Below are positions 1-64,000 of a stretch of 64,000 nucleotides of DNA, one piece after another. The stretch is taken from assembly GCA_017622555.1 (NCBI GenBank), contig JAGAQV010000008.1, positions 1 through 64,000 on the forward strand, read 5' to 3'. The position numbers were made by a program, and so were the translations under genes. The notes below the pieces were generated by a model. The model saw nothing but the letters and a program-made list of their open reading frames with translations. It ran no database searches and was not told the origin of the DNA. Source of the stretch: Clostridia bacterium (GTDB taxonomy: Bacteria; Bacillota; Clostridia; Oscillospirales; Acutalibacteraceae). Each line of letters starts with the position of its first letter. Positions within the stretch are counted from its first letter, which is position 1.

Positions 1-2
1 AC

Positions 3-104
3 GAATTAAAGAAATATATTCATTACTACAACAACGAAAGAATTTCCTTAAAACTAAAAGGAATGAGTCCAGTACAATACCGAACTCATTCACTAACATT
101 TTAA
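3..104 (+). pseudogene. C-terminal end of an IS3-family transposase (window edge)
   Basis: The first bases read in frame as 33 residues (YIHYYNNERISLKLKGMSP...) and stop at 102-104. The pattern Y-N-x-x-R-x-S-L-K-x-M-S-P-x-x-Y is the usual extreme C-terminus of IS3/IS150-group OrfB transposases, after the DDE integrase core. The rest of the gene lies outside the window, so intactness cannot be judged. A typical IS3 terminal repeat follows 10 bases later, which supports the call. Confidence 0.8.
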
Positions 105-114
105 TATTTAATTT

Positions 115-139
115 TGTCTAAACTTTGGGGTTCACTTCA
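115..139 (+). mobile_element. Right terminal inverted repeat of the IS3-family element
   Basis: The bases from TGTCTAAACTTTGGGG through TTCACTTCA resemble IS3-family right ends, with a TGTCTAA start, a GGGG block and a terminal CA. They lie just after the transposase stop codon. The element therefore ends at about base 139. The left end and target duplication are outside the window. Confidence 0.7.
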
Positions 140-243
140 TTCTACCGCTTTTTTATTTTCAAAATTATTTGTTGTAAAGTCCGTTAATCAGACTAAGAGG
201 TTTAAGTGTTAAATTCTTATCTATTACCTCTTACTTCAAAAAA

Positions 244-266
244 CGCACCCAAAGGGTGCGTTTTTT
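244..266. terminator. Bidirectional Rho-independent terminator
   Basis: A 7-bp GC-rich stem (CGCACCC / GGGTGCG) with an AAA loop is flanked by A6 on the left and T6 on the right. It therefore works in both directions. It overlaps the stop codon region of the minus-strand S1-domain gene and insulates it from the insertion element. Bases 140-243 hold nothing else I can recognise. Confidence 0.85.
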
Positions 267-1191
267 ATCCGCAAAAGCGGGTGGTTATTTGTTTTCGACA
301 GTCCTTAGGCGAATATTCCCATTCGTTTATTACCTCTTCAGTATTATAATACTTAATTTCAGGAATATAACTTGATTCAAAGCTGTCAATAATTATAAGC
401 TTAATTTTCATTTTATCCTTTAAAATACTTTTAATAAATACGCTTGCCTGTTGCCCAACACGAACGTTTTCCTTTGGCTCAGCAAGACCCGCAAGATTTG
501 GTGTTATTTCAACAAAAATGCCGTAATCCTCAACACTTCTTATAACACCCGTAACCGTTTGCCCTGCTGAAAACTCACGGGCGTTTTCCTCCCAAGTACC
601 CAAAAGCTCCTTGTGAGAAAGGGTGATTTTTCCGTCGTCGGCTATGTTTTTAATTACCGCCTTTATATTATCGCCCACTTTAAAACGATCCTTAGGATGT
701 GAAATACGCGAAACCGAAATGGCATCTATTGGCAAAAGGGCAATATTGCCACAGCCAATATCACAAAAAGCACCGAACGATTCAAGATGTGTTACAACCG
801 TATTTATAACCTGCCCCGTTTTATATTCGCTTTCAATATAACTTTTACAAAGCTGCTGTGCCTTTTTGCGTGATAACACGGCGTATAAATCACCGTTTTT
901 GTCGCTTTTAATTTCACTTATAACAAAGCAAACAGGCTTTCCCACACGAGAAATAAGCGCAATATCACGAGTGGCGCCGCTTTCAATACCTATTGCGCCT
1001 TCATTACGGGGAATAATGCCCCGCATACAGCCAAGATTAACTATTAAATTATGGTCGGTGTCACACATAAGCACCGCCGCTTCAAGCACAACACCCCTTA
1101 TTTGCGCATCTAAAAGTGATGCCGGAGATAGCATATATCGTTTGTTTTCCTGTGTGTTGTAAAGCTTGCCTTCGGGGTAAAATCCGTTCAT
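265..1191 (-). CDS. S1 RNA-binding domain protein (ribosomal protein S1-like)
   Basis: A 308-residue protein with a degenerate OB-fold segment at about residues 30-110 followed by two clear S1 domains at about 122-195 (GQVINTVVTHLESFGAFCDI...GKITLSHKELLG) and 208-270 (GQTVTGVIRSVEDYGIFVEI). The S1 hallmarks G-x-V and GxF/GIFV are visible. Clostridial proteins of this size are annotated as 30S ribosomal protein S1-like and bind single-stranded RNA. An AAAGGTGA ribosome site precedes the ATG. The gene appears monocistronic, with its own terminator. Its exact role (translation or RNA decay) is not shown by the sequence. Confidence 0.8.
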   Translation of the reverse strand: MNGFYPEGKLYNTQENKRYMLSPASLLDAQIRGVVLEAAVLMCDTDHNLIVNLGCMRGIIPRNEGAIGIESGATRDIALISRVGKPVCFVISEIKSDKNGDLYAVLSRKKAQQLCKSYIESEYKTGQVINTVVTHLESFGAFCDIGCGNIALLPIDAISVSRISHPKDRFKVGDNIKAVIKNIADDGKITLSHKELLGTWEENAREFSAGQTVTGVIRSVEDYGIFVEITPNLAGLAEPKENVRVGQQASVFIKSILKDKMKIKLIIIDSFESSYIPEIKYYNTEEVINEWEYSPKDCRKQITTRFCG

Positions 1192-1304
1192 TTAACTGTC
1201 ACCTTTCTTTTTTTGTATCAATTAGTATAATTATATTGCCTTTGCTTTGAAAAAATGATAGAAAAAAGGCGGGTATAAAAATATTTTTTTACTTTACAAA
1301 CACT

Positions 1305-2081
1305 TTAACCGATTTTAAGTTTAAGGCGCAGCTTGTCACTAATCATTGCAATAAATTCGGAATTGGTGGGCTTTCCCCTTTGGTTTTGAATTGTATAACC
1401 AAAATATGAATTTAAAACGTCGATATCACCCCTGTCCCAAGCAACCTCAATTGCGTGGCGAATTGCACGCTCAACACGGCTGGCTGTGGTAGAATAGCTT
1501 TTTGCAATTGTTGGATATAATAGCTTTGTAACCGAATTTATAATTTCGCTGTTTTTTACCGACAAAATTATTGATTCTCTTAAATAGTGGTATCCCTTTA
1601 TGTGTGCAGGTACACCGATTTCGTGCATAATTTCGGTAACCATAATTTCAAGCTCGTTATCGCCAACGGTGGAATTATTAAGTACAAGCGGTGTTTTTTC
1701 ATTTTTCCAGCCCGAAAGCTTTATAATTCTTTCAGCCATCATATTAACGTCGAACGGTTTTAAAAAATAATAGCAAGCACCCGCATTTAATATTTCCTTT
1801 TCAAGTCTCGGGTTAGCATACCCTGACATTACCATAACAAGCGGCATATCCTTTTTGTCAAGCTTTGAAAGCTCGTCAAGTACGCCCAAAATATCAAGGT
1901 TGGGCATAAAAATTTCCGCCAGCAAAATGTCAGGTTTTTCGGTCTTTACTGTTGATATTACCTTAAGCCCGTCCTTTTGTGTTAAAATTACTTCCATTCC
2001 GTAACTGCCAAGCACCTTTACCGCATTTTTTGAAAAATCGCTCATATCATCAGCAATTACAATTTTTAGCTTTTTTTCCAT
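1305..2081 (-). CDS. spo0A: Sporulation master regulator Spo0A homologue with Glu at the phosphoacceptor site
   Basis: A 258-residue response regulator. The receiver domain spans about residues 5-120. The acidic pocket is D11-D12, the switch Ser is S86 and the conserved Lys is K108 (LKPFD). The Spo0A-specific DNA-binding domain follows at about 145-258. Its recognition region ([18 protein letters not shown]) and the ending [17 protein letters not shown] are nearly invariant in Spo0A. The residue aligning with the phosphorylated Asp56 of Bacillus Spo0A is Glu56 (LLAEIFMP instead of LLDIxMP; codon GAA), and the usual Gly after LD is Ile. Phosphorelay activation is therefore doubtful; a constitutively active or rewired regulator is possible. 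A TAGGAGG ribosome site precedes the ATG. Confidence 0.93.
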
Positions 2082-2111
2082 AATTTTTCCTCCTAGTAAT
2101 CATTTTTACAT

Positions 2112-2140
2112 ATATTACCATATTGTGCCAATTAAATCAA
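2112..2140 (-). promoter_or_regulatory. Sigma-A-type promoter of spo0A
   Basis: On the minus strand TTGATT is followed by 17 bases and TAATAT. Transcription would start about 25 bases before the spo0A start codon, leaving room for the AGGAGG ribosome site. I saw no clear sigma-H sequence. Confidence 0.6.
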
Positions 2141-2174
2141 GCGTTTTAACAAAAAAAGTGTTATTAAAATAAAA

Positions 2175-2227
2175 TACGACAAAACACAAACTGCTTTTTA
2201 CATTTTTCGACATATTCACTTGACAAA
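2175..2227. promoter_or_regulatory. Cluster of three candidate Spo0A boxes
   Basis: Three 9-mers each match the 0A-box consensus TTYGACAAA at 8 of 9 positions: TACGACAAA (2175-2183), TTCGACATA (2206-2214) and CTTGACAAA (2219-2227). They lie between divergent spo0A and tcdA. The third overlaps the -35 of the tcdA promoter. The AT-rich context raises the chance of coincidental matches, but three in 53 bases next to spo0A suggests autoregulation. Confidence 0.45.
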
Positions 2228-2248
2228 AAATTTAGTTGCAATTACAAT
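2220..2248 (+). promoter_or_regulatory. Sigma-A promoter of tcdA
   Basis: A consensus TTGACA, 17-base spacer and TACAAT lie 29 bases before the tcdA ATG. Confidence 0.8.
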
Positions 2249-2276
2249 AAAAATATCAAATTAAAGGAAAATAGAT

Positions 2277-2963
2277 ATGAATTCACAATTTTCACGAACA
2301 GAAAATTTAATTGGTACTGATGCACTCCAAAAGCTTGCAGGCTGTCATATTGCTGTTTTTGGCATTGGTGGCGTTGGCGGTTACGTTGTTGAAGCGCTTA
2401 TACGTGCGGGTGTTACAAAAATTGATTTGATCGACAGTGACTGTGTTGATATTACCAACCTTAACCGCCAAATTATTGCACTGCATTCCACCGTTGGTAA
2501 GCCCAAGGTTGAAGTAATGCGCCAAAGGGTTTTGGATATTAACCCCAATGCAGTTGTAAACACCTTCCCCGTTTTGTTTTTACCCGAAAATTCGCACCAA
2601 TTTAACTTTTCAAAATATGATTATGTTGTTGATGCCATAGATAACGTTACCGCTAAAATTGAGCTTGCGGTAAAATGTCAGGAAAGCGGTACACCGCTAA
2701 TATCCTCAATGGGTACAGGTAATAAATTAGACCCCACAAAATTTGAAGTGACCGACATTTATAAAACCAGCGTTTGCCCTTTAGCTAAGGTAATGCGGTA
2801 CGAGCTTAAAAAACGCGGCATTAAAAAGCTTAAAGTTTTATATTCTAAAGAAGAACCCATTAAAAATAGCGTAGACCCACGCACCCCTATGAGCATTAGC
2901 TTTGTTCCCTCAGCTGCGGGATTTATAATTGCAGGCGAAGTAATTAAAGATATAATAAAATAA
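2277..2963 (+). CDS. tcdA: tRNA threonylcarbamoyladenosine dehydratase (ThiF/E1-like)
   Basis: A 228-residue protein of the E1/ThiF/MoeB superfamily. The nucleotide-binding loop GIGGVGGYVVEALIRAG lies at about 31-47. It is followed by the acidic DSD, the NLNRQI motif (about 65-70) and VDAIDNVTAKIEL. Length and the C-terminal PSAAGFIIAGEVI pattern match the TcdA/YgdL/CsdL group, which ATP-dependently cyclises t6A37 of tRNA to ct6A. The catalytic-Cys region contains TSVCPLAKVMRYELKKRGI, typical of TcdA. It is transcribed divergently from spo0A from its own promoter, with ribosome site AAAGGA, and ends in a shared terminator with clpX. Confidence 0.88.
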   Translation: MNSQFSRTENLIGTDALQKLAGCHIAVFGIGGVGGYVVEALIRAGVTKIDLIDSDCVDITNLNRQIIALHSTVGKPKVEVMRQRVLDINPNAVVNTFPVLFLPENSHQFNFSKYDYVVDAIDNVTAKIELAVKCQESGTPLISSMGTGNKLDPTKFEVTDIYKTSVCPLAKVMRYELKKRGIKKLKVLYSKEEPIKNSVDPRTPMSISFVPSAAGFIIAGEVIKDIIK

Positions 2964-2964
2964 A

Positions 2965-2990
2965 AAATCCACCCAAACGGGTGGATTTTT
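2965..2990. terminator. Bidirectional terminator between tcdA and clpX
   Basis: An 8-bp stem (ATCCACCC / GGGTGGAT) with loop AAAC has an A-run on the left and a T-run on the right. It separates two convergent genes and overlaps the clpX stop codon. Confidence 0.88.
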
Positions 2991-4224
2991 ATGCTCTTAT
3001 AATCTCCGCTTCGCCGCCAAGTACGGTAGCTTCGGTAATAACAATCTTTTTAATTGTGCTGTCCGACGGGGTTTCGAACATTAGGGGCTGTAAAACACCT
3101 TCAATTATTGAACGAAGACCACGGGCACCTGTTTTGCGTTCGATTGTAAGCTCGGCAATTTTATTAAGTGCCGCTTTATCAAACATTAAGTCAACACCGT
3201 CCATTTTGAAAAGCGCTTCATACTGCTTGATAATTGAATTTTTCGGTTCGGTCATAATACGAATAAGGGTTTGTTTATCCATACCCTTTAGCGCTGTAAT
3301 AACAGGCATACGACCCACAAGCTCGGGAATAATACCAAACTTTACAAGGTCTTGATGGGTTGCCGCCATGCTAAGCGCTTCGGCCTCCTTGCTTTTTGGG
3401 GACTTAACGTCTGCCCCAAAGCCAAGACTGCTGCCGCCTATACGACGCTCAATAACCTTTTCAATACCGTCAAACGCGCCTGCGCAAATAAACAAAATGT
3501 TGGTGGTATCAATTTGAATAAATTCCTGCTGAGGATGCTTTCTGCCGCCCTGAGGTGGAACGTTAGAAACCGTACCCTCTAAAATTTTCAAAAGTGCTTG
3601 CTGAACACCCTCACCGCTAACGTCACGGGTTATGGATGCGTTTTCGCTCTTTCTTGCAATTTTGTCAATTTCGTCAACGTAAATTATACCACGTTCAGCC
3701 TTTTGTATATCATAATCGGCCGCTTGAATAAGACGTAAAAGAATGTTTTCAACATCTTCGCCAACGTAACCTGCTTCGGTTAAGGTTGTGGCGTCGGTAA
3801 TTGCAATCGGCACGTCAAGGCATTTTGCCAAGGTTTGCGCCAAAAGGGTTTTGCCAACACCTGTGGGGCCAAGCATTAACACGTTGCTTTTGTTAAGCTC
3901 AACACCGCTTTCATCCTTTTTAAAGATGCGCTTATAATGGTTATAAACCGCTACCGACAGGGTTTTCTTGGCTTCATCCTGACCAATTACATATTCGTCA
4001 AGCTTAGCCTTAATCTCTTGCGGTTTGGGTAAAACAAATTCTTTTTCCTTTTTAGCTTTTTTGCCTTTGTTTGCGGCTTCTTCATCTTCAAATAATAAAG
4101 AAGCGCAAAAATCAATACAATTGTCGCAAATGTAAACGCCGGGGCCTTCAACAAGACGGGTTACCTCGTCCTGTGTTTTTCCGCAAAAGGAACAGCGAAT
4201 TTCATCGTCAATTCTATTTGGCAT
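2989..4224 (-). CDS. clpX: ATP-dependent Clp protease ATP-binding subunit ClpX
   Basis: A 411-residue AAA+ unfoldase of normal length. The N-terminal zinc-binding domain has Cys11, Cys14, Cys33 and Cys36. Walker A is GPTGVGKT (119-126), Walker B is IIYVDEIDK, and the [27 protein letters not shown] stretch after it is characteristic of ClpX. The IGF loop contacting ClpP is present as LGFGAD near residue 270. It unfolds tagged substrates and feeds them to ClpP. It starts 6 bases after clpP and is co-transcribed with it. Confidence 0.97.
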
Positions 4225-4230
4225 TATTTA

Positions 4231-4812
4231 TTACCTCTTAGCAATTACTTTATCAACAAGACCATATTCGAACGCTTCCTGAGCAGTCATAAAGTTATCA
4301 CGCTCGGTGTCACGTTCAATTTCCTCAAGGCTTCTTCCTGTGTTTTCAGACAAGATGCGGTTTAAGTTTGCACGGGTGCGTTCAATATGCTTTGCCGCAA
4401 TTAAAATTTCGGTTGCTTGACCCTTTGCGCCGCCGAGAGGCTGATGAATCATAATTTCGCTGTTGGGAAGTGCCAAGCGCTTGCCCTTTGCACCTGCTGA
4501 TAAAAGGAATGCGCCCATACTTGCGGCCATACCCATACAAATGGTGCTTACGTCACACTTAATGTACTGCATTGTGTCATAAATAGCCATGCCGGCTGAA
4601 ACCGAGCCGCCGGGGCTGTTAATGTAAAAGTTAATGTCTTTATCAGGGTCCTGACCTTCAAGATAAAGCATTTGAGCAATTACAACGCTTGCTGATGCAT
4701 CGTTAACTTCGCCGTTAAGCATAATGATGCGGTCGTTTAAAAGACGGGAAAATATGTCGTATGAACGCTCTCCTCTACTTGTTTGTTCAATAACATAAGG
4801 TACAAAACTCAT
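4231..4812 (-). CDS. clpP: ATP-dependent Clp protease proteolytic subunit ClpP
   Basis: A 193-residue serine protease with triad Ser98 (GMAASMG), His123 (MIHQP) and Asp172 (TERDNFM). I place the start at the ATG at 4810-4812 ([10 protein letters not shown]), 8 bases after AGGAG. A GTG three codons upstream overlaps the ribosome site and is unlikely. It forms the 14-subunit degradation chamber for ClpX. Gene order tig-clpP-clpX is widely conserved. Confidence 0.96.
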
Positions 4813-4835
4813 AAAATACACTCCTTTTTAAAATT

Positions 4836-4857
4836 GCCGGCACACTTAAGTGCCGGC
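4836..4857 (-). terminator. Hairpin between tig and clpP (weak terminator or attenuator)
   Basis: A perfect 8-bp stem (GCCGGCAC / GTGCCGGC) with a 6-base loop is followed on the minus strand by only AATTTT. The short U-tract suggests partial termination, which would keep tig more abundant than clpP-clpX. Confidence 0.6.
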
Positions 4858-4904
4858 TTAATTTTCAATTAATATTATGAACCTTTTTAACGGTTTATAA
4901 TCAA

Positions 4905-6293
4905 TTATTCAGCAGCTTCTTCTGCCTTTTTGGTGGTTTTCTTTGCAGTTGTGGTCTTCTTAGCGGTAGATTTTTTAGCAGCAGGCTTCTTTTCAGTCTT
5001 TGCTTCTACTTCAGTAATAACTGCATTTTCCTTAATAAAGTCAATAGCCTTTTGAACAGCTACGTCCTTAGCAAGCTCGCTTGCGGGAACAGCATTCTTT
5101 ACAGCTTCAACTTCCATATTGTAAGCTTCAGCCATCTTCTTGAATTCGGCTTCAATTGCTTCATCGCTAGCCTCGATGTTTTCAAGCTCAACAATCTTTT
5201 CAAGAGCAAGACGGAACTTAACCTGTGCTTCAGCTTGAGGACGGAAGGTAGCCTTGAAATCATCCATAGAAGTGCCGGAATACTTAAGATAGGTGTCAAG
5301 GTCTAAGCCCTGCATTTGAAGTCTGTAGCCAAATTCTTCAACGCTTTGCTGTAAGCGGCTTTCAAACATAGCTTCGGGAATTTCACCCTTAATGCTGTCA
5401 ACAATTTGCTGAACGAGGTCGTTTTCAGCCTCTTCTTCAGCAATCTTGGCCTTTTGAGCAAGTGCCTTTTCCTTAATGTCAGCCTTAAGCTCAGCCAAAG
5501 TATCAAATTCGCTTACGTCCTTAGCAAATTCGTCATCAATTTCGGGAAGCTCCTGGAACTTGATTTCGTGAAGCTTAATCTTGAAGGTTGCTTCCTTACC
5601 TGCAAGGTCTTCTGCGCCGTATTCTTCAGGGAAGGTAACGTTAATATCAAATTCGTCGCCAATGTTCTTGCCAACGATTTGTTCTTCAAAGCCAGGGATG
5701 AATGAGCCTGAGCCAAGCTCTAATGAATAGCCTTCACCCTTGCCGCCTTCGAATGCAACACCGTCCTTAAAGCCTTCAAAGTCTATAACTGCTGTGTCGC
5801 CCATTTGAGCCGCACGGTCTTCTACAGATACCATACGAGCATTACGCTGAGCCATAGCATTAACCTGAGCGTCAACCTCGCTGTCTTCTACCTTAGCAAT
5901 AACCTTTTCAGCCTTTAAGCCCTTGTATTTACCAAGTTCAATTTCGGGATAAGTAGTAAGAGCAACCTTTAAAACAACGCCCTCTTCCTTAGAGATGGAT
6001 TCAATATCAGTATCCATTTTATCGTTAATTACCTTAAGGCCGGATTCCTTAATAGCGGCATCCACTGCATCAGGATAAAGGATGTTGAGAGCATCTTCAT
6101 AAAATGCTTCCTCACCGTACATTTTAACAACCATTGCAAAGGGAACCTTACCCTTACGGAAGCCGGGGATAGAAATGTCAGCCTTTCTGCTTTCATATGC
6201 TTTTCTAACACCTTCAGCTAATTCTTCAGCGCTGATAGCAATTGTAAGCTCATATCTGTTAGCGCTTAAATTTTTTGTTTCTTTTAAAGTCAT
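4905..6293 (-). CDS. tig: Trigger factor (ribosome-associated chaperone and prolyl isomerase)
   Basis: A 462-residue trigger factor. The N-terminal ribosome-binding domain includes the FRKGKVPFAMV signature (GFRxGxxP) at about 44-54. The FKBP-type isomerase domain follows at about 150-240 (GDTAVIDFEGFKDGVAFEGGKGEGYSLELGSGSFIPGFEEQIVG), then the C-terminal chaperone arms. The tail is an unusual Lys/Ala/Thr-rich stretch of about 25 residues. An in-frame extension of 57 residues exists upstream, but the ATG at 6291-6293 has a GGAGG site and matches the family start. Confidence 0.95.
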   Translation of the reverse strand: MTLKETKNLSANRYELTIAISAEELAEGVRKAYESRKADISIPGFRKGKVPFAMVVKMYGEEAFYEDALNILYPDAVDAAIKESGLKVINDKMDTDIESISKEEGVVLKVALTTYPEIELGKYKGLKAEKVIAKVEDSEVDAQVNAMAQRNARMVSVEDRAAQMGDTAVIDFEGFKDGVAFEGGKGEGYSLELGSGSFIPGFEEQIVGKNIGDEFDINVTFPEEYGAEDLAGKEATFKIKLHEIKFQELPEIDDEFAKDVSEFDTLAELKADIKEKALAQKAKIAEEEAENDLVQQIVDSIKGEIPEAMFESRLQQSVEEFGYRLQMQGLDLDTYLKYSGTSMDDFKATFRPQAEAQVKFRLALEKIVELENIEASDEAIEAEFKKMAEAYNMEVEAVKNAVPASELAKDVAVQKAIDFIKENAVITEVEAKTEKKPAAKKSTAKKTTTAKKTTKKAEEAAE

Positions 6294-6335
6294 TTTTATA
6301 CCTCCGCATAAAGTATGCAAATTTTGTGCCCAACT

Positions 6336-6364
6336 ATTGTACCACAGTCTTGCAATTTTTTCCA
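6336..6364 (-). promoter_or_regulatory. Probable promoter of tig-clpP-clpX
   Basis: On the minus strand TGGAAA, 17 bases, TACAAT lie about 43 bases before the tig start. The -35 is a moderate match. No CtsR heptanucleotide repeat was seen nearby. Confidence 0.45.
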
Positions 6365-6393
6365 CTGTTTTTTTAATATTATTTAAAATATAT

Positions 6394-7074
6394 TTATTTA
6401 GCCACAAAAACGGGCGTAAAATCGACACAATCACAGGAAATAAGCTTAAATTCGACACCGTCATATTCCTTTACGGCATTGTTAAGCCCTGCACCGTGTA
6501 TGTGCCCGTGATAAACCGTTTTAACGTTATGTGCTTTTATAACGTCAAAAATCTCACTACAAACGTCAAGGTTATAGACGGGCGGATAATGCAAAAACAC
6601 CAAAACGGGAAGTCCTGTGCTTTCGGCTGCTTTTAACGACGTTTCCAGCCTGCCGACCTCACGGGCGATAATTTTCTTATCGGCCTTATCGTCGTAAAAC
6701 CAACCGCGTGTGCCCGCAATGGCATAGCCATCAGCTATAACCGTGTTATTAAATAAAATTTCAACTGATTTTATGTTGTTTGCTTCAAAAAATTCACGTA
6801 ATTTTTTAACGGTAGACCACCATAAATCGTGGTTGCCCTTTAAAATAACCTTTTTACCTGGAAGGCTTTCTAAAAACTTAAAATCTTCTAAGGTTTCAGT
6901 TAGCTTTAACCCCCACGAAAAATCCCCTGGGAGAATTACTGTGTCGTTTTCATTTACAAGACGGCACCAATTAGCCTTTATTCTTTCGGTGTGGTTGCCC
7001 CAGCCGTAGAAAATATCCATTGGTTTGTTACTGCCAAAGGATAAATGCAAATCCGAAATTGCATAAATGCTCAA
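6394..7074 (-). CDS. Metallophosphoesterase (calcineurin-like)
   Basis: A 226-residue binuclear-metal phosphoesterase with the full motif set: SDLHLS near the N-terminus, LPGDFSWG, KGNHDLWW and YHGHIHG. I place the start at TTG (7072-7074), preceded by AAGGGGAG at good spacing. The reading frame runs 83 codons further upstream, but that stretch is opposite a convincing plus-strand DUF1540 gene and lacks family similarity. The substrate is unknown; relatives include cyclic-nucleotide, lipid or protein phosphatases. It sits head-to-head with the DUF1540 gene and downstream of neither neighbour's operon. Confidence 0.85.
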   Translation of the reverse strand: MSIYAISDLHLSFGSNKPMDIFYGWGNHTERIKANWCRLVNENDTVILPGDFSWGLKLTETLEDFKFLESLPGKKVILKGNHDLWWSTVKKLREFFEANNIKSVEILFNNTVIADGYAIAGTRGWFYDDKADKKIIAREVGRLETSLKAAESTGLPVLVFLHYPPVYNLDVCSEIFDVIKAHNVKTVYHGHIHGAGLNNAVKEYDGVEFKLISCDCVDFTPVFVAK

Positions 7075-7156
7075 AAAATTCTCCCCTTTCGTATATTTCA
7101 AAGAATTAAAAGCATAATAGTAAAGACCACAATGGTCAGAAAGGACTTGATTATAA

Positions 7157-7318
7157 ATGGAAAACAAATGTGAAACTAACGTATGCATTTCCTGCGACGT
7201 TAAAAACTGTATGTACCACGCAGCAAACAACACCTGTTCAGCAGGTAAAATCCATGTCGGCAACGGTATGGCATCCACCGCTGAAGACACCTGCTGTGAT
7301 ACCTTTAAAGCAAAATAA
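7157..7318 (+). CDS. DUF1540 cysteine-rich microprotein (53 aa)
   Basis: ATG to TAA encodes 53 residues with seven cysteines (C5, C10, C13, C18, C27, C46, C47). The spacing C-x4-C-I-S-C-x-V-x-N-C-x-Y-x6-C-x-A-x-x-I-x-V, with a CCDTF end, is the DUF1540 signature. The many cysteines suggest metal binding, but the function is unknown. An AAAGGA site lies about 11 bases upstream. A strong terminator follows after 16 bases. It overlaps, antisense, the spurious N-terminal extension of the metallophosphoesterase. Confidence 0.82.
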   Translation: MENKCETNVCISCDVKNCMYHAANNTCSAGKIHVGNGMASTAEDTCCDTFKAK

Positions 7319-7330
7319 ATCAAGTTTTTA

Positions 7331-7357
7331 AAAAGCCACTGAAAACAGTGGCTTTTT
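7331..7357. terminator. Bidirectional terminator between the DUF1540 gene and thrC
   Basis: A 7-bp stem (GCCACTG / CAGTGGC) with AAAA loop, flanked by A-run and T7. It serves both convergent genes. Confidence 0.88.
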
Positions 7358-7363
7358 TTAATA

Positions 7364-8854
7364 TTATTGGATATTTAAAGCCGAATAAACAGCGTTTAAC
7401 ATATTTTCTTTTTCGCAAATTTCATTAAAGCGAACGGTTGCGTTTTCAAGCGCAGCAATAGGGCTTGGAATTTCGGTTTTGGTTTCGTTTGACAATACAC
7501 GAACGGTGTCAAATTCGCTTTCGCCCTTTTTGTCGCTTACAGCGCTAAGCACGCTTGCGGCAAACTTATAAGGAGATGCGGTTGAAGCGATAACTGTGGG
7601 AATGTTATCCCCTGTTTTTTCTACGTACTGCTTGTAAACGTTCATAGCAACAGCAGTATGAGTATCGCAAAGGTAACCGTATTCTTCGAACAAATCACCA
7701 ATGGTTTTAAGGGTTTCGGCATCGTCACAGCAGCCGCCCCAGAAAACTTCATTCATTTTGGTTTTAATTTCATCACTTACGGTAAAGGTGCCGTTGTCAC
7801 TAAGTGACTTTTGCATTGCCGCTACCGCCGAATCATCTTCACCGCTGAGCTCAAACAACATTCTTTCAAGGTTAGAGGAAATTAAAATATCCATTGAAGG
7901 TGAAATTGTTGTATAGAAGCTGCGGTTACGGTCATATTTACCTGTATTTATAAAGTCGGTCAAAACGTTGTTTTGGTTTGAAGCGCAAATAAGCTTTTTA
8001 ACCGGAACACCCATTTTCTTTGCATAATAAGCGGCAAGAATGTTGCCAAAATTACCTGTAGGAACAACAATGTTAAAGCCGTCCTTAAGGTAGTCACCCT
8101 CACGCTTTAATAAATCACAATAAGCTGAAACGTAGTAAACGATTTGCGGTGCTAAACGACCCCAGTTAATTGAGTTTGCCGAAGAAAACTGCATATTGTT
8201 TTCTTCTAGCTTTGCCTTAACGCCGTTATTGGTAAAAATCTTCTTAACGCCTGTTTGAGCATCATCAAAATTACCCTTAATAGCGCAAACGTGAACGTTT
8301 TCACCCTTTTGCGAATCCATTTGAAGCTTCTGCATTGGGCTTACACCGTCACTGGGGTAAAACACCATAATTTCGGTATTTTCCACGTCGCAAAAGCCTT
8401 CAAGTGCGGCCTTGCCCGTATCACCCGAGGTTGCAACCAAAATTACAATTTTCTTACCTTTTGACACCTTTTTAGCCGACGTGGTTAAAAGGTAAGGCAA
8501 AAGCTGAAGCGCCAAATCCTTAAAAGCACAGGTAGGGCCGTGCCATAATTCCAACACGTTTGCGTTTTCACCCAAAAGCGAAATTGGGGCGGGCTGTTCG
8601 TTGTCAAACGAGCCGGTATAAGCACCCTTTACGCAATAGTCAATTTCATCATCGGTAAAATCATTAAGAAAGCTTTTCAAAACATACTTTGCGCGACCAA
8701 TGTAATCCATTTCACAAAGGGCTTCAAAATCCGCCTTTGTGAAAACGGGAAAAGTGTCAGGCACGAAAAGGCCGCCCTCTACCGAAATTCCCTGAGAAAT
8801 GGCACCTGCGGCGGTGGTTTTTACCTGTTTATTTCTTGTACTGATGTAATTCAT
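7364..8854 (-). CDS. thrC: Threonine synthase
   Basis: A 496-residue PLP enzyme that converts O-phosphohomoserine to threonine. The N-terminus (MNYISTRNKQ...GGLFVPD) and the PLP-lysine motif GPTCAFKDLALQLLP near residue 110 are diagnostic. The phosphate loop TSGDTGKAALEGF and the later PTGNFGNILAAYYAKKMG are also present. The length fits the longer bacterial/yeast-type subclass. It is a single gene with its own promoter; no T-box leader is visible upstream. Confidence 0.95.
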   Translation of the reverse strand: MNYISTRNKQVKTTAAGAISQGISVEGGLFVPDTFPVFTKADFEALCEMDYIGRAKYVLKSFLNDFTDDEIDYCVKGAYTGSFDNEQPAPISLLGENANVLELWHGPTCAFKDLALQLLPYLLTTSAKKVSKGKKIVILVATSGDTGKAALEGFCDVENTEIMVFYPSDGVSPMQKLQMDSQKGENVHVCAIKGNFDDAQTGVKKIFTNNGVKAKLEENNMQFSSANSINWGRLAPQIVYYVSAYCDLLKREGDYLKDGFNIVVPTGNFGNILAAYYAKKMGVPVKKLICASNQNNVLTDFINTGKYDRNRSFYTTISPSMDILISSNLERMLFELSGEDDSAVAAMQKSLSDNGTFTVSDEIKTKMNEVFWGGCCDDAETLKTIGDLFEEYGYLCDTHTAVAMNVYKQYVEKTGDNIPTVIASTASPYKFAASVLSAVSDKKGESEFDTVRVLSNETKTEIPSPIAALENATVRFNEICEKENMLNAVYSALNIQ

Positions 8855-8888
8855 AAAATTTTCATCCTAACATTTAAACTACCTTGTT

Positions 8889-8917
8889 ATTTTATTATAA
8901 TAAACCCCGTTTGTCAA
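8889..8917 (-). promoter_or_regulatory. Sigma-A promoter of thrC
   Basis: TTGACA, 17-base spacer, TAAAAT on the minus strand. The -35 overlaps the last codons of the upstream dipeptidase gene, so thrC is transcribed independently of the rplS operon as well as by any readthrough. Confidence 0.75.
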
Positions 8918-9753
8918 AGGTTTAAATAGAATTCATAGGCATTTTTATAAAAAATTTTATTGAGAAGAGTATCATTAAGCCCTTTTCCCTTTAAAAAGGC
9001 GTATAAATTTGGAATTTTTGTGATATCGGATAATTCGCTGCACATATCAGCTCCGTCAAAATCGGACCCAATGGCAATATGGTTTTCAAACCCCATTTCA
9101 CACAAATGAAAAACGTTTTCATATATTTTTTCCATTGTGTTTTCCCCTAAAAATGCAGGGTAAAAATTAAGCCCTATAATGCCGTTTTTTTCACAAATAA
9201 GCTTAATTTGTTCATCACTTAAATTACGGGGAACATTACATACGCTGCGGCAATTACTGTGACTTGCAAGTAATTTTTCGGAAAGCTCAATAACCTTATA
9301 AAAGCTTTTATCATTAAGGTGTGAAACATCCACCGCCATATTAAGCGTGTTCATTTTTTCAATGACGGTTTTGCCAAAGCCTGTAAGCCCTTTATCACTT
9401 TTACTGCCGCCCGCAATAGCATTTTCACCATTCCAGGTAAGTGTTAAAAATTTAATGCCGTCGGCTTTAAGGGTATAAAGTCGGTCGGCATTGTTTTCCA
9501 AAACGGTACCGCCTTCAACCGAAAAAACAGGTTCAACATTACCGCTTAAATTGTTTTTTAAATTTGAAAGGACTGCTTTATAAAAAGCGAAAGGATTTTC
9601 GGTTTGGTCGGGTAGCCACACCGCAAAGGTTTGGTGCCAATTTTCAAAAATTTCACCCTTTTCGCCCGAAACCGCAAGGCTGTTTTCATAAAAGTCTTGG
9701 TTTTGGGTATACATTTTATACGCCGTGTCAGAGTGTAGATCAAAGAAATTCAT
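8914..9753 (-). CDS. Membrane dipeptidase (peptidase family M19)
   Basis: A 279-residue zinc dipeptidase. The metal ligands are in FDLHSDTAY (HxD near residues 7-9), E in FSVEGG, and HSNCR near 165. The sequence DVSHLND and the GSDFDGAD motif near the C-terminus are typical of M19/renal dipeptidase-like enzymes. No signal peptide is present, so it is probably cytoplasmic. It is the last gene of the rplS operon, 7 bases after yraN. Members hydrolyse dipeptides, including some with D-residues. Confidence 0.9.
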   Translation of the reverse strand: MNFFDLHSDTAYKMYTQNQDFYENSLAVSGEKGEIFENWHQTFAVWLPDQTENPFAFYKAVLSNLKNNLSGNVEPVFSVEGGTVLENNADRLYTLKADGIKFLTLTWNGENAIAGGSKSDKGLTGFGKTVIEKMNTLNMAVDVSHLNDKSFYKVIELSEKLLASHSNCRSVCNVPRNLSDEQIKLICEKNGIIGLNFYPAFLGENTMEKIYENVFHLCEMGFENHIAIGSDFDGADMCSELSDITKIPNLYAFLKGKGLNDTLLNKIFYKNAYEFYLNL

Positions 9754-9760
9754 AATTCAC

Positions 9761-10123
9761 CTAAAACGCATTTTCAATGTATTTAAGGCTGTAACCCATA
9801 CTGCCGTCACTCTTTTCACAAACGGTGACCTCGGCCACATCAAAGCGTGGTTGTTTTTCGCAAAGTGTTTTTGAAATATAGTCCTGCGCAGAAAGCGTCA
9901 GTCTTGACTGCTTATGACTGTCAACCGCCTCAACACCTGAAATTAAGGCGTTTTGCTTTCGGGTTTTAACCTCAACAAAAAGAATATATTCACCGTTTTC
10001 GGCAATTATGTCAATTTCACCAAAGCGGCACTGGTAGTTGCGTTTTATAACGTTAAAGCCACGCTGACGCAAAAACTGTGCGACACGCTTTTCGCCCTGA
10101 ATCCCAACCTCTCCAATGTTCAT
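9761..10123 (-). CDS. yraN: YraN/UPF0102 family endonuclease-fold protein
   Basis: A 120-residue protein with the UPF0102 pattern: GExxVAQFLRQRGFNVIKRNYQCRFGEIDIIAENGEYILFVEVKTRK. The GEIDII...FVEVKxR motif is the PD-(D/E)XK nuclease-type core. The family's function is unsettled, with suggested roles in DNA processing. Its ATG overlaps the rnhB stop codon (TAATG), and rnhB-yraN is a conserved pair. Confidence 0.9.
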   Translation of the reverse strand: MNIGEVGIQGEKRVAQFLRQRGFNVIKRNYQCRFGEIDIIAENGEYILFVEVKTRKQNALISGVEAVDSHKQSRLTLSAQDYISKTLCEKQPRFDVAEVTVCEKSDGSMGYSLKYIENAF

Positions 10124-10731
10124 TACTTTTCACCCAAAATATTTTTTAAAAATGATAAACGGTGAATTTCACACGGGCCGTATTCTTTAATCAAATCGGT
10201 ATGTAGTTTTGTGCCATAGCCCTTGTGCTTTGCAAATTGATATTCAGGGTATTTTTTGTCATATTCCATAAGCAATCTGTCACGGCTGACCTTTGCAAGA
10301 ATGGAAGCCGCAGCAATTGACATTGACTTTGCGTCCCCCTTGACAATTGCCGCCGCAGGTATTTTAATACCATCGGGAATTTTATTTCCGTCAATAAGGG
10401 CAAAATCGGCTTTAGTCTCTAAACCCTCAATTGCACGGTTCATTGCCAAAAAGGTTGCCTGTAGAATATTTTTTTCTTCAATTTCTTCTAAAGTGCCGAA
10501 GGCCACACAATATGCAATTGCCTTTTCGGTAATTATATCGTAAAGCTGTTCACGCTTTTTTTCGCTAAGCTTTTTAGAATCGTTAAGACCCGGAATTTCT
10601 AAATCCTCAGGCAAAATTACTGCGGCGGCGCAAACGGGACCCGCCAATGGACCGCGCCCCGCCTCGTCAACACCGCATATTAACTTAAAGCCGCTGGTAA
10701 CAGCGGCTTTTTCATAACTGTAATCAGGCAT
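10123..10731 (-). CDS. rnhB: Ribonuclease HII
   Basis: A 202-residue RNase HII that removes RNA from RNA-DNA hybrids and misincorporated ribonucleotides. Catalytic acidic residues lie in CGVDEAGRGPLAGPV (about 19-33) and LIDGN. The conserved SIAAASILAKVSRDR is present. It overlaps ylqF by 8 bases and yraN by one base, so translation is probably coupled. Confidence 0.95.
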   Translation of the reverse strand: MPDYSYEKAAVTSGFKLICGVDEAGRGPLAGPVCAAAVILPEDLEIPGLNDSKKLSEKKREQLYDIITEKAIAYCVAFGTLEEIEEKNILQATFLAMNRAIEGLETKADFALIDGNKIPDGIKIPAAAIVKGDAKSMSIAAASILAKVSRDRLLMEYDKKYPEYQFAKHKGYGTKLHTDLIKEYGPCEIHRLSFLKNILGEK

Positions 10732-11593
10732 TGTCGCATACCCTTTCTAAAGTGATATTACCGATTTTTTGGTTTCGGTATTCTTCAAGCAGCATATTTG
10801 CCGCGCGTTCGGTATCGGTTTCGCCACCACGGATAACCATTCCACGCTTTTTACCGATTTGGCAAAGAATTTCATAGCTGTCGGTATCAAAATCCAACTC
10901 GCCGTAGCGGGCAATTAATAGGTCCTTATACCCTTCACTTAAAATTTCAATAAGGCGCATTGCTAAAAGCTCGGTGTCTAAAATTCTATCCTTAACAGCG
11001 CCTGTAACTGCCAAATGCTCACCAACCGTTTGGTCCTCAAACTTGGGCCACAAAACACCTGGGGTATCCAAAAGTTCAAGCTGTTTATCAATGGTAAACC
11101 ATTGGTTGCCCCTTGTAACACCTGGACGATTTTCGGCTTTGGCACGGGTTTTGCCCGAAATTTTGTTTATAAAGGACGATTTGCCAACATTGGGTATACC
11201 CACAACCATTACACGAAGGGGTTTGCCCACCATTCCCTTTTCTTTATAGCTTTCCAGCTTGTCCGAAAGAGTGGTTTTTACGCTTTCCTTAAAAGCATTA
11301 AGACCCTTGCCGCTTTTGCAGTCAACCGCAATTGCAGTAATACCTTGCGCTTTATAAAAATCAATCCATTCCCTAGTGGCAACGGGGTCAGCCATATCAC
11401 ACTTATTAAGTAAAATTATATACGGCTTGTTTTCAATAATATCAAATAAATCAGGGTTACGGGAGGAAAGCGGAATTCTTGCATCAACCACCTCGGCCAC
11501 AGCGTCAATTATAGGCAAAACTTCCTTTATTTTACGCTTGGTTTTGGCCATGTGCCCCGGAAACCACTGAATGCTTTGTGAATTTTCACTCAT
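10724..11593 (-). CDS. ylqF: Ribosome biogenesis GTPase YlqF (RbgA)
   Basis: A 289-residue circularly permuted GTPase. G4 (LLNKCDMAD) precedes G1 (GIPNVGKSSFIN) and G3 (DTPGVLWP). The N-terminal IQWFPGHMAKTKRKI is the RbgA signature. It acts late in 50S subunit assembly. Overlaps: 8 bases with rnhB downstream and 4 bases with lepB upstream. Order rplS-lepB-ylqF-rnhB is shared with Bacillus relatives. Confidence 0.95.
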   Translation of the reverse strand: MSENSQSIQWFPGHMAKTKRKIKEVLPIIDAVAEVVDARIPLSSRNPDLFDIIENKPYIILLNKCDMADPVATREWIDFYKAQGITAIAVDCKSGKGLNAFKESVKTTLSDKLESYKEKGMVGKPLRVMVVGIPNVGKSSFINKISGKTRAKAENRPGVTRGNQWFTIDKQLELLDTPGVLWPKFEDQTVGEHLAVTGAVKDRILDTELLAMRLIEILSEGYKDLLIARYGELDFDTDSYEILCQIGKKRGMVIRGGETDTERAANMLLEEYRNQKIGNITLERVCDNA

Positions 11594-12237
11594 TTTTTAT
11601 CTAACCCTCCCATTCGGTTAAATGGGAAAACCCTGTAAACTGCGTGGCCTAAAACGTATCGGGTATCAATCATACCGCCTTCGCCTATACGTCCGCTACG
11701 GCTGTCAAGTGATACACTGCGGTTATCACCAAGCACAAAAATACAGCCTTCGGGTACGGTTACGGGGAACTGCACATCGTACTGATCAACAGTAGGGGTG
11801 CTTATATATGGCTCGTTAAGGGGGGTGTTATCCACATAAACAACACCTGTTTCAAAATCAATATTAACCTCTTGAAATTCAGTTGCAATTACACGCTTAA
11901 TAATTGGGCCGTTTTCCTCCCTCATGCTTTCGGGGGAATTTTCGGCATTACGGGAAACAACGACAATATCGCCTTCCTGTGGGGTGTAATTTAAATTGGT
12001 AATTACAACCACGTCGCCACCGAAAAGGGTGTTTTTCATACTGTCGCCGCTAATAACCGCAACCCTGAACACAAAACCAAACAAAATAACAACGATTATT
12101 AAGGCCGAAGCAATAATGCTCAGCCATTCTACAAGCTCTTTTTTAGGATCAGTCTTTTCCACTTTTGGAACTTCATCCTCAACAAAAGAAGTATTAATTA
12201 CAAAACCGTTATCAAATTCGTTTGTATAATTATTCAT
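11590..12237 (-). CDS. lepB: Signal peptidase I
   Basis: A 215-residue S26A peptidase. After a cytoplasmic N-terminus of about 35 residues there is one membrane segment (about 38-62). Next come the catalytic Ser in ISGDSMKNTL, the general-base Lys in GPIIKRVIA, and the box GDNRSVSLDSR. It removes signal peptides from exported proteins, such as several encoded in this window. It is separated from rplS by a terminator hairpin, so its expression may depend on readthrough. Confidence 0.95.
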   Translation of the reverse strand: MNNYTNEFDNGFVINTSFVEDEVPKVEKTDPKKELVEWLSIIASALIIVVILFGFVFRVAVISGDSMKNTLFGGDVVVITNLNYTPQEGDIVVVSRNAENSPESMREENGPIIKRVIATEFQEVNIDFETGVVYVDNTPLNEPYISTPTVDQYDVQFPVTVPEGCIFVLGDNRSVSLDSRSGRIGEGGMIDTRYVLGHAVYRVFPFNRMGGLDKK

Positions 12238-12261
12238 AAGCTTCCTCTTAACAATTACTTA

Positions 12262-12296
12262 AAAACAAAGGGGGACAAGGTGTTTACCCGTCCCCC
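12262..12296 (-). terminator. Terminator/attenuator after rplS
   Basis: A 7-bp GC-rich stem (GGGGGAC / GTCCCCC) with a 13-base loop is followed on the minus strand by TTTGTTTTT. It would reduce transcription from the highly expressed rplS into lepB. Confidence 0.75.
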
Positions 12297-12304
12297 TTCC
12301 AAGA

Positions 12305-12646
12305 TTAAATCTTTTCTTTAACCTTTGCAGCCTTACCAACTCTATCACGGAGATAGTAGAGCTTAGCTCTGCGAACTTTACCCTTACGTACAAGCTCAAC
12401 CTTGGCAACTGAAGGTGAATGTACAGGGAATACACGTTCAACGCCTACGCCATAGGAAACACGACGAACGGTGAAGGTTTCAGCAATGCCGCTGTTGTTC
12501 TTAGCAATAACGGTGCCTTCGAAAACCTGAATTCTTTCCTTTTCGCCTTCCTTAATGCGAACGTGAACCTTAACGGTAGAACCGATTAAGATTTCGGGAA
12601 CGTCTTTTTTGAGCTGTTCAGCAGTTAATTCCTTAATTACGTCCAT
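12305..12646 (-). CDS. rplS: 50S ribosomal protein L19
   Basis: A 113-residue protein of normal length. It has [30 protein letters not shown], then [21 protein letters not shown] and the basic end [23 protein letters not shown], all highly conserved in L19. The ribosome site AAGGAGGAAGAAAA precedes the ATG. A structured leader and a consensus-like promoter lie upstream. Confidence 0.98.
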
Positions 12647-12662
12647 TTTTCTTCCTCCTTAA

Positions 12663-12770
12663 AAATTTACAGACGTTCATAACCAAACCTAGTGGCAGAG
12701 GACCATCCGCTTCAATGTCGAATTTTTCGGCAATGAACCCACTCGTAAGGACCGAGTGAAATCACATGCT
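12663..12770 (-). ncRNA. L19-type ribosomal protein leader
   Basis: Between the promoter and the rplS ribosome site, the minus strand contains CACTCG-GTCCTTA-CGAGTG and then GATGGTCCTCTGCCACTAGG. These are the paired GGTCC-containing hairpins that I recall as characteristic of the Firmicutes L19 leader, where L19 is thought to bind its own mRNA. The identification rests on memory of the motif; a covariance-model search would settle it. Confidence 0.7.
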
Positions 12771-12775
12771 CAAAG

Positions 12776-12804
12776 ATTATAACACAACCGCTTTCAAAAA
12801 TCAA
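12776..12804 (-). promoter_or_regulatory. Sigma-A promoter of the rplS operon
   Basis: TTGATT, 17 bases, TATAAT on the minus strand. The predicted start lies just before the leader hairpins. Confidence 0.8.
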
Positions 12805-12823
12805 GTGTTTATTTTAAAAGAAT

Positions 12824-13060
12824 AAATTATAGTTTATCGGGCTAACGCCCAATTCGGAATGCCTAATGCGTAATTCGTAATTATTGTACAAACCAAAGGC
12901 TCCCTTGTGTAAAGGGAGCTGGATTTTTGCGAAGCAAAAAGACTGAGGGATTGCTATTACAACTATTTACAATCCCTCCACCAACTTCGTTGGTCCCCCT
13001 CCCTTTACACAAGGGAGGCATTAATAACACCAATCCAACCGAGCGACAAACCCCAATTTA
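12824..13060. repeat. Nested palindromic repeat block (family 2 ends enclosing families 3 and 1)
   Basis: The outer ends are AAATTATAGTTTATCG on the left and the inverse-type GACAAACCCCAATTTA on the right. Inside is first an ATTCGTAAT-type repeat (family 3, about 12851-12886). Next is a complete family 1 element (12897-13019): CCCTTGTGTAAAGGG palindrome, TTTTTGCGAAGCAAAAA palindrome, GAGGGATTG, a short centre, then the mirrored CAATCCCTCC, CCAACTTCGTTGG and CCCTTTACACAAGGG. No gene is present. The block ends 4 bases short of the stop codon of the gene at 13065. Confidence 0.85.
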
Positions 13061-13064
13061 ATTA

Positions 13065-13709
13065 CTATTCTTCCTCTTCCGCCATTTTCGGTGCTTTGAG
13101 GTCACGCACTATCATAAGTGACAGTGCGGCGCAAATAAGAAGCATTACAGCCAAAGCGGCGGTAAGCCAACCCTTTGTGGCTGAGGTGTTACTAAACTGA
13201 GAATTAAAAATGTCATCAGTGTATGAGGTGTCATTACCGTCTGAAGTGTAAAAGCTTAACACAACCGACTTGCCACCCTTAACGGTGATATACTGGGTTA
13301 AAATATAATCGCCGCCGCTATCCTGACTTTTAACTTCAATTTTTAAATATTTATAAACGTCCTTTTCAATAACCTTTCCCTTTACGTTTTCAATTCCGCA
13401 AAGCTGATAGGTAAGGTCGATTATTTCATCATTTTTCAGCACAGCAAGGTTATTAACCGTTTTTGAAAATTCAGTTACACGGGTGGTTTCACGAATTTGC
13501 TTTGTATTATCATTATTTACCGCCAAGAAGGTTATATTATTATCCTTGCAGTAAGCCGAAACCTCATCTTCGCTCATTGAAAGCACATCGGCAAGCTTTT
13601 TGTTGTCCCTGCCGTAAAGGTAAAAGTCATCCCCGATTTCTAAAGCGGACACAACGCTTACAAGCATTACAGTAAGAACAGTAACCGCTATAAGTAATTT
13701 TTTAAGCAA
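13065..13709 (-). CDS. Uncharacterised membrane-anchored extracytoplasmic protein
   Basis: I do not recognise a family. The 214-residue product has an N-terminal signal/anchor (about 4-22), a mostly polar extracytoplasmic region with regularly spaced Lys/Asp residues, one C-terminal membrane segment (about 180-200) and a short acidic end (EEEE). That layout resembles surface-exposed, doubly anchored proteins. The likely start is TTG (13707-13709), right after the folD stop and preceded by AAGGTGAT. It is the last gene of the ymfF-ymfH-lgt-folD operon. Confidence 0.7.
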   Translation of the reverse strand: MLKKLLIAVTVLTVMLVSVVSALEIGDDFYLYGRDNKKLADVLSMSEDEVSAYCKDNNITFLAVNNDNTKQIRETTRVTEFSKTVNNLAVLKNDEIIDLTYQLCGIENVKGKVIEKDVYKYLKIEVKSQDSGGDYILTQYITVKGGKSVVLSFYTSDGNDTSYTDDIFNSQFSNTSATKGWLTAALAVMLLICAALSLMIVRDLKAPKMAEEEE

Positions 13710-13710
13710 T

Positions 13711-14562
13711 TTAAATCACCTTGTTTTGTTTTTTGGCGGCGGTAAGTGTATTTTGCATAAGCATAGCAATGGTCATAGGTCCAACCCCACCGGGAACGGG
13801 GGTTATATATGAAGCCTTTTCGCACACGTCGTTAAAATTAACGTCACCAACTAATTTTCCGTCAACACGGTTAATGCCAACGTCAATAACAACTGCGCCG
13901 TCCTTAACCATATCATTAGTTACAAAGTTAGGTCTGCCTACTGCGGCCACCAAGATGTCGGCATTTTTGCAAACTTCCCTAAGGTTTTTGGTTTTTGAAT
14001 GGCAAATGGTAACCGTGCCGTTTTTGTGTAGTAGCAGCATTGACATTGGCTTGCCAACAATATTACTTCTTCCAATTACAACACAGCTTTTACCCGTAAT
14101 ATCGATATTTTCATATTGAAGCATTTCCATAATACCTGCAGGTGTGCAGGGTACAAAATCGTAATCTCCCTGCATAATTTTACCAACGTTAACGGGGTGA
14201 AAAGCGTCAACGTCCTTTTCGGGTAGAATAGCATTTATAACAGCGCCCTCGTCCAAATGCTCGGGAAGTGGTAGCTGACACAAAATTCCGTTAATGCTTT
14301 CCTTTTTATTTAACGTGTCAATAAGTGAAAGTAGCTCTTCCTGTGTTGTGGTTTCAGGAAGCGCATATTCTTCAGAAATTATGCCCAAAGCCTCGCAGGC
14401 TTTTTTCTTATTGTTAACGTAAACCTTTGATGCGGGGTCTTCACCAACAATAATAACCGCAAGACCTGTGGTAATGCCCTTTTCCTTTAAAGCGGCAACT
14501 TCGTTTTTTACACGTTCTTTTACGGCTGAAGAAATAATTTTACCATCAATCAGCTTGTACAT
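13711..14562 (-). CDS. folD: Bifunctional methylenetetrahydrofolate dehydrogenase/cyclohydrolase
   Basis: A 283-residue protein interconverting 5,10-methylene- and 10-formyl-tetrahydrofolate. Catalytic Tyr/Lys lie in SKVYVNNKKKACEALGI, and the signature PLPEHLDE is present. The NADP loop is GRSNIVGKPMSMLL, and PVPGGVGPMTIAML closes the fold. The ATG at 14560-14562 with GAGGTGG upstream is the true start. It overlaps the 3' end of lgt by 17 bases. Confidence 0.96.
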   Translation of the reverse strand: MYKLIDGKIISSAVKERVKNEVAALKEKGITTGLAVIIVGEDPASKVYVNNKKKACEALGIISEEYALPETTTQEELLSLIDTLNKKESINGILCQLPLPEHLDEGAVINAILPEKDVDAFHPVNVGKIMQGDYDFVPCTPAGIMEMLQYENIDITGKSCVVIGRSNIVGKPMSMLLLHKNGTVTICHSKTKNLREVCKNADILVAAVGRPNFVTNDMVKDGAVVIDVGINRVDGKLVGDVNFNDVCEKASYITPVPGGVGPMTIAMLMQNTLTAAKKQNKVI

Positions 14563-15436
14563 TTTCTTCCACCTCGTCGCTTTCTTCAATTTCCTCACTA
14601 AATACGCTTTCGTAAACCTCGTCCTTTTTGCTAAGCTTTTTGCGAACAACCAAGATTACTGTTATACTTGCAACGCACAGCAAAATACCAAGCAAAAGCG
14701 ATACCTTAAACGGACCTATCATCAAGCTGTCGGTACGAAGTGTTTCAATTATGGCACGACCAAAACCGTACCAGCCAAGATACATTAAAAATACCTCACC
14801 GCTGAATTTACGCTTTTTGCTTAAAATGTGTATTACCACAAAGCCTGTAAGGCACCAAATTGATTCATATAAAAAGCAGGGATGAACAAGACCTTCGCCC
14901 ATTTCCATAACGGTAATGTCGCTTTGCATGCCCCACCAGTCACTGCCTGTAAACGCACCGTAGGCTTCCTGATTTATAAAATTGCCCCAACGGCCCACAC
15001 CCTGACCGATTAAAAAGCCAAGGGCGGCAAGGTCGAACATATCGCAAAAGTTAACCTTGCGAATTTTGCACATTAAAAAGCCTGTAACAAATGCACCGAT
15101 AACGCCGCCGTAAATGCCAAGCCCTGCAAAGCCCGACGAATTGCCGAAGCCAAAAAAGTCCGAAAAGCTTTCAAGCTTTTCACCGTCAAAAATAACGTAA
15201 TATGCCCTTGCGCACAAAATTGCCACAGGTGTGGTTACAAGCACAACGTCAAGCGCACGGTCAATATCCAAATTAAAGCGTTTATAATTTGTATAAGCAT
15301 AAATAAGTGCGCCCAAAAAACCAATCGCAATTATAATGCCGTACCAATAAACGTCCCAGCCGTCACCGATTGGCAAGGTGAATGCAACGGGCTTTAAGGT
15401 AATATCTATACCAAAAATTGTAACATCATAGCTCAT
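14546..15436 (-). CDS. lgt: Prolipoprotein diacylglyceryl transferase
   Basis: A 296-residue multi-pass membrane enzyme that attaches diacylglycerol to the lipobox cysteine of prolipoproteins. The Lgt signature GRWGNFINQEAYG (about 147-159) is present, as are about seven hydrophobic segments and the conserved W-Y-G near the N-terminus. The C-terminus carries a non-conserved acidic tail (ESVFSEEIEESDE...). The lipoproteins at 24456 and 39912 would be substrates. Confidence 0.96.
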   Translation of the reverse strand: MSYDVTIFGIDITLKPVAFTLPIGDGWDVYWYGIIIAIGFLGALIYAYTNYKRFNLDIDRALDVVLVTTPVAILCARAYYVIFDGEKLESFSDFFGFGNSSGFAGLGIYGGVIGAFVTGFLMCKIRKVNFCDMFDLAALGFLIGQGVGRWGNFINQEAYGAFTGSDWWGMQSDITVMEMGEGLVHPCFLYESIWCLTGFVVIHILSKKRKFSGEVFLMYLGWYGFGRAIIETLRTDSLMIGPFKVSLLLGILLCVASITVILVVRKKLSKKDEVYESVFSEEIEESDEVEENVQAD

Positions 15437-15439
15437 TCA

Positions 15440-16705
15440 TTATTTCTCCTTAGGTACAATTACCGATAAAACCGTTTTGTCGTCATCAAGTCGTGCAAGG
15501 CGCTTATAAACGTCGTCAACGGTAATTGCTTTTAAATATTTAACATCGTCAAAAAGGTCGGTGTCATTCATAGCGCAGTCCACTAGACCCATTGCAATAT
15601 TTTCAATGTTGTTAAAGCCACGTATTGCGTTACCGTAAAGCCCACTGCGAATAGCTGTAAAAAGCTTTTTGTTAAGACCCTCTTCTTTAAGACGGTTAAT
15701 TTCGGCCTTAATTTCGTCAGCAACCTTTTTGGGATTACTCGATTCACCCTCAAATATAACTGTCGAATAACCAGGTCCATTAAAATATTCAAAACTGAAT
15801 TCATCATTTATAAGACCTTGTTCGGTAAGGCTTTTGTAAAGGGGGGAAGCATCGCCCGCTATCATTTCAAGCAACACAGCGGTGCAAATGCGCTCTTTAA
15901 CGGTGGGCATACTGTCGGCATTTTCCTTATAGCCAAAGCAAAACATTGGGGTTGCAACCTCTAAGGCCTGAACAATTTCGGGCTGTGAAACCTCGTCAGG
16001 TTCGGTTGGCATAATGCGGCAAAGGTCAAATTTTTCCTTGGGTTTAATGCCGTTTTCCACCATTTTAAGAATTTTTTCGGTATTAACGTTACCCGCAATA
16101 CACAAAAACATATTTTGCGGATTATAAAACGTGTTATAGCACTTGTATAAAAGCTCGTCGGTAATTTCGGCAATACTGTCGGTCGTGCCTGCAATATCAA
16201 TTCTTACAGGATGGTTTTTATACATACCAAGCAGCATATTAAACATTACACGCCAGCCAGGGCTGTCGTCATACATTCTGATTTCCTGACCGATAATTCC
16301 CTGCTCCTTCTCAACAGTTGCGGCGGTGAAATACGGACTTTGAACAAAGTCTAATAAAATTTCCAAATTGTCGTAAAAACGTGATGAGCAGCTGAAAAGA
16401 TAACAGGTTTTATCAAATGAAGTAAAGGCATTTGCATAAGCGCCCGTTTCGGCATAGCGAGTAAAGGCGTCGCCATCCTCGCTTTCAAACAGCTTATGCT
16501 CTAAAAAGTGGGCAATACCCTCGGGCACCTCTACCTTTTCGCCGTTTACCGAAAAGCAGTTATCAATTGAACCGTATTTCGTGCCGAAAATTGCATAAGC
16601 CGAATTGTAAAGCGGCTTTTCAAGAATGTAAATTTTAAGCCCCGATTCGTGCTCACACTTAATATAGCTTTCACCAAAATCACTTTCAAAAACTTGCTTT
16701 AGCAT
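15440..16705 (-). CDS. ymfH: M16 zinc peptidase, YmfH-like
   Basis: A 421-residue pitrilysin-family protein with the inverted zinc motif HFLEH (about residues 66-70) and the downstream Glu region. The N-terminal domain includes GTKYGSIDNCFSVNGEKVEVPEGIAHFLEHKLF, typical of YmfH. NCBI-style annotation links YmfF/YmfH to 5-aminopentanol modification of elongation factor P in Bacillus; whether that applies here is inference. It overlaps ymfF by 7 bases and is 3 bases from lgt. Confidence 0.88.
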   Translation of the reverse strand: MLKQVFESDFGESYIKCEHESGLKIYILEKPLYNSAYAIFGTKYGSIDNCFSVNGEKVEVPEGIAHFLEHKLFESEDGDAFTRYAETGAYANAFTSFDKTCYLFSCSSRFYDNLEILLDFVQSPYFTAATVEKEQGIIGQEIRMYDDSPGWRVMFNMLLGMYKNHPVRIDIAGTTDSIAEITDELLYKCYNTFYNPQNMFLCIAGNVNTEKILKMVENGIKPKEKFDLCRIMPTEPDEVSQPEIVQALEVATPMFCFGYKENADSMPTVKERICTAVLLEMIAGDASPLYKSLTEQGLINDEFSFEYFNGPGYSTVIFEGESSNPKKVADEIKAEINRLKEEGLNKKLFTAIRSGLYGNAIRGFNNIENIAMGLVDCAMNDTDLFDDVKYLKAITVDDVYKRLARLDDDKTVLSVIVPKEK

Positions 16706-17982
16706 ATTGGTCCCTCCTTCGGTAAAAGCTTATAGATTGTATGAAGCTTAACACCCCTTGCGGCGTAAATTACATCCTCACGGGTAATAGCTTTAACTTT
16801 TTCAATAATATCCTCAGGCGAATAGAGCTGACGGTTGTTAATTTTTAAAGCGTACCATAAATCAATACCGTTTTGACTATCATAGTTACCCTTTAAGGTG
16901 TCGCAAATGCTTTTAATTGAGGATTCAAACTCGAAATCAGTAAATTCGCCCTTTTGCATAATTTCAAGCTGATTTAAAATTTCATTTACCGCCTTGTCGG
17001 CATTTTGCCATTCAACACCTGAATCAACCGTTAAAAGACCTTTATAACGAACGGTTGAAGCCGCACAGTAATAGCAAAGACTCATTTTTTCACGCACGTT
17101 TGTAAAAAGGCGTGAATATGGCGCACCACCGAAAATATCGCACATAACCATTAAGGGAAGTGAAACGTCGTCGTCACCGTACATTTCACTTGAAAAGCCC
17201 ATAACAAGCTTGCCTTGCTTAACGTCCATTTTTTCAAAAACAGTTTTAACCTTTTTGGCGGGGGCGGTGGGCTTGCACGAACGGCAGTCGGTAATATCCT
17301 TACGGGAAAGGTTTTCAAATTTTTCAGCAACCGCTTCAAAGAATTTAGGCGGCAGACTTTCACCTATAACCTGCACCCTTACAAAAGCCGATGACAGCAT
17401 ATTAACCCAAGCTCTATAAAGGCTTTCGCCGGTAATGGCTTCAACCTGACCCACAGTACCGCATTTTTGGATGCCGTAGGCCTCACCCTTATACATTTCA
17501 CTTATAAGACGATTTTTAGCATAAACACGCTTTTCGGCAATTTCACCCTTTATGTGCTCAATAGCCTTACGCTTTTCACGCTCGACATCGTTTTCCATAA
17601 AAGCGCCGTTTTCAGTGTTAGGCTCAAAAATAAGGCCCAAAAGCATATCACTTGCCGCTTTTACAAGCGAATCGCTATCAAAGGTAAAGCGGTCGTTTAT
17701 AACCGAAATTCGCATTGATAAAAGCTGACAGTCGCCATATTTTTCGGCACTTGCATCCAGCCTTGCGCCGTAAAGCTTGTTAAGCTTTAAATTAAGCGCT
17801 GAAAAGTCGGGATATTTTTTACTTGAAGCCGTTAAAATAAAAGGCAAAAGGGCATTTTCCGCCACAGTTTCCTCCCTTAAGGGCAAGTAAAAATTATATG
17901 AAATACTGGTAGTGTTAAAGCGGTTATTTTCAATAAACAACCCTTCAACACCGTGAGCGATTGAAACAATTTTTCCTGACAC
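16699..17982 (-). CDS. ymfF: M16-family YmfF-like protein, catalytically inactive partner
   Basis: About 427 residues with M16 fold patterns but no HxxEH: the matching region reads LLPFILTASSKKYPD. Such inactive partners pair with an active M16 subunit, here YmfH. I prefer the GTG at 17980-17982 (GGAG about 10 bases upstream) over the TTG 7 codons earlier. An extended -10 (TGGTATAAT, at 18020-18027 on the minus strand) lies just upstream, without a clear -35. It is the first gene of the five-gene operon. Confidence 0.85.
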   Translation of the reverse strand: MSGKIVSIAHGVEGLFIENNRFNTTSISYNFYLPLREETVAENALLPFILTASSKKYPDFSALNLKLNKLYGARLDASAEKYGDCQLLSMRISVINDRFTFDSDSLVKAASDMLLGLIFEPNTENGAFMENDVEREKRKAIEHIKGEIAEKRVYAKNRLISEMYKGEAYGIQKCGTVGQVEAITGESLYRAWVNMLSSAFVRVQVIGESLPPKFFEAVAEKFENLSRKDITDCRSCKPTAPAKKVKTVFEKMDVKQGKLVMGFSSEMYGDDDVSLPLMVMCDIFGGAPYSRLFTNVREKMSLCYYCAASTVRYKGLLTVDSGVEWQNADKAVNEILNQLEIMQKGEFTDFEFESSIKSICDTLKGNYDSQNGIDLWYALKINNRQLYSPEDIIEKVKAITREDVIYAARGVKLHTIYKLLPKEGPIC

Positions 17983-18066
17983 TTTAAAAAATCTCCGTTT
18001 CAAAAATATAATTATAGTAATTATACCACAGTTTTACTGTTTTTGCTACTACTTATTTAACTTCGG

Positions 18067-18095
18067 TTGCAAATTAAAAACAAATATGGTAAAAT
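18067..18095 (+). promoter_or_regulatory. Sigma-A promoter of cls
   Basis: TTGCAA, 17 bases, TAAAAT, ending 21 bases before the TTG start codon. It is divergent from the ymfF promoter. Confidence 0.65.
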
Positions 18096-18116
18096 ATTCT
18101 GCAAAGAGGTGATATT

Positions 18117-19649
18117 TTGGCACGACAGCATAGACGCGGTTTGAGGATTCCCGCACGAGTTATAGCATCAGCCCTGCTTTTGCTTATTCAGTTTGCGTTT
18201 TTATTTGCGGTACTTTACAATTTCACAATTCATTCGGCAGGTATGCTTGTACTGTCATCTATCGTTGGTATGGTAACGGTTATTTTCATTATTAACCGCC
18301 GTGGCAACCCCGACCATAAAATGAGCTGGATTATTTTCATTTTGCTCTTCCCCATTTTTGGTATTTCGGTTTATCTTTTGTGGGGCGGTAACAGTCTTAT
18401 GCCCCATTTTCGCAAAAAAATGAAGGTGTGTGAATCGCATTATTTGCCTTTTTTGGAAGATAATAAGGATATAACCGACCGACTTCGTTATCACGATATT
18501 ATGCACTCACGTCAGGCTGAATATTTAACGAATGAATCGGGTTATCCCCTTTACGACGGCACTTCAAGTGAATATTTGCCTTCGGGCGAAAGGTTTTTCG
18601 AAAGGCTTCTGGCAGAGCTTGAAAATGCGCAAAAATATATTTATATTGAATTTTTTATACTTGCAGAAGGATATATGTGGGATGAAATTCATAAAATTTT
18701 AAAACGCAAAGCTGAAGAGGGCGTTGAAATTAAAATAATTTGTGACGACTTTGGGTCAATTAAGCGCCAAAGCCAAAGCTTTTTAACAAAGCTTCGCCGT
18801 GAAAACATTGAAATTGCGGTATTTAACCCAATTCACCCAATTTTTAATATTTTCATGAACAACCGCAGCCACCGTAAAATTGTGGTTATTGACGGTGAGG
18901 TTGCCTTTACGGGCGGTGTTAATATTGGGGATGAATACATTAACCGTGAGCGCCGCTTCGGGCATTGGATGGACAGCGGCATTATTCTTTATGGCAAAGC
19001 CGTTAAAAGCTTTTTGTGTATGTTTTGCATTATGTGGGAATTTGTAACCAACAAACGCATTGACTTTAATTCCCATTTGGGTGAGGGCTTTTCTTATGAT
19101 GACGCCTTTGTTGTGCCCTACAGCGACGGCCCTTTAAACGATAAAAACCCAGCTGAAGGCATTTATATGCAGATACTTAATTCCGCCCAGCGTTACGTTT
19201 ACATTATGACACCGTATTTAGTCATTGACGATATGATGACATCTGCCTTATGTATGGCGGCTAAATCGGGCATTGAGGTTTGTATTATAACCCCCCACGT
19301 GCCTGATAAATGGTACGTGCACAACGTTACGCAGTACCATTATTTAGACCTTTTAAAAAGCGGTGTTAAAATTTATGAATACACCCCTGGCTTTATTCAT
19401 TCAAAGGTATATTTGTCGGACGACAGCATTGCAACAGTAGGTTCAGTCAATATGGACTATCGAAGCTTTGTTTTTCACTTCGAATGCGGCGTTTGGTTAA
19501 GTGATAAAAAGACTGCGCTTGATATTAAGCACCACTTCCGTGAGGTTTTAGCCGTTTCGAAGGAAATTACACTTTCAAAATGGAAAAAGCGTTCGGTTTT
19601 TGTGCGAATAATGCAGGCTTTACTTCACATTTTTGGGCCGTTTATGTAA
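18117..19649 (+). CDS. cls: Cardiolipin synthase
   Basis: A 510-residue phospholipase-D superfamily enzyme. Two N-terminal membrane segments lie at about 13-35 and 40-60, with a third hydrophobic stretch to about 87. Two HKD motifs follow: NRSHRKIVVIDGEVAFTGGVNIGDEY and FIHSKVYLSDDSIATVGSVNMDYRSF. It condenses phosphatidylglycerol into cardiolipin; the phosphatidylglycerol pathway gene pgsA is at 32245. The start is TTG after AAGAGGTGAT. There is no other gene in its transcript except possibly the 52-aa protein. Confidence 0.93.
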   Translation: MARQHRRGLRIPARVIASALLLLIQFAFLFAVLYNFTIHSAGMLVLSSIVGMVTVIFIINRRGNPDHKMSWIIFILLFPIFGISVYLLWGGNSLMPHFRKKMKVCESHYLPFLEDNKDITDRLRYHDIMHSRQAEYLTNESGYPLYDGTSSEYLPSGERFFERLLAELENAQKYIYIEFFILAEGYMWDEIHKILKRKAEEGVEIKIICDDFGSIKRQSQSFLTKLRRENIEIAVFNPIHPIFNIFMNNRSHRKIVVIDGEVAFTGGVNIGDEYINRERRFGHWMDSGIILYGKAVKSFLCMFCIMWEFVTNKRIDFNSHLGEGFSYDDAFVVPYSDGPLNDKNPAEGIYMQILNSAQRYVYIMTPYLVIDDMMTSALCMAAKSGIEVCIITPHVPDKWYVHNVTQYHYLDLLKSGVKIYEYTPGFIHSKVYLSDDSIATVGSVNMDYRSFVFHFECGVWLSDKKTALDIKHHFREVLAVSKEITLSKWKKRSVFVRIMQALLHIFGPFM

Positions 19650-19678
19650 TTGACAAGCGACATTTGTTTTGGTATAAT
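19650..19678 (+). promoter_or_regulatory. Strong sigma-A promoter of the 52-aa membrane protein
   Basis: Perfect TTGACA, 17 bases, TATAAT with an upstream TGG (extended -10). The first base coincides with the end of the cls stop region, so the small gene has its own strong promoter. Confidence 0.88.
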
Positions 19679-19717
19679 AATTTTGTAAATAAAATTTTTA
19701 GAAAGGCGAATTATTTT

Positions 19718-19876
19718 ATGAAAAACGTTTGGAAAGTAATTGTTGCAGTTTTAGCATTGTTTGGCGCTTTAGTTGGCGCACTTGTAATTGTTGATAAAAT
19801 TAAAAACAAAAACCGAATTAAAGGTGAATATCTTGAATGTGACGAAGCTGAGGATATCCCCGAGGTTGACGACTAA
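19718..19876 (+). CDS. Small single-pass membrane protein (52 aa), unknown
   Basis: ATG to TAA with GAAAGG ribosome site. A membrane helix (about residues 5-26, WKVIVAVLALFGALVGALVIV) is followed by a short Lys-rich stretch (DKIKNKNRIK) and an acidic tail (DEAEDIPEVDD). The positive-inside rule puts the tail in the cytoplasm. The architecture recalls YtxH-like stress proteins but is shorter, and no family can be assigned. The consensus promoter implies strong expression. Confidence 0.75.
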   Translation: MKNVWKVIVAVLALFGALVGALVIVDKIKNKNRIKGEYLECDEAEDIPEVDD

Positions 19877-19881
19877 TTTTT

Positions 19882-19903
19882 AAAGGCTCCGAAAGGGGCC
19901 TTT
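19882..19903 (+). terminator. Terminator after the 52-aa protein
   Basis: A 9-bp stem (AAAGGCTCC / GGGGCCTTT, one G-T pair) with GAAA tetraloop, followed by TTTATTTAT. The remaining 185 bases up to glgP are AT-rich; I see no further gene in them, only a possible -10 (TATTATATTT) near 20049. Confidence 0.75.
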
Positions 19904-20088
19904 ATTTATATCTTTAAATTGTCGTTTTTTGTGCTGTTTGCCAAAAAAATCTTGTTTTAAAAAATTAGTTTGCTATTTTTTGTGAAAAATATACAAAAAA
20001 GTCGCAAAATATACTGCTAATGGGCAATAGAATTTTTTGTGAGAATATTGTATTATATTTAATATAAAATAATATTGGAGATGATTCG

Positions 20089-22494
20089 ATGACAAAGCTT
20101 ACATCAACAAAGCTTGCCACACTTATAGAAAAAAAGCTTTCACATAACTTTGGCGTTACACCTGAGCAAGCTTCCGACGAGCTTTTTTATAAAGCAAGTG
20201 TTTTAACACTTCTTGACATTATGAAAGAACGCAGAAGCGAATTTAAAAAGGCTACTGCCGAGCAGCAGGCAAAAACCGTTTACTATTTAAGTATGGAATT
20301 TTTGATGGGTCGTTCTTTTAAGAACAACTTATATAACCTTGACCTTACTTCAACTATGGAAAAGGCGCTTAAAAAATTCGGTGTTAAGCTTGATAACCTT
20401 TACGAATTAGAGCCTGACGCAGGTCTTGGTAACGGTGGTCTTGGCCGTTTAGCTGCTTGCTTTTTAGATGCATTATCAAGCGGCGGTTATTCAGCAATGG
20501 GTTATTGCATTAATTACGAGCTTGGAATTTTCCGTCAAAAGTTGGTTGACGGCTGGCAGACCGAAATGCCTGACTTTTGGCTTCCCGGCGGCGGTGTTTG
20601 GCTTGAAGCAAGACCCGGCTCGGCTGTGGACGTTAATTTTGACGGATACGTGAACGAATGGTGGGACGAAAACGGTGTGCACCGCCTTGAGCACAAGGAT
20701 TATAAAACCGTTCGTGCCATTCCTTACGACCTTATGGTTGCAGGTAAGGACGGTAAAACCGTTAATGCCCTGCGACTTTGGAGTGCCGAATGTCGCGAAT
20801 TTAATATGTCAGCCTTTAACCAAGGTGACTATCTTCGCGCAATTGAACAGCGCGCTATGGCTGAAAATATTTCCAAGGTGCTTTACCCTGCTGATAACCA
20901 TTACGAAGGTAAATCGTTAAGACTTCGTCAGCAGTACTTCTTGGTATCGGCTTCTATTCAGGACATTTTAAACCGCCATTTGCGTGTTTACAACACACTT
21001 GACAATTTGCCCGACAAGGTTGCAATTCACATTAACGACACACACCCCACCCTGTCCATTCCTGAACTTATGCGCTTTTTACTTGATGAATGCGGCTACA
21101 CTTGGGACGACGCTTGGAGCATTGTAACCCGTACCGTTGCGTACACTAACCACACCATTATGCAGGAAGCGCTTGAATGCTGGTCTGAAAGCCTTATTAA
21201 AGAGCGTGTTCCCCGTATTTACCAAATTATTAAGGAAATTGACCGCCGCTATCGCAGTGAGGTTATTTCTAAAACAGGCGACCGGGATTTAGCTGAACGC
21301 ACAAGCATTATTTCAAACGGTGTTGTAAGAATGGCAAACCTTTGCTGTGCAACCTGCCACACTGTAAACGGTGTTTCAAAGCTTCACAGTAAAATTATTG
21401 TTGATGAGCTTTTCAAGGATTATGCCTCAATGACACCCGAAAAGTTCACCAACGTTACCAATGGTATTGCCCACAGACGTTGGCTTTGCTGCGCTAACCC
21501 CAAGCTTACAAGCTTCTTAAGTGAAACAATTGGCGACGACTTTATTAAGGACGCCCGCAACTTAGAAAAGCTTATGGAATTTAAGGACGACAAGGCTGTT
21601 TTAGACGAGCTTCAAAAAATTAAACGTGCTAACAAGGAACGCTTTGCAAAGCACATTAAAAATACCACAGGCGTTGTTTTAAACCCCGATTCTATTTTTG
21701 ATATGCAGGTTAAGCGCTTGCACGAATATAAGCGTCAGCACCTCAACGTTTTGAACATTATAAGCGAATATCAGTTTATTAAAAACAACCCCAACGCTCC
21801 CTTTACCCCCAAGACCTATATCTTCGGCGCAAAGGCTGCCCCCGGTTACTTGTTTGCAAAGCAGGTAATTCAAATGATTTGGGAATTATCACAACTTTTA
21901 GAGCGTGACCCCGACGTCAAGGATAAGCTTAAGATAGTTTTCCTTGAGGATTACCGTGTAACCATGGCCGAGCTTATGATTCCGTCGGCCGATATAAGCG
22001 AACAAATTTCACTTGCATCTACCGAGGCTTCGGGTACAGGTAATATGAAGCTTATGATGAACGGTGCCATCACCTTAGGTACTGAGGACGGCGCTAATGT
22101 TGAAATTCACAGCGCTGTTGGTGACGATAACATTATAATTTTCGGTATGCAGACACCTGAAGTTCTCCGTTTACAGAAGCAAGGATATTCACCCTGTGAG
22201 CATTACAACAACAATGCTGTGCTTCGTGATGCGCTTGACTTTATTGGCAAGGGCTTTGGCGGTATGAGCTTTGACAGCATTTACCACACACTTAAATATA
22301 ATGACACTTATATGGCCTTGGCTGACTTTGCCGATTATCAGGCAGCACAAAAGAAGGCCTCTGCGCTTTATAACGACCGTGACGTATGGAACAAGATGTC
22401 ACTTACAAATATTGCCAAGTCGGGTATTTTTGCGGCCGACCGCTCAATTGAAGACTATGCCCGCGATATTTGGCACATTAAACCGGTTGAATAA
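20089..22494 (+). CDS. glgP: Glycogen/starch (alpha-glucan) phosphorylase
   Basis: An 801-residue GT35 phosphorylase of normal length. It releases glucose-1-phosphate from alpha-1,4-glucans. The N-terminal YYLSMEFLMGRSFKNNL and ELEPDAGLGNGGLGRLAACFLDALS motifs are diagnostic. The PLP lysine lies in EASGTGNMKLMMNGAITLGTEDGANVEI (about residue 650). Ribosome site is TTGGAGATGATTCG. It is followed after 2 bases by the GH13 gene, forming a glycogen-degradation pair. Confidence 0.97.
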   Translation: MTKLTSTKLATLIEKKLSHNFGVTPEQASDELFYKASVLTLLDIMKERRSEFKKATAEQQAKTVYYLSMEFLMGRSFKNNLYNLDLTSTMEKALKKFGVKLDNLYELEPDAGLGNGGLGRLAACFLDALSSGGYSAMGYCINYELGIFRQKLVDGWQTEMPDFWLPGGGVWLEARPGSAVDVNFDGYVNEWWDENGVHRLEHKDYKTVRAIPYDLMVAGKDGKTVNALRLWSAECREFNMSAFNQGDYLRAIEQRAMAENISKVLYPADNHYEGKSLRLRQQYFLVSASIQDILNRHLRVYNTLDNLPDKVAIHINDTHPTLSIPELMRFLLDECGYTWDDAWSIVTRTVAYTNHTIMQEALECWSESLIKERVPRIYQIIKEIDRRYRSEVISKTGDRDLAERTSIISNGVVRMANLCCATCHTVNGVSKLHSKIIVDELFKDYASMTPEKFTNVTNGIAHRRWLCCANPKLTSFLSETIGDDFIKDARNLEKLMEFKDDKAVLDELQKIKRANKERFAKHIKNTTGVVLNPDSIFDMQVKRLHEYKRQHLNVLNIISEYQFIKNNPNAPFTPKTYIFGAKAAPGYLFAKQVIQMIWELSQLLERDPDVKDKLKIVFLEDYRVTMAELMIPSADISEQISLASTEASGTGNMKLMMNGAITLGTEDGANVEIHSAVGDDNIIIFGMQTPEVLRLQKQGYSPCEHYNNNAVLRDALDFIGKGFGGMSFDSIYHTLKYNDTYMALADFADYQAAQKKASALYNDRDVWNKMSLTNIAKSGIFAADRSIEDYARDIWHIKPVE

Positions 22495-22496
22495 TT

Positions 22497-24371
22497 ATGA
22501 ATTTTTATCCTTTTGATTCAAGAAATCAGAACCATAAAAGCAAGCTTGGTGCCTTAGCCGAAGGGGAAACCCTTCGGCTTAGACTGCTTTTGCCTGAAAG
22601 CGCAAGGGTTAGCCGTGCATATTTAATGATAAGAAACGACCAAACAGGCAATTTAGATAAGATTTCAATGAAAAGGGCCGAACAAAAAGATGACTGCTTT
22701 TATTGGGAATGTGAATTTTCTCTTCCCGAGGGTATTTATTGGTACGCTTTTAAATATAACACTGCCGAAACGGAATATTGGGTAACAAAATTTGACCATT
22801 CCTTAGGCGAGGTATCCACCACAGGAGCTTGGTGGCAATTGACCGTCTATAACAAAAGCTATCAAACACCCTCGTGGTTAGATGGCGGCATTATTTATCA
22901 AATTTTCCCCGACCGTTTTTATAAATCGAACAAAGAAAAGAAAAACGTTCCCTCTGACCGTTTTATTGTTGATAATTGGAATGAAACCCCTGTTTTCACA
23001 CCTAAAAAAGAAAGTGACGGGATAAAATATCTTGGTAACGACTATTACGGCGGTGACCTTAAGGGTATTCAGCAAAAGCTTCCCCATCTTAAAAAGCTAG
23101 GCGTTAACTGTATTTATTTAAACCCCATCTTCGAAGCGCATTCAAACCACCGTTATAACACTGCAAACTATATGAAAATAGATTCACTTTTAGGTGATGA
23201 AAAGGATCTTAAAGCCCTTATTAAAGCTGCCGAAAAGCAGGGTATTTACATTATTTTGGACGGTGTTTTTTCCCACACAGGTGATGACAGCATTTATTTT
23301 AACAAATATAAACGATATGATACCTTAGGCGCTTACAACAGCGATGAATCCCCTTACCGCAGCTGGTACGATTTTGGTGAAACCCATGACGATTACGAAT
23401 CCTGGTGGGGCGTTTCAACGCTCCCAGAAACGCAAGAAAACGACCCTTCGTTTTCGGAATATATAACAGGTGAAAAAGGTGTTATCCGCCATTGGCTAAA
23501 GCTTGGAGTAAAGGGCTTTCGTTTAGACGTTGCCGATGAACTGCCTGACCAATTTTTAGACAAGGTTCGTGTTGCCGTCAAGGCTGATTCAAACGAAAAC
23601 TTTTTGCTTGGTGAAGTGTGGGAAGATGCAACAAATAAAATAAGCTATAACGCACGCCGCAGATTCTTGCGCGGCAAACAGCTTGATTCGGTTATGAATT
23701 ATCCCTTTGCAAATGCAATTATCAACTATCTAAAGGGCGGAAATTCCCGTGATTTGATTGACACTGTGCTTGAGATTTTGGAAAATTATCCGCCTCAGGC
23801 GGTCAAGCTTTTGATGAACCACATTGGCACACACGACACACAGCGCATTCTTACCGTTTTGGGTAGTGAAAACGAATTTGTTAACGACCGTGAATGGCAG
23901 TCAAAACAAAGACTTTCACCCCAACAATACGAAAAAGGTATTAAGCTTTTAAAGGTTGCGGCAATTTTGCAGTATACACTTCCGGGTGTACCATCTCTTT
24001 ACTATGGTGATGAGGCCGGTATGGAGGGCTATGGCGACCCATTTTGCCGCGCGGCTTACCCTTGGGGACAAGAAAACACCGATCTTTTAAGCTTTTATCA
24101 AAAATTGGGGCAATTCCGCCGTGAATGTGACGCCTTTAAATCAGGTGAATTTATTCCCTTTTATGCAAACTTTGGTGAAATCGCTTATATGCGAAAATCA
24201 CAGAACACCACGGTTTTAATTGCCGCTACCCGTTGGCATGAAAAAACCACCATAAATATACCGAAGGAATTTGATAATGCCGAGGTTGTTTTCGGAAACA
24301 AATCAGAAAATGGCGTTTTAACGCTTGACCCCTTTGGTTTTACAATTTTAACCCTTAAAACCCCTGAATAA
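22497..24371 (+). CDS. GH13 alpha-glucosidase/neopullulanase-type glycoside hydrolase
   Basis: A 624-residue protein. An N-terminal beta-sandwich (about 1-120) precedes a (beta/alpha)8 barrel starting at GGIIYQIFPDRFY. Catalytic residues: nucleophile Asp in GFRLDVADE, acid/base Glu in LLGEVWED, and transition-state Asp in NHIGTHDTQRI. The N-terminal domain plus the lack of a signal peptide fits cytoplasmic cyclomaltodextrinase/neopullulanase-like enzymes acting on maltodextrins. It lies 2 bases after glgP and would supply or trim its substrates. Confidence 0.9.
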   Translation: MNFYPFDSRNQNHKSKLGALAEGETLRLRLLLPESARVSRAYLMIRNDQTGNLDKISMKRAEQKDDCFYWECEFSLPEGIYWYAFKYNTAETEYWVTKFDHSLGEVSTTGAWWQLTVYNKSYQTPSWLDGGIIYQIFPDRFYKSNKEKKNVPSDRFIVDNWNETPVFTPKKESDGIKYLGNDYYGGDLKGIQQKLPHLKKLGVNCIYLNPIFEAHSNHRYNTANYMKIDSLLGDEKDLKALIKAAEKQGIYIILDGVFSHTGDDSIYFNKYKRYDTLGAYNSDESPYRSWYDFGETHDDYESWWGVSTLPETQENDPSFSEYITGEKGVIRHWLKLGVKGFRLDVADELPDQFLDKVRVAVKADSNENFLLGEVWEDATNKISYNARRRFLRGKQLDSVMNYPFANAIINYLKGGNSRDLIDTVLEILENYPPQAVKLLMNHIGTHDTQRILTVLGSENEFVNDREWQSKQRLSPQQYEKGIKLLKVAAILQYTLPGVPSLYYGDEAGMEGYGDPFCRAAYPWGQENTDLLSFYQKLGQFRRECDAFKSGEFIPFYANFGEIAYMRKSQNTTVLIAATRWHEKTTINIPKEFDNAEVVFGNKSENGVLTLDPFGFTILTLKTPE

Positions 24372-24388
24372 GCTTCAGGGGTTTTTTG
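24359..24388 (+). terminator. Terminator of the glgP-GH13 operon
   Basis: An 8-bp stem (CCCCTGAA / TTCAGGGG) followed by T6. The stop codon of the hydrolase lies in the loop, so the 5' arm is coding. Confidence 0.85.
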
Positions 24389-24403
24389 TGCAATAAATTC
24401 ATA

Positions 24404-24432
24404 TTGTGCGTTATATCATTGTGTGATATAAT
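24404..24432 (+). promoter_or_regulatory. Promoter with embedded perfect operator palindrome
   Basis: TTGTGC, 17 bases, TATAAT (extended TGA) drive the SGNH lipoprotein gene. Within it, a perfect 8-bp inverted repeat (TTATATCA and TGATATAA, 24411-24418 and 24424-24431) with a 5-base centre covers the spacer and the -10. This is the placement expected for a repressor site. The repressor is not identifiable here. Confidence 0.7.
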
Positions 24433-24455
24433 GCAATTGAGAGGAGGTTTTTAAA

Positions 24456-26126
24456 GTGAAAAATCTTATTAAAGTTTTAGCATTATCAATTGCAGCTGCC
24501 TGCTGTTTATCAGCCTGTGATGGCGGCAGTAATGAAGGAGGTGCCGAATTGAAGGCAAGAAGCTATGAAGAGGTTTATGCCGAGCTTTCAAAGGACGGCC
24601 TTGAAAGAATTGACACAAAGCTTTTAAACTTCACCCAACCGTATACCGCAAAGGCGCCCACAGCCGAGCAAAAGGCAACTATGCGCCGTGCAAAAATTTT
24701 ACTTATGGGTGACTCTTGGACACAGGGCGGAAGCGCAAGTACACTTGGCTCATTCTTATATTCTTCACTTACCGATATGGGCGGTTATTTTGAACTAGTA
24801 GGTCACAACAAATATCCCACCCCCGAGCTTGACGAACATTATGTAAGGCATTGCGGTGGCGGCGGTTGGACCGTTGAAAAGCTACAAACCGCTTACAATA
24901 ATAATGTTAAAGGCAAAATTGATTACGATATTGCTATTATCCACATTGGTCTTAACGACGGTTATGGTCAAAGCGATGTAGAACTTTATGCTCAACGTTA
25001 CGACAAGCTTATGGCTGATGTTTTTGCCGATAATCCCGATGCTATTGTTTATTTAGTTTCGGTACACGAGGGTGAACTTGACAACGCTTATACCGCAAAG
25101 CTTTCCGAAAAAGTTAAGTTAACGGCCGAAAACTATGCAAAAAAAGGCAAGAACATACATTATTTACACGCACCCGATTATTACGACTTTAAACCTGACG
25201 AAAACTTTATTATCTACGGCCCCGGCAACCGCCACCCCAACCATATTGGCAACCAAAAAATTGCTACCGCTTATGCTATGGCCGTTATAGATAGCGTTTT
25301 GGAAATTAATAAAAAGCCCGCCCTTGCAGATGCTGATAAAGTTATTGACCCAACAAGCGTTACTATAAGCAAGAACGAGCTTAACCTTAAAATTGACCAA
25401 CAAAAAACTCTTACCTGGGAAGTTGCGCCCAAAGGCAATGAAGTATCTAACATTATTTGGTCAAGCTCCGACCCGTTTGTAGTAAGCGTTAACCACCACG
25501 GTCTCGTTACCGCCGTTGCGTCAGGTGAAGCTACTATCACCGCACGTGTTCCCGGCACCGTTATCAAAGCAGAATGTAAGGTTAAGGTAAGCGAAGAAAA
25601 GTTTGAACTTATACTTCCCGAGAACGAAATCTTAAACGATGACTTCACTTATAAGGCCAATTGGAACGACCCTGACGAGGTAATTGACGGCGGATACGTT
25701 AAGGTTCGTTTCCAAGCAATTGACTTTAACCTTCAAAGCAAGGAAAGTTATAAAGCTTCCAAAGAATCTGCATCATTACAGTTCACAACCCGTATGACAA
25801 TGCTTGCAGGCCCTAAAGCCTCTAAAACACGTTGGTTCAAGTTTTCTTGGGGTGACTACATCATCGAAACCAACGACAACTGGGCAACAACCTCACTTTA
25901 TTACAAGGATGACCTTTTAGGCCGTCACAATGCTCAGCAACGTGCTGACTATGAAGAAACCTTTACTCTTAAATTTGAAAAAGGTAAGGTATTGCTTTAT
26001 ATCGGTAACGAGCTTATCGCCCGTTCTGATGCTCCTGCAGACCCAAGCGGAAAGATTGTAATGGAATTGCACAAGCCCACCGGTGGCGGCGGTTTCTATC
26101 TCGACAATCTTATTATTAAAGGTTAA
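24456..26126 (+). CDS. Secreted SGNH-hydrolase lipoprotein with Big2 domain
   Basis: A 556-residue lipoprotein. The signal peptide ends at lipobox LSAC with Cys21. The SGNH hydrolase domain (about 78-290) has block I GDSW with Ser87, GLND (N167) and the C-terminal H in NRHPNHIG (His263). A bacterial Ig-like Big2 domain follows (about 298-378, SVTISKNELNLKIDQQKTLTW...VTAVASGEATITA). A C-terminal beta-sandwich (about 385-556) resembles LamG/concanavalin-type carbohydrate-binding modules. It is likely a cell-surface carbohydrate esterase. The start is GTG after GAGGAGG. Confidence 0.88.
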   Translation: MKNLIKVLALSIAAACCLSACDGGSNEGGAELKARSYEEVYAELSKDGLERIDTKLLNFTQPYTAKAPTAEQKATMRRAKILLMGDSWTQGGSASTLGSFLYSSLTDMGGYFELVGHNKYPTPELDEHYVRHCGGGGWTVEKLQTAYNNNVKGKIDYDIAIIHIGLNDGYGQSDVELYAQRYDKLMADVFADNPDAIVYLVSVHEGELDNAYTAKLSEKVKLTAENYAKKGKNIHYLHAPDYYDFKPDENFIIYGPGNRHPNHIGNQKIATAYAMAVIDSVLEINKKPALADADKVIDPTSVTISKNELNLKIDQQKTLTWEVAPKGNEVSNIIWSSSDPFVVSVNHHGLVTAVASGEATITARVPGTVIKAECKVKVSEEKFELILPENEILNDDFTYKANWNDPDEVIDGGYVKVRFQAIDFNLQSKESYKASKESASLQFTTRMTMLAGPKASKTRWFKFSWGDYIIETNDNWATTSLYYKDDLLGRHNAQQRADYEETFTLKFEKGKVLLYIGNELIARSDAPADPSGKIVMELHKPTGGGGFYLDNLIIKG

Positions 26127-26137
26127 GCATTAAAAAT

Positions 26138-26173
26138 TATAAGCCTTGAAGCTATGCTTCAAGGCTTATTTTT
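26138..26173. terminator. Bidirectional terminator
   Basis: A 12-bp stem (AAGCCTTGAAGC / GCTTCAAGGCTT) with a 3-base loop and T-rich flanks lies between the convergent SGNH lipoprotein gene and plsC. Confidence 0.9.
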
Positions 26174-27004
26174 TTATTTGTTTTTAATCTCGTTATAAGC
26201 TATTTCCATTTTTTCGTGTATCATATCACCAAGCTCAGTTGTGTTCATACCCTCGTAAACTTCGGGATAGATAACGTCGACAATTTTAAAATCAACCTTA
26301 GTCGTCATACGGCACATACGCTTAGGAATTGCACGGGTATTGTTAATTACACAAACAACAATTGGCACCTTTGCCTTTAAAGCCATTTTAAAACCGCCGT
26401 TTCTAAACGGTAAAAGCTCACAGGTTTTACTTGTATAGCCTTCGGGGAAAAGCCCAATCGACGACTTTTCTGACTTCAGAACTCGGGTGGCTTCAATAAT
26501 GGTTTTTGCGGCTTCACGGTCATTTTCACGGTCAATGAACAAGCCGTCAAGCAAATACATTATTTTTGCTATAAAGGGCAGCTTTTTAATAATATCCTTT
26601 TTGCCAATAAACCCAATTTCGTTATCGGGGAAAACCGAAAGAATAACAGCGGGGTCAAAATCGTGCTGGTGGTTGCAAACAAACAGCATTTTGCGGTTTT
26701 TGGGAACTTCATCGGGGTCCATACCCGTAACATTGATTTTAACCTTTGCAATCCAAATTATAAGCGGCAGAGTGTATTTTACCATAATGCGATAAAATTT
26801 TACGGCCTTTTTGGATGGTTGTTTTGTACCCACAACAGCAAAAACCAAAAACAAAAGCCCAATTTGTATTAACACCATACCAAAGAAAAATACTAAATAT
26901 AATAACGGTGCTAACCACCAGGAATAGCCCTTTTCGAAAATAGGAACAAAATTATTTAGTATGGGCAACAATGCGCCTGCGGCAATTAAATAAAAGTAAA
27001 CCAT
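26174..27004 (-). CDS. plsC: 1-acyl-sn-glycerol-3-phosphate acyltransferase
   Basis: A 276-residue PlsC/LPLAT enzyme. Two N-terminal hydrophobic segments (about 1-65) are followed by the acyltransferase motif NHQHDFDP (HX4D), the FPEGYTS motif and PIVVCVINNT. It makes phosphatidic acid for membrane lipids. The start is ATG after GAGGTATAAA, 9 bases downstream of the DUF6472 gene; last gene of the long 41-26 kb run. Confidence 0.92.
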   Translation of the reverse strand: MVYFYLIAAGALLPILNNFVPIFEKGYSWWLAPLLYLVFFFGMVLIQIGLLFLVFAVVGTKQPSKKAVKFYRIMVKYTLPLIIWIAKVKINVTGMDPDEVPKNRKMLFVCNHQHDFDPAVILSVFPDNEIGFIGKKDIIKKLPFIAKIMYLLDGLFIDRENDREAAKTIIEATRVLKSEKSSIGLFPEGYTSKTCELLPFRNGGFKMALKAKVPIVVCVINNTRAIPKRMCRMTTKVDFKIVDVIYPEVYEGMNTTELGDMIHEKMEIAYNEIKNK

Positions 27005-27013
27005 TTTATACCT

Positions 27014-27190
27014 CTAATTTTGTTTGCGAACAATAGAATATTCGTCGTAAAAATTGAAATACGGACATTCAAATTTCGGAGAGGCTAAAAAACGTGCTAA
27101 TTCATCCTCATCCATATTCACATTACAATAATAACAATCGTCCTCGTCGTCGTAAATGTAGTTTGAACAATTTTCGCAATTACTTTTCAT
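27014..27190 (-). CDS. DUF6472-type four-cysteine small protein (58 aa)
   Basis: ATG to TAG encodes 58 residues with CENC near the N-terminus, then CYYC and later ECPYF. The acidic run YDDEDDCYYC and the ending DEYSIVRKQN match the small clostridial family I know as DUF6472. The paired CxxC motifs suggest a metal-bound knuckle; function unknown. It is packed 2 bases after the LCP gene and 9 bases before plsC, so it is almost certainly translated. Confidence 0.82.
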   Translation of the reverse strand: MKSNCENCSNYIYDDEDDCYYCNVNMDEDELARFLASPKFECPYFNFYDEYSIVRKQN

Positions 27191-27192
27191 AA

Positions 27193-28656
27193 CTATTCTT
27201 CCCCGCCCTGATTTTCAGGTGGGGTTTCTTCGTCTCCAGTCTCGTCATTCGGATTTTCAGGCGTGCTTTCCTCACTCTCATTTCCCTGCTGTGTATCCTC
27301 CGGCGTGGTTACGGTGTCCTCCGGCGTGGTTACGGTACCCTCCGAAGTGGTGCCGCCCTGTTCTTCGCTTGTAGTGCTATCAGGTGTGGATGTGTCGGGC
27401 GTGGATGAGGTAGACGGATTAGAGGACGTCACAGAAGAAGGCTTGTCGCCGGTTACCTGTGCATACCAGTCATTCTTCTTTACACCGTTTTGTGCAATAT
27501 AATCCTCAGGTGTAACTTGTTCGTAAAAATACGCGTGCAAAATTTCCTTAGCAAAATCAAGGTCATAATAAACACAATCGCCTACGCCCTTAAGATATTT
27601 GCCCGGCATTAAATAATCATTGAGCGGAATACGTGACTGCGAGAATGTGGGCGATTTTAACATTACGCTCCATCCAATATCAATAATTTCGCTATATGAA
27701 AGTGATGTTTGAACGTGAGGTAGCAATGCCTTAGCTAGCTTAATATATTCAGTTTTAGAAAGCGTTAACGCCTTATTGAAAAGCTGTTCCATAACATAAC
27801 GCTGACGGTCAGTGCGGCCATAGTCGTTATTAGTGCCCCACACGTTTTTGGTTTTTCGAATTCGTGAATAGGCCACCGCCTGAATACCGTTAAGATGGTG
27901 TTTACCCGGTTCTAAAATATAATAAGGCTCAGGATCTATTTTCAGACGAGTGCAAACATCCTTTATACCACCATTAAGAGCATATCCGCTTTTAGCTACA
28001 GGTACAACCTCACCTTTAACAAGTTCGGCATCAATACCGCCTACGGCATCAATAATTTCGGCCATACCGTTAAAGTTTACCGTTGCATATTCCGAAATAT
28101 CAAGCCCAAAGTTTTGGTTAATGGTTTTAATCGCAAGCTCGGGTCCGCCAGAAGCATAAGCCGAATTTATTTTGCGATATTTTATTTTACCGTTTTGCTC
28201 AATTGGCACCAAGGTATCACGCACAATTGAAACAATTTTTATGGTCTTTGCTTCGGTATCAACGCTTAACACCATAATCGAGTCTGAATTACCTTTAAAG
28301 CCCTTACTGCGTGAATCTATGCCAAAAAGCGCAATATTAATTATCTTTTGGTCAATTACATTTTCAAATCCGAGATCCTCCGGGGGCTTTTTGTCTATAC
28401 TGGAATTGTAGTCGTAACCGAATATATCAAAAAATACGCCAACACCAATTGAAACTGCCGTAACAACAGCCACACAGCTTATAATTACGGCCTTTTTCCA
28501 ACGTCGCAAATTTTTCCAGCCATTACCCAAACGCTGAAAAAATCCTGCAATACCGTGTTTTTTCTTTTTAAATTGTGCACTTGTCGAAGAAATATCTGCA
28601 AAAGCATCATTCTTAAACGCTGTGTCGGAAACTATATCTTCAAAGTCTTTTTTCAT
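27193..28656 (-). CDS. LytR-CpsA-Psr (LCP) family glycopolymer transferase
   Basis: About 487 residues. One membrane anchor lies at about 55-78 (AVIISCVAVVTAVSIGVGVFF). The LCP domain (about 105-330) contains ALFGIDSR, the Arg/Asp cluster IVSIVRDTLVPI and NSAYASGGPELAIKTINQNFGL, and AYSRIR. LCP proteins attach teichoic-acid-like polymers to peptidoglycan. The last 80 residues are a low-complexity Ser/Thr/Pro/Glu tail, encoded by DNA with imperfect 21-bp tandem repeats. I use the ATG at 28654-28656 (AAAGGAA upstream), since the TTG 7 codons earlier overlaps that site. Confidence 0.92.
   Translation of the reverse strand: MKKDFEDIVSDTAFKNDAFADISSTSAQFKKKKHGIAGFFQRLGNGWKNLRRWKKAVIISCVAVVTAVSIGVGVFFDIFGYDYNSSIDKKPPEDLGFENVIDQKIINIALFGIDSRSKGFKGNSDSIMVLSVDTEAKTIKIVSIVRDTLVPIEQNGKIKYRKINSAYASGGPELAIKTINQNFGLDISEYATVNFNGMAEIIDAVGGIDAELVKGEVVPVAKSGYALNGGIKDVCTRLKIDPEPYYILEPGKHHLNGIQAVAYSRIRKTKNVWGTNNDYGRTDRQRYVMEQLFNKALTLSKTEYIKLAKALLPHVQTSLSYSEIIDIGWSVMLKSPTFSQSRIPLNDYLMPGKYLKGVGDCVYYDLDFAKEILHAYFYEQVTPEDYIAQNGVKKNDWYAQVTGDKPSSVTSSNPSTSSTPDTSTPDSTTSEEQGGTTSEGTVTTPEDTVTTPEDTQQGNESEESTPENPNDETGDEETPPENQGGEE
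27291..27357. repeat. Imperfect 21-bp tandem repeat in the LCP gene tail
   Basis: Roughly three copies of a CCTCCGGCGTGGTTACGGT-type unit encode repeated TTPEDTV-like peptides in the low-complexity C-terminus. Repeat-number variation would keep the frame. Confidence 0.75.
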
Positions 28657-28677
28657 TTCTGTTTTTGTTCCTTTCAA

Positions 28678-29502
28678 TTACTCGCTTAAAATGCGCTTAT
28701 AAATTTCTCCCTTTTTATGCCCCGTAAGAGCAGCCGCCTCCTTAGCGGCCGAAGAGGTTGACTGACCTTCATTTATAAGTTTTTGTGCAATTTTTATTGC
28801 ATCCTCAATAGTGTAGCTTTTCTTTTCCTTGTCCGCACCTGAAACAATAAGCACAAACTCGCCACGCGGTTCATTATCATTATAATATGCAATAGCTTGT
28901 TCAAAATCAGTATGAATTACACTTTCGTGTAATTTTGTAAGCTCACGAACGATTGCAATTTTACGGTTGCCAAAATATTTAAGCATATCCTGTAAAGTAG
29001 CGCAAAGCTTGTGTGGTGCTTCGTAAAAAATCATAGTTCTGGTTTCATTTTTTAAACCTTCAAGATACTCTCGTCTGCCAATTTTGTTCATAGTTAAAAA
29101 GCCTTCAAAACAAAACCGACCGCTAGGCATACCAGAAATTGCGAGTGCAGTTATAACCGCGCTCGGTCCCGGAACGGATTCAACCTCAATACCGTTTTCA
29201 TAAGCTTGGCGCACTAAATCTTCGCCCGGGTCGGAAATTGCAGGCATTCCCGCATCCGACACAAGCGCACAGCTTTCACCGTTTAAAAGACGTGTAATTA
29301 TTAAATTACCCTTGCTGTTTTTATTGTGCTCGTAATAAGCGAGCATTTCTTTTTTTATTCCAAAATGATTTAAAAGCTTTACGGTCACACGTGTATCCTC
29401 AACCGCTAAAAAATCAACCTTGCTTAGCGTGTCTATGGCACGGGGTGAAAAGTCGGACAAATTGCCAATAGGCGTGCCTACAATATAAAGTTTTCCGCTC
29501 AA
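28678..29502 (-). CDS. rsmI: 16S rRNA (cytidine(1402)-2'-O)-methyltransferase
   Basis: A 274-residue tetrapyrrole-methylase-fold enzyme. GTPIGNLSDFSPRAIDTL, the AVEDTRVTVKLLNHFGI segment, LVSDAGMPAISDPG and VPGPSAVITALAISG are characteristic of RsmI. It modifies C1402 in the 30S decoding centre. A 4-base overlap with trmN6 indicates translational coupling. Confidence 0.95.
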   Translation of the reverse strand: MSGKLYIVGTPIGNLSDFSPRAIDTLSKVDFLAVEDTRVTVKLLNHFGIKKEMLAYYEHNKNSKGNLIITRLLNGESCALVSDAGMPAISDPGEDLVRQAYENGIEVESVPGPSAVITALAISGMPSGRFCFEGFLTMNKIGRREYLEGLKNETRTMIFYEAPHKLCATLQDMLKYFGNRKIAIVRELTKLHESVIHTDFEQAIAYYNDNEPRGEFVLIVSGADKEKKSYTIEDAIKIAQKLINEGQSTSSAAKEAAALTGHKKGEIYKRILSE

Positions 29503-30221
29503 GGCAAATATTCCTCCTTATACTTTCCGTAAATTTTAACCATTTCTTCTGAAAAATGGCCGTTTTCTTCAATATAAAGCACAGGCTCAATACGCATACC
29601 GGAATTGGCACAGCGTTTTCCCTCAACCAGCACCAGCCAAGGCTCCTCCCCTTTTCTTTGACACACAAGGCGAAGCCTTTTAGGCTCAATTTTATTATCG
29701 CTCATAAGCTTCAGTAATTCACAAAGTCTTTCGGGGCGATGGCACATACACAGCCTGCCCGTAGTTTGAAGTAGCTTTGCTGATACCTTAATAATATCCT
29801 CAAGCGAGCAACTAACCTCGTGTCTGGCAACCTTTTGGCGTTCATTTGGGTTTTGAAGCCCTGCTCCGTTTGCTTTATATGGTGGGTTACAGGTGACAAG
29901 GGTATTACACCCAAACGGCACCTTGCCCTTTAAATCCTTTAAATCGGCATTTATAACGGTAAATTTTTCCAAATTTAGCTGTTCTTTGGTTTTTTGGGCC
30001 AAAGCGGTTGCCTCATCACTTATATCAACACCGACAGCACTTTGCAAATTGCCGTCCCTAAGCATTATAAGCGGAATTATACCACAGCCTGTGCCTAGAT
30101 CAACCATTTTATCGCTCTTTTTGGCGTTAGCAAAATTGCTAAGTAAAATAGCATCGGTGCCGAAAATATGATTTTGTGACACCCAAAGGCCAAAACCGTT
30201 ACCGAGTGGCTCGAATTTCAT
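29499..30221 (-). CDS. trmN6: tRNA1(Val) A37 N6-methyltransferase-like protein
   Basis: A 240-residue SAM methyltransferase. Motif I is VDLGTGCGIIPLIML and the catalytic motif for exocyclic amines is NPPYKANG. The FGTDAILLSNFA entry pattern matches the YfiC/TrmN6 family. The start chosen is the ATG at 30219-30221, overlapping the cysS stop (TAATG) with GGAG upstream; an earlier ATG 5 codons before lies inside cysS. It forms a pair with rsmI, as in other Firmicutes. Confidence 0.88.
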   Translation of the reverse strand: MKFEPLGNGFGLWVSQNHIFGTDAILLSNFANAKKSDKMVDLGTGCGIIPLIMLRDGNLQSAVGVDISDEATALAQKTKEQLNLEKFTVINADLKDLKGKVPFGCNTLVTCNPPYKANGAGLQNPNERQKVARHEVSCSLEDIIKVSAKLLQTTGRLCMCHRPERLCELLKLMSDNKIEPKRLRLVCQRKGEEPWLVLVEGKRCANSGMRIEPVLYIEENGHFSEEMVKIYGKYKEEYLP

Positions 30222-31600
30222 TAAGCTCGGCTCCATTTTACGCCCTGAGGTGTGTCCTCAAGTACAATGCCCATTGCTTTAAGCTGGTCACGAATTTCAT
30301 CAGCAGTTTTAAAGTCGCGGTTTTTTCTGGCTTCACTACGCTTATCAATAAGCGCCTGAATATCGCTGTCCAAAACCTCTTCCTTGCGGTTGTAAACAAG
30401 ACCCAAAACACCTGTTAACTGGTCAAACATATCAGCGCACGCTAAAAGACCGTTTTTCTGGAGGCCGTTTGCAATAGCTGTGTTAATTTCACGAACCAAG
30501 GTGAAAATTGCGGCCAAAGCATCAGCTGTGTTAAGGTCATCTTCCATAGCGGTTATAAAATCATTCTTTGCGGTTTCCACAAATGCAGGAATTTCGCCGC
30601 CATCAGTAGCATTTTTAATTGCAAAGTCAAGATTATCACGGCAGGTGTAAAGGCGTTCAAGCGAATTTTTAGCCTGCTCAATAATTTCAACCGAATAGTT
30701 AATAGGGCTTCTGTATTGTGAGGATACGAGGAAGTAACGAATTGCTTCATAACCGTATTTTTCGGCAACGTCACGAACGGTGAAGAAGTTGTTAAGTGAT
30801 TTTGACATTTTGTGGTTGTCAACGTTAATAAAGCCGTTGTGCATCCAATAATGCGCAAAGTCACAGCCGTTGGCGGCTTCACTTTGAGCAATTTCATTTT
30901 CGTGGTGTGGGAAAATAAGGTCTAAACCGCCGCAGTGAATGTCAATGGTTTTACCAAGATATCTACCTGCCATTGCCGAGCATTCAATATGCCAGCCGGG
31001 ACGACCCTTACCCCAAGGCGATTCCCAATAAGGCTCGCCCGGTTTTGCGCCTTTCCAAAGGCAAAAGTCCATTGGGTCTTCCTTAATATCACCTGTTTCA
31101 ATACGTGCGCCTGCTTCCAAATCTTCTAAAGGCTGGTGTGAAAGCTTGCCGTATTCACCGAATTTTTTAGCACGGTAATAAACATCGCCTGCGGCTTCAT
31201 AAGCATATCCCTTTTCAATTAGAGCAGAGATTATACCCTGAATTTCGGCAATGTTATCGGTAGCACGGGGGTGAACAGTTGCTTCACGCACGTTAAGTCC
31301 CTTAGCGTCGGTCCAGAATTCACCGATAAAGCGTTCAGCCACTTCGGGCACTGTAATGCCTTCGGCGTTGGCCTTATTAATAAGCTTATCATCAATATCG
31401 GTAAAGTTTTGAACAAAGTTTACCTTAAAACCACGCCATTCAAAATAACGGCGCAAAACGTCAAACACACAAAGCGGACGCGCATTACCAATGTGAATAT
31501 AGTTATAAACGGTAGGACCGCAAGCGTAAATTTTAACCTCGCCCTCGTTAATGGGTACAAATTCATCTTTTTGGCGGGTTAACGTGTTAAAAATTTTCAT
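30221..31600 (-). CDS. cysS: Cysteinyl-tRNA synthetase
   Basis: A 459-residue class I synthetase. HIGH-type motif is [14 protein letters not shown] is present as HKMSKSLNN, and zinc ligands are in CGPTVYNY and HIECSAM...[15 protein letters not shown]. It lies just downstream of cysE, a frequent arrangement linking cysteine synthesis and charging. Confidence 0.97.
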
Positions 31601-31604
31601 AAAA

Positions 31605-32228
31605 CTATTTCTCCTTTAATGCTGCTTCAAGCAATTGAATGCGTTCTTCCAAAGCATCCATTTTTTGCTTAACGGGGTCGGGAATGTGGATTTGGTCAAG
31701 CGCAACACGCTTGCCGTCTTGCTTTACCACACGGGCAGGAACACCCACCACAGTGGAATTCGGCGGTACCTCACTTAAAACCACAGCGCCTGCGGCCACA
31801 CGGGAATTATCACCTATTTTAAACGGGCCTAAAACCTTTGCGCCGGCACTTATCATAACGTTATTGCCAATGGTTGGGTGACGTTTGCCAACATCCTTGC
31901 CCGTACCGCCCAAGGTAACACCCTGATAAATAAGCACGTCGTCGCCGATTTCAGTGGTTTCACCAATAACAATGCCAACACCATGGTCAATAACTAAACG
32001 ACGGCCGATGGTAGCGCCTGGGTGAATTTCAATTCCTGTTTTTCTAACCGCACGCTGTGACACAAAGCGAGCCAAAAATTTTAAATTGTGTTTATAGTAA
32101 AAGTGAGCAAGACGATGCATACGAATTGCCTTAACCCCCGGATAAAGAAAGAAAACTTCCCAAAAGCTACGGGCGGCAGGGTCACGTTCACGCACTGCAT
32201 TTACATCTTCAATAATTCTTTTAAACAA
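31605..32228 (-). CDS. cysE: Serine O-acetyltransferase
   Basis: About 207 residues. An N-terminal helical region ([29 protein letters not shown]) leads into a left-handed beta-helix of hexapeptide repeats with [11 protein letters not shown] and [11 protein letters not shown]. It makes O-acetylserine for cysteine synthesis. I prefer the TTG at 32226-32228 (MFKRIIEDV..., AGGTGA upstream) over the GTG three codons earlier. Confidence 0.94.
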
Positions 32229-32244
32229 GCAAGTCACCTACTGT

Positions 32245-32835
32245 TTATTTTGCGTTTTTAATATATTCACGGCCACCCCAGATGTAAATAACACCTGAAA
32301 TAACACAAAGAATTGCAGAAAGCCAGAACAAAGTAATTATTACAGCGTCAGCAATAACAAAAATATTTGCGGGAATGGTAACAATTTCATTAACACCGTA
32401 AACCGCCAAGGAAAGAATTATACCTGCCATTTGGCTAACGGTTTTACACTTGCCCCACATATTAGCGGCAACAACCTTACCGCCTGCGGTTACAGCCACC
32501 AAACGAATTGAAGAAACCGCAAATTCACGGAACAACACAATAAAGGTTATAATCACAATATGCCAAGCGTACTGTGTTCCACCGTAAATAAACATAAAGC
32601 CAAGATAAGCCGAAGTGGTAAGCATTTTATCGGCCAAGGGGTCCATAAATTTACCAAAGTCGGTTACCATATTGTATTTTCTTGCCATTTTACCATCAAT
32701 CATATCGGTTAAAGAAGCGGCAATAAACAAAATAAGAGAAATTAAATAATGATAGGGAAAATCAATAAGCATTACCGCCATAAAAATTGGAGTTGCTATC
32801 ATTCGGGCTAAGGTTAATTTGTTTGGTGTATTCAT
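32245..32835 (-). CDS. pgsA: CDP-diacylglycerol-glycerol-3-phosphate 3-phosphatidyltransferase
   Basis: A 196-residue integral membrane enzyme with the CDP-alcohol phosphatidyltransferase motif DGKMARKYNMVTDFGKFMDPLAD. It makes phosphatidylglycerophosphate, the precursor of phosphatidylglycerol and of cardiolipin made by the cls product. It overlaps rimO by 4 bases. Confidence 0.95.
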   Translation of the reverse strand: MNTPNKLTLARMIATPIFMAVMLIDFPYHYLISLILFIAASLTDMIDGKMARKYNMVTDFGKFMDPLADKMLTTSAYLGFMFIYGGTQYAWHIVIITFIVLFREFAVSSIRLVAVTAGGKVVAANMWGKCKTVSQMAGIILSLAVYGVNEIVTIPANIFVIADAVIITLFWLSAILCVISGVIYIWGGREYIKNAK

Positions 32836-34157
32836 ATTGCTAACTCTCCTAATAAATCGTAATCTAAACAGTCGTTTATTTGTACCTTCGCAAAATCGCC
32901 TATAACAAGGGGTCTGTCTGACATAAAGAAAATTTTGCCGTCAACCTCTGGCGCATCACAAACGGTTCTTCCAAAATAACATTTTATATAATCGTCCCAG
33001 CCCTCAATTATAACCTCAAGCACTGAGCCAATTTTTTCTTCGTTTTTCTCGCGCATTATGTCCATTTGCATTTCCATAATGTTTTCCGCACGGGAAACCT
33101 TGGTTTGCTCATCTATTTGGTTTGGCATTTCAGCCGCCAACGTATCCTCTTCGGGTGAGTAAGCAAAGCAACCAAGGCGGTCAAAGCGTGTTATCTTTAC
33201 AAATTCGCAAAGCTCTGTAAACTGTTCTTCACTTTCCCCCGGAAAACCTGTAATAAGGGTTGTTCTTAAAGTGATTTCGGGAATTTTTGCCCTTATATTT
33301 TTAATAAGCGCTTCCAAATCATCCCTACTGCCCTTGCGATTCATTTTATTTAATATTTCACTATTAACGTGCTGAATGGGAATGTCAAGATATTTGATAA
33401 GCTTTTCTTCATTTTTAATGGTTTCTAAAAGCTCGTCATCAATTTTGTCGGGATAGGTGTATAAGGTGCGTACCCAATGTATGCCGTCAATTTTGCAAAG
33501 CTCCTTTAAAAGCTGCGAAAGCATTGGTTTGCCGTAAATATCACTGCCGTAAGCGGTGGTGTCTTGCGCAACAACGATAAGTTCTCTTACACCGTTTGCG
33601 GCAAGCTCTTTTGCTTCATTTACGCAATCCTCAATTTTACGGCTGCGCATTTTACCACGAATTTTGGGTATTGCACAATAGGTACAGCAATTATTACAGC
33701 CGTCAGCCACCTTTAAATATGCCGTAAAGGGATAACCGCCTAAAATTCTTTTTGTGTTTAAATCCAAATCCTCTTTAGCGCCAAAGGAGTTTTTACACTT
33801 GCCCTCAATTGCATTTTTTACAATTTCAGCAATTTTACCGTTCGAGCCAATACCAACACAAACATCAACCTCGGGAATTTCTTCAGTGACGTCGTTTTGG
33901 TACCTTTCAGCCAAACACCCCGTAACTATAAGCGCCTTGCAGTTACCGTCTTGTTTATATTTTGCGGCTTCTAAAATATTTTCAATAGCTTCCGCTTTAG
34001 CCGATTCAATAAACCCGCAGGTGTTAATTATAATTGCATCGGCATCTGCTTCGGCAGGGGTAAGCTCAAACCCTGCGCTTTGCAAAGTGTAAAGCATTTG
34101 CTCGGCATCTACCTGATTTTTAGGACAACCAAGCGACACCATACTAACCTTGTACAT
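32832..34157 (-). CDS. rimO: Ribosomal protein S12 methylthiotransferase RimO
   Basis: A 441-residue radical SAM methylthiotransferase acting on Asp88 of S12 in known members. N-terminal cluster cysteines lie in SLGCPKNQVD, NTCGF and TGCLAERY. The radical SAM motif is CNNCCTYC (CxxxCxxC). A TRAM domain ends the protein. The ATG at 34155-34157 is the best start (GAGGAT upstream), one base after the recX stop; a TTG four codons upstream lies inside recX. Confidence 0.95.
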   Translation of the reverse strand: MYKVSMVSLGCPKNQVDAEQMLYTLQSAGFELTPAEADADAIIINTCGFIESAKAEAIENILEAAKYKQDGNCKALIVTGCLAERYQNDVTEEIPEVDVCVGIGSNGKIAEIVKNAIEGKCKNSFGAKEDLDLNTKRILGGYPFTAYLKVADGCNNCCTYCAIPKIRGKMRSRKIEDCVNEAKELAANGVRELIVVAQDTTAYGSDIYGKPMLSQLLKELCKIDGIHWVRTLYTYPDKIDDELLETIKNEEKLIKYLDIPIQHVNSEILNKMNRKGSRDDLEALIKNIRAKIPEITLRTTLITGFPGESEEQFTELCEFVKITRFDRLGCFAYSPEEDTLAAEMPNQIDEQTKVSRAENIMEMQMDIMREKNEEKIGSVLEVIIEGWDDYIKCYFGRTVCDAPEVDGKIFFMSDRPLVIGDFAKVQINDCLDYDLLGELAI

Positions 34158-34158
34158 A

Positions 34159-34770
34159 CTAATCCTCAAATTCTGTATAATTCTTAAGTGCTGTCTTCAC
34201 CGCATCATAGGAAAAGCCTTTCCGAATAAGTGCGGCATAAACCTTTTGTACACCACCGTCGCTTAAAAGCTTTGTGCGGTATTTTTTATCAATTAAAGCA
34301 TTAATTTGTTCAGCCTCATCAGCCTCACAATTTGCCAAAACGTCCTTTGCCATATCGTAAGGCACACCCTTTTGAAGCATTTTTTGAAGTGCTTCCCTTT
34401 TAGATGTATTGCCTTCAATTAAACGATTAGCATAATTTTCAGCAAAGCGGCGGTCATCAATTAAACCAACCTCTGTAAGCCTGCCAATAACCTTTGCGCT
34501 GGCTTTTTTATCAAACCCTGCAAGACACAGCTTATTGTATAAATCCTTAGAGGTGCGGTCCTTTCGGTCAAGATACCACACCGCGCGGGATTTCGCCCTG
34601 AGGTATTGCGACTGAAAAATTAAGTCATTAACCTTTTCTTCGGTTAAGGCGTCACCTTTTTTCAAGCAATTTTCACTGCAAACATCATTATCAATAAGCA
34701 CTTCTTCCCCGTTGGAAAGAAAAATTCTTGTAAGGTGAAGCTTATCCTTTTTAATGTCAACTATTTGCAT
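34159..34770 (-). CDS. recX: Recombination regulator RecX
   Basis: A 203-residue protein with three tandem three-helix RecX repeats, e.g. AVWYLDRKDRTSKDLYNKLCLAGFDKKASAKVIGRLTEVGLIDDRRFAENY. RecX limits RecA filament growth. It overlaps recA by one base. Confidence 0.92.
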   Translation of the reverse strand: MQIVDIKKDKLHLTRIFLSNGEEVLIDNDVCSENCLKKGDALTEEKVNDLIFQSQYLRAKSRAVWYLDRKDRTSKDLYNKLCLAGFDKKASAKVIGRLTEVGLIDDRRFAENYANRLIEGNTSKREALQKMLQKGVPYDMAKDVLANCEADEAEQINALIDKKYRTKLLSDGGVQKVYAALIRKGFSYDAVKTALKNYTEFED

Positions 34771-35906
34771 TAGTCGTCAACCGCAATGTCAATATCAATT
34801 GACTTGTGGGGGCGTGCAACCGGCTCGGTAGGCATTATAACGTCCTCGTCGTCAATAACGGGTGCGGGAGTATCCTGAGCCTTGCTTGTAATAATGGCCA
34901 TAATTTCGTTTTCGATTTTTTCAGCCATTTCGGGATTATCCTCAAAAAGCTTTTTAACATTATCACGGCCTTGACCTAAACGGGTTTCGCCGTAATAGAA
35001 CCAAGCGCCCGACTTTTTAATAATACCTGTTTCAACACCGGCGTCAACAATTTCGCCTGTATGAGAAATGCCCTTGCCATACATAATGTCAAATTCAGCA
35101 ACCTTAAATGGAGGCGCAACCTTATTTTTAACAATTTTAGCCTTAGTGTGAACACCAATAATTTCACTGCCATCCTTAATGGGCTCGCCCTTACGAACGT
35201 CAATACGAACGGAAGAATAGAACTTGAGTGCACGACCACCTGTGGTAACTTCGGGGTTACCGTACATTACTCCGATTTTTTCACGAAGCTGGTTAATGAA
35301 AATTGCGGCGCAGTTTGCCTTTGAAAGACTGCCTGTTAACTTTCTTAAAGCCTGTGACATAAGGCGAGCGAGCTGACCAACGTGATTGTCACCCATTTCA
35401 CCTTCAATTTCAGCGCGGGTAACCAAAGCCGCTACCGAGTCAATAACAATAATATCAATTGCGCCCGAACGTACTAAAGCGTCGGCAATTTCAAGTGCTT
35501 GTTCACCCGAATCAGGCTGAGAAACCAATAATGAATCAATATCAACACCCAAATTTGCGGCATAAACGGGGTCTAAAGCGTGTTCAACGTCTATGAACGC
35601 CGCCGTACCGCCTGCCTTTTGTGCTTCGGCAACACAGTGAAGCGCAACGGTGGTTTTACCTGAAGATTCCGGACCATAAATTTCAACAATTCTGCCCTTT
35701 GGAATACCGCCGATACCGAGTGCAACGTCTAACGTGAGTGAGCCTGTTTTAATGTGCTCAACATTCATTGCTTGATTTTCGCCAAGACGCATAACCGCAC
35801 CCTTACCAAATTGCTTTTCAATTTGGTCCATTGCGGTTTTTAAAGCCTTTTGCTTTTCTTCGTTTTCAACCGCCTTAACGACGGGTTTAATAGCCGATTT
35901 TGCCAT
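34770..35906 (-). CDS. recA: Recombinase RecA
   Basis: A 378-residue RecA with Walker [18 protein letters not shown] (Walker B), the L2 region and the [33 protein letters not shown] signature. It drives homologous recombination and LexA cleavage. There are only 17 bases between it and prmC, with no LexA-type box, so its SOS control (if any) must act at an upstream promoter. The acidic C-terminal tail is long (about 40 residues). Confidence 0.98.
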
Positions 35907-35923
35907 TTATACTCATCCTCCGT

Positions 35924-36763
35924 TTATTTTATTGCACAAACCACACGGTTTATGCCGTTATAGTCTTTAACTGCTTTAACATCTTTATATCCGTTTTGAT
36001 TTAAAATTTCACAAACACTGTCGGCTTGCTTATAGCCAACCTCAAAAGCAAGCATACCGCCGTCTTTAAGCGAAGCCTTATAAATATGAGCAATTTCACG
36101 GTAGAACTTAAGGCCGTCGCCTTCGCTAAGAAGTGCAGTTTCGGGCTCGAACTTAGTTTCAGCATTCATAAGAGAAATTTCACTTTCGGGAATATAAGGC
36201 GGATTACTTACAATAAGGTCATACTTATTTTCCTTTCCGTCGCCCTCTAAAGCATCACCCTTTATCAGAAGTGTGTTATATGCCTCGTTCAGCTTCACGT
36301 TTTGGTCGATATACCTTATGGCTTCGTCAAACTTTTCCACCATAACTACTGCTGAATCGGGATAATCCTTAGCAAGAGAAATGCCAATACAGCCGCTACC
36401 CGCACACAAATCTAAAATTTGCGGATTTTCCTTATCCTTTAAAAATTCGCTTGCAGCTTCAACCAAAACTTCAGTGTCACTTCGGGGAATAAGCACCCCA
36501 ACACCAACCTTAAATTTATATTTGTAAAAGCCCCAAGTGCCTATTATATATTGAAGTGGATACCGAATTTCACGCTGTCGCATAATTGCGGTTAAATTAT
36601 TTTCTTGAAATTCGGTCAATTCGTTCATATAGCTTGTTAAAATTTCAGTATTAGAAAGCCCTGTTATATGACGGATAATTGCCTTTGCTTCAAAAACGCT
36701 GTCTTCAATTCCTGCGGCGGCAAGGCGCTTTTTGGTGTTGTTATAAGCTTCAAATATTGTCAT
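35924..36763 (-). CDS. prmC: Peptide chain release factor N5-glutamine methyltransferase
   Basis: A 279-residue SAM enzyme with motif I LDLCAGSGCIGISLA and the catalytic NPPYIPESE. It methylates the GGQ glutamine of release factors. Its start is the ATG at 36761-36763 with GGGGTG upstream, 14 bases inside the 3' end of the DUF1385 gene. The start of the open frame 8 codons earlier lacks a ribosome site. Confidence 0.94.
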   Translation of the reverse strand: MTIFEAYNNTKKRLAAAGIEDSVFEAKAIIRHITGLSNTEILTSYMNELTEFQENNLTAIMRQREIRYPLQYIIGTWGFYKYKFKVGVGVLIPRSDTEVLVEAASEFLKDKENPQILDLCAGSGCIGISLAKDYPDSAVVMVEKFDEAIRYIDQNVKLNEAYNTLLIKGDALEGDGKENKYDLIVSNPPYIPESEISLMNAETKFEPETALLSEGDGLKFYREIAHIYKASLKDGGMLAFEVGYKQADSVCEILNQNGYKDVKAVKDYNGINRVVCAIK

Positions 36764-37727
36764 TACAGCACCCCGTTCTATCAACATCGGGCACCTCAGG
36801 CTCGCAAGCCTTTAGCGCTGCAATTGCAATTTCTATCATATCATCATCGGGCTCCTTAGTGGTTACACGCTGTAGCCACATACCCGGTGCTGAAATTATG
36901 CGGGTAATAAAATTATCATACTTACCGCAGAATTTTAAAACCTCAAAGCCAATACCACAAGTAAGCGGCACCAATAAAACCTTTGCAATTGTCCAAAGCC
37001 AAGCTATTGAATAAATGCTTGGAAATATCATTTGCAAAACGGTTGATAAAATTACGCTTATCAAAATCATTAAAATCATAAATGATGTACCGCAACGTGG
37101 GTGAAAGCGCTTTTGCCGTCTTACATTTTCAACCGTTAGCTCCAAGCCTTTTTCATAGCAGAAAATAGTCTTGTGCTCAGCTCCGTGATACATATACACA
37201 CGCTTAATGTCCTTCATTAAGGAAACAAGCATTACATAACCAACAAAAATAGTCATTTTTAAAGCCTGTTCAATAACCGACCTTAAAAGCTTAGAGGTTA
37301 TATCGCCCCCGATAAGCCATTCAATACCGCTTACGCAAAGGCGAGGTAAATACATAAACAAACCAAGCGCCAAAACCACACCAAGCACAACGCCGATAAC
37401 CATTACGACGTTTAAAAACTGACTGTCCTTCTTTTTTTGCTCCTCGGTTTTGGGTGCTGCTGCTTCCTCATCAGCAAAGCCTGATTTTTCAGCCGAAATG
37501 CTTAAAGCTTTATAGCCTTGAAGCATAGATTCAACAAAGCCAACCACGCCGCGCACAATTGGAAGCGCTAAAATTTTATACTTTTCACGAACGCTTTTGC
37601 CGTTCATATAGCTTACATCAATGCTTTTGTCAGGAAGCCTTACCGCAATTGCGGTTTTTTCAGTACTTTTCATCATAATGCCTTCAATAAGCGCCTGACC
37701 ACCGATAGATGTATATTTATTTGCCAT
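36750..37727 (-). CDS. DUF1385 family membrane protein (YqhQ-like)
   Basis: About 325 residues. The family signature IGGQALIEGIMMKS opens the protein (start ATG 37725-37727, AAGGA upstream). It includes hydrophobic segments near 95-120, 145-165 and 220-265, and the conserved YHGAEHKTIFCYE and RFHPRCGTSFM blocks, whose His/Cys residues suggest a metal site. The biochemical function is unknown. It frequently precedes prmC and prfA in clostridia, as here (prmC next). Confidence 0.9.
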   Translation of the reverse strand: MANKYTSIGGQALIEGIMMKSTEKTAIAVRLPDKSIDVSYMNGKSVREKYKILALPIVRGVVGFVESMLQGYKALSISAEKSGFADEEAAAPKTEEQKKKDSQFLNVVMVIGVVLGVVLALGLFMYLPRLCVSGIEWLIGGDITSKLLRSVIEQALKMTIFVGYVMLVSLMKDIKRVYMYHGAEHKTIFCYEKGLELTVENVRRQKRFHPRCGTSFMILMILISVILSTVLQMIFPSIYSIAWLWTIAKVLLVPLTCGIGFEVLKFCGKYDNFITRIISAPGMWLQRVTTKEPDDDMIEIAIAALKACEPEVPDVDRTGCCNDNI

Positions 37728-39159
37728 CAACATTTCCTTCTTCTTGAGGTATAATTTCTTCTTCATAGAGCGGTAACACAATGGTTACCTTAGTACCCAC
37801 ATTTTCGGTACTTTCAATAAACAAAAGGCCGTTCATTTGCTTAATAATTTCATCCGCAACGGCAAGACCTATGCCCGAACCACGAACGGTTTTGTTTGCT
37901 TTGTAAAATTTTTCTTTAACACGGTCAATATCCTGCGAAGGAATGCCCACGCCCGTGTCAGTAACTGTAATTCGTACACAAGCCTCTTCAACGTTGGCGC
38001 TAACCAAAACCTGACCTGCGCCAACGGTATATTTAACCGCATTGTCAATAATGTTTATAAACACCTGCTTTAAACGGTCACGGTCACCCATAACGATAAG
38101 TTCACTGTGTGGGTTAGTGTGCACAAGCTCAATTTCCTGCTTTTTGGCAAGCTCGGTATACATATCAACCGCATCACTTAAAATAGACGTAACGTTTATA
38201 GGCTGACTTGTAAGTGAAAGTCGACCCGTTTCCATGCGGGAAAAATCAAGCAGCTCTTCAACAAGACTTGAAAGTCGGTCCGATTCACTAAGCACAACGT
38301 CTAAGCCACGGCGCACAAGCTCTTCATCTGTTCCAAGAGACATTTTTGCTGTTTCGCCCCAACCACGAATTGCAGTAAGCGGAGTGCGAAGTTCATGCGA
38401 AACCGACGAAATAAAATCGTTTTTCATATTCTGCGCCTGACTAAGCTCCGACGCCATATAGTTAATTGTATCGCACAACTCACCAATTTCGTCGTTTTTG
38501 GTCATTTGAATGCGCTCATCAAAATTACCCATTGCGATTTTACGTGCAATATTACTTACATCACGAATTGGACGTACAATTGACTTAACAAAGAAAAGAC
38601 CCGAAAAGCAACTGAACAACAGCACAGCAAAGCAAGCAAGCACGATAATGCTTATAACACTATAAATTGCTTTATAGGCCTCGTTCATAGAGGTTGACCA
38701 ACGGTACGTGCCAAGAAAATTACCCTTATCGTCAAAAATTGGGGTAGTGACCGCCATAATTGACTCACCGTCAGCGGTTTTTCCCCTAAAAGACTGTGAC
38801 CTACCACTGTTTATAACTAACTGATATTCGGGAATATCCTCAACCTCGGTTGGAAAGCCCGTTGTTGTCGCAACGACCCTGCCATTTTTATCGGTCACCT
38901 GAACTGCAACCTTATTTTTAAAGGCAAAGCCTTCGACCAAAGCTATGGCCGAATCATTAAAGGTTTTGGAATTCGCGCCCTCTAATGACTTAAATTCGTA
39001 AGCGTAATCGTCCCCCAACGCCTGCATTTGCGAAGTGTAAAGCGCATTGTAAAGAACCGAGAAGCCAATTGCAGCAGTACAAATTACAACCGCAATAACC
39101 AAAAAAATGTTAAAAAACCATTTTACAGTTATACTTTTAAATTTAATTTCTAAGTTCAA
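37717..39159 (-). CDS. Sensor histidine kinase with extracellular sensor and HAMP domain
   Basis: A 480-residue kinase. TM1 lies at about 12-34 and an extracytoplasmic PAS-like sensor at about 35-155. TM2 follows at about 165-190, then HAMP. The HisKA phospho-His is in SVSHELRTPLTAIRGWG. The HATPase has N-box IIDNAVKYT, DTGVGIP and GSGIGLAVADEI. The start is TTG after GGAGAGG. It is 35 bases downstream of its response regulator and resembles PhoR/WalK-type kinases. Stimulus unknown. Confidence 0.92.
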   Translation of the reverse strand: MNLEIKFKSITVKWFFNIFLVIAVVICTAAIGFSVLYNALYTSQMQALGDDYAYEFKSLEGANSKTFNDSAIALVEGFAFKNKVAVQVTDKNGRVVATTTGFPTEVEDIPEYQLVINSGRSQSFRGKTADGESIMAVTTPIFDDKGNFLGTYRWSTSMNEAYKAIYSVISIIVLACFAVLLFSCFSGLFFVKSIVRPIRDVSNIARKIAMGNFDERIQMTKNDEIGELCDTINYMASELSQAQNMKNDFISSVSHELRTPLTAIRGWGETAKMSLGTDEELVRRGLDVVLSESDRLSSLVEELLDFSRMETGRLSLTSQPINVTSILSDAVDMYTELAKKQEIELVHTNPHSELIVMGDRDRLKQVFINIIDNAVKYTVGAGQVLVSANVEEACVRITVTDTGVGIPSQDIDRVKEKFYKANKTVRGSGIGLAVADEIIKQMNGLLFIESTENVGTKVTIVLPLYEEEIIPQEEGNVDGK

Positions 39160-39194
39160 ATCAGCCTCTCCTTTCTTTAATTTTTTATTTTACA

Positions 39195-39896
39195 TCAATG
39201 TGTGTTCCATTTATATCCCATACCCCAAACAGTAACAAGCCTTGTAGGTACAGAGGGGTCGTCCTCAACCTTCATACGAAGGCGGCGGATGTTAACGTCA
39301 ACAATTTTTTCTTCACCAAAATAATTACTGCCCCAAACCTTGTTTAAAATATCAGTACGGCCCAAAGCAACGTCGGGATTTTGGAAAAAGTATTCAATCA
39401 TTTGGAATTCAACCTGTGTAAGCTCAATATTCTTACCGTTTTTCAGCAAGGTACGCTTTCGAAGATTTAAGGTAAATTCGCCTAAAGTAATATCGTCCGA
39501 AACAGGCGCAGCCTTTGGTGCATACATTTCTACCCTGCGGTAAAGCGAATCAACACGTGCCAATAGCTCGGTTGGGCTGAAAGGCTTTGTAATATAATCA
39601 TCTGCGCCGTTCATAAGGCCTGTGATTTTGTCCATTTCCTGTGTTCTTGCTGTCAGCATAATTATACCAAGTGTTTCGGTGCGCTTTCTAAGCTCTTTAC
39701 AAAGAGTAAAGCCATCCATACCAGGCATCGAAATATCTAAAAGGGCAATATCAAAGCCCTCACTATCGTTATCAAAAATATCGAGCGCCTCTTCAGCCGA
39801 GCCAGCCTCAACCACAGAATAACCAACACGCTTTAAATTTATGGCTTCAAATTCACGGATGGCCGCCTCATCCTCAACAATCAAAATTCGTTTCAC
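39195..39896 (-). CDS. OmpR/PhoB-family response regulator
   Basis: A 233-residue protein. The receiver domain has the acidic pair E8-D9 and phosphoacceptor Asp54 (ALLDISMPGMDG), with switch Thr in MLTAR and Lys in TKPFSP. The C-terminal winged helix (about 130-233) ends VVTVWGMGYKW, typical of OmpR. Start is GTG after TAGGAG. Pairs with the following kinase. Confidence 0.94.
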   Translation of the reverse strand: MKRILIVEDEAAIREFEAINLKRVGYSVVEAGSAEEALDIFDNDSEGFDIALLDISMPGMDGFTLCKELRKRTETLGIIMLTARTQEMDKITGLMNGADDYITKPFSPTELLARVDSLYRRVEMYAPKAAPVSDDITLGEFTLNLRKRTLLKNGKNIELTQVEFQMIEYFFQNPDVALGRTDILNKVWGSNYFGEEKIVDVNIRRLRMKVEDDPSVPTRLVTVWGMGYKWNTH

Positions 39897-39911
39897 AAAA
39901 AATCACTCCTA

Positions 39912-41225
39912 TCAGTAAAGCACAAAGGCCTTTTCAACATCACTGTGGGTTATGCCCATATCAATTATTGCGTCATTAAGCTTATATGCATAAACCGTAT
40001 TATCGTTACGGGCAATTTCGTTCATACGCAGTTCTTTGTATTTACCTGCATCCCAGTCCTTTTTATTAAAGGCACGAATGCAAATGAGACTTTCGCCTAT
40101 AACCGACTGCTTATAGTTATATAAATAAACCTCGCGAATGCGGTTTTCAGTATCCTTTAAAACAGCAATACGGTTTCGCCATTTTGTAGGAATTGTGAAA
40201 TAATAACCATCATTAACGTTTATCATAGTGGTGGTTTGCACGGTTAAGTTTTCACCGTCAAACGAGCACCAGTTTGTGAGATAAAGCTTTTCAGCCAAGG
40301 CGTCCCCTGTAACTGCGGGAACATTTTCCTGTACGGGAATTTCTAAAATACCGTCTTTATTAATATCCATTACGGGATAGCTTGACGAACGAAGCGTTCG
40401 AAGATTTTCACGGGCTTCAATATCAAAAAGAGGATTACTAAGTCCGCCCTTATCCTCAATAAGCACCTCGGTAACGGCGCCCACACCCTTTATAGCGTCC
40501 AGATAAACAGCGCTTCTACCGTTTGAAAGCTCAGCCACAATTGGATTACCAATAGCTTGAAGCTTGCTATCAAGCTCGCATATACCTGTTTGGATTACAC
40601 CCTCTTCATCAAGCGCATAAAGCGCTGCAGTGTTATGCTGCTCAGTTGTGTTAATATCAATAATCAGCACACCGCTTTTTTGGTCACCGTTAAGGTCACA
40701 GGTGATAAAGGTTGTATATTTTTGCAAAAGACGTTGGACAAAGGTGTTTTTGCTATAACCGTAAACTGCCAGCTGCATTTCACTTGAGCCATAAATTTGC
40801 CAACCGATAAGGATTTCACTTACACCGTTGTTGTCAAGGTCACAAAACTGAACCATGTCAACGCCCGAGGCAACTATCGTTTGTGTGCCGCCATCAACCC
40901 ATTTACCCTTTTCATCACGAATAAGCTGTACTGTCATGGTGGTAACGTCGCCTTCGGTTTTACTATAGAAGGCAAACGCCTCGTTTTTACCGTCACCGTC
41001 AATATCATACTGAACTACTGCCGAACGGTGCTCACCACGCACTGGGTATTTAAGAGTATAGCCGCTACCGGCTGTTTTTTCAATTATTTTTGAAATATAT
41101 TTAAAGTCGCCCGTTAAGGTTGGCGGCGAAAACAGCTCAGCCATATCGGTCTTAACAAAATCACAACCGCAAAGGGTTAAAATTAACGCCATTATAACAA
41201 CAGTTAAACCGATTTTTCTAACCAT
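39912..41225 (-). CDS. Lipoprotein with FG-GAP/VCBS-like Asp-rich repeats
   Basis: A 437-residue lipoprotein. The signal peptide ends LTLCGC (lipobox). The body carries four or more Asp-rich loops of the form DIDGDGKNE, DLDNNGVSE, DLNGDQKSG and DINKDGILE. These resemble calcium-binding loops of VCBS/FG-GAP beta-propeller blades. It is the first gene of the transcript with the response regulator and kinase (15-base gap), so it may be an extracytoplasmic partner of that sensor. No enzymatic motif is visible. Ribosome site AGGAGGG. Confidence 0.8.
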   Translation of the reverse strand: MVRKIGLTVVIMALILTLCGCDFVKTDMAELFSPPTLTGDFKYISKIIEKTAGSGYTLKYPVRGEHRSAVVQYDIDGDGKNEAFAFYSKTEGDVTTMTVQLIRDEKGKWVDGGTQTIVASGVDMVQFCDLDNNGVSEILIGWQIYGSSEMQLAVYGYSKNTFVQRLLQKYTTFITCDLNGDQKSGVLIIDINTTEQHNTAALYALDEEGVIQTGICELDSKLQAIGNPIVAELSNGRSAVYLDAIKGVGAVTEVLIEDKGGLSNPLFDIEARENLRTLRSSSYPVMDINKDGILEIPVQENVPAVTGDALAEKLYLTNWCSFDGENLTVQTTTMINVNDGYYFTIPTKWRNRIAVLKDTENRIREVYLYNYKQSVIGESLICIRAFNKKDWDAGKYKELRMNEIARNDNTVYAYKLNDAIIDMGITHSDVEKAFVLY

Positions 41226-41386
41226 TCTGAGCCCTCCTTTTAAATATAAAATTGCACATAATCATTCACATTAAATTATAGCATAAAGCCCCTTAAAAAT
41301 AAAGGGGTTTTTACATTTATTTATGAATAATTATTAAATTTTTAACCGCTTTATAAAACATAAGTTTAATTTGGACCACAAAACAA

Positions 41387-41416
41387 AAAGCTCAAGCGCA
41401 AAAACGCTTGAGCTTT
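41387..41416. terminator. Terminator downstream of the peptide-modification cluster
   Basis: A 12-bp stem (AAGCTCAAGCG core) with a 6-base loop and A/T flanks. It follows the S26 peptidase gene on the minus strand. Bases 41226-41386 otherwise hold only AT-rich promoter-like DNA (TATAAT near 41276) and a weaker CCCCTT hairpin at 41286-41310. Confidence 0.85.
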
Positions 41417-41422
41417 TAAAAT

Positions 41423-41881
41423 TCACTTAAACAAATTTTTGAATTTTACAAAATATTTATAACAGGGCTTTAAAAAATGCACCCACGGCCACAGACGACA
41501 ATAAAATTTATAACCTTTTGAAAGGTTGACATCAACCGTTTTTTCATAGCGAGTAAATGCGGTAACAACACCAATTATTTGGTCGTCACGAACGTCAAAT
41601 TCCTTTTCCCATTGGTTGTCACCACGGCAGGTGTAATTGCCGTTTTTTTGCAGCTTTATTACACGGTGCAAAATAAAGCTTCCGTCATCACGGCGGTAAA
41701 AAGGAATGTCGTATTTTTTAAGTTTTCCGTTATGCTTTCTAATGGTAACCGTATCACGACGGTTGAAAACCATTGGTTGCATACTTATTCCCGAAACCGT
41801 AAAGGTAACCTCGCCACCATCAGCTATTTTCTCCGCCATTACGGGATAAAGCTCCTCCATAGGAATATGCTTTTTATTCAA
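41423..41881 (-). CDS. S24/S26-family (SipW-like) signal peptidase
   Basis: A 152-residue protein with the nucleophile motif SGISMQP (Ser33) and ILHRVI (His72). It has a Ser-His layout, as in SipW and archaeal/ER signal peptidases rather than the Ser-Lys of LepB. CRGDNQWEKE is the downstream box. No N-terminal membrane helix is seen; the aromatic/basic C-terminus (about 120-152) may contact the membrane. It overlaps the pqqD-like gene by 8 bases. In this setting it is a candidate leader protease for the two short peptides. Confidence 0.85.
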   Translation of the reverse strand: MNKKHIPMEELYPVMAEKIADGGEVTFTVSGISMQPMVFNRRDTVTIRKHNGKLKKYDIPFYRRDDGSFILHRVIKLQKNGNYTCRGDNQWEKEFDVRDDQIIGVVTAFTRYEKTVDVNLSKGYKFYCRLWPWVHFLKPCYKYFVKFKNLFK

Positions 41882-42137
41882 TGCAACCTTCCTCTTTCAT
41901 TGCTTTTAAAAAGCCTTCAACAGCTGTGTTTGCGGTTGCTTCGTCTATATCGTATTGTTTTATTAAAGCTAACGCTAGGTCCTGCTCAGTAAAATCGCCG
42001 TTTGCAGCTTCCCACATAAATTTTGCTGTTTCATTTAAGGTTATAACACCATTAAAATTAATTGCAGTATCACCAAGCGGCACTAAAACGTAACTGCCCA
42101 TTAATTCTTTAACTACATAATTTTCGTTGCGCTTCAT
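41874..42137 (-). CDS. PqqD-family RiPP recognition element protein
   Basis: An 87-residue stand-alone PqqD-like protein: a three-stranded beta N-terminus (YVVKELMGSYVLVPLGDTAINFNGVITLNETAKFMWE) followed by a helical end (LIKQYDIDEATANTAVEGFLKAMKEEG). The LNETAKFMWE segment is the usual signature. Such proteins bind leader peptides and present them to modification enzymes. No radical SAM or cyclase gene lies nearby. It is 3 bases from the HPr-kinase-like gene. Confidence 0.88.
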   Translation of the reverse strand: MKRNENYVVKELMGSYVLVPLGDTAINFNGVITLNETAKFMWEAANGDFTEQDLALALIKQYDIDEATANTAVEGFLKAMKEEGCIE

Positions 42138-42140
42138 AGA

Positions 42141-42845
42141 TTATTCTCCTTTAGTCATGGCTTCAACCGCTACCCTTGCGGCGTTAAGAGTTGGAGTACA
42201 TTCCATTTTATAAATTGGTACTGTCGCCGCAATTTTTTGTAAAAGCTCTAATTCTTTGTCAAGCTGCTGTTCATCAAGCCTGCGAAGTGAAGCATGATAC
42301 ATTTTAAATATAGCCTCTTTACCATCCATAATGGAAACCTTGTCTTCACTACCACGGCTAATAAAACAAATTCCGCCAAGCTTAACGGTTTTGGGCGCGC
42401 TTATATCGTGCTTACCGCTAAATGGTGTGCCATAAGCATAAATACCATCCTTCAAAACACGAACTGCGGGCTTATCGTCATTTAAAATATATGCTTTATC
42501 ACCTAGTAATTCAAGCCAAAGAGAAGTGTGAGTTGACTTTCCAGTACCACAAGGCGCTGAAAATAAATACGCCTTATCTTCATATACCACAGCCGAGGCG
42601 TGAAAATACACACCGTCAAAATTTAAAAGCTGGCGATAAAAAATGCCCGCTTCAATCATATAAGCTGAAATTTCTTCACTTGCGTTATTGCGTGCGATAT
42701 AGTCATCAATCGCCGACTTTTGAGGAGCAACGGTAATATCGGCTTTTTCAAAATCTTCCAAGCTTAAATATTTTTCGGCTTGACGGGAGGTGATCTCCCC
42801 CGCATCCATTAAAACATTTAAGTCACAAATAGAATATTTTTTCAT
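42141..42845 (-). CDS. HPr-kinase-like P-loop protein (RiPP-associated)
   Basis: A 234-residue protein. The P-loop APCGTGKST is at 97-105 and NDDKPAV (122-128) matches the kinase's acidic motif. FHASAVVYEDKAYLFSAP is the typical HprK lead-in. It lacks the N-terminal domain of true HPr kinase. Relatives in lasso and other RiPP clusters phosphorylate Ser/Thr of precursor peptides. Here it lies between the peptide genes and a PqqD-like gene, so a peptide kinase role is plausible but unproven. Confidence 0.83.
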   Translation of the reverse strand: MKKYSICDLNVLMDAGEITSRQAEKYLSLEDFEKADITVAPQKSAIDDYIARNNASEEISAYMIEAGIFYRQLLNFDGVYFHASAVVYEDKAYLFSAPCGTGKSTHTSLWLELLGDKAYILNDDKPAVRVLKDGIYAYGTPFSGKHDISAPKTVKLGGICFISRGSEDKVSIMDGKEAIFKMYHASLRRLDEQQLDKELELLQKIAATVPIYKMECTPTLNAARVAVEAMTKGE

Positions 42846-42881
42846 TCCAATCTCACTTTAACTGTCAAATTATCATCTTCA

Positions 42882-42912
42882 AAAAATGCTCGGTATTTCT
42901 ACCGAGCATCCT
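42882..42912 (-). terminator. Hairpin after peptide gene 1 (terminator or attenuator)
   Basis: A 10-bp stem (ATGCTCGGTA / TACCGAGCAT) with 4-base loop, followed on the minus strand by a T-run. It lies between peptide gene 1 and the kinase gene, so it probably lets the peptide be made in excess over the enzymes. The same hairpin occurs after peptide gene 2. Confidence 0.85.
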
Positions 42913-42915
42913 TTT

Positions 42916-43041
42916 TTAAATTATTTCACTACTAGGGTTCTCAACCCACTCATAATCAAGACCCGGCAAATCTATAGTAAGAGCAACCGCTTCCCTTGCT
43001 TCAAAGGAAATTTTATTAACTTTAGGGAATTCAAACTTCAA
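42916..43041 (-). CDS. Short peptide 1 (41 aa), candidate RiPP precursor
   Basis: TTG start after an AGGAGG site; encodes 41 residues opening MKFEFPKVNKISFEA and ending in a different tail (LDYEWVENPSSEII). The first 20 residues match peptide 2 at 16 positions, while the C-terminal parts are unrelated. This is the conserved-leader/variable-core pattern of RiPP precursors. It has its own consensus promoter and a downstream hairpin. It does not match any family I can name. Confidence 0.75.
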   Translation of the reverse strand: MKFEFPKVNKISFEAREAVALTIDLPGLDYEWVENPSSEII

Positions 43042-43112
43042 CGCAAAAACCTCCTAACGTTTATTAACGCCTTAAATTACCACAAATATGCAACTTATTA
43101 TAATTCAAATAC

Positions 43113-43141
43113 ATTATACAATACATTTTCCAAGTTGTCAA
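43113..43141 (-). promoter_or_regulatory. Consensus sigma-A promoter of peptide gene 1
   Basis: Perfect TTGACA, 17 bases, TATAAT on the minus strand, with a leader of about 65 bases before the TTG start. It is one of the two best promoters in the window. Confidence 0.9.
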
Positions 43142-43154
43142 CCATATATTTAAA

Positions 43155-43184
43155 AAAATGCTCGGTATTTCTACCGAGCATTTT
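43155..43184 (-). terminator. Hairpin after peptide gene 2
   Basis: The same ATGCTCGGTA / TACCGAGCAT stem as after peptide gene 1, with a T-run on the minus strand. Gene plus hairpin appear to have been duplicated as a unit. Confidence 0.85.
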
Positions 43185-43188
43185 TGTT

Positions 43189-43302
43189 TTAAAATGGTTC
43201 GTCACTTGGTGTGAAATCAATATCAGGATCATCAACCATATAAGCGACAGCTTCCTTTGCTTCGAAGGAAATTTTATTAATTTCGGGGAATTCAAACTTC
43301 AT
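43189..43302 (-). CDS. Short peptide 2 (37 aa), candidate RiPP precursor
   Basis: ATG start after TAGGAGGT; 37 residues opening MKFEFPEINKISFEA and ending in an acidic tail (DDPDIDFTPSDEPF). It shares its leader half with peptide 1. The start lies 26 bases after the stop of the 1091-residue secreted protein gene with no terminator between, so it is probably co-transcribed with that gene. The tail has Ser and Thr residues that a kinase could modify. Confidence 0.75.
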   Translation of the reverse strand: MKFEFPEINKISFEAKEAVAYMVDDPDIDFTPSDEPF

Positions 43303-43328
43303 TATAAAAACCTCCTAAATCACAAAGC

Positions 43329-46300
43329 TTACTTACTGTTCATATAACTTGCAAGTGCATTTGCAACCGTATTATCGGAAGCGGCATCAATTGCAGCCGC
43401 AAAGTCACAGGTTATCGCTGTGCTTTCAATAGGTTGAGCATTTGCATCAGTGTAAGTAACTACTATCTTGGCAGAAATTTGGCCAAACATTTGTGAGTAA
43501 GACAAGCCGCTAATAGTAAATGTTGCGCTGGTATAAAGCTTATCCGTAGGCACGGGATATTCTACACCGCCAATTGTTAATACATACTTAGCAGTACGTC
43601 CTGCATCATAATCGGCGTTTGCCTTTACTTTGTTCTTCAATTCCTCAGTAACTGCTACCGAAATAATTGCTTTGCCTTCTTTAATGTTAACTTCGGCTTT
43701 ATTTATCCTGTAATCACTGTTAGACGGACGATCAGCAACAACCTTTGCAGCTTCAGATTCTGCAGCGGCGATTTCATTCTTTAATGTGTTAAATGAGTTA
43801 ACCAAATCAGCATTATCGCTTGCTATATAGTTTGAAGGTACAAAGGTAAATACTTCGTATGCATCGGTCCAACGCCACGAGCCGTCTTCCTTCTTAACGT
43901 AAGAAACCCAAGTGCCTGTACCGTCATCCTTACCGTCCCAAGCCATATGGAACGAAATGGTAAAGGTTTCATCCAACGTGCTGGAATTAAAGCCGTTGAA
44001 TTCGATTGTATGGCCTATATATTCGGTTGGGTCAATCGTAACATTCTTAACCTTTTCACCAATTTTGTATTTAAGGGTAAATGTGGGACCAAGCTCCTGT
44101 TCTACTGATGCATCATAGTCTCTCATAAGACCTTCACTATAATAAACTTTAAATGAGAATTTATCAGTTGCGGGGTCGTACTTAACTGAATTTTCATCTA
44201 AAGTAACAGCCGGTTCAGCGTTGATAACAGGTGCATCGGTGTAGGTGTTTCCACACAAGGTACATGTACCGTTACGTTTGCCGGGGATATAATGTGTACC
44301 TGCGGTTACTACAACGTTTTCATCATGTTCGTGAGTATAAGCAACCTCTAAATCAACTGACACAGGTGTACGTGCTGCAACAGCTATATTATTTGAAAAG
44401 CTAACAGATATTACATCACCCTTAACTACATCAAGCTCGATCACTGGGAAGCTGAACTTTTCACCCTGATTAACACGATTATCTTCACCATTAAGCGGCC
44501 AAACAAGCACATCATTTTTGTAAACGTTTACATCAACAAATGCATTCGCATTTGCCCAACACCAATAAGGATTCTGGTTAGGAAGCGTAATGAATTTTCC
44601 GTCGGTATCATACAAGGCAATTGTACCATCGGCTGTAACATTATAATTCACCCTCATGTCACGAGCCTCTTCCCAAGAGTTGCCAGGGTTAATTACCATA
44701 CCGTAGGTGGGGTCGAAAGCGATACCGCCCTGAACATAATCATACCATCTTTTGTCCTTTGTAAAGCTCAGCTGCGGAACGGCATTTGCACTTGAACCGT
44801 TACTGGTAGTATAAGCAGCATTGGTATAAGTAGTTGTACTACGTTTATAAACTGCACGCCATGCCGAATTATCAAAGCTAATTATCGGTGCACTTTCGAA
44901 AGCAGAATTGTCTGCGGGATAAGCAATAGGAGATTTTCCTGCAACTAAACCGCAAAAAGCATCATAAGCATTGCTTACAGTTTCACTTTCAACTGTAATA
45001 CGTTCATTACCAATAATCTTATCTTCAACATCAAATCTTCCATCAAAAACATATGCCATTGTTGGATTACAGCGAACTGCTACACGAACATTATTTGCAT
45101 TAGCAGTAAATACGAATGAAAAATAATCGCCCTTATTAACATTTAAAGCGCCTAAATCCGGAAAACTAACAGAAGTATTATTTAACCCAACTGTTTGTTC
45201 GCCATCAGCCTCTGAAGGCCAAATCTTATTACCGTTATGATAAATTTCCAATTGGGTATTTTTACTTTCGCTTTGGTTAGCCCACCACGGACTACTATTA
45301 AATCCGGAAGCATCGAACTTATTTGTAGTATCAAACAAAACGACTTTACCGTCATGCTCAGCATATACATTTAACCTTATCTGAGAACTGTCAGTTTCTG
45401 AAGAAGTGCTATCGTAAGCCGAAACAACTATATTTTTGTTAGTGTCATCTAATGAAACAGACGAGCAATACCAACCACCACTGTTGGCTGTGCCTCCCAT
45501 AATTCGATTACATGCGCCGTGACTGTTAACCCTGTACGACGGAGTTTTTACATATTCGGTTAATGTAACACTCGTAGAATGTGTACAATCAAAAGGAACT
45601 GTTAATCTTCCGCGAGATGACATATCCCAAGCACCGGTAAAGGAAACAGGTGAATTGTCTGCCGCATTCAAACCCGATACATAGGATTTAAAGGTAGAAT
45701 ATGCATCATACTTTCGGTCGGCATCAATAATATATTTGTTGCCTGTCGAAGAAGTTACAACTTCCTTTGTTTGTTCACCCACTTCAGCATCGGGTGCAAC
45801 GTATGCAACTGCGGGCATAGTGTAAATGCCATGTCTAAAACCTGTGGTTTTAAATTCAATAGAGATGGTCTGACCCGCCTCAATAGCAATTATACCAGCA
45901 TCGGGGAAGGCAACCATGGCGCCAATTGTAGAAACACTATTAACATCGTTTTCATCAACCGGCCAAATTTTAGTATTGTTAACATAAATAGCCCACTCGG
46001 TAGTATGACCTTCAGCAGACCAGCTATAAAAAGGAACAACATCCTTAGTTGTGCTTGAAATTGCTTCAGTCAAATCATAAAGCAAAACATTACCAGCCTT
46101 TGGGGCAGTAAATGTTAACGAAACTGAAGATTTGTGTGTTTCCGAATTAGTTGCACTATGCCACGAAGGGTCAACATATATACGTCCCTGAACCAAAGAT
46201 GCAGAAAAAATACCGGAAGTAAACACTTCGCCCTGAGCACCAAGTGATATTTGCTTATAAGCGGGAGACCATGAGTTGCCGGCATTAACATATAACTTTG

Positions 46301-46604
46301 CAACGCCTTCAGTACCGTCTGGCTTTGTGCCTTCTACCTTCCAAGCACCTGAAAATGTCATTTCGGGTGCCTCGGCATAGGTTTCACCGGCAGTTGCATT
46401 TGCAATATCTGCGGCAAGTGAATCATAAGCGCTGTATTTTGAATCGCTTAAAATTTTGTAAGACTTACCGTCAACTACAATATGTTCGGTCTTTACCGCT
46501 GTATCATTTGCTGAAACGGTTGGCATACCGAGCATAACAAATGTGCTTGCCAAAAGTGCAATTGTAAGCACTATTGCAAGTACCTGAGAGATGCGTTTTT
46601 TCAT
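43329..46604 (-). CDS. Large secreted protein with three tandem beta-sandwich-like repeats
   Basis: About 1091 residues with a cleavable signal peptide (MKKRISQVLAIVLTIALLASTFVMLGMPTVSA). Three repeats of about 220-260 residues begin near residues 30, 280 and 520. Each starts with a (Y)DAY/AYD...FxGAW-like segment, then a 'GxVxLYDxxxxF' strand, a 'hxIYxNxxxxWPxxx' segment and a 'VxxGDxxSxxF' end. Such modules resemble carbohydrate-binding domains. A CTLCGNTYTD segment near residue 775 is a degenerate form of the Cys-x2-Cys-Gly repeats of clostridial surface proteins. No LPXTG or SLH anchor is seen. Start is ATG after AGGTGG. Confidence 0.75.
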   Translation of the reverse strand: MKKRISQVLAIVLTIALLASTFVMLGMPTVSANDTAVKTEHIVVDGKSYKILSDSKYSAYDSLAADIANATAGETYAEAPEMTFSGAWKVEGTKPDGTEGVAKLYVNAGNSWSPAYKQISLGAQGEVFTSGIFSASLVQGRIYVDPSWHSATNSETHKSSVSLTFTAPKAGNVLLYDLTEAISSTTKDVVPFYSWSAEGHTTEWAIYVNNTKIWPVDENDVNSVSTIGAMVAFPDAGIIAIEAGQTISIEFKTTGFRHGIYTMPAVAYVAPDAEVGEQTKEVVTSSTGNKYIIDADRKYDAYSTFKSYVSGLNAADNSPVSFTGAWDMSSRGRLTVPFDCTHSTSVTLTEYVKTPSYRVNSHGACNRIMGGTANSGGWYCSSVSLDDTNKNIVVSAYDSTSSETDSSQIRLNVYAEHDGKVVLFDTTNKFDASGFNSSPWWANQSESKNTQLEIYHNGNKIWPSEADGEQTVGLNNTSVSFPDLGALNVNKGDYFSFVFTANANNVRVAVRCNPTMAYVFDGRFDVEDKIIGNERITVESETVSNAYDAFCGLVAGKSPIAYPADNSAFESAPIISFDNSAWRAVYKRSTTTYTNAAYTTSNGSSANAVPQLSFTKDKRWYDYVQGGIAFDPTYGMVINPGNSWEEARDMRVNYNVTADGTIALYDTDGKFITLPNQNPYWCWANANAFVDVNVYKNDVLVWPLNGEDNRVNQGEKFSFPVIELDVVKGDVISVSFSNNIAVAARTPVSVDLEVAYTHEHDENVVVTAGTHYIPGKRNGTCTLCGNTYTDAPVINAEPAVTLDENSVKYDPATDKFSFKVYYSEGLMRDYDASVEQELGPTFTLKYKIGEKVKNVTIDPTEYIGHTIEFNGFNSSTLDETFTISFHMAWDGKDDGTGTWVSYVKKEDGSWRWTDAYEVFTFVPSNYIASDNADLVNSFNTLKNEIAAAESEAAKVVADRPSNSDYRINKAEVNIKEGKAIISVAVTEELKNKVKANADYDAGRTAKYVLTIGGVEYPVPTDKLYTSATFTISGLSYSQMFGQISAKIVVTYTDANAQPIESTAITCDFAAAIDAASDNTVANALASYMNSK

Positions 46605-46655
46605 TATAAAACCACCTTTAAAATTTAATTTGGAGAACACTATCCCCTATATTGA

Positions 46656-46683
46656 TACATAATATTTTTAACATATTTTTCAA
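46656..46683 (-). promoter_or_regulatory. Possible promoter of the large secreted protein gene
   Basis: TTGAAA, 16 bases, TATGTA on the minus strand, about 50 bases before the start codon. Only a moderate match. Confidence 0.35.
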
Positions 46684-46919
46684 AGCATTACAATTAATTT
46701 GGTGCATATTGTATAAAATTTGCAATTAGTTAAAAATTTTAATATAACACTTTTTGACAAAAGATGAGGTTATGACAAATAAGTGGTCTTTTTGATAGAA
46801 TTGCGTCCCAAAATTCGACAGTTTAAGAATTCGCAAAAAATTAAAAATTATTTTCTTATGTACCAAAAATATCCCTTGTAACCTTATATAATAAATACAA
46901 CAAAAAAATAAAAAAACGC

Positions 46920-46948
46920 TTGACAAAGCACAAAAAACAGGTTATAAT
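46920..46948 (+). promoter_or_regulatory. Consensus sigma-A promoter with LexA control
   Basis: Perfect TTGACA, 17 bases, TATAAT. The predicted start falls at or next to the LexA box at 46957-46970. The rest of 46605-46919 is AT-rich and gene-free, apart from isolated TTTGACAAA and TTCGACA matches to Spo0A boxes. Confidence 0.9.
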
Positions 46949-46956
46949 ACAAATAA

Positions 46957-46970
46957 CGAACAAATGTTCG
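46957..46970. promoter_or_regulatory. LexA (SOS) box
   Basis: CGAACAAATGTTCG is a perfect match to the Firmicutes consensus CGAACNNNNGTTCG. It lies 8 bases after the -10, directly on the expected transcription start, the position of a repressor operator. Confidence 0.88.
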
Positions 46971-46983
46971 GGAGGAATTAGAA

Positions 46984-47154
46984 ATGACATTTTTTGATAT
47001 TTTAAGCACAGTTTTTGATTTTTCGCTTGTTGGCACACTTGTTTGGTGCATTTTTAACGAGCATCGCCTTGTTGCGTTTGAACGCAAAATAAAGGCATAC
47101 TTCCGCCGCAAAGCATTTAAGGTTGTTAAAAGCAAGCGCAAGGTTTTAAATTAA
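46984..47154 (+). CDS. SOS-controlled small membrane protein (56 aa)
   Basis: ATG to TAA with GGGAGGAATT upstream. A hydrophobic segment (about 3-23, FFDILSTVFDFSLVGTLVWCIF) is followed by a strongly basic tail (R/K-rich, ending KSKRKVLN). The LexA box at its start means it should be induced by DNA damage. Firmicutes use small SOS membrane proteins such as YneA to stop division, and others use SOS-induced toxins such as TisB. This sequence has no LysM domain and does not match either by eye. Confidence 0.8.
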   Translation: MTFFDILSTVFDFSLVGTLVWCIFNEHRLVAFERKIKAYFRRKAFKVVKSKRKVLN

Positions 47155-47160
47155 AATAGC

Positions 47161-47615
47161 GCCCCTTGTGTAAAGGGGAGAGGGCCACATGTATGTGGCG
47201 AGGGGATTGTTAAATCTTATTATGGACAGAAAACACAACAAAAGCGTTGTTCCATTTGCAAAAAAATTACGTAAAAACATGGCAAAAGAAGAATGTCACT
47301 TATGGTATGATTTTCTTTGCACATATCCTATAAAATTTTTGAAACAAAAAATCATTGGTAGATATATTGTTGATTTTTATTGCGCCAAGGCAAATTTGGT
47401 TATTGAATTAGACGGTTCTCAGCATTTCGAAAACATTTACATTGATAAAGACAATGAACGAACACTATACCTACAAAAATTCGGTATAACCGTTATGCGA
47501 ATACCTAATAATGAAATTTGGAACAATTTTAGTGGCGTTTGTGAATATATAGACGAATTTGTTAAACAATCCCTCCACCGCTAAAGCGGTCCCCCGCCCT
47601 TTACACAAGGGCGGC
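47161..47615. mobile_element. Palindrome-ended element carrying a DUF559 nuclease gene (family 1)
   Basis: The left end is CCCCTTGTGTAAAGGGG, a GCCACATGTATGTGGC palindrome, then GAGGGGATTGTT. The right end is the inverted arrangement AACAATCCCTCC, ACCGCTAAAGCGGT, CGCCCTTTACACAAGGGCG. Each end is thus stem 1, stem 2, GAGGGATTGTT pointing inward, and the centre is a single DUF559 gene whose last residues and stop codon are encoded by the right end. No clear target duplication was seen. Confidence 0.75.
47222..47584 (+). CDS. DUF559 domain protein (Vsr/restriction-endonuclease fold), copy 1
   Basis: A 120-residue protein. The DUF559 core is visible: LRKNMAKEECHLWYDFL, KFLKQKIIGRYIVDFYCAKANLVIELDGSQH. 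The DF-x9-10-E-x-DGxxH arrangement is the PD-(D/E)XK-like nuclease centre. No ribosome site precedes the ATG, and its frame remains open upstream into the left repeat. The ending KQSLHR is read from the right inverted repeat. It is 55-60 percent identical by eye to copy 2. Confidence 0.85.
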   Translation: MDRKHNKSVVPFAKKLRKNMAKEECHLWYDFLCTYPIKFLKQKIIGRYIVDFYCAKANLVIELDGSQHFENIYIDKDNERTLYLQKFGITVMRIPNNEIWNNFSGVCEYIDEFVKQSLHR

Positions 47616-47639
47616 TTTTTTCTTTAGAATAATAAACAA

Positions 47640-47671
47640 GCACCCTTTCATATCCTTTTATGAAAGGGTGC
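47640..47671 (+). promoter_or_regulatory. Hairpin covering the ribosome site of the deacetylase gene
   Basis: A perfect 13-bp inverted repeat (arm GCACCCTTTCATA) with a 6-base loop. The 3' arm contains AAAGGGTG, the ribosome site of the gene at 47678. It is followed by ATTTTTAT, so it can also act as a terminator for the element upstream. Confidence 0.7.
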
Positions 47672-47677
47672 ATTTTT

Positions 47678-48436
47678 ATGAAATTTTTTATTATTAAAAA
47701 GCAACACATTATGCTTGCGCTGTGCGTTATTATCACAACAGCGCTAATCGTTACAGGCTCGGTAAGCATTTTTGCAAATCAAAACCGCAAGCTGCCGATT
47801 TATTGTGTCAAAACCGACAAGAAGCAGGTGGCCATAAGCTTTGACGCTGCTTGGGGTAACGACGACACCCAAACACTTATTGACATTTTAAAGGAATATG
47901 ACGTCCCCGCCACCTTTTTTGTTGTCGGCGCTTGGGTGGATAAATATCCCGAATCGGTAAAAGCATTACACGATGCAGGCCACCGCATTGAAAACCATTC
48001 TAACACCCACCCACACATGCCACAGCTTTCTACCGAGCAAATGAAAAACGAGCTGGAAAGCTGCAACAACAAAATTAAGGCCATAACAGGCCGCTGCCCT
48101 ACCCTTTTACGTGTGCCTTACGGCGATTATGACAACGCTGTGCTTGAAACCACCGAAGCGCTTGGTATGTATACGATACAGTGGGACGTTGACTCACTTG
48201 ACTGGAAAGACCACGCCACCGCCGACAGCATTTGCAAACGGGTAACAAGCAAAGTCAAAAACGGCTCGATAGTGTTATTCCATAATGATGCAGAGCATAC
48301 ACCCGAAGCATTGCCAAACATACTCAAATGCCTTAAAGACGATGGGTATGAATTTGTATTTATTGAGGATTTGATTTATAAAGAAAATTACGAAATAATA
48401 CACGATGGAACACAATGTAAAATTGAAAATAATTGA
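47678..48436 (+). CDS. Polysaccharide deacetylase (CE4/NodB domain), PdaB-like
   Basis: About 252 residues (start at the second ATG, AAAGGGTG upstream). An N-terminal membrane anchor (about 10-32) precedes a NodB domain. Metal/catalytic residues lie in AISFDAAWGNDDT and the HSNTHPHM zinc histidines; VPYGDYDN and IVLFHND complete the fold. The FDAAWG variant is typical of the PdaB group, linked to spore peptidoglycan in Bacillus. Given the Spo0A homologue, a sporulation role is possible. The hairpin at its ribosome site suggests post-transcriptional control. Confidence 0.88.
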   Translation: MKFFIIKKQHIMLALCVIITTALIVTGSVSIFANQNRKLPIYCVKTDKKQVAISFDAAWGNDDTQTLIDILKEYDVPATFFVVGAWVDKYPESVKALHDAGHRIENHSNTHPHMPQLSTEQMKNELESCNNKIKAITGRCPTLLRVPYGDYDNAVLETTEALGMYTIQWDVDSLDWKDHATADSICKRVTSKVKNGSIVLFHNDAEHTPEALPNILKCLKDDGYEFVFIEDLIYKENYEIIHDGTQCKIENN

Positions 48437-48470
48437 CGTTTTATAATATCAAATGATATAATTAACAAAA

Positions 48471-48523
48471 AACCTCCCTTGTGTAAAGGGAGGTGTCGAG
48501 GAACGAGACGGAGGGATTGTCAT
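48471..48523 (+). repeat. Left end of a second DUF559-carrying family 1 element
   Basis: CCTCCCTTGTGTAAAGGGAGG, then GTCGAGGAACGAGAC, then GGAGGGATTGT: the same stem 1, stem 2, GAGGGATTGT order. The matching right end is missing; the following gene runs instead into an unrelated tail and a separate element at 48901. Confidence 0.8.
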
Positions 48524-48563
48524 AGAATACAAACACAACAAATCGCTTATTGGCGTTGGTAGA

Positions 48564-48896
48564 ATGTTGCGCAAAAATATGACACCCGAAGAACGACATT
48601 TATGGTATGATTTTTTAAGGGCATATCCAATAAGATTTAATCGGCAAAAAATTATAGGTCGCTATATTGTTGATTTTTACTGTGCTAAAGCGAAACTAAT
48701 AATAGAACTTGACGGTTCACAGCATTACGAAGACGCTGGAGTTGAAAAAGACTTGGAACGCACACAATTTCTTGAGCAATATGGATTGAACGTAATTCGA
48801 ATACCTAACAATGAAATCAAACAAAACTTTAAAGGTGTTTGTGAATACATAGATTTGTGCGTGAAGCAATCGCTTAACGAAAATGAACCATTTTAA
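48564..48896 (+). CDS. DUF559 domain protein, copy 2 (probably 5'-truncated)
   Basis: 110 residues from the first in-frame ATG. Core motifs are as in copy 1 (RHLWYDFL...RQKIIGRYIVDFYCAKAKLIIELDGSQH...IRIPNNEI). Homology with copy 1 continues upstream in frame through EYKHNKS to about 48523 without an ATG, so the original start has been lost or a non-standard start is used. The C-terminus reads VKQSLNENEPF rather than the repeat-encoded KQSLHR. It may be decaying. Confidence 0.75.
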   Translation: MLRKNMTPEERHLWYDFLRAYPIRFNRQKIIGRYIVDFYCAKAKLIIELDGSQHYEDAGVEKDLERTQFLEQYGLNVIRIPNNEIKQNFKGVCEYIDLCVKQSLNENEPF

Positions 48897-48900
48897 TTAA

Positions 48901-49052
48901 AGGCTCCCTTGTGTAAAGGGAGCTGTTATTTTGCAAAAATAACTGAGGGATTGTTAAAAGGTTAAATTCTCGAAATCTATTTGCTTTTTTCATATAAACC
49001 AAACAATCCTTCCACCGCTAAAGCGGTCCCCCTCCCTTTACACAAGGGAGGC
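48901..49052. repeat. Gene-less family 1 palindromic element
   Basis: The left end is GGCTCCCTTGTGTAAAGGGAGC, a TTATTTTTGCAAAATAA-type palindrome and GAGGGATTGTT. The right end is inverted: AACAATCCTTCC, ACCGCTAAAGCGGT, CCTCCCTTTACACAAGGGAGG. The 60-base centre has no open frame. It looks like a MITE derivative of the DUF559 element beside it. Confidence 0.82.
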
Positions 49053-49087
49053 AAAGAGAAAGACGGCGATTATTCGCCGTCTTTTTA

Positions 49088-49900
49088 TTATTTTTTCAAT
49101 TCCCAAAAAGCAACTGCCGCGGCGGCGGCAACGTTAAGGGAATCAACCTCGTGGTGCATTGGTATTTTTACAGTGCAATCACAAGCGTTTATTGTTTCCT
49201 CGCTTAAACCGTCACCCTCGGCCCCCAAAAACAACGCAAGCTTGTCGGTGTTTTTTAAAATGTAGTCGTCAATACTCACTGTATCATTCCTTAAGGCCAA
49301 TGCGGCGGTTGTAAAACCGTTTTGTTTTAAAAATTCAACCGCATTTTTTGGTGTGGGAAAATCTTCCTTTTCAAAAAATGCCCATGGCACCAAGAAAACG
49401 CTACCCATACTAACCCTGACAGTTCGGCGGTTAAGCGGCTCGCTGCAATTGTTAAAAAGCAGTACAGCATCCAAACCCAATGCGGCGGCGCTTCTGAAAA
49501 TTGCGCCAACGTTTACCGCATCACTTAACCTTTCAAGCACAGCCACACGCTTGGCGTTTTTAAGCACGTTTTCAAGGCTGTCACTTTGGGGGCGCTTCAT
49601 TGCGCAAAGCACGCCACGGGTTAGTTCAAACCCCGTAAGTTTTGACAATACTTCACGCGGTGCTGTATAAACAGACACGTTTGGGCATCTTTCAATTAAC
49701 TCTTTGCCAATGCCCTCAATTTGCCGTTCTTCCATTAAAAAGCTGACGGGCTCTATCCCCTTTTGAAGCGCAACCTTTATAACCTTTACACTTTCGGCAA
49801 CAAAAACGCCTTCATCCTTTTTAAGCTGCGCCTCGGTAAGCCGAGCGTATACATTAAGCTCGGGTGCGTTTATATCTTTAATAGCAATTATGTTTGACAT
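49088..49900 (-). CDS. TrmH/SpoU-family RNA 2'-O-methyltransferase
   Basis: A 270-residue protein. An N-terminal substrate-binding domain (about 1-95) precedes the knotted SPOUT domain. Motif 1 is LSDAVNVGAIFRSAAALG, motif 2 is LFLGAEGDGLSEE, and motif 3 is KIPMHHEVDSLNVAAAAAVAFWEL. It probably methylates rRNA or tRNA ribose. It is not in an evident operon; repeats lie on both sides. Confidence 0.9.
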   Translation of the reverse strand: MSNIIAIKDINAPELNVYARLTEAQLKKDEGVFVAESVKVIKVALQKGIEPVSFLMEERQIEGIGKELIERCPNVSVYTAPREVLSKLTGFELTRGVLCAMKRPQSDSLENVLKNAKRVAVLERLSDAVNVGAIFRSAAALGLDAVLLFNNCSEPLNRRTVRVSMGSVFLVPWAFFEKEDFPTPKNAVEFLKQNGFTTAALALRNDTVSIDDYILKNTDKLALFLGAEGDGLSEETINACDCTVKIPMHHEVDSLNVAAAAAVAFWELKK

Positions 49901-49913
49901 TTAACTTGCCTCG

Positions 49914-50030
49914 TTATTTCTTCTTTGTAAGCATTATAATAAGCAGCACTATGCCAACACCAAGCCCTGCAACCACAGCAAGACCCAATAATACCGCCAA
50001 AATTATTAAAAGTAAAATCAAAATAGACAT
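49914..50030 (-). CDS. 38-residue hydrophobic peptide
   Basis: ATG to TAA with AAAGGTGAT at ideal spacing. Nearly the whole sequence is one membrane helix (SILILLLIILAVLLGLAVVAGLGVGIVLLIIML) ending TKKK. It could be a small membrane subunit or a type I toxin-like peptide; no antisense RNA is evident, and no family can be assigned. It lies between the SpoU-type gene (13 bases) and a repeat block. Confidence 0.65.
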   Translation of the reverse strand: MSILILLLIILAVLLGLAVVAGLGVGIVLLIIMLTKKK

Positions 50031-50045
50031 TTTACATCACCTTTC

Positions 50046-50315
50046 AAATTATAGTTTATCGGGGAGTTAAATTAATTGCATTTTTGGCTCCCTCTGGGAG
50101 GGAGCTGGATTTTTGCGTAGCAAAAAGACTGAGGGAGAGCGCATATAAACGCATTCTCCTTCCGTCAAAACCTTCGGTTTTGCCACCTTCCTCCCGGAGG
50201 AAGGCTTACGGGCGATTCGTGAATCGCCCCTACGAAATATACAATTAATTTTTCTATAATTCCGAATTACGCATTCCGAATTACGCATTTCGCGTAAGCG
50301 CTAAACCCCAATTTA
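50046..50315. repeat. Nested palindromic repeat block (families 2, 1-variant and 3)
   Basis: The outer ends are AAATTATAGTTTATCG at left and CTAAACCCCAATTTA at right. Inside are a family 1 variant (about 50088-50206; GGCTCCCTCTGGGAGGGAGC, TTTTTGCGTAGCAAAAA, GAGGGAGAGCG and mirrored parts), then GGGCGATTCGTGAATCGCCC, then two ATTACGCATTCCGAATT units of family 3. The last three bases (50313-50315) are the stop codon of the rsmF-like gene. Confidence 0.82.
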
Positions 50316-51665
50316 CTTAACTCTCAAACCTTTAGGATAATGATTTTTGGCGCGGCCGTTTGACACCTTAACGCCGCCAACAGCACAGCCGTCAACCATT
50401 ACAACCGCCCAGCCGTTTGGGCAGTCGATATCAAATTCCTCACCGTGAAGATACTTTGAAAGCTCGTCACTTTCAACCGATAAATTTATTTTGCGTTTAA
50501 ATTTATCACCAAGCGTCATAAAAAATTGATGATGCGGCAAAATATAATTTTTTCTAATTTCACCAATTGTCACACCACAGCAAAAAGCGGTGCGATCGGC
50601 AATTGGCAAACGGTTGTTGTAATAAATCGGGTTGCCGTTATAAACACCGACAAAATCGGGGTTATAATCGGTTAAAGTGTCGTTTAAAAAGTCAGTTACA
50701 ATTTTATCTGCCTTTTTATTTTGGTAAGGATGGAAATTATTGCACGCTTTTTTACCTTTGTGGTGTAAAACCGCCATAAACTGACCTTCGCCTTTCGCAA
50801 TATGCGGGTAAAAACGGCGGGCAAGATGAATATTTTCACACTTACAGCCGTCAAATTTTATGCCGTCAGCAGTATATTTCTCAACCTTTTCATTAACCGG
50901 AACAATTTCAAATTCGGGATGCTTTTGCAAAAACGCATCTACTGTCATTTCGTTTTCTTCTAAAGAAAAGGTGCAGGTTGCATACACAATAAAGCCACCA
51001 CTTTTAAGGGCTTTGACGGCATTCTCTAAAATTTCCGCCTGACGCTTTGCGCACATTAAAACGTTTTCGTTAGTCCATTCGTCAATGGCAATTTCTTCTT
51101 TTCTGAACATACCCTCGCCTGAGCAGGGAGCATCGACCATAACCAAATCAAAGGTGTTTTCAAAACGTGAGGCAAGCTTTTCGGTATCCATACAAGTAAC
51201 AACGGTGTTTTGAAACCCCAAGCGCTCAATATTGCCTGTTAATATTTTACAGCGTGAAGAAATAATTTCATTTGAAACAAGAACGCCGTTTTCACCCAGT
51301 TTGTTTTTAAGCTGAGTGCTTTTTCCACCGGGGGCGGCGCACATATCAAGAATAAACCAGTCTTTTTCAACCCGAACACATTCGGCAGGCGCCATTGCGG
51401 CAGGCTCTTGCACGTAAATAAGTCCTGCATGGTGGTAAGGGTGGTTGCCAACCTTTTCGTAATTTAAGTAATAGCCATTTTCAACGTAAGGAATTATTTC
51501 GTTCCCAAAAGGGTTGATTTTTTCGAAATCCTCTATGCTTATTTTATCGGTATTAACCCTGAATGCTTTAACAGGCGGATTTTGAAGCTCGGTTAAATAT
51601 TTTTCATAATCCGTACCCAAAAGCCTTTTCATTCGATTTTCATAATCAAGTGGCAGTTTTTTCAT
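50313..51665 (-). CDS. rRNA cytosine-C5-methyltransferase (RsmF/YebU-like)
   Basis: A 450-residue RsmB/RsmF-family enzyme. SAM motif I is ILDMCAAPGGKSTQL, motif IV with catalytic Cys is VMVDAPCSGEGMFRK, and motif VI is YATCTFSLEENE. The C-terminal domain (about 300-450) resembles the RsmF PUA-type end. It methylates cytosine in 16S rRNA in known members. The stop codon coincides with the edge of a repeat block. It overlaps rsmE by 4 bases. Confidence 0.92.
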   Translation of the reverse strand: MKKLPLDYENRMKRLLGTDYEKYLTELQNPPVKAFRVNTDKISIEDFEKINPFGNEIIPYVENGYYLNYEKVGNHPYHHAGLIYVQEPAAMAPAECVRVEKDWFILDMCAAPGGKSTQLKNKLGENGVLVSNEIISSRCKILTGNIERLGFQNTVVTCMDTEKLASRFENTFDLVMVDAPCSGEGMFRKEEIAIDEWTNENVLMCAKRQAEILENAVKALKSGGFIVYATCTFSLEENEMTVDAFLQKHPEFEIVPVNEKVEKYTADGIKFDGCKCENIHLARRFYPHIAKGEGQFMAVLHHKGKKACNNFHPYQNKKADKIVTDFLNDTLTDYNPDFVGVYNGNPIYYNNRLPIADRTAFCCGVTIGEIRKNYILPHHQFFMTLGDKFKRKINLSVESDELSKYLHGEEFDIDCPNGWAVVMVDGCAVGGVKVSNGRAKNHYPKGLRVK

Positions 51666-52408
51666 TCAATATTACCCTTTTCAATTTCAAGCATACACAT
51701 TGAAACGGCTGTGATTGCGGCAGTTTCTGTGCGCAAAATTCTTTTGCCAAGCGATATAATCTTAGCATTAGACGAAAGTGTTTTTTCAATTTCTTTTTCT
51801 TCAAAGCCACCCTCTGGCCCGATAAAAATGCCAACGCTTTTAGCGGTTTTAAGACTGCCAAGTGCATCAACCGTGGCCTGCATACCATTCTTATTTTCAT
51901 AAGGCACCATTATTAAATCAAGGCTTTTTGCAAATTCAAGCGCCTTTGTAAAACTGCAAACCGACATAATTTCGGGTATAATATTTCGTTTGCTTTGTTT
52001 GGCGGCACTCTCACTAATGCTTTGCCAACGTGCTTGCTTCGATTTTGCCTTTTTATCATCAAGCTTTACAACGCAATGCTTCATTTCAACGGGAACAACC
52101 GCAAAAACACCAAGCTCAACACATTTTTGAATAATATACTCCATTTTATCGCCCTTAGGAAGTCCTTGGAATAAATAAATTTTAACGGGAAGCTCGGTAT
52201 CGTTATAGTTTTCTTCAATTACGCTAAGGCAAACGGCGTCCTCATAAAAAGCGATAATTTCACACAAATCGCTTTTACCACCACAGCTAATAAGGCAGGT
52301 GTCACCAATATTCATACGAAGCACGTTTTTAATATGGTTGTAATCCGCCCCGTTTATTATGTATTGTGAATTTTGTTTTGCGTTTTCATCAGCAAAGAAA
52401 TTAAACAT
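51662..52408 (-). CDS. rsmE: 16S rRNA (uracil(1498)-N3)-methyltransferase
   Basis: A 248-residue SPOUT enzyme. An N-terminal PUA-like domain (HIKNVLRMNIGD) leads to GLPKGDKMEYIIQKCVELGVFAVVPVEMKHCVVK and the knot IGPEGGFEEKEIEKT...ISLGKRILRTETAAI. Start ATG at 52406-52408 with AAAGG upstream; a TTG 6 codons earlier overlaps that site. Confidence 0.94.
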   Translation of the reverse strand: MFNFFADENAKQNSQYIINGADYNHIKNVLRMNIGDTCLISCGGKSDLCEIIAFYEDAVCLSVIEENYNDTELPVKIYLFQGLPKGDKMEYIIQKCVELGVFAVVPVEMKHCVVKLDDKKAKSKQARWQSISESAAKQSKRNIIPEIMSVCSFTKALEFAKSLDLIMVPYENKNGMQATVDALGSLKTAKSVGIFIGPEGGFEEKEIEKTLSSNAKIISLGKRILRTETAAITAVSMCMLEIEKGNIE

Positions 52409-52488
52409 TGCAATAAAGCCTTTCAATTTAAGTTTAAATAAATTTTATCATATACTAAGGCTTTATTCAATATTTTCCTTAAGAAAAA

Positions 52489-52524
52489 CAAAAACCGTGA
52501 GTTTTAAAACTCACGGTTTTATTT
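52489..52524. terminator. Bidirectional terminator between tuf and rsmE
   Basis: A 30-base perfect palindrome (arms AAAACCGTGAGTTTT) with AT flanks; strong stop for tuf. rsmE starts beyond it on the same strand. Confidence 0.88.
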
Positions 52525-52537
52525 AATTCATAAAGAA

Positions 52538-53740
52538 TTAGTCGTTGATAGCAGTAACAACGCCTGAACCAACAGTACGGCCACCTTCACGGATAGCGAA
52601 ACGGAGACCTTCTTCGATAGCGATAGGAGTGATAAGTTCAACGTCCATTTCTACGTTATCGCCAGGCATGCACATTTCAGTACCAGCAGGAAGACCTACA
52701 ACACCGGTAACGTCGGTAGTTCTGAAGTAGAACTGAGGACGATAGTTGTTGAAGAAAGGAGTATGACGACCGCCTTCATCCTTGCTTAATACGTAAACTT
52801 GACCATGGAACTTGGTGTGGGGCTTGATTGAACCGGGCTTTGCAAGAACTTGGCCACGTTCAACTTCGTCACGGCTTACGCCACGGAGAAGCGCACCAAC
52901 GTTGTCACCAGCTTCGCAGTAGTCAAGAGTCTTACGGAACATTTCCATAGAGGTTACAACAACCTTGCGGAGTTCATCAGTAAGACCAACGATTTCAACT
53001 TCATCACCAGCATTTAACTGACCACGTTCAACACGGCCGGTAACAACAGTACCACGACCGGAAATTGTCATAACGTCTTCAACAGGCATTAAGAAAGCCA
53101 TGTCAGCCTTACGGTCAGGAGTGGGGATGTAGCTGTCAACAGCATCCATAAGTTCAGCAATAGGAGCATAAACTGCATCTGAAGGATCAGTAGAAGCAGA
53201 ATCGAGAGCCTGGAAAGCAGAACCCTTGATGATAGGTGTATCATCGCCGGGGAATTCATACTTGTCGAGGGTTTCACGAATTTCCATTTCAACGAGTTCA
53301 AGAAGTTCTTCGTCATCAACAAGGTCAGTCTTGTTCATGAATACAACGATGTAAGGAACGCCTACCTGACGAGCAAGGAGAAGGTGTTCTTTAGTCTGAG
53401 CCATAGGACCGTCAGTAGAAGCGATAACAAGGATAGCACCGTCCATCTGAGCAGCACCGGTGATCATGTTCTTAACATAGTCAGCGTGGCCAGGGCAGTC
53501 AACGTGAGCATAGTGACGGTTGTCAGTTTCATACTCAACGTGAGCAGTGTTAATTGTGATACCACGTTCTCTTTCTTCAGGAGCCTTATCGATGTTTGCA
53601 TAGTCTTCGAAAGAAGCCTGACCCTTAAGAGAAAGATACTTAGTGATAGCTGCGGTAAGAGTGGTTTTACCATGGTCAACGTGGCCGATGGTACCAATGT
53701 TTACGTGGGGCTTATTACGTTCAAATTTTGCCTTTGCCAT
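52538..53740 (-). CDS. tuf: Elongation factor Tu
   Basis: A 400-residue translation GTPase. G1 is [10 protein letters not shown]2 RGITI, G3 DCPGHADY, G4 NKTD, and the C-terminal domain ends GSGVVTAI. It delivers aminoacyl-tRNA to the ribosome. AAGGAGG site. Codon choice is more biased than in neighbours, as expected for high expression. Last gene of the str-type cluster. Confidence 0.99.
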
Positions 53741-53819
53741 TATTAATTTCCTCCTTAGAAATTAAAAGTTAATTTTTAATTATAGTTTATCAAATATACA
53801 CTTAAATTGCAAGTGTTAA

Positions 53820-55901
53820 TTAGTCTTTCTTTGCACGAGAAGAAATAATCTTTTCTGCAATAGACTTCGGAACTTCTTTATAACCGTCTGGTTCCATTAC
53901 ATACTGACCACGGCCCTGTGTCTTAGAACGAAGATCGGTTGCGTAACCGAACATATCGCCAAGAGGAACACGTGAGTTAATTTGCTTAACACCCAAACGA
54001 TCTTCAAAGCCCTGAATTTCACCACGACGTGAGTTTAAGTCACCGATAACGTCGCCCATATATTCTTCAGGAACGATAACGGTTACCTTCATAATAGGTT
54101 CAAGAAGAACGGGATTTGCCTTGCGGCAAGCTTCCTTAAATGCCATAGAACCGGCAATCTTAAACGCCATTTCTGAAGAGTCAACTTCGTGGTAAGAACC
54201 GTCATAAAGGGTTACCTTAACGTCAACAACAGGGTATCCTGCAAGAACACCTGCTTGGAGAGAGCCCTTAATACCGGTGTCAACAGCAGGGATGTATTCC
54301 TTAGGAATGCTACCGCCGGTAACAGCGTTAATAAATTCATAACCCTTACCGGTTTCGTTAGGTTCAAGCTTAATCTTAACGTGACCGTACTGACCTGAAC
54401 CACCGGACTGACGCTTGTACTTGGTTTCGTGATCAACGAAGTCCCTAATGCTTTCTTTATAAGCAACCTGCGGAGCACCAACGTTAGCTTCAACCTTAAA
54501 TTCACGAAGCAAACGGTCTACGATAATTTCAAGATGTAATTCACCCATACCTGCAATGATGGTCTGACCGGTTTCCTCATCGGTGTAAGCCTTGAAGGTG
54601 GGATCTTCTTCAGCAAGCTTTGCTAAAGCAAGGCCCATCTTTTCCTGACCAGCCTTGGTCTTAGGTTCGATAGCTACACGGATAACAGGTTCCGGGAAGT
54701 TCATTGATTCAAGAATAATGGGGTGCTTTTCATCACAAAGTGTATCACCTGTGGTGGTATTCTTAAGACCAACAGCCGCTGCAATATCACCAGCATAGCA
54801 GGTTTCAATATCTTCACGGTGGTTAGCGTGCATCTGAAGAATACGGCCCATACGTTCCTTATTGCGCTTAACCGAGTTATATACGCCCGAGCCTGCATCA
54901 ACAGAACCGGAATAAACACGGAAGAAGCAAATTTTACCTACAAAGGGGTCGGTAGCAATCTTGAATGCGAGAGCCGAGAATGGTTCGTTATCAGAAGAAT
55001 GTCTAACTTCCTCTTCTTCAGTGTCAGGGTTAACGCCCTTGATAGCTTCGATGTCGGTAGGAGCCGGCATATAGTCAACAACAGCGTCAAGTAAGGGTTG
55101 TACACCCTTGTTGCGATAAGAAGTACCGCAGCAAATAGGAACCATTTCGTTAGCGATAGTAGCCTTACGGATAATCTTCTTCATCTCTTCAAGAGAGGGT
55201 TCTTCACCTTCGAAGTATTTTTCCATAAGCTCTTCGTCCTGCTCAACGATGTTTTCGATGAGGTTGGTACGATACTTAGCAGCAAGTTCCTTCATATCTT
55301 CAGGGATTTCTTCTTCTCTTACATCTTTACCAAGGTCATCATAATAAACGATAGCCTTCATGTTAAGAAGGTCAATAATTCCCTTAAATGTGTCTTCTGA
55401 ACCGATAGGCAACTGAATCGGAACTGCGTTGCAGTTGAAGCGTTCCTTAATCATGTCGAGAACACGGTAGAAATCGGCACCCATAATGTCCATCTTGTTA
55501 ACATAGATCATACGGGGAACACGATATTCGTCAGCCTGACGCCAAACGGTTTCAGACTGAGGTTCAACACCGCCCTTTGCGCACAATACAGTTACAGAAC
55601 CGTCAAGTACACGAAGTGAACGCTGAACTTCAACAGTAAAGTCAACGTGGCCGGGGGTGTCAATAATATTGATACGATGGTCTTTCCAGAAGCAAGTTGT
55701 TGCAGCAGAGGTAATAGTAATGCCGCGTTCCTGTTCTTGTTCCATCCAGTCCATAGTGGCGCCGCCATCATGAGTTTCACCCATCTTACGGTTAATACCG
55801 GTGTAGAAAAGGATACGTTCGGTGGTGGTGGTTTTACCAGCGTCGATATGGGCCATAATACCAATATTTCTTGTCATTTCAAGAGATACTTTTCTTGGCA
55901 T
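53820..55901 (-). CDS. fusA: Elongation factor G
   Basis: A 693-residue translocation GTPase. G1 is [16 protein letters not shown]3 DTPGHVDF and G4 NKMD. Domain IV has [18 protein letters not shown]. Start ATG at 55899-55901 after TTGGAGGT. Between it and tuf (53741-53819) is a 6-bp hairpin and an AATTATAGTTTATC sequence similar to a repeat end. Confidence 0.99.
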
Positions 55902-55951
55902 ATAAACCTCCAATTCGCATTAGCGAAAACAATAAAATCGTATTTACTAAA

Positions 55952-56422
55952 TTACCATCTGTAATGAGCAAACGCTTTGTTTGCTTCGGCCATCTTGTGT
56001 GTATCTTCACGCTTCTTAGCAGCGCCGCCGATACCGTTAACTGCATCCAAAATTTCAGCAGCAAGACGTTCCTTCATAGTTCTTTCAGAACGCTTACGGC
56101 TGTAAGCAGTTAACCAACGAAGACCTAAAGTTTGTTTTCTTTCAGGACGAACCTCAAAAGGTACCTGGTAGGTTGCACCGCCCTTACGTACTGCCTTAAC
56201 TTCGAGTTGGGGCATTACGTTTTCCATAGCAGCGTCGAACACTTCAAGCGGGTCCTTTCCTGTCTTTTCAGAAATGATGTCAAATGCGCCGTAAACAATC
56301 TTCTGGGCAACACCCTTCTTACCGTCAAGCATAACGTTGTTGATAAGACGTGTTACAACCTTTGAATTGTACATAGGATCCGGCAATACATCACGTTTAG
56401 CAATAAAGCCTCTTCTTGGCAC
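55952..56422 (-). CDS. rpsG: 30S ribosomal protein S7
   Basis: A 156-residue S7, the usual length. Start is GTG (56420-56422; [15 protein letters not shown]) with AAGGAGG upstream; the frame's 21 earlier codons are not coding. [24 protein letters not shown] is the conserved rRNA-binding segment. The 129-base gap to rpsL has no other gene. Confidence 0.98.
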
Positions 56423-56551
56423 TTTGCTTCCCTCCTTCATAATAATGATATCATAGGTACTCGAGTGACTATCCCGTGGCACCAAGCAGGGCTTACATAT
56501 ATAATATATAAACTGCTCGGAATTTCAGCAGAGATTAAGTCTACTTTTTAA

Positions 56552-56974
56552 TTATTTAGCACCTTTTTTCGGACGTTTTGCACCGTATTTTGAACGGCTC
56601 TGCATTCTGTTAGCAACGCCCTGTGTGTCAAGACTGCCACGTACGATATGGTAACGTACACCAGGTAAGTCCTTTACACGTCCGCCACGGATAAGAACAA
56701 CACTGTGTTCCTGCAGGTTGTGGCCAATACCGGGAATGTAAGCTGAAACTTCAATTCCGTTAGAAAGACGAACTCTCGCAATTTTACGGAGTGCAGAGTT
56801 AGGCTTCTTAGGTGTAGAGGTCTTAACTGCTGTGCAAACACCGCGCTTTTGGGGAGAATCGTTGTCTGTAAGGCTGCGCTTCATTGAGTTGTAACCCTTT
56901 AAAAGAGCAGGAGCCTTAGCTTTCTTTTCGATTGTCTCACGACCGCTGCGAACCAATTGGTTAAAGGTAGGCAC
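56552..56974 (-). CDS. rpsL: 30S ribosomal protein S12
   Basis: A 140-residue S12. [12 protein letters not shown] opens the protein; [18 protein letters not shown] and [13 protein letters not shown] are diagnostic. The loop with the streptomycin-related lysines reads TPKKPNS and [10 protein letters not shown] (wild-type like). Its Asp88-equivalent in [11 protein letters not shown] (DLPG) is the RimO target. First gene of the rpsL-rpsG-fusA-tuf operon. Confidence 0.98.
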
Positions 56975-57051
56975 TGATCAATCTCTCCTTTCTGAAAAAC
57001 TGTGAATTTAGCGATAAAGCCATAATACCGCATAATATTTCACGCTAAAAT

Positions 57052-57080
57052 ATTTTAGCACACAAATGTCAATATGTCAA
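57052..57080 (-). promoter_or_regulatory. Sigma-A promoter of rpsL-rpsG-fusA-tuf
   Basis: TTGACA, 17 bases, TAAAAT on the minus strand, with a 70-base leader before rpsL. This gives the str-type operon its own promoter, separate from rpoBC. Confidence 0.82.
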
Positions 57081-57174
57081 ACAATTTTTAACTAAATTTT
57101 ACCCATTTTTTAAGGTGTTTAAACAGGCACAATATGTTGTGTTTGTGTGAGAATTGTAGGCACAATTTTTGTGG

Positions 57175-57215
57175 AAATTATAAATTCGTAATGCGTAATT
57201 CGTAATTATTATATA
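57175..57215. repeat. Family 3 repeat fragment
   Basis: AAATTATA followed by ATTCGTAATGCGTAATTCG and TAATTAT. The same ATTCGTAAT/GCGTAATTC units occur inside the blocks at 12.85 and 50.25 kb. It marks the left side of the XRE-SLOG module. Bases 57081-57174 hold nothing recognisable. Confidence 0.65.
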
Positions 57216-57232
57216 AAGTAAAATTACGCAAC

Positions 57233-57258
57233 AAAAAAGACGGCTTTCGCCGCCTTTA
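57233..57258 (-). terminator. Terminator of the XRE regulator gene
   Basis: A 9-bp stem (AAAGGCGGC / GCCGTCTTT, one G-T pair) with GAAA loop and a T6 run on the minus strand, overlapping nothing coding. Confidence 0.8.
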
Positions 57259-57261
57259 CTT

Positions 57262-57501
57262 CTATCTGCCAAACAAATAATCTAAAGAAACATCTAAAAT
57301 TTTAGATATTGCATCAATTTCTATATCGGTAACAGCTCGCTTACCGTTTTCTATTCGTGAAATTGAGCCACGACAGGTATAAACCGCCATAAGCTCCATC
57401 TTTTCAGAAAGCTGTTTTTGGCTGTAACCCTTTTTCTCTCTTGCCTCTTTAACCTTTGCACCGATAATATTCAGTTGTTCGCCATCAATAATTCTTTTCA
57501 T
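57262..57501 (-). CDS. XRE-family HTH transcriptional regulator
   Basis: A 79-residue single-domain regulator. The helix-turn-helix is KVKEAREKKGYSQKQLSEKM...RGSISRIENGKRAVTDIEIDAISKILDVSLDYLFG. It is divergent from the SLOG gene, and the intergenic region has two related inverted repeats, so it probably represses both genes. It is small and not linked by homology to the flanking translation genes. Confidence 0.9.
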   Translation of the reverse strand: MKRIIDGEQLNIIGAKVKEAREKKGYSQKQLSEKMELMAVYTCRGSISRIENGKRAVTDIEIDAISKILDVSLDYLFGR

Positions 57502-57512
57502 ATTTTCATCCC

Positions 57513-57581
57513 TTTTGTCTTGATTTAGGACAAAAATAGTTTATACTATATTTAAGTTAATTATGTCCTATTGGTAGGACA
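57513..57581. promoter_or_regulatory. Divergent promoter region with two GTCC/GGAC operator repeats
   Basis: Site 1: TTTTGTC and GACAAAA (57513-57519, 57529-57535). Site 2: TGTCCTATTGGTAGGACA (57564-57581), a perfect 7-bp dyad. A plus-strand promoter TTGATT-N16-TATACT (57520-57547) lies between them. Both sites share GTCC/GGAC halves, as expected for one dimeric repressor. Confidence 0.72.
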
Positions 57582-57594
57582 AGGGGTGTAAAAT

Positions 57595-58053
57595 GTGAAA
57601 ACAGCAGTATTTATTGGACACAGCGAATGTTATGGTTTATCAGATGAGCAATTAACAAATACCATAATAAAATGTATAAATGAAGGAGTTACCGTTTTCT
57701 TAAATGGTGGGCAAGGCGGTTTTGACCGTAAATGTGCATTAGCTGTTTTTAAGCTTAAAAACATATTTCCGCAAATAAAGAACGTTTTAGTCATTCCCTA
57801 CCTTACTTTTAACGTGTTTGATAAAGATATTTTCGATGAGATAATTTTTCCCGAAAACTTTGAAAATTACCATTTTAAAGCTGCCATTCCTAAGCGTAAT
57901 AAATATATGGTTAATCATTCTGATATAGCAATTTGTTGCATAAATCACGGTTGGGGCAACGCTGTTAAAACCTATGAATATGCACAAAACAAAAATTTGA
58001 AAATAATTAATCTTTCAAATTATAGTTTATCGGGCTTACGCCCAAAAGAATAG
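57595..58053 (+). CDS. SLOG-fold protein (YpsA/DUF1273-like)
   Basis: 152 residues from GTG (GGGGTG upstream). VFIGHSECYGLS opens a Rossmann-like fold; FLNGGQGGFDRKCA is the GGxxGxD loop of SLOG/LOG proteins; then VIPYLTF, AAIPKRNKYMVNHSDIAICCINHGWGNAVKTYEYAQ. SLOG proteins bind nucleotides or nucleotide-derived ligands, and some act in defence. The last 13 codons (SNYSLSGLRPKE and stop) are encoded by a family 2 repeat end, so the native C-terminus has been replaced or extended. Confidence 0.82.
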   Translation: MKTAVFIGHSECYGLSDEQLTNTIIKCINEGVTVFLNGGQGGFDRKCALAVFKLKNIFPQIKNVLVIPYLTFNVFDKDIFDEIIFPENFENYHFKAAIPKRNKYMVNHSDIAICCINHGWGNAVKTYEYAQNKNLKIINLSNYSLSGLRPKE

Positions 58054-58187
58054 ATAATAAAGAAGAAATAAGAAAAAATGTGTGCCTACGGCACGATATA
58101 TAAATTTGTCGGCAAAGCCGACACCGATTTTATTCTTTATTCTTTCTTATTTATTATTTCATCGCCTAAGCGATAAACCTCAATTTA
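58017..58187. repeat. Family 2 palindromic element overlapping the SLOG gene 3' end
   Basis: Left end AAATTATAGTTTATCGGGC; right end GCGATAAACCTCAATTTA (inverted). Between them: an AAGAAATAAGAAA / TTCTTTCTTATTT inverted pair and two hairpins, GTGCCTACGGCAC and GTCGGCAAAGCCGAC. No open frame of its own. Ends match the outer ends at 12824-13060 and 50046-50315. Confidence 0.8.
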
Positions 58188-58207
58188 TATCCTTTTTACC
58201 TAAAACA

Positions 58208-58236
58208 AAAACCACCTCGTTTGAGGTGGTTTTTAG
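58208..58236. terminator. Terminator of rpoBC
   Basis: An 8-bp stem (ACCACCTC / GAGGTGGT) with a 4-base loop, flanked by A- and T-runs. It sits after rpoC on the minus strand and can also stop plus-strand transcripts. Confidence 0.88.
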
Positions 58237-58241
58237 TTTAA

Positions 58242-61200
58242 TTATTCTTCAACAGAAGCAGTTACCATATCGGCATCAACTTCTTCAGCGAGTTCTTCAA
58301 CTTCCTCTGCATCGTAAACAGCGGGGTTAATTTCTTCGCACTTCATACCTGTACCTGCAGGTACAAGCTTACCGATAATAACGTTTTCCTTAAGACCAAA
58401 CAAGGGGTCAACCTTACCCTTAATAGCAGCTTCGGTAAGAACACGTGTGGTTTCCTGGAAGGAAGCGGCTGATAAGAAGGATTCGGTTGCCAAGGATGCC
58501 TTTGTAATACCCAAAAGGGTTGCTTTGAAGGTAGCCTTTGAAAGACCTTCTTCACCGGCATCAATTCTTGCCTGAATTTCAGCGTTTGCGGCCTCAATTT
58601 CCTTATATTCGTAGGTTGAATTTTGAATAAGCTGGGTTGAGCCTGCATCTTCAATGCGAAGCTTCTTCATCATTTGACGGATAATAATTTCAATGTGCTT
58701 ATCGTTGATGTCAACACCTTGTGTACGGTAAGCGTTTTGAATTTCAGCAATGATATATTCCTGAACAGCCTCAGGACCCTGAGCCTCCAAAATATCCTGC
58801 GGGTACTTAGCACCGGGAATTAAAAGGTCGCCTGCCTTAACGTAGTCGCCGTCGTTAACGAGCGGATGCACACCGTAAGGAATTGTAACCTTTTCTTCAG
58901 TTTTAAGGTCATCGTTAGTGATAACGATAACGTTACTGCGCTTTTCTTCAACAAGACGAACCTGACCGTCAATCTTAGCGATAAGACCGCAAGCCTTAGG
59001 TCTGCGTGCTTCGAAAAGCTCTTCAACACGGGGAAGACCCTGTGTAACGTCGGCAACGCCTGCAACACCACCAGTATGGAAGGTACGCATGGTAAGCTGT
59101 GTACCAGGTTCACCGATAGACTGAGCAGCAACAATACCAACTGCTTCGCCCGTAGTAACTTCCTTAGCGGTTGCAAGGTTACGGCCATAGCACTTTTTAC
59201 ATACACCGTGGTGGCTGTGGCAAGTGAGTACGGAACGGATTTTAGCGCTGGTTATACCTGCATCAACAATAGCCTTTGCACCGTCAGCAGTAACAAGAGC
59301 ATCGGTACCCCAAATAACCTCACCGGTTTCGGGATGAACAGCAGGTTCCATAAGGTAGCGGCCCTCAAGACGTTCTTGAAGTGTTTCAAGCACGTGGTTG
59401 CCGTCCTTAATGTCGGTAATTACAAGTCCTTCATCGGTGCCGCAGTCGTCCTCACGAACGATAACGTCCTGAGCAACGTCAACAAGACGACGGGTAAGAT
59501 AACCCGAGTCAGCAGTACGAAGCGCAGTATCGGCAAGACCTTTACGAGCACCACGGGAAGAAATGAAGTATTCAAGTACGTTAAGACCTTCACGGTAGTT
59601 AGCACGAATCGGAACCTCGATAACCTTACCTGCGGTATTTGCGATAAGACCACGCATACCTGCAAGCTGACGAATCTGGCTCATAGAACCACGGGCGCCT
59701 GAGTCAGCCATCATAAAGATGGGGTTGAATTCATCAAGGTTGCCCTTAAGTGCGTCACCAACGTCTTCAGTAGCCTTGTTCCAAATTTCAATAATGTGGC
59801 GGCTACGTTCGTCTTCATTAATAAGACCACGACGATAGTTCTTTGTAACCTTATCGATTTGTTCTTCAGCAGCAGCAAGAATTTCCTTCTTAGCGGGCGG
59901 AATTACAGCATCGATAACGGCAACGGTGATAGCACCCTTTGTAGAATACTTAAAGCCTGTTGCCTTAATGTTATCAAGAACAATTGCAGATTCACTTGTA
60001 CCGTGAATTTCAATGCACTTATCAATAATTTTACCTAATTGCTTTTTGCCAACCTTATTTTGAATAATGTCGTCATTGCTTTCGATAAACTTCTTGTCGG
60101 GATCCTTAAGCTTAAAGGACCATTCAAGATTAAATGCCGTATCAGGATTTGTTCTGTCAACAAAGCCTAAATCCTGCGGGATAGATTCGTTAAAGATAAT
60201 AAGACCAACAGTACACCAAACAAGCTTGTGTTCACCCTTGTCGTTAGTCATACGAACACGGATAGGTGCGTGAAGACCAACAATACCGTCGTTATAAGCC
60301 ATAATAGCTTCGTCTTTATCCCTGAATACCTTGTTAGCGCCGATTTCGTCAGCCTTAACAAGTGTTAAATAGTATGAGCCGAGAACCATGTCCTGTGTAG
60401 GAACGGTTACGGGCTTACCGTCAGACGGCTTCAAAAGGTTGTTAGCAGCAAGCATCAAGAAGCGTGCTTCAGCCTGTGCTTCAGCCGAAAGCGGTACGTG
60501 AACAGCCATTTGGTCACCGTCGAAGTCGGCGTTGTATGCAGTACATACAAGTGGGTGAAGCTTAAGTGCTTTACCTTCAACCAAAACGGGTTCAAATGCC
60601 TGAATACCAAGGCGGTGAAGTGTAGGCGCACGGTTAAGAAGAACGGGATGTTCTTTAATAACCAATTCCAAAGCGTCCCAAACCTCTGCAGAAGCACGGT
60701 CAACCATCTTTCTTGCAGTCTTAATGCTGGTAACAGCCTTAATTTCAACAAGGCGCTTCATTACGAAAGGCTTAAAGAGCTCAAGTGCCATTTCCTTAGG
60801 AAGACCGCACTGATACATTTTAAGCTCAGGACCAACAACGATAACCGAACGACCCGAATAGTCAACACGCTTACCGAGAAGGTTTTGACGGAAACGACCC
60901 TGCTTACCCTTAAGCATATCAGAAAGTGACTTAAGTGCACGGTTGTTGGGGCCTGTTACAGGCTTGCCGCGACGGCCGTTATCAATAAGAGCGTCAACAG
61001 CTTCCTGAAGCATTCTCTTTTCGTTACGAACGATAATGTCGGGTGCGTGGAGTTCCAAAAGTCTCTTAAGACGGTTGTTACGGTTGATAACACGTCTGTA
61101 AAGGTCGTTAAGGTCACTTGTTGCAAAGCGGCCACCGTCAAGCTGTACCATAGGACGAAGATCGGGCGGAATTACGGGAATAACGTCCATAATCATCCAT

Positions 61201-61868
61201 TCGGGGCGGTTGCCAGACTGCTTGAAGGCTTCTAAAACCTCAAGACGCTTTAAAATGCGGGTGCGCTTTTGACCGTTAGCATCCTCAAGCTCAGCGCGAA
61301 GCTCAGCACAGGTCTTTTCAAGGTCAATTTCCTGAAGAAGCTCTTTAATAGCTTCAGCACCCATACCTGCGCGGAAGTCATTTTCATACTTTTCGCGCAT
61401 ATCGGTATACTGCTTTTCAGTAAGAAGTTGTTTCTTTTCAAGGGGAGTTGAGCCCGGATCAATAACAATGTACTTTGAGAAATAAAGCACCTGTTCAAGA
61501 TCCTTTTGGCCGATTTCCAAAACAGCGCCCATACGGGAAGGAATAGTTTTAAAATACCAAATGTGTGAAACGGGGGCGGCAAGCTCAATAGAGCCCATAC
61601 GCTCACGGCGTACTTTCGCCTTGGTTACTTCAACGCCGCAGCGTTCGCAAACCTTGCCCTTATAACGAATACGCTTGTATTTTCCGCAGTGGCATTCCCA
61701 GTCCTTTTGTGGTCCAAAAATGCGTTCGCAGAAAAGACCGCCCTGCTCGGGCTTTAAAGTGCGGTAGTTAATGGTTTCGGGTTTGGTAACCTCACCGTAT
61801 GACCAGCTTCTGATTTGTTCGGGAGACGCAAGTCCTATTTTTATGGATTCAAATTCAATATCTGCCAT
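58242..61868 (-). CDS. rpoC: DNA-directed RNA polymerase subunit beta'
   Basis: A 1208-residue beta' subunit. N-terminal zinc ribbon is [20 protein letters not shown], the active-site triad is NADFDGDQM, and the second zinc site lies in the CGTDEGL ... [13 protein letters not shown] region. The trigger-loop/bridge-helix sequence is [11 protein letters not shown]. Length is normal for Firmicutes (no large insertion). ATG after GGAGGGGC; 14 bases downstream of rpoB. Confidence 0.99.
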
Positions 61869-61882
61869 TATATTGCCCCTCC

Positions 61883-64000
61883 TTAAATTTCGTCAGATTC
61901 GTCAGAATCTGCAATTGCTTCGCCGTTTTCGTCTTCAAGACCGTAGCCGGCGTCGCCTAAGCCTTCGGCAACGTATTTTTCCTCAAACTCAAAGTTTTCG
62001 GGAATTGCCGGTGTTCCAAGACCGATTTCCTCATCCTCTTCAAAGGTTTGTTTCAAGTCGATCTCTTCATTATATTTATCAAGCACCTTAACATCAAGAC
62101 CAAGTGACTGAAGTTCCTTAATAAGAACACGGAACGATTCAGGCACACCGGGTTTCGGAATGTTTTGGCCCTTAACGATTGATTCATAGGTCTTAACACG
62201 GCCAACAACGTCGTCCGACTTAACTGTTAAGATTTCCTGAAGTGTATAAGCTGCACCGTAAGCTTCAAGTGCCCAAACTTCCATTTCACCGAAACGCTGG
62301 CCACCAAACTGGGCTTTACCGCCAAGAGGCTGCTGGGTTACGAGTGAGTACGGACCTGTTGAACGAGCGTGAATCTTATCGTCAACGAGGTGGTGAAGCT
62401 TAAGATAATACATATAACCAACGGTTACAGGGTTATCAAAGGGTTCGCCTGTACGACCGTCATAAAGCTGAGTTTTTGCATCCTGTGTTAAGGGGATACG
62501 AGAGAAGTCAAGTGCGGCAGTATCCTTATACTGATATTCGCCGTTCTTGGTTGCATCCTCAGCAAGCTGGAAGCAGTTGCGAATGTCTTGCTCGTGTGCA
62601 CCGTCAAATACAGGTGTGCAAATGTGCCAGCCAAGTGCCTTTGCAGCATAGCCGAGGTGAACCTCAAGCACCTGACCGATATTCATACGTGAAGGAACGC
62701 CCAACGGGTTGAGCACGATATCCAAAGGAGTACCGTCCGGTAAGAAAGGCATATCTTCACTAGGTAAAATGCGAGAAACAACACCCTTGTTACCATGGCG
62801 ACCTGCCATCTTATCGCCGACAGAAATCTTACGCTTCTGTGCGATGTAGCAGCGAACTACAAGGTTAACACCGGGGCTGAGTTCGGATGAATTGCTGCGG
62901 TCAAATACCTTAACGTCAACAATTGTACCGTATTCACCGTGAGGTACACGGAGAGAGGTGTCACGAACTTCACGCGCCTTTTCACCAAAGATAGCACGTA
63001 AAAGTCTTTCTTCAGCGGTAAGCTCGGTTTCACCCTTAGGTGTAACCTTACCTACAAGAATGTCACCTGAGGTAACCTCGGCACCAATGCGGATAATACC
63101 ACGCTCGTCAAGGTCCTTAAGGGCATCCTCACCAACGTTGGGGATATCACGGGTAATTTCTTCCGGTCCAAGCTTGGTGTCACGGCATTCAATTTCATAT
63201 TCTTCAATATGAATTGAGGTGTAAATATCCTCACGAACCAAACGCTCGTTAATTAAAACAGCGTCTTCATAGTTATAGCCTTCCCAGGTCATAAAGCCGA
63301 TAAGGGCATTACGGCCAAGAGAAATTTCACCGTTAGAGGTTGCAGGACCGTCAGCAATAACCTGTTTTTCAACAATTTCTTCACCAACAGCAACAACAGG
63401 CTTTTGGTTAATACATGTGCCATGGTTTGAACGAAGGAACTTAATAAGCTCGTATTCGTCAATTTCGCCATTCTTTGCACGAATCTTAATAACGTCAGCA
63501 TCAACGTAAGTAACAACGCCTGCGCGCTTTGCAAGAACAACTACACCCGAGTCAACCGCTGCCTTATATTCCATACCTGTAGCAACAAAGGGGTTTTCGG
63601 GCTTAAGAAGCGGAACAGCCTGCTTCTGCATGTTTGAACCCATAAGCGCACGGTTGGTATCGTCGTTTTCAAGGAAGGGTATCATAGCGGTTGCAACAGA
63701 AACAACCATCTTAGGCGAAACGTCCATAAAGTCAGCGCGGCTCGATTCAACTTCCTGGAAGCCGTCACGGTAACGAGCGTTAACCTTCTTGTTAACAAAG
63801 CAACCGTTTTCATCTAAGGGCTCGTTTGCCTGTGCTACTACGTAATCGTCCTCTTCGTCAGCAGTCATATACTGAACTTCGTCCAATACCTTGCCGTCCT
63901 TAACCTTGCGGAAAGGAGTTTCAATAAAGCCATACTTATTAATCTTAGCAAAGGTTGCAAGATAAGAAATAAGACCAATGTTAGGACCTTCAGGAGTTTC
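61883..64000 (-). CDS. rpoB: DNA-directed RNA polymerase subunit beta (5' part outside the window)
   Basis: The last 705 residues of the beta subunit. The frame is open to base 64000, where it reads [11 protein letters not shown], the conserved block close to the rifampicin pocket. Later landmarks are [10 protein letters not shown]-like ([13 protein letters not shown]), [13 protein letters not shown], and [30 protein letters not shown]. The C-terminus is acidic ([16 protein letters not shown]). The rifampicin-resistance cluster I is outside the window. Confidence 0.98.

Follow-up and report, generated by a model that had tools for sequence, protein, structure and literature searches.

A probable Clostridia variant of the linear polyphosphorylated peptide system, with precursors scattered over the genome

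The window, by which we mean the whole 64,000-nucleotide stretch of DNA analyzed here, belongs to a gut-type Clostridia genome and carries a gene set that is, with high probability, a functional-looking Clostridia variant of the RiPP systems for linear polyphosphorylated peptides (LPPs). LPPs were described from the lpp cluster of Paenibacillus alginolyticus DSM5050 (Popov et al., Nat Commun, May 2026; PMC13381572), which encodes the precursor LppA, the kinase LppK, the RRE LppB, the SipW-like peptidase LppS, the exporter LppD, and the NTP transferase LppN; LppK places several phosphates on Ser3 of the core, and LppS removes the leader together with LppB, the RRE being required (PMC13381572). 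Extrapolating from LPP and lasso enzymes, we infer that short precursors encoded in the window and elsewhere in the genome would be bound through their FxxP leader by the RRE of the window, that the kinase would phosphorylate a core Ser, and that the S26 peptidase would act on the RRE-presented substrate and cut off the leader, the most likely cut site being behind the small residue that ends A-V-A (P+14, counted from the leader Pro). The short, acidic, linear phosphopeptide would then be exported, probably through an ABC exporter encoded elsewhere.

In order of transcription, the minus strand encodes a secreted protein, peptides A and B, an HprK-like kinase, a PqqD-family protein, and an S26 peptidase (Table 1), and the five-gene run from peptide A onward that a sequence-only reading had described was recovered on this strand in its entirety. 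Peptide A lies 26 nt behind the secreted-protein gene; the A–B, B–kinase, and kinase–PqqD gaps measure 147, 70, and 3 nt, respectively, and the PqqD-family and S26 genes overlap by 8 nt. Beyond the S26 gene follow genes for an FG-GAP-repeat protein, a response regulator, and a sensor kinase, and none of the scanned neighbors of the locus is a radical SAM gene.

Table 1. Features of the locus in the order of transcription (positions are those of the window).
Feature	Position	Strand	Remarks
Large secreted protein	43329..46640	-	Probable start is an internal ATG, giving 1091 aa; peptide A directly behind
Precursor peptide A (37 aa)	43189..43302	-	ATG start, AGGAGG site; leader MKFEFPEINKISFEAKEAVA
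Hairpin ATGCTCGGTA-TTTC-TACCGAGCAT	43158..43181		After peptide A; likely terminator; absent from the terminator-scan list
Perfect sigma-70 consensus TTGACA-17-TATAAT	43113..43141	-	Ahead of peptide B
Precursor peptide B (41 aa)	42916..43041	-	TTG start, AGGAGG site; leader MKFEFPKVNKISFEAREAVA
Same hairpin as the one after peptide A	42886..42909		Between peptide B and the kinase; likely terminator or attenuator; listed by the scan for the plus strand
HprK-like, LppK-like kinase	42141..42845	-	P-loop APCGTGKST; weak ScmC match; predicted PEPCK-type fold
Discrete RRE (PqqD family), LppB-like	41874..42137	-	PF05402; N35 corresponds to LppB N33 and A72 to LppB D70
SipW-like S26 peptidase, LppS-like	41423..41881	-	S33, H72

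The N-terminal 20 residues of peptides A and B, previously called near-identical, agree at 17 positions. Two repeats, one of 104 nt spanning the start site and the leader (78% alike) and one of 43 nt covering the hairpin region behind each gene (88% alike), enclose more diverged cores and mark the two genes as a local duplication. Given the promoter consensus ahead of peptide B, peptide A probably shares a transcript with the secreted protein, and peptide B probably heads the enzyme genes. Promoter-like sites in the region are in no excess over shuffled sequences (17 versus 19.0), and terminator-like sites lie above them (11 versus 5.5, sd 2.3).

The genome (1.6 Mb in 31 contigs, 98.9% complete) contains a single kinase gene at E ≤ 1e-6 and four leader-bearing precursors, namely, A and B in the window and one each on contigs C20 and C17. 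Peptide A alone as a query retrieved the other three at E values of 3.1e-9, 4.8e-4, and 0.0026, and a profile of all four, searched against the same genome, yielded values of 5e-21 to 6e-23, which are inflated because the profile was built from these very peptides. Their leaders conform to FxxP-x6-F with IxFE[A/T], or VCFET in the C17 peptide. The latter is encoded 13 nt behind a protein that is cut off by the contig end and shares a homologous C-terminal domain with the secreted protein of the window (32% over 145); this domain occurs in two copies in the genome, each with a precursor behind it. The C20 peptide lies 129 nt behind a protein of 1074 aa that lacks a signal-peptide-like start.

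With the exporter of the G098 locus as a query, 19 matches were found in the genome, the best of which (38% identity), adjacent to another PqqD gene on C29, is our guess for the exporter. The PqqD-like protein there directly precedes the MsbA-like exporter (G000 C29, L199:3296-5208) and has Glu at the place of LppB D70; a kinase, an S26 peptidase, and a precursor were not seen nearby. PF14907 (NTP_transf_5), the family to which we assume LppN to belong, has one match in the genome, on C15 and behind a CapD-like gene (named from sequence). Both this placement and the lack of an LppD-type, MsbA-like exporter on C31, the contig of the window, speak against an LPP-type reading. The reading as a compact system needs amending: two precursors are on other contigs, C29 carries a candidate exporter, and the nucleotidyltransferase gene sits on C15.

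Across 250 genomes of the family, the kinase was found at E ≤ 1e-6 in 117. A profile of the genome's own MKFEFP-type precursors, a search for which beside the enzyme trio in related genomes had been put forward as a check, gave zero matches in 199 other genomes of the family; a wider profile, A2, built from 15 precursors, was needed and gave up to nine matches per genome, spread over eight contigs (G073). With precursor matches in 60 of the 250 genomes at E ≤ 0.1, the Clostridia branch adds many members. At E ≤ 0.01, the kinase is present in 49 of the 49 precursor genomes versus 68 of the 201 others, and at E ≤ 0.1, it is absent from 4 of the 60. The 15 seed leaders were selected by visual inspection of open reading frames with [YFW]xxP, and the precursor filters required the Pro and, at P+7 or close to it, a hydrophobic residue, with a later filter for Tyr or Phe (no row failed that one), so that the conservation of these residues is partly by construction. 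A false precursor match (L198 of G151) that fell within a longer gene was dropped, and the hits in G018 and G160 yielded no sequence.

Among 40 fetched kinase loci, picked mostly by score and in some cases cut by contig ends, 28 include the S26 peptidase and 17 the RRE; the 16 loci with both bear out the anticipated recurrence of the set with different cores. The best 80 named kinase loci comprise, within the DNA covered, 38 with RRE and S26, 17 with RRE only, 3 with S26 only, and 22 with neither. Many kinase loci (L044, L045, L046, L047, L048, L050, L051, L053, and others) have no local RRE and are surrounded by unrelated or housekeeping-type genes, indicating that the enzyme genes, too, are frequently dispersed. 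Kinase–S26 fusions are encoded at L062:5797-6939 and L072:5070-6188. Kinase, RRE, and S26 also occur together on L307, L316, L319, and L329, labeled Lentisphaeria, Planctomycetia, Thermoguttaceae, and Atopobiaceae, respectively, the first with a YEQP precursor; these may be misbinned contigs, LPPs being stated to be restricted to Bacillota (PMC13381572).

The precursors usually stand behind a gene for a secreted protein. An upstream gene that is complete and ends ≤400 nt away is available for 58 of the 81 family precursors; 45 of these genes have a signal-peptide-like start (32 of them within 100 nt of the precursor) and 13 do not, against a background, with the 58 included, of 155 among the 675 genes of ≥150 aa in the fetched loci. 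The enrichment is significant (Fisher 2e-20, or 2e-18 with tandem precursor repeats counted once), secretion being called by a simple hydropathy rule and related genomes counted separately. For the remaining precursors, the upstream gene is cut off (12), is lacking in the DNA covered (six), or lies more than 400 nt away (five). In genus g53, one precursor in each of three genomes is found instead behind what is presumably a uvrC-like gene. This gene order offers a clue to the role of LPP-type peptides. A resemblance of the secreted protein's C-terminus to the adjacent core was rejected as part of the explanation, because the window pair shows none; of the 70 pairs, two stand out, one strongly (G139) and one beyond 99% of mismatched pairs (G122). 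The G139 pair, by far the strongest of the 70, consists of a 353-aa secreted protein ending in GWSDWWTPEY and a core behind it ending in GWSDWWTPEF (L195:4496-5902).

The PqqD-family protein of the window is a discrete RRE (PF05402, E 1.3e-14); the RRE profile also matches LppB (9x8z), and the predicted structure (pLDDT 93.1) is nearest to lasso RREs solved with their leaders. In LPP, D70 of LppB forms a hydrogen bond with the leader Tyr, and N33 keeps the kink at the Pro in place (PMC13381572). The equivalent of N33 is kept in 59 of the 60 RREs, with Thr in G018, and the RRE of the window has Ala72 at the place of D70, its leaders having Phe where LPP has Tyr. Across 50 paired RREs, the 9 from genomes with a Phe leader all lack the Asp, and the 41 from genomes with Tyr leaders only all keep it (Fisher 4e-10, with related genomes as separate counts; a first Fisher test, of 8 genomes versus 37, predates the finding of G066). 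RREs and leaders were matched genome by genome; for G139 L195 and G122 L178, the Tyr leaders found at the respective locus were used instead. Ten RREs were left out: seven from genomes without a precursor sequence and three second RREs without an adjoining precursor (G000 L199, Glu; G139 L173, Asp; G225 L166, Asp), the last two of which, from Phe-leader genomes, would be exceptions if paired by genome. Five of the nine Phe-leader genomes have Tyr leaders too; an Asp RRE is present as well in G122 and G139 but not in G052, G232, and G248, so that a non-Asp RRE appears compatible with Tyr. G066, of the same genus, has an RRE with Ser at the place of D70 and, 18 nt behind a secreted protein, an F-K-K-A peptide that has lost the Pro.

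A second set, drawn from the best 80 named kinase loci and partly overlapping the first (e.g., L279, L315, L321), gave a similar but less tidy picture: all three Phe leaders go with a non-Asp RRE (Ala, Cys, Ser) and all seven Asp RREs, one a repeat, with a Tyr leader, but a Tyr leader accompanies three (Glu, Gly, His) of the six non-Asp RREs with an in-locus precursor. Alone, this set gives p 0.18 and, pooled with the first, 2e-10 (L321 excluded); nine further non-Asp RREs have no precursor in the DNA covered. On the best RRE tree, which is poorly resolved, the Asp/non-Asp trait changes at least 6 times, and one of six independent pairs sits on a well supported branch. The co-variation supports binding of the leader by the RRE of the window, and the pairing of Asp with Tyr and of Asp loss with Phe constitutes a testable rule of RRE specificity, useful for mining and mixing RiPP pathways. 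Hydrophobic changes of the first residue, such as YxxP to LxxP, are already in print for other YxxP-binding RREs, and the portions of that paper available to us contain neither a Phe variant nor a matching loss of the RRE Asp (PMC12710340). Going further, and with less than even confidence, we propose that the LPP-type enzymes of these Clostridia could act in trans as a central tagging station, such that many large secreted proteins, each with a leader-bearing peptide of its own encoded directly behind it and handled by a single kinase/RRE/peptidase set, would be released with a matched phosphopeptide serving as a partner, ligand, or attachment piece, the leader and RRE having been re-tuned several times from Tyr/Asp to Phe/non-Asp.

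The kinase resembles HprK-like ScmC weakly (E 6.7e-7, 28.9 bits versus a cut-off of 125), has no Pfam family of its own, and retrieved nothing believable among solved structures by sequence, four matches at E 0.24 to 0.59 being taken as chance. Its structural model (pLDDT 95.5) is closest to PEPCK in a structure search, HprK being absent among the best 50 matches listed; PEPCK and HprK have a fold in common. Residues H82, K103, and D124 are invariant and D123 nearly so among 27 relatives, and a search for close relatives found none on viral contigs.

The phosphorylation site cannot be carried over from LPP. Ser3 of LppA corresponds to P+15 in the published motif (PMC13381572), and, of the 80 family precursors, 62 have Ser at P+16 and 70 have one somewhere within P+15..17, whereas P+16 is Met in peptide A and Thr in peptide B, the C20 peptide has no Ser within P+15..17, and only the C17 peptide, with Ser at P+15, retains one; this speaks against an LPP-type reading, the more so as a Ser-to-Thr change (S3T) abolished phosphorylation in LPP (PMC13381572). 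A sizable minority possibility is, therefore, that A and B are leader-cleaved and left unphosphorylated and that the C17 peptide, with its Ser near the leader, is the sole substrate of the kinase. Set against this are the conserved residues kept in the kinase and a Ser at position −5, counted from the C-terminal end, common to all four precursors, which recurs by chance with a frequency of 0.0006 in 100000 core shuffles (0.006 for any residue). This shared Ser also qualifies the description of the C-termini as unrelated. As described in passages of a review, the lasso kinases PadeK and ThcoK phosphorylate a C-terminal Ser of the precursor. The kinase of the BsfA lasso system acts on Ser3, and together these cases make a shifted site plausible in this genome by analogy; that it would be the −5 Ser is our guess.

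Less probable, and in our view unlikely, is a regulatory role of the small proteins, which would then not be secreted but would sense or control the kinase set, for instance, in cell-envelope or polysaccharide synthesis. HprK-related families of undefined role do exist (HprK_rel_A, which matches 14 of the 27 kinase relatives), the NTP_transf_5 gene lies behind the CapD-like gene, and the biological role of LPP is given as not known (PMC13381572). However, variable cores behind a constant leader, more acidic than basic in 77 of the 80 family precursors, resemble a processed product.

Matches of the S26 protein to signal peptidase models (TIGR02228, E 1.2e-7; SipW, E 2.4e-5) and to Peptidase_S24 all fall short of the respective cut-offs. 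Its S33 and H72, invariant in 29 of 29 relatives, are 39 residues apart, the spacing of S29 and H68 in LppS, and D88 and D96 are candidates for the third catalytic residue. SipW serves biofilm proteins as a dedicated signal peptidase, and with a secreted protein next to a SipW-like enzyme, the S26 protein might likewise serve that neighbor, the kinase, RRE, and peptides being separate. We consider this quite improbable because no N-terminal membrane anchor is visible by eye in the S26 sequence, S26 and kinase are fused in 2 of 40 loci, and LppS, an enzyme of the same type, cleaves leaders presented by the RRE, on which it depends (PMC13381572). As a substrate of the LPP-type set, the leader has two candidate cut sites: LppS cuts after FET (PMC13381572), the counterpart of which, FEA, lies five residues before A-V-A, and P+14, which is Thr or Ala in 62 of the 80 precursors and ends A-V-A in peptides A and B, is a small residue suited to a signal-peptidase-type cut behind it, which is where our guess falls.

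A decayed or reduced lasso system that has lost its cyclase and B2 peptidase is very improbable: leader motif, RRE, and kinase are indeed common to paeninodin-type clusters and the best structural matches of the RRE are lasso RREs, but the S26-containing set recurs in many loci with leader and RRE still matched, PF13471, which we take to be the family of the lasso B2 peptidase, has no match in the whole genome at E ≤ 0.001 (a control search was positive in 2 of 14 genomes), and the cyclase family PF00733 gives just two weak hits, which cover 35 and 62 of its 354 positions and lie in frames of 337 codons (C15) and 349 codons (C22).

Among known systems, the paeninodin-type lasso clusters (PadeK, ThcoK, SyanK), as far as the consulted parts of their descriptions go, share an RRE and an HprK-like kinase with a His-Lys-Asp-Asp set, and differ in having a W rather than an F leader motif. 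In the ruminal genomes analyzed in PMC7533575, an HPr kinase (approximately 58%), PqqD (approximately 46%), and an uncharacterised nucleotidyltransferase (approximately 30%) were reported in a lasso context. SynChlorMet ScmC/ScmD and HprK_rel_A (NCBIfam) show a similar pairing of HprK-like and PqqD-like proteins, with scores here far below the cut-offs. The closest likeness is to LPP, with which the set has in common a [Y]xxP-type leader precursor, an HprK-like kinase, a discrete RRE, a SipW-like leader peptidase, the last judged from weak signal peptidase I model matches and the Ser/His spacing, and the lack of a cyclase. The leader, [Y/F]xxPx6F, is three residues shorter than the P-x9-F of Bacilli LPP, and the window's own leaders depart from YxxPxVLxHQxIxFETxxS / Px9Fx[T/A], resembling it only in part. 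Further differences from LPP are Phe for Tyr along with the loss of the RRE Asp, the absence of a Ser3 equivalent from A and B, an exporter and a nucleotidyltransferase that are not adjacent, and precursors spread over the genome, often behind secreted-protein genes. The main text of PMC13381572 does not contain the words FxxP, phenylalanine, Clostridi-, Oscillospir-, secreted, or surface protein, and searches of an open-access library turned up no second account of an LPP-type system. The scheme of the sequence-only reading, in which the RRE binds, the kinase phosphorylates, the S26 peptidase cleaves, and the product is linear, coincides with the mechanism demonstrated for LPP, and the co-variation supports its binding step, save that the phosphosite is not transferable; the basic idea is already in print and so is not new. 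New are the four scattered precursors alongside a single kinase gene, the shorter leader, the Phe/non-Asp pair, the moved or lost phosphosite, and the gene order behind secreted proteins.
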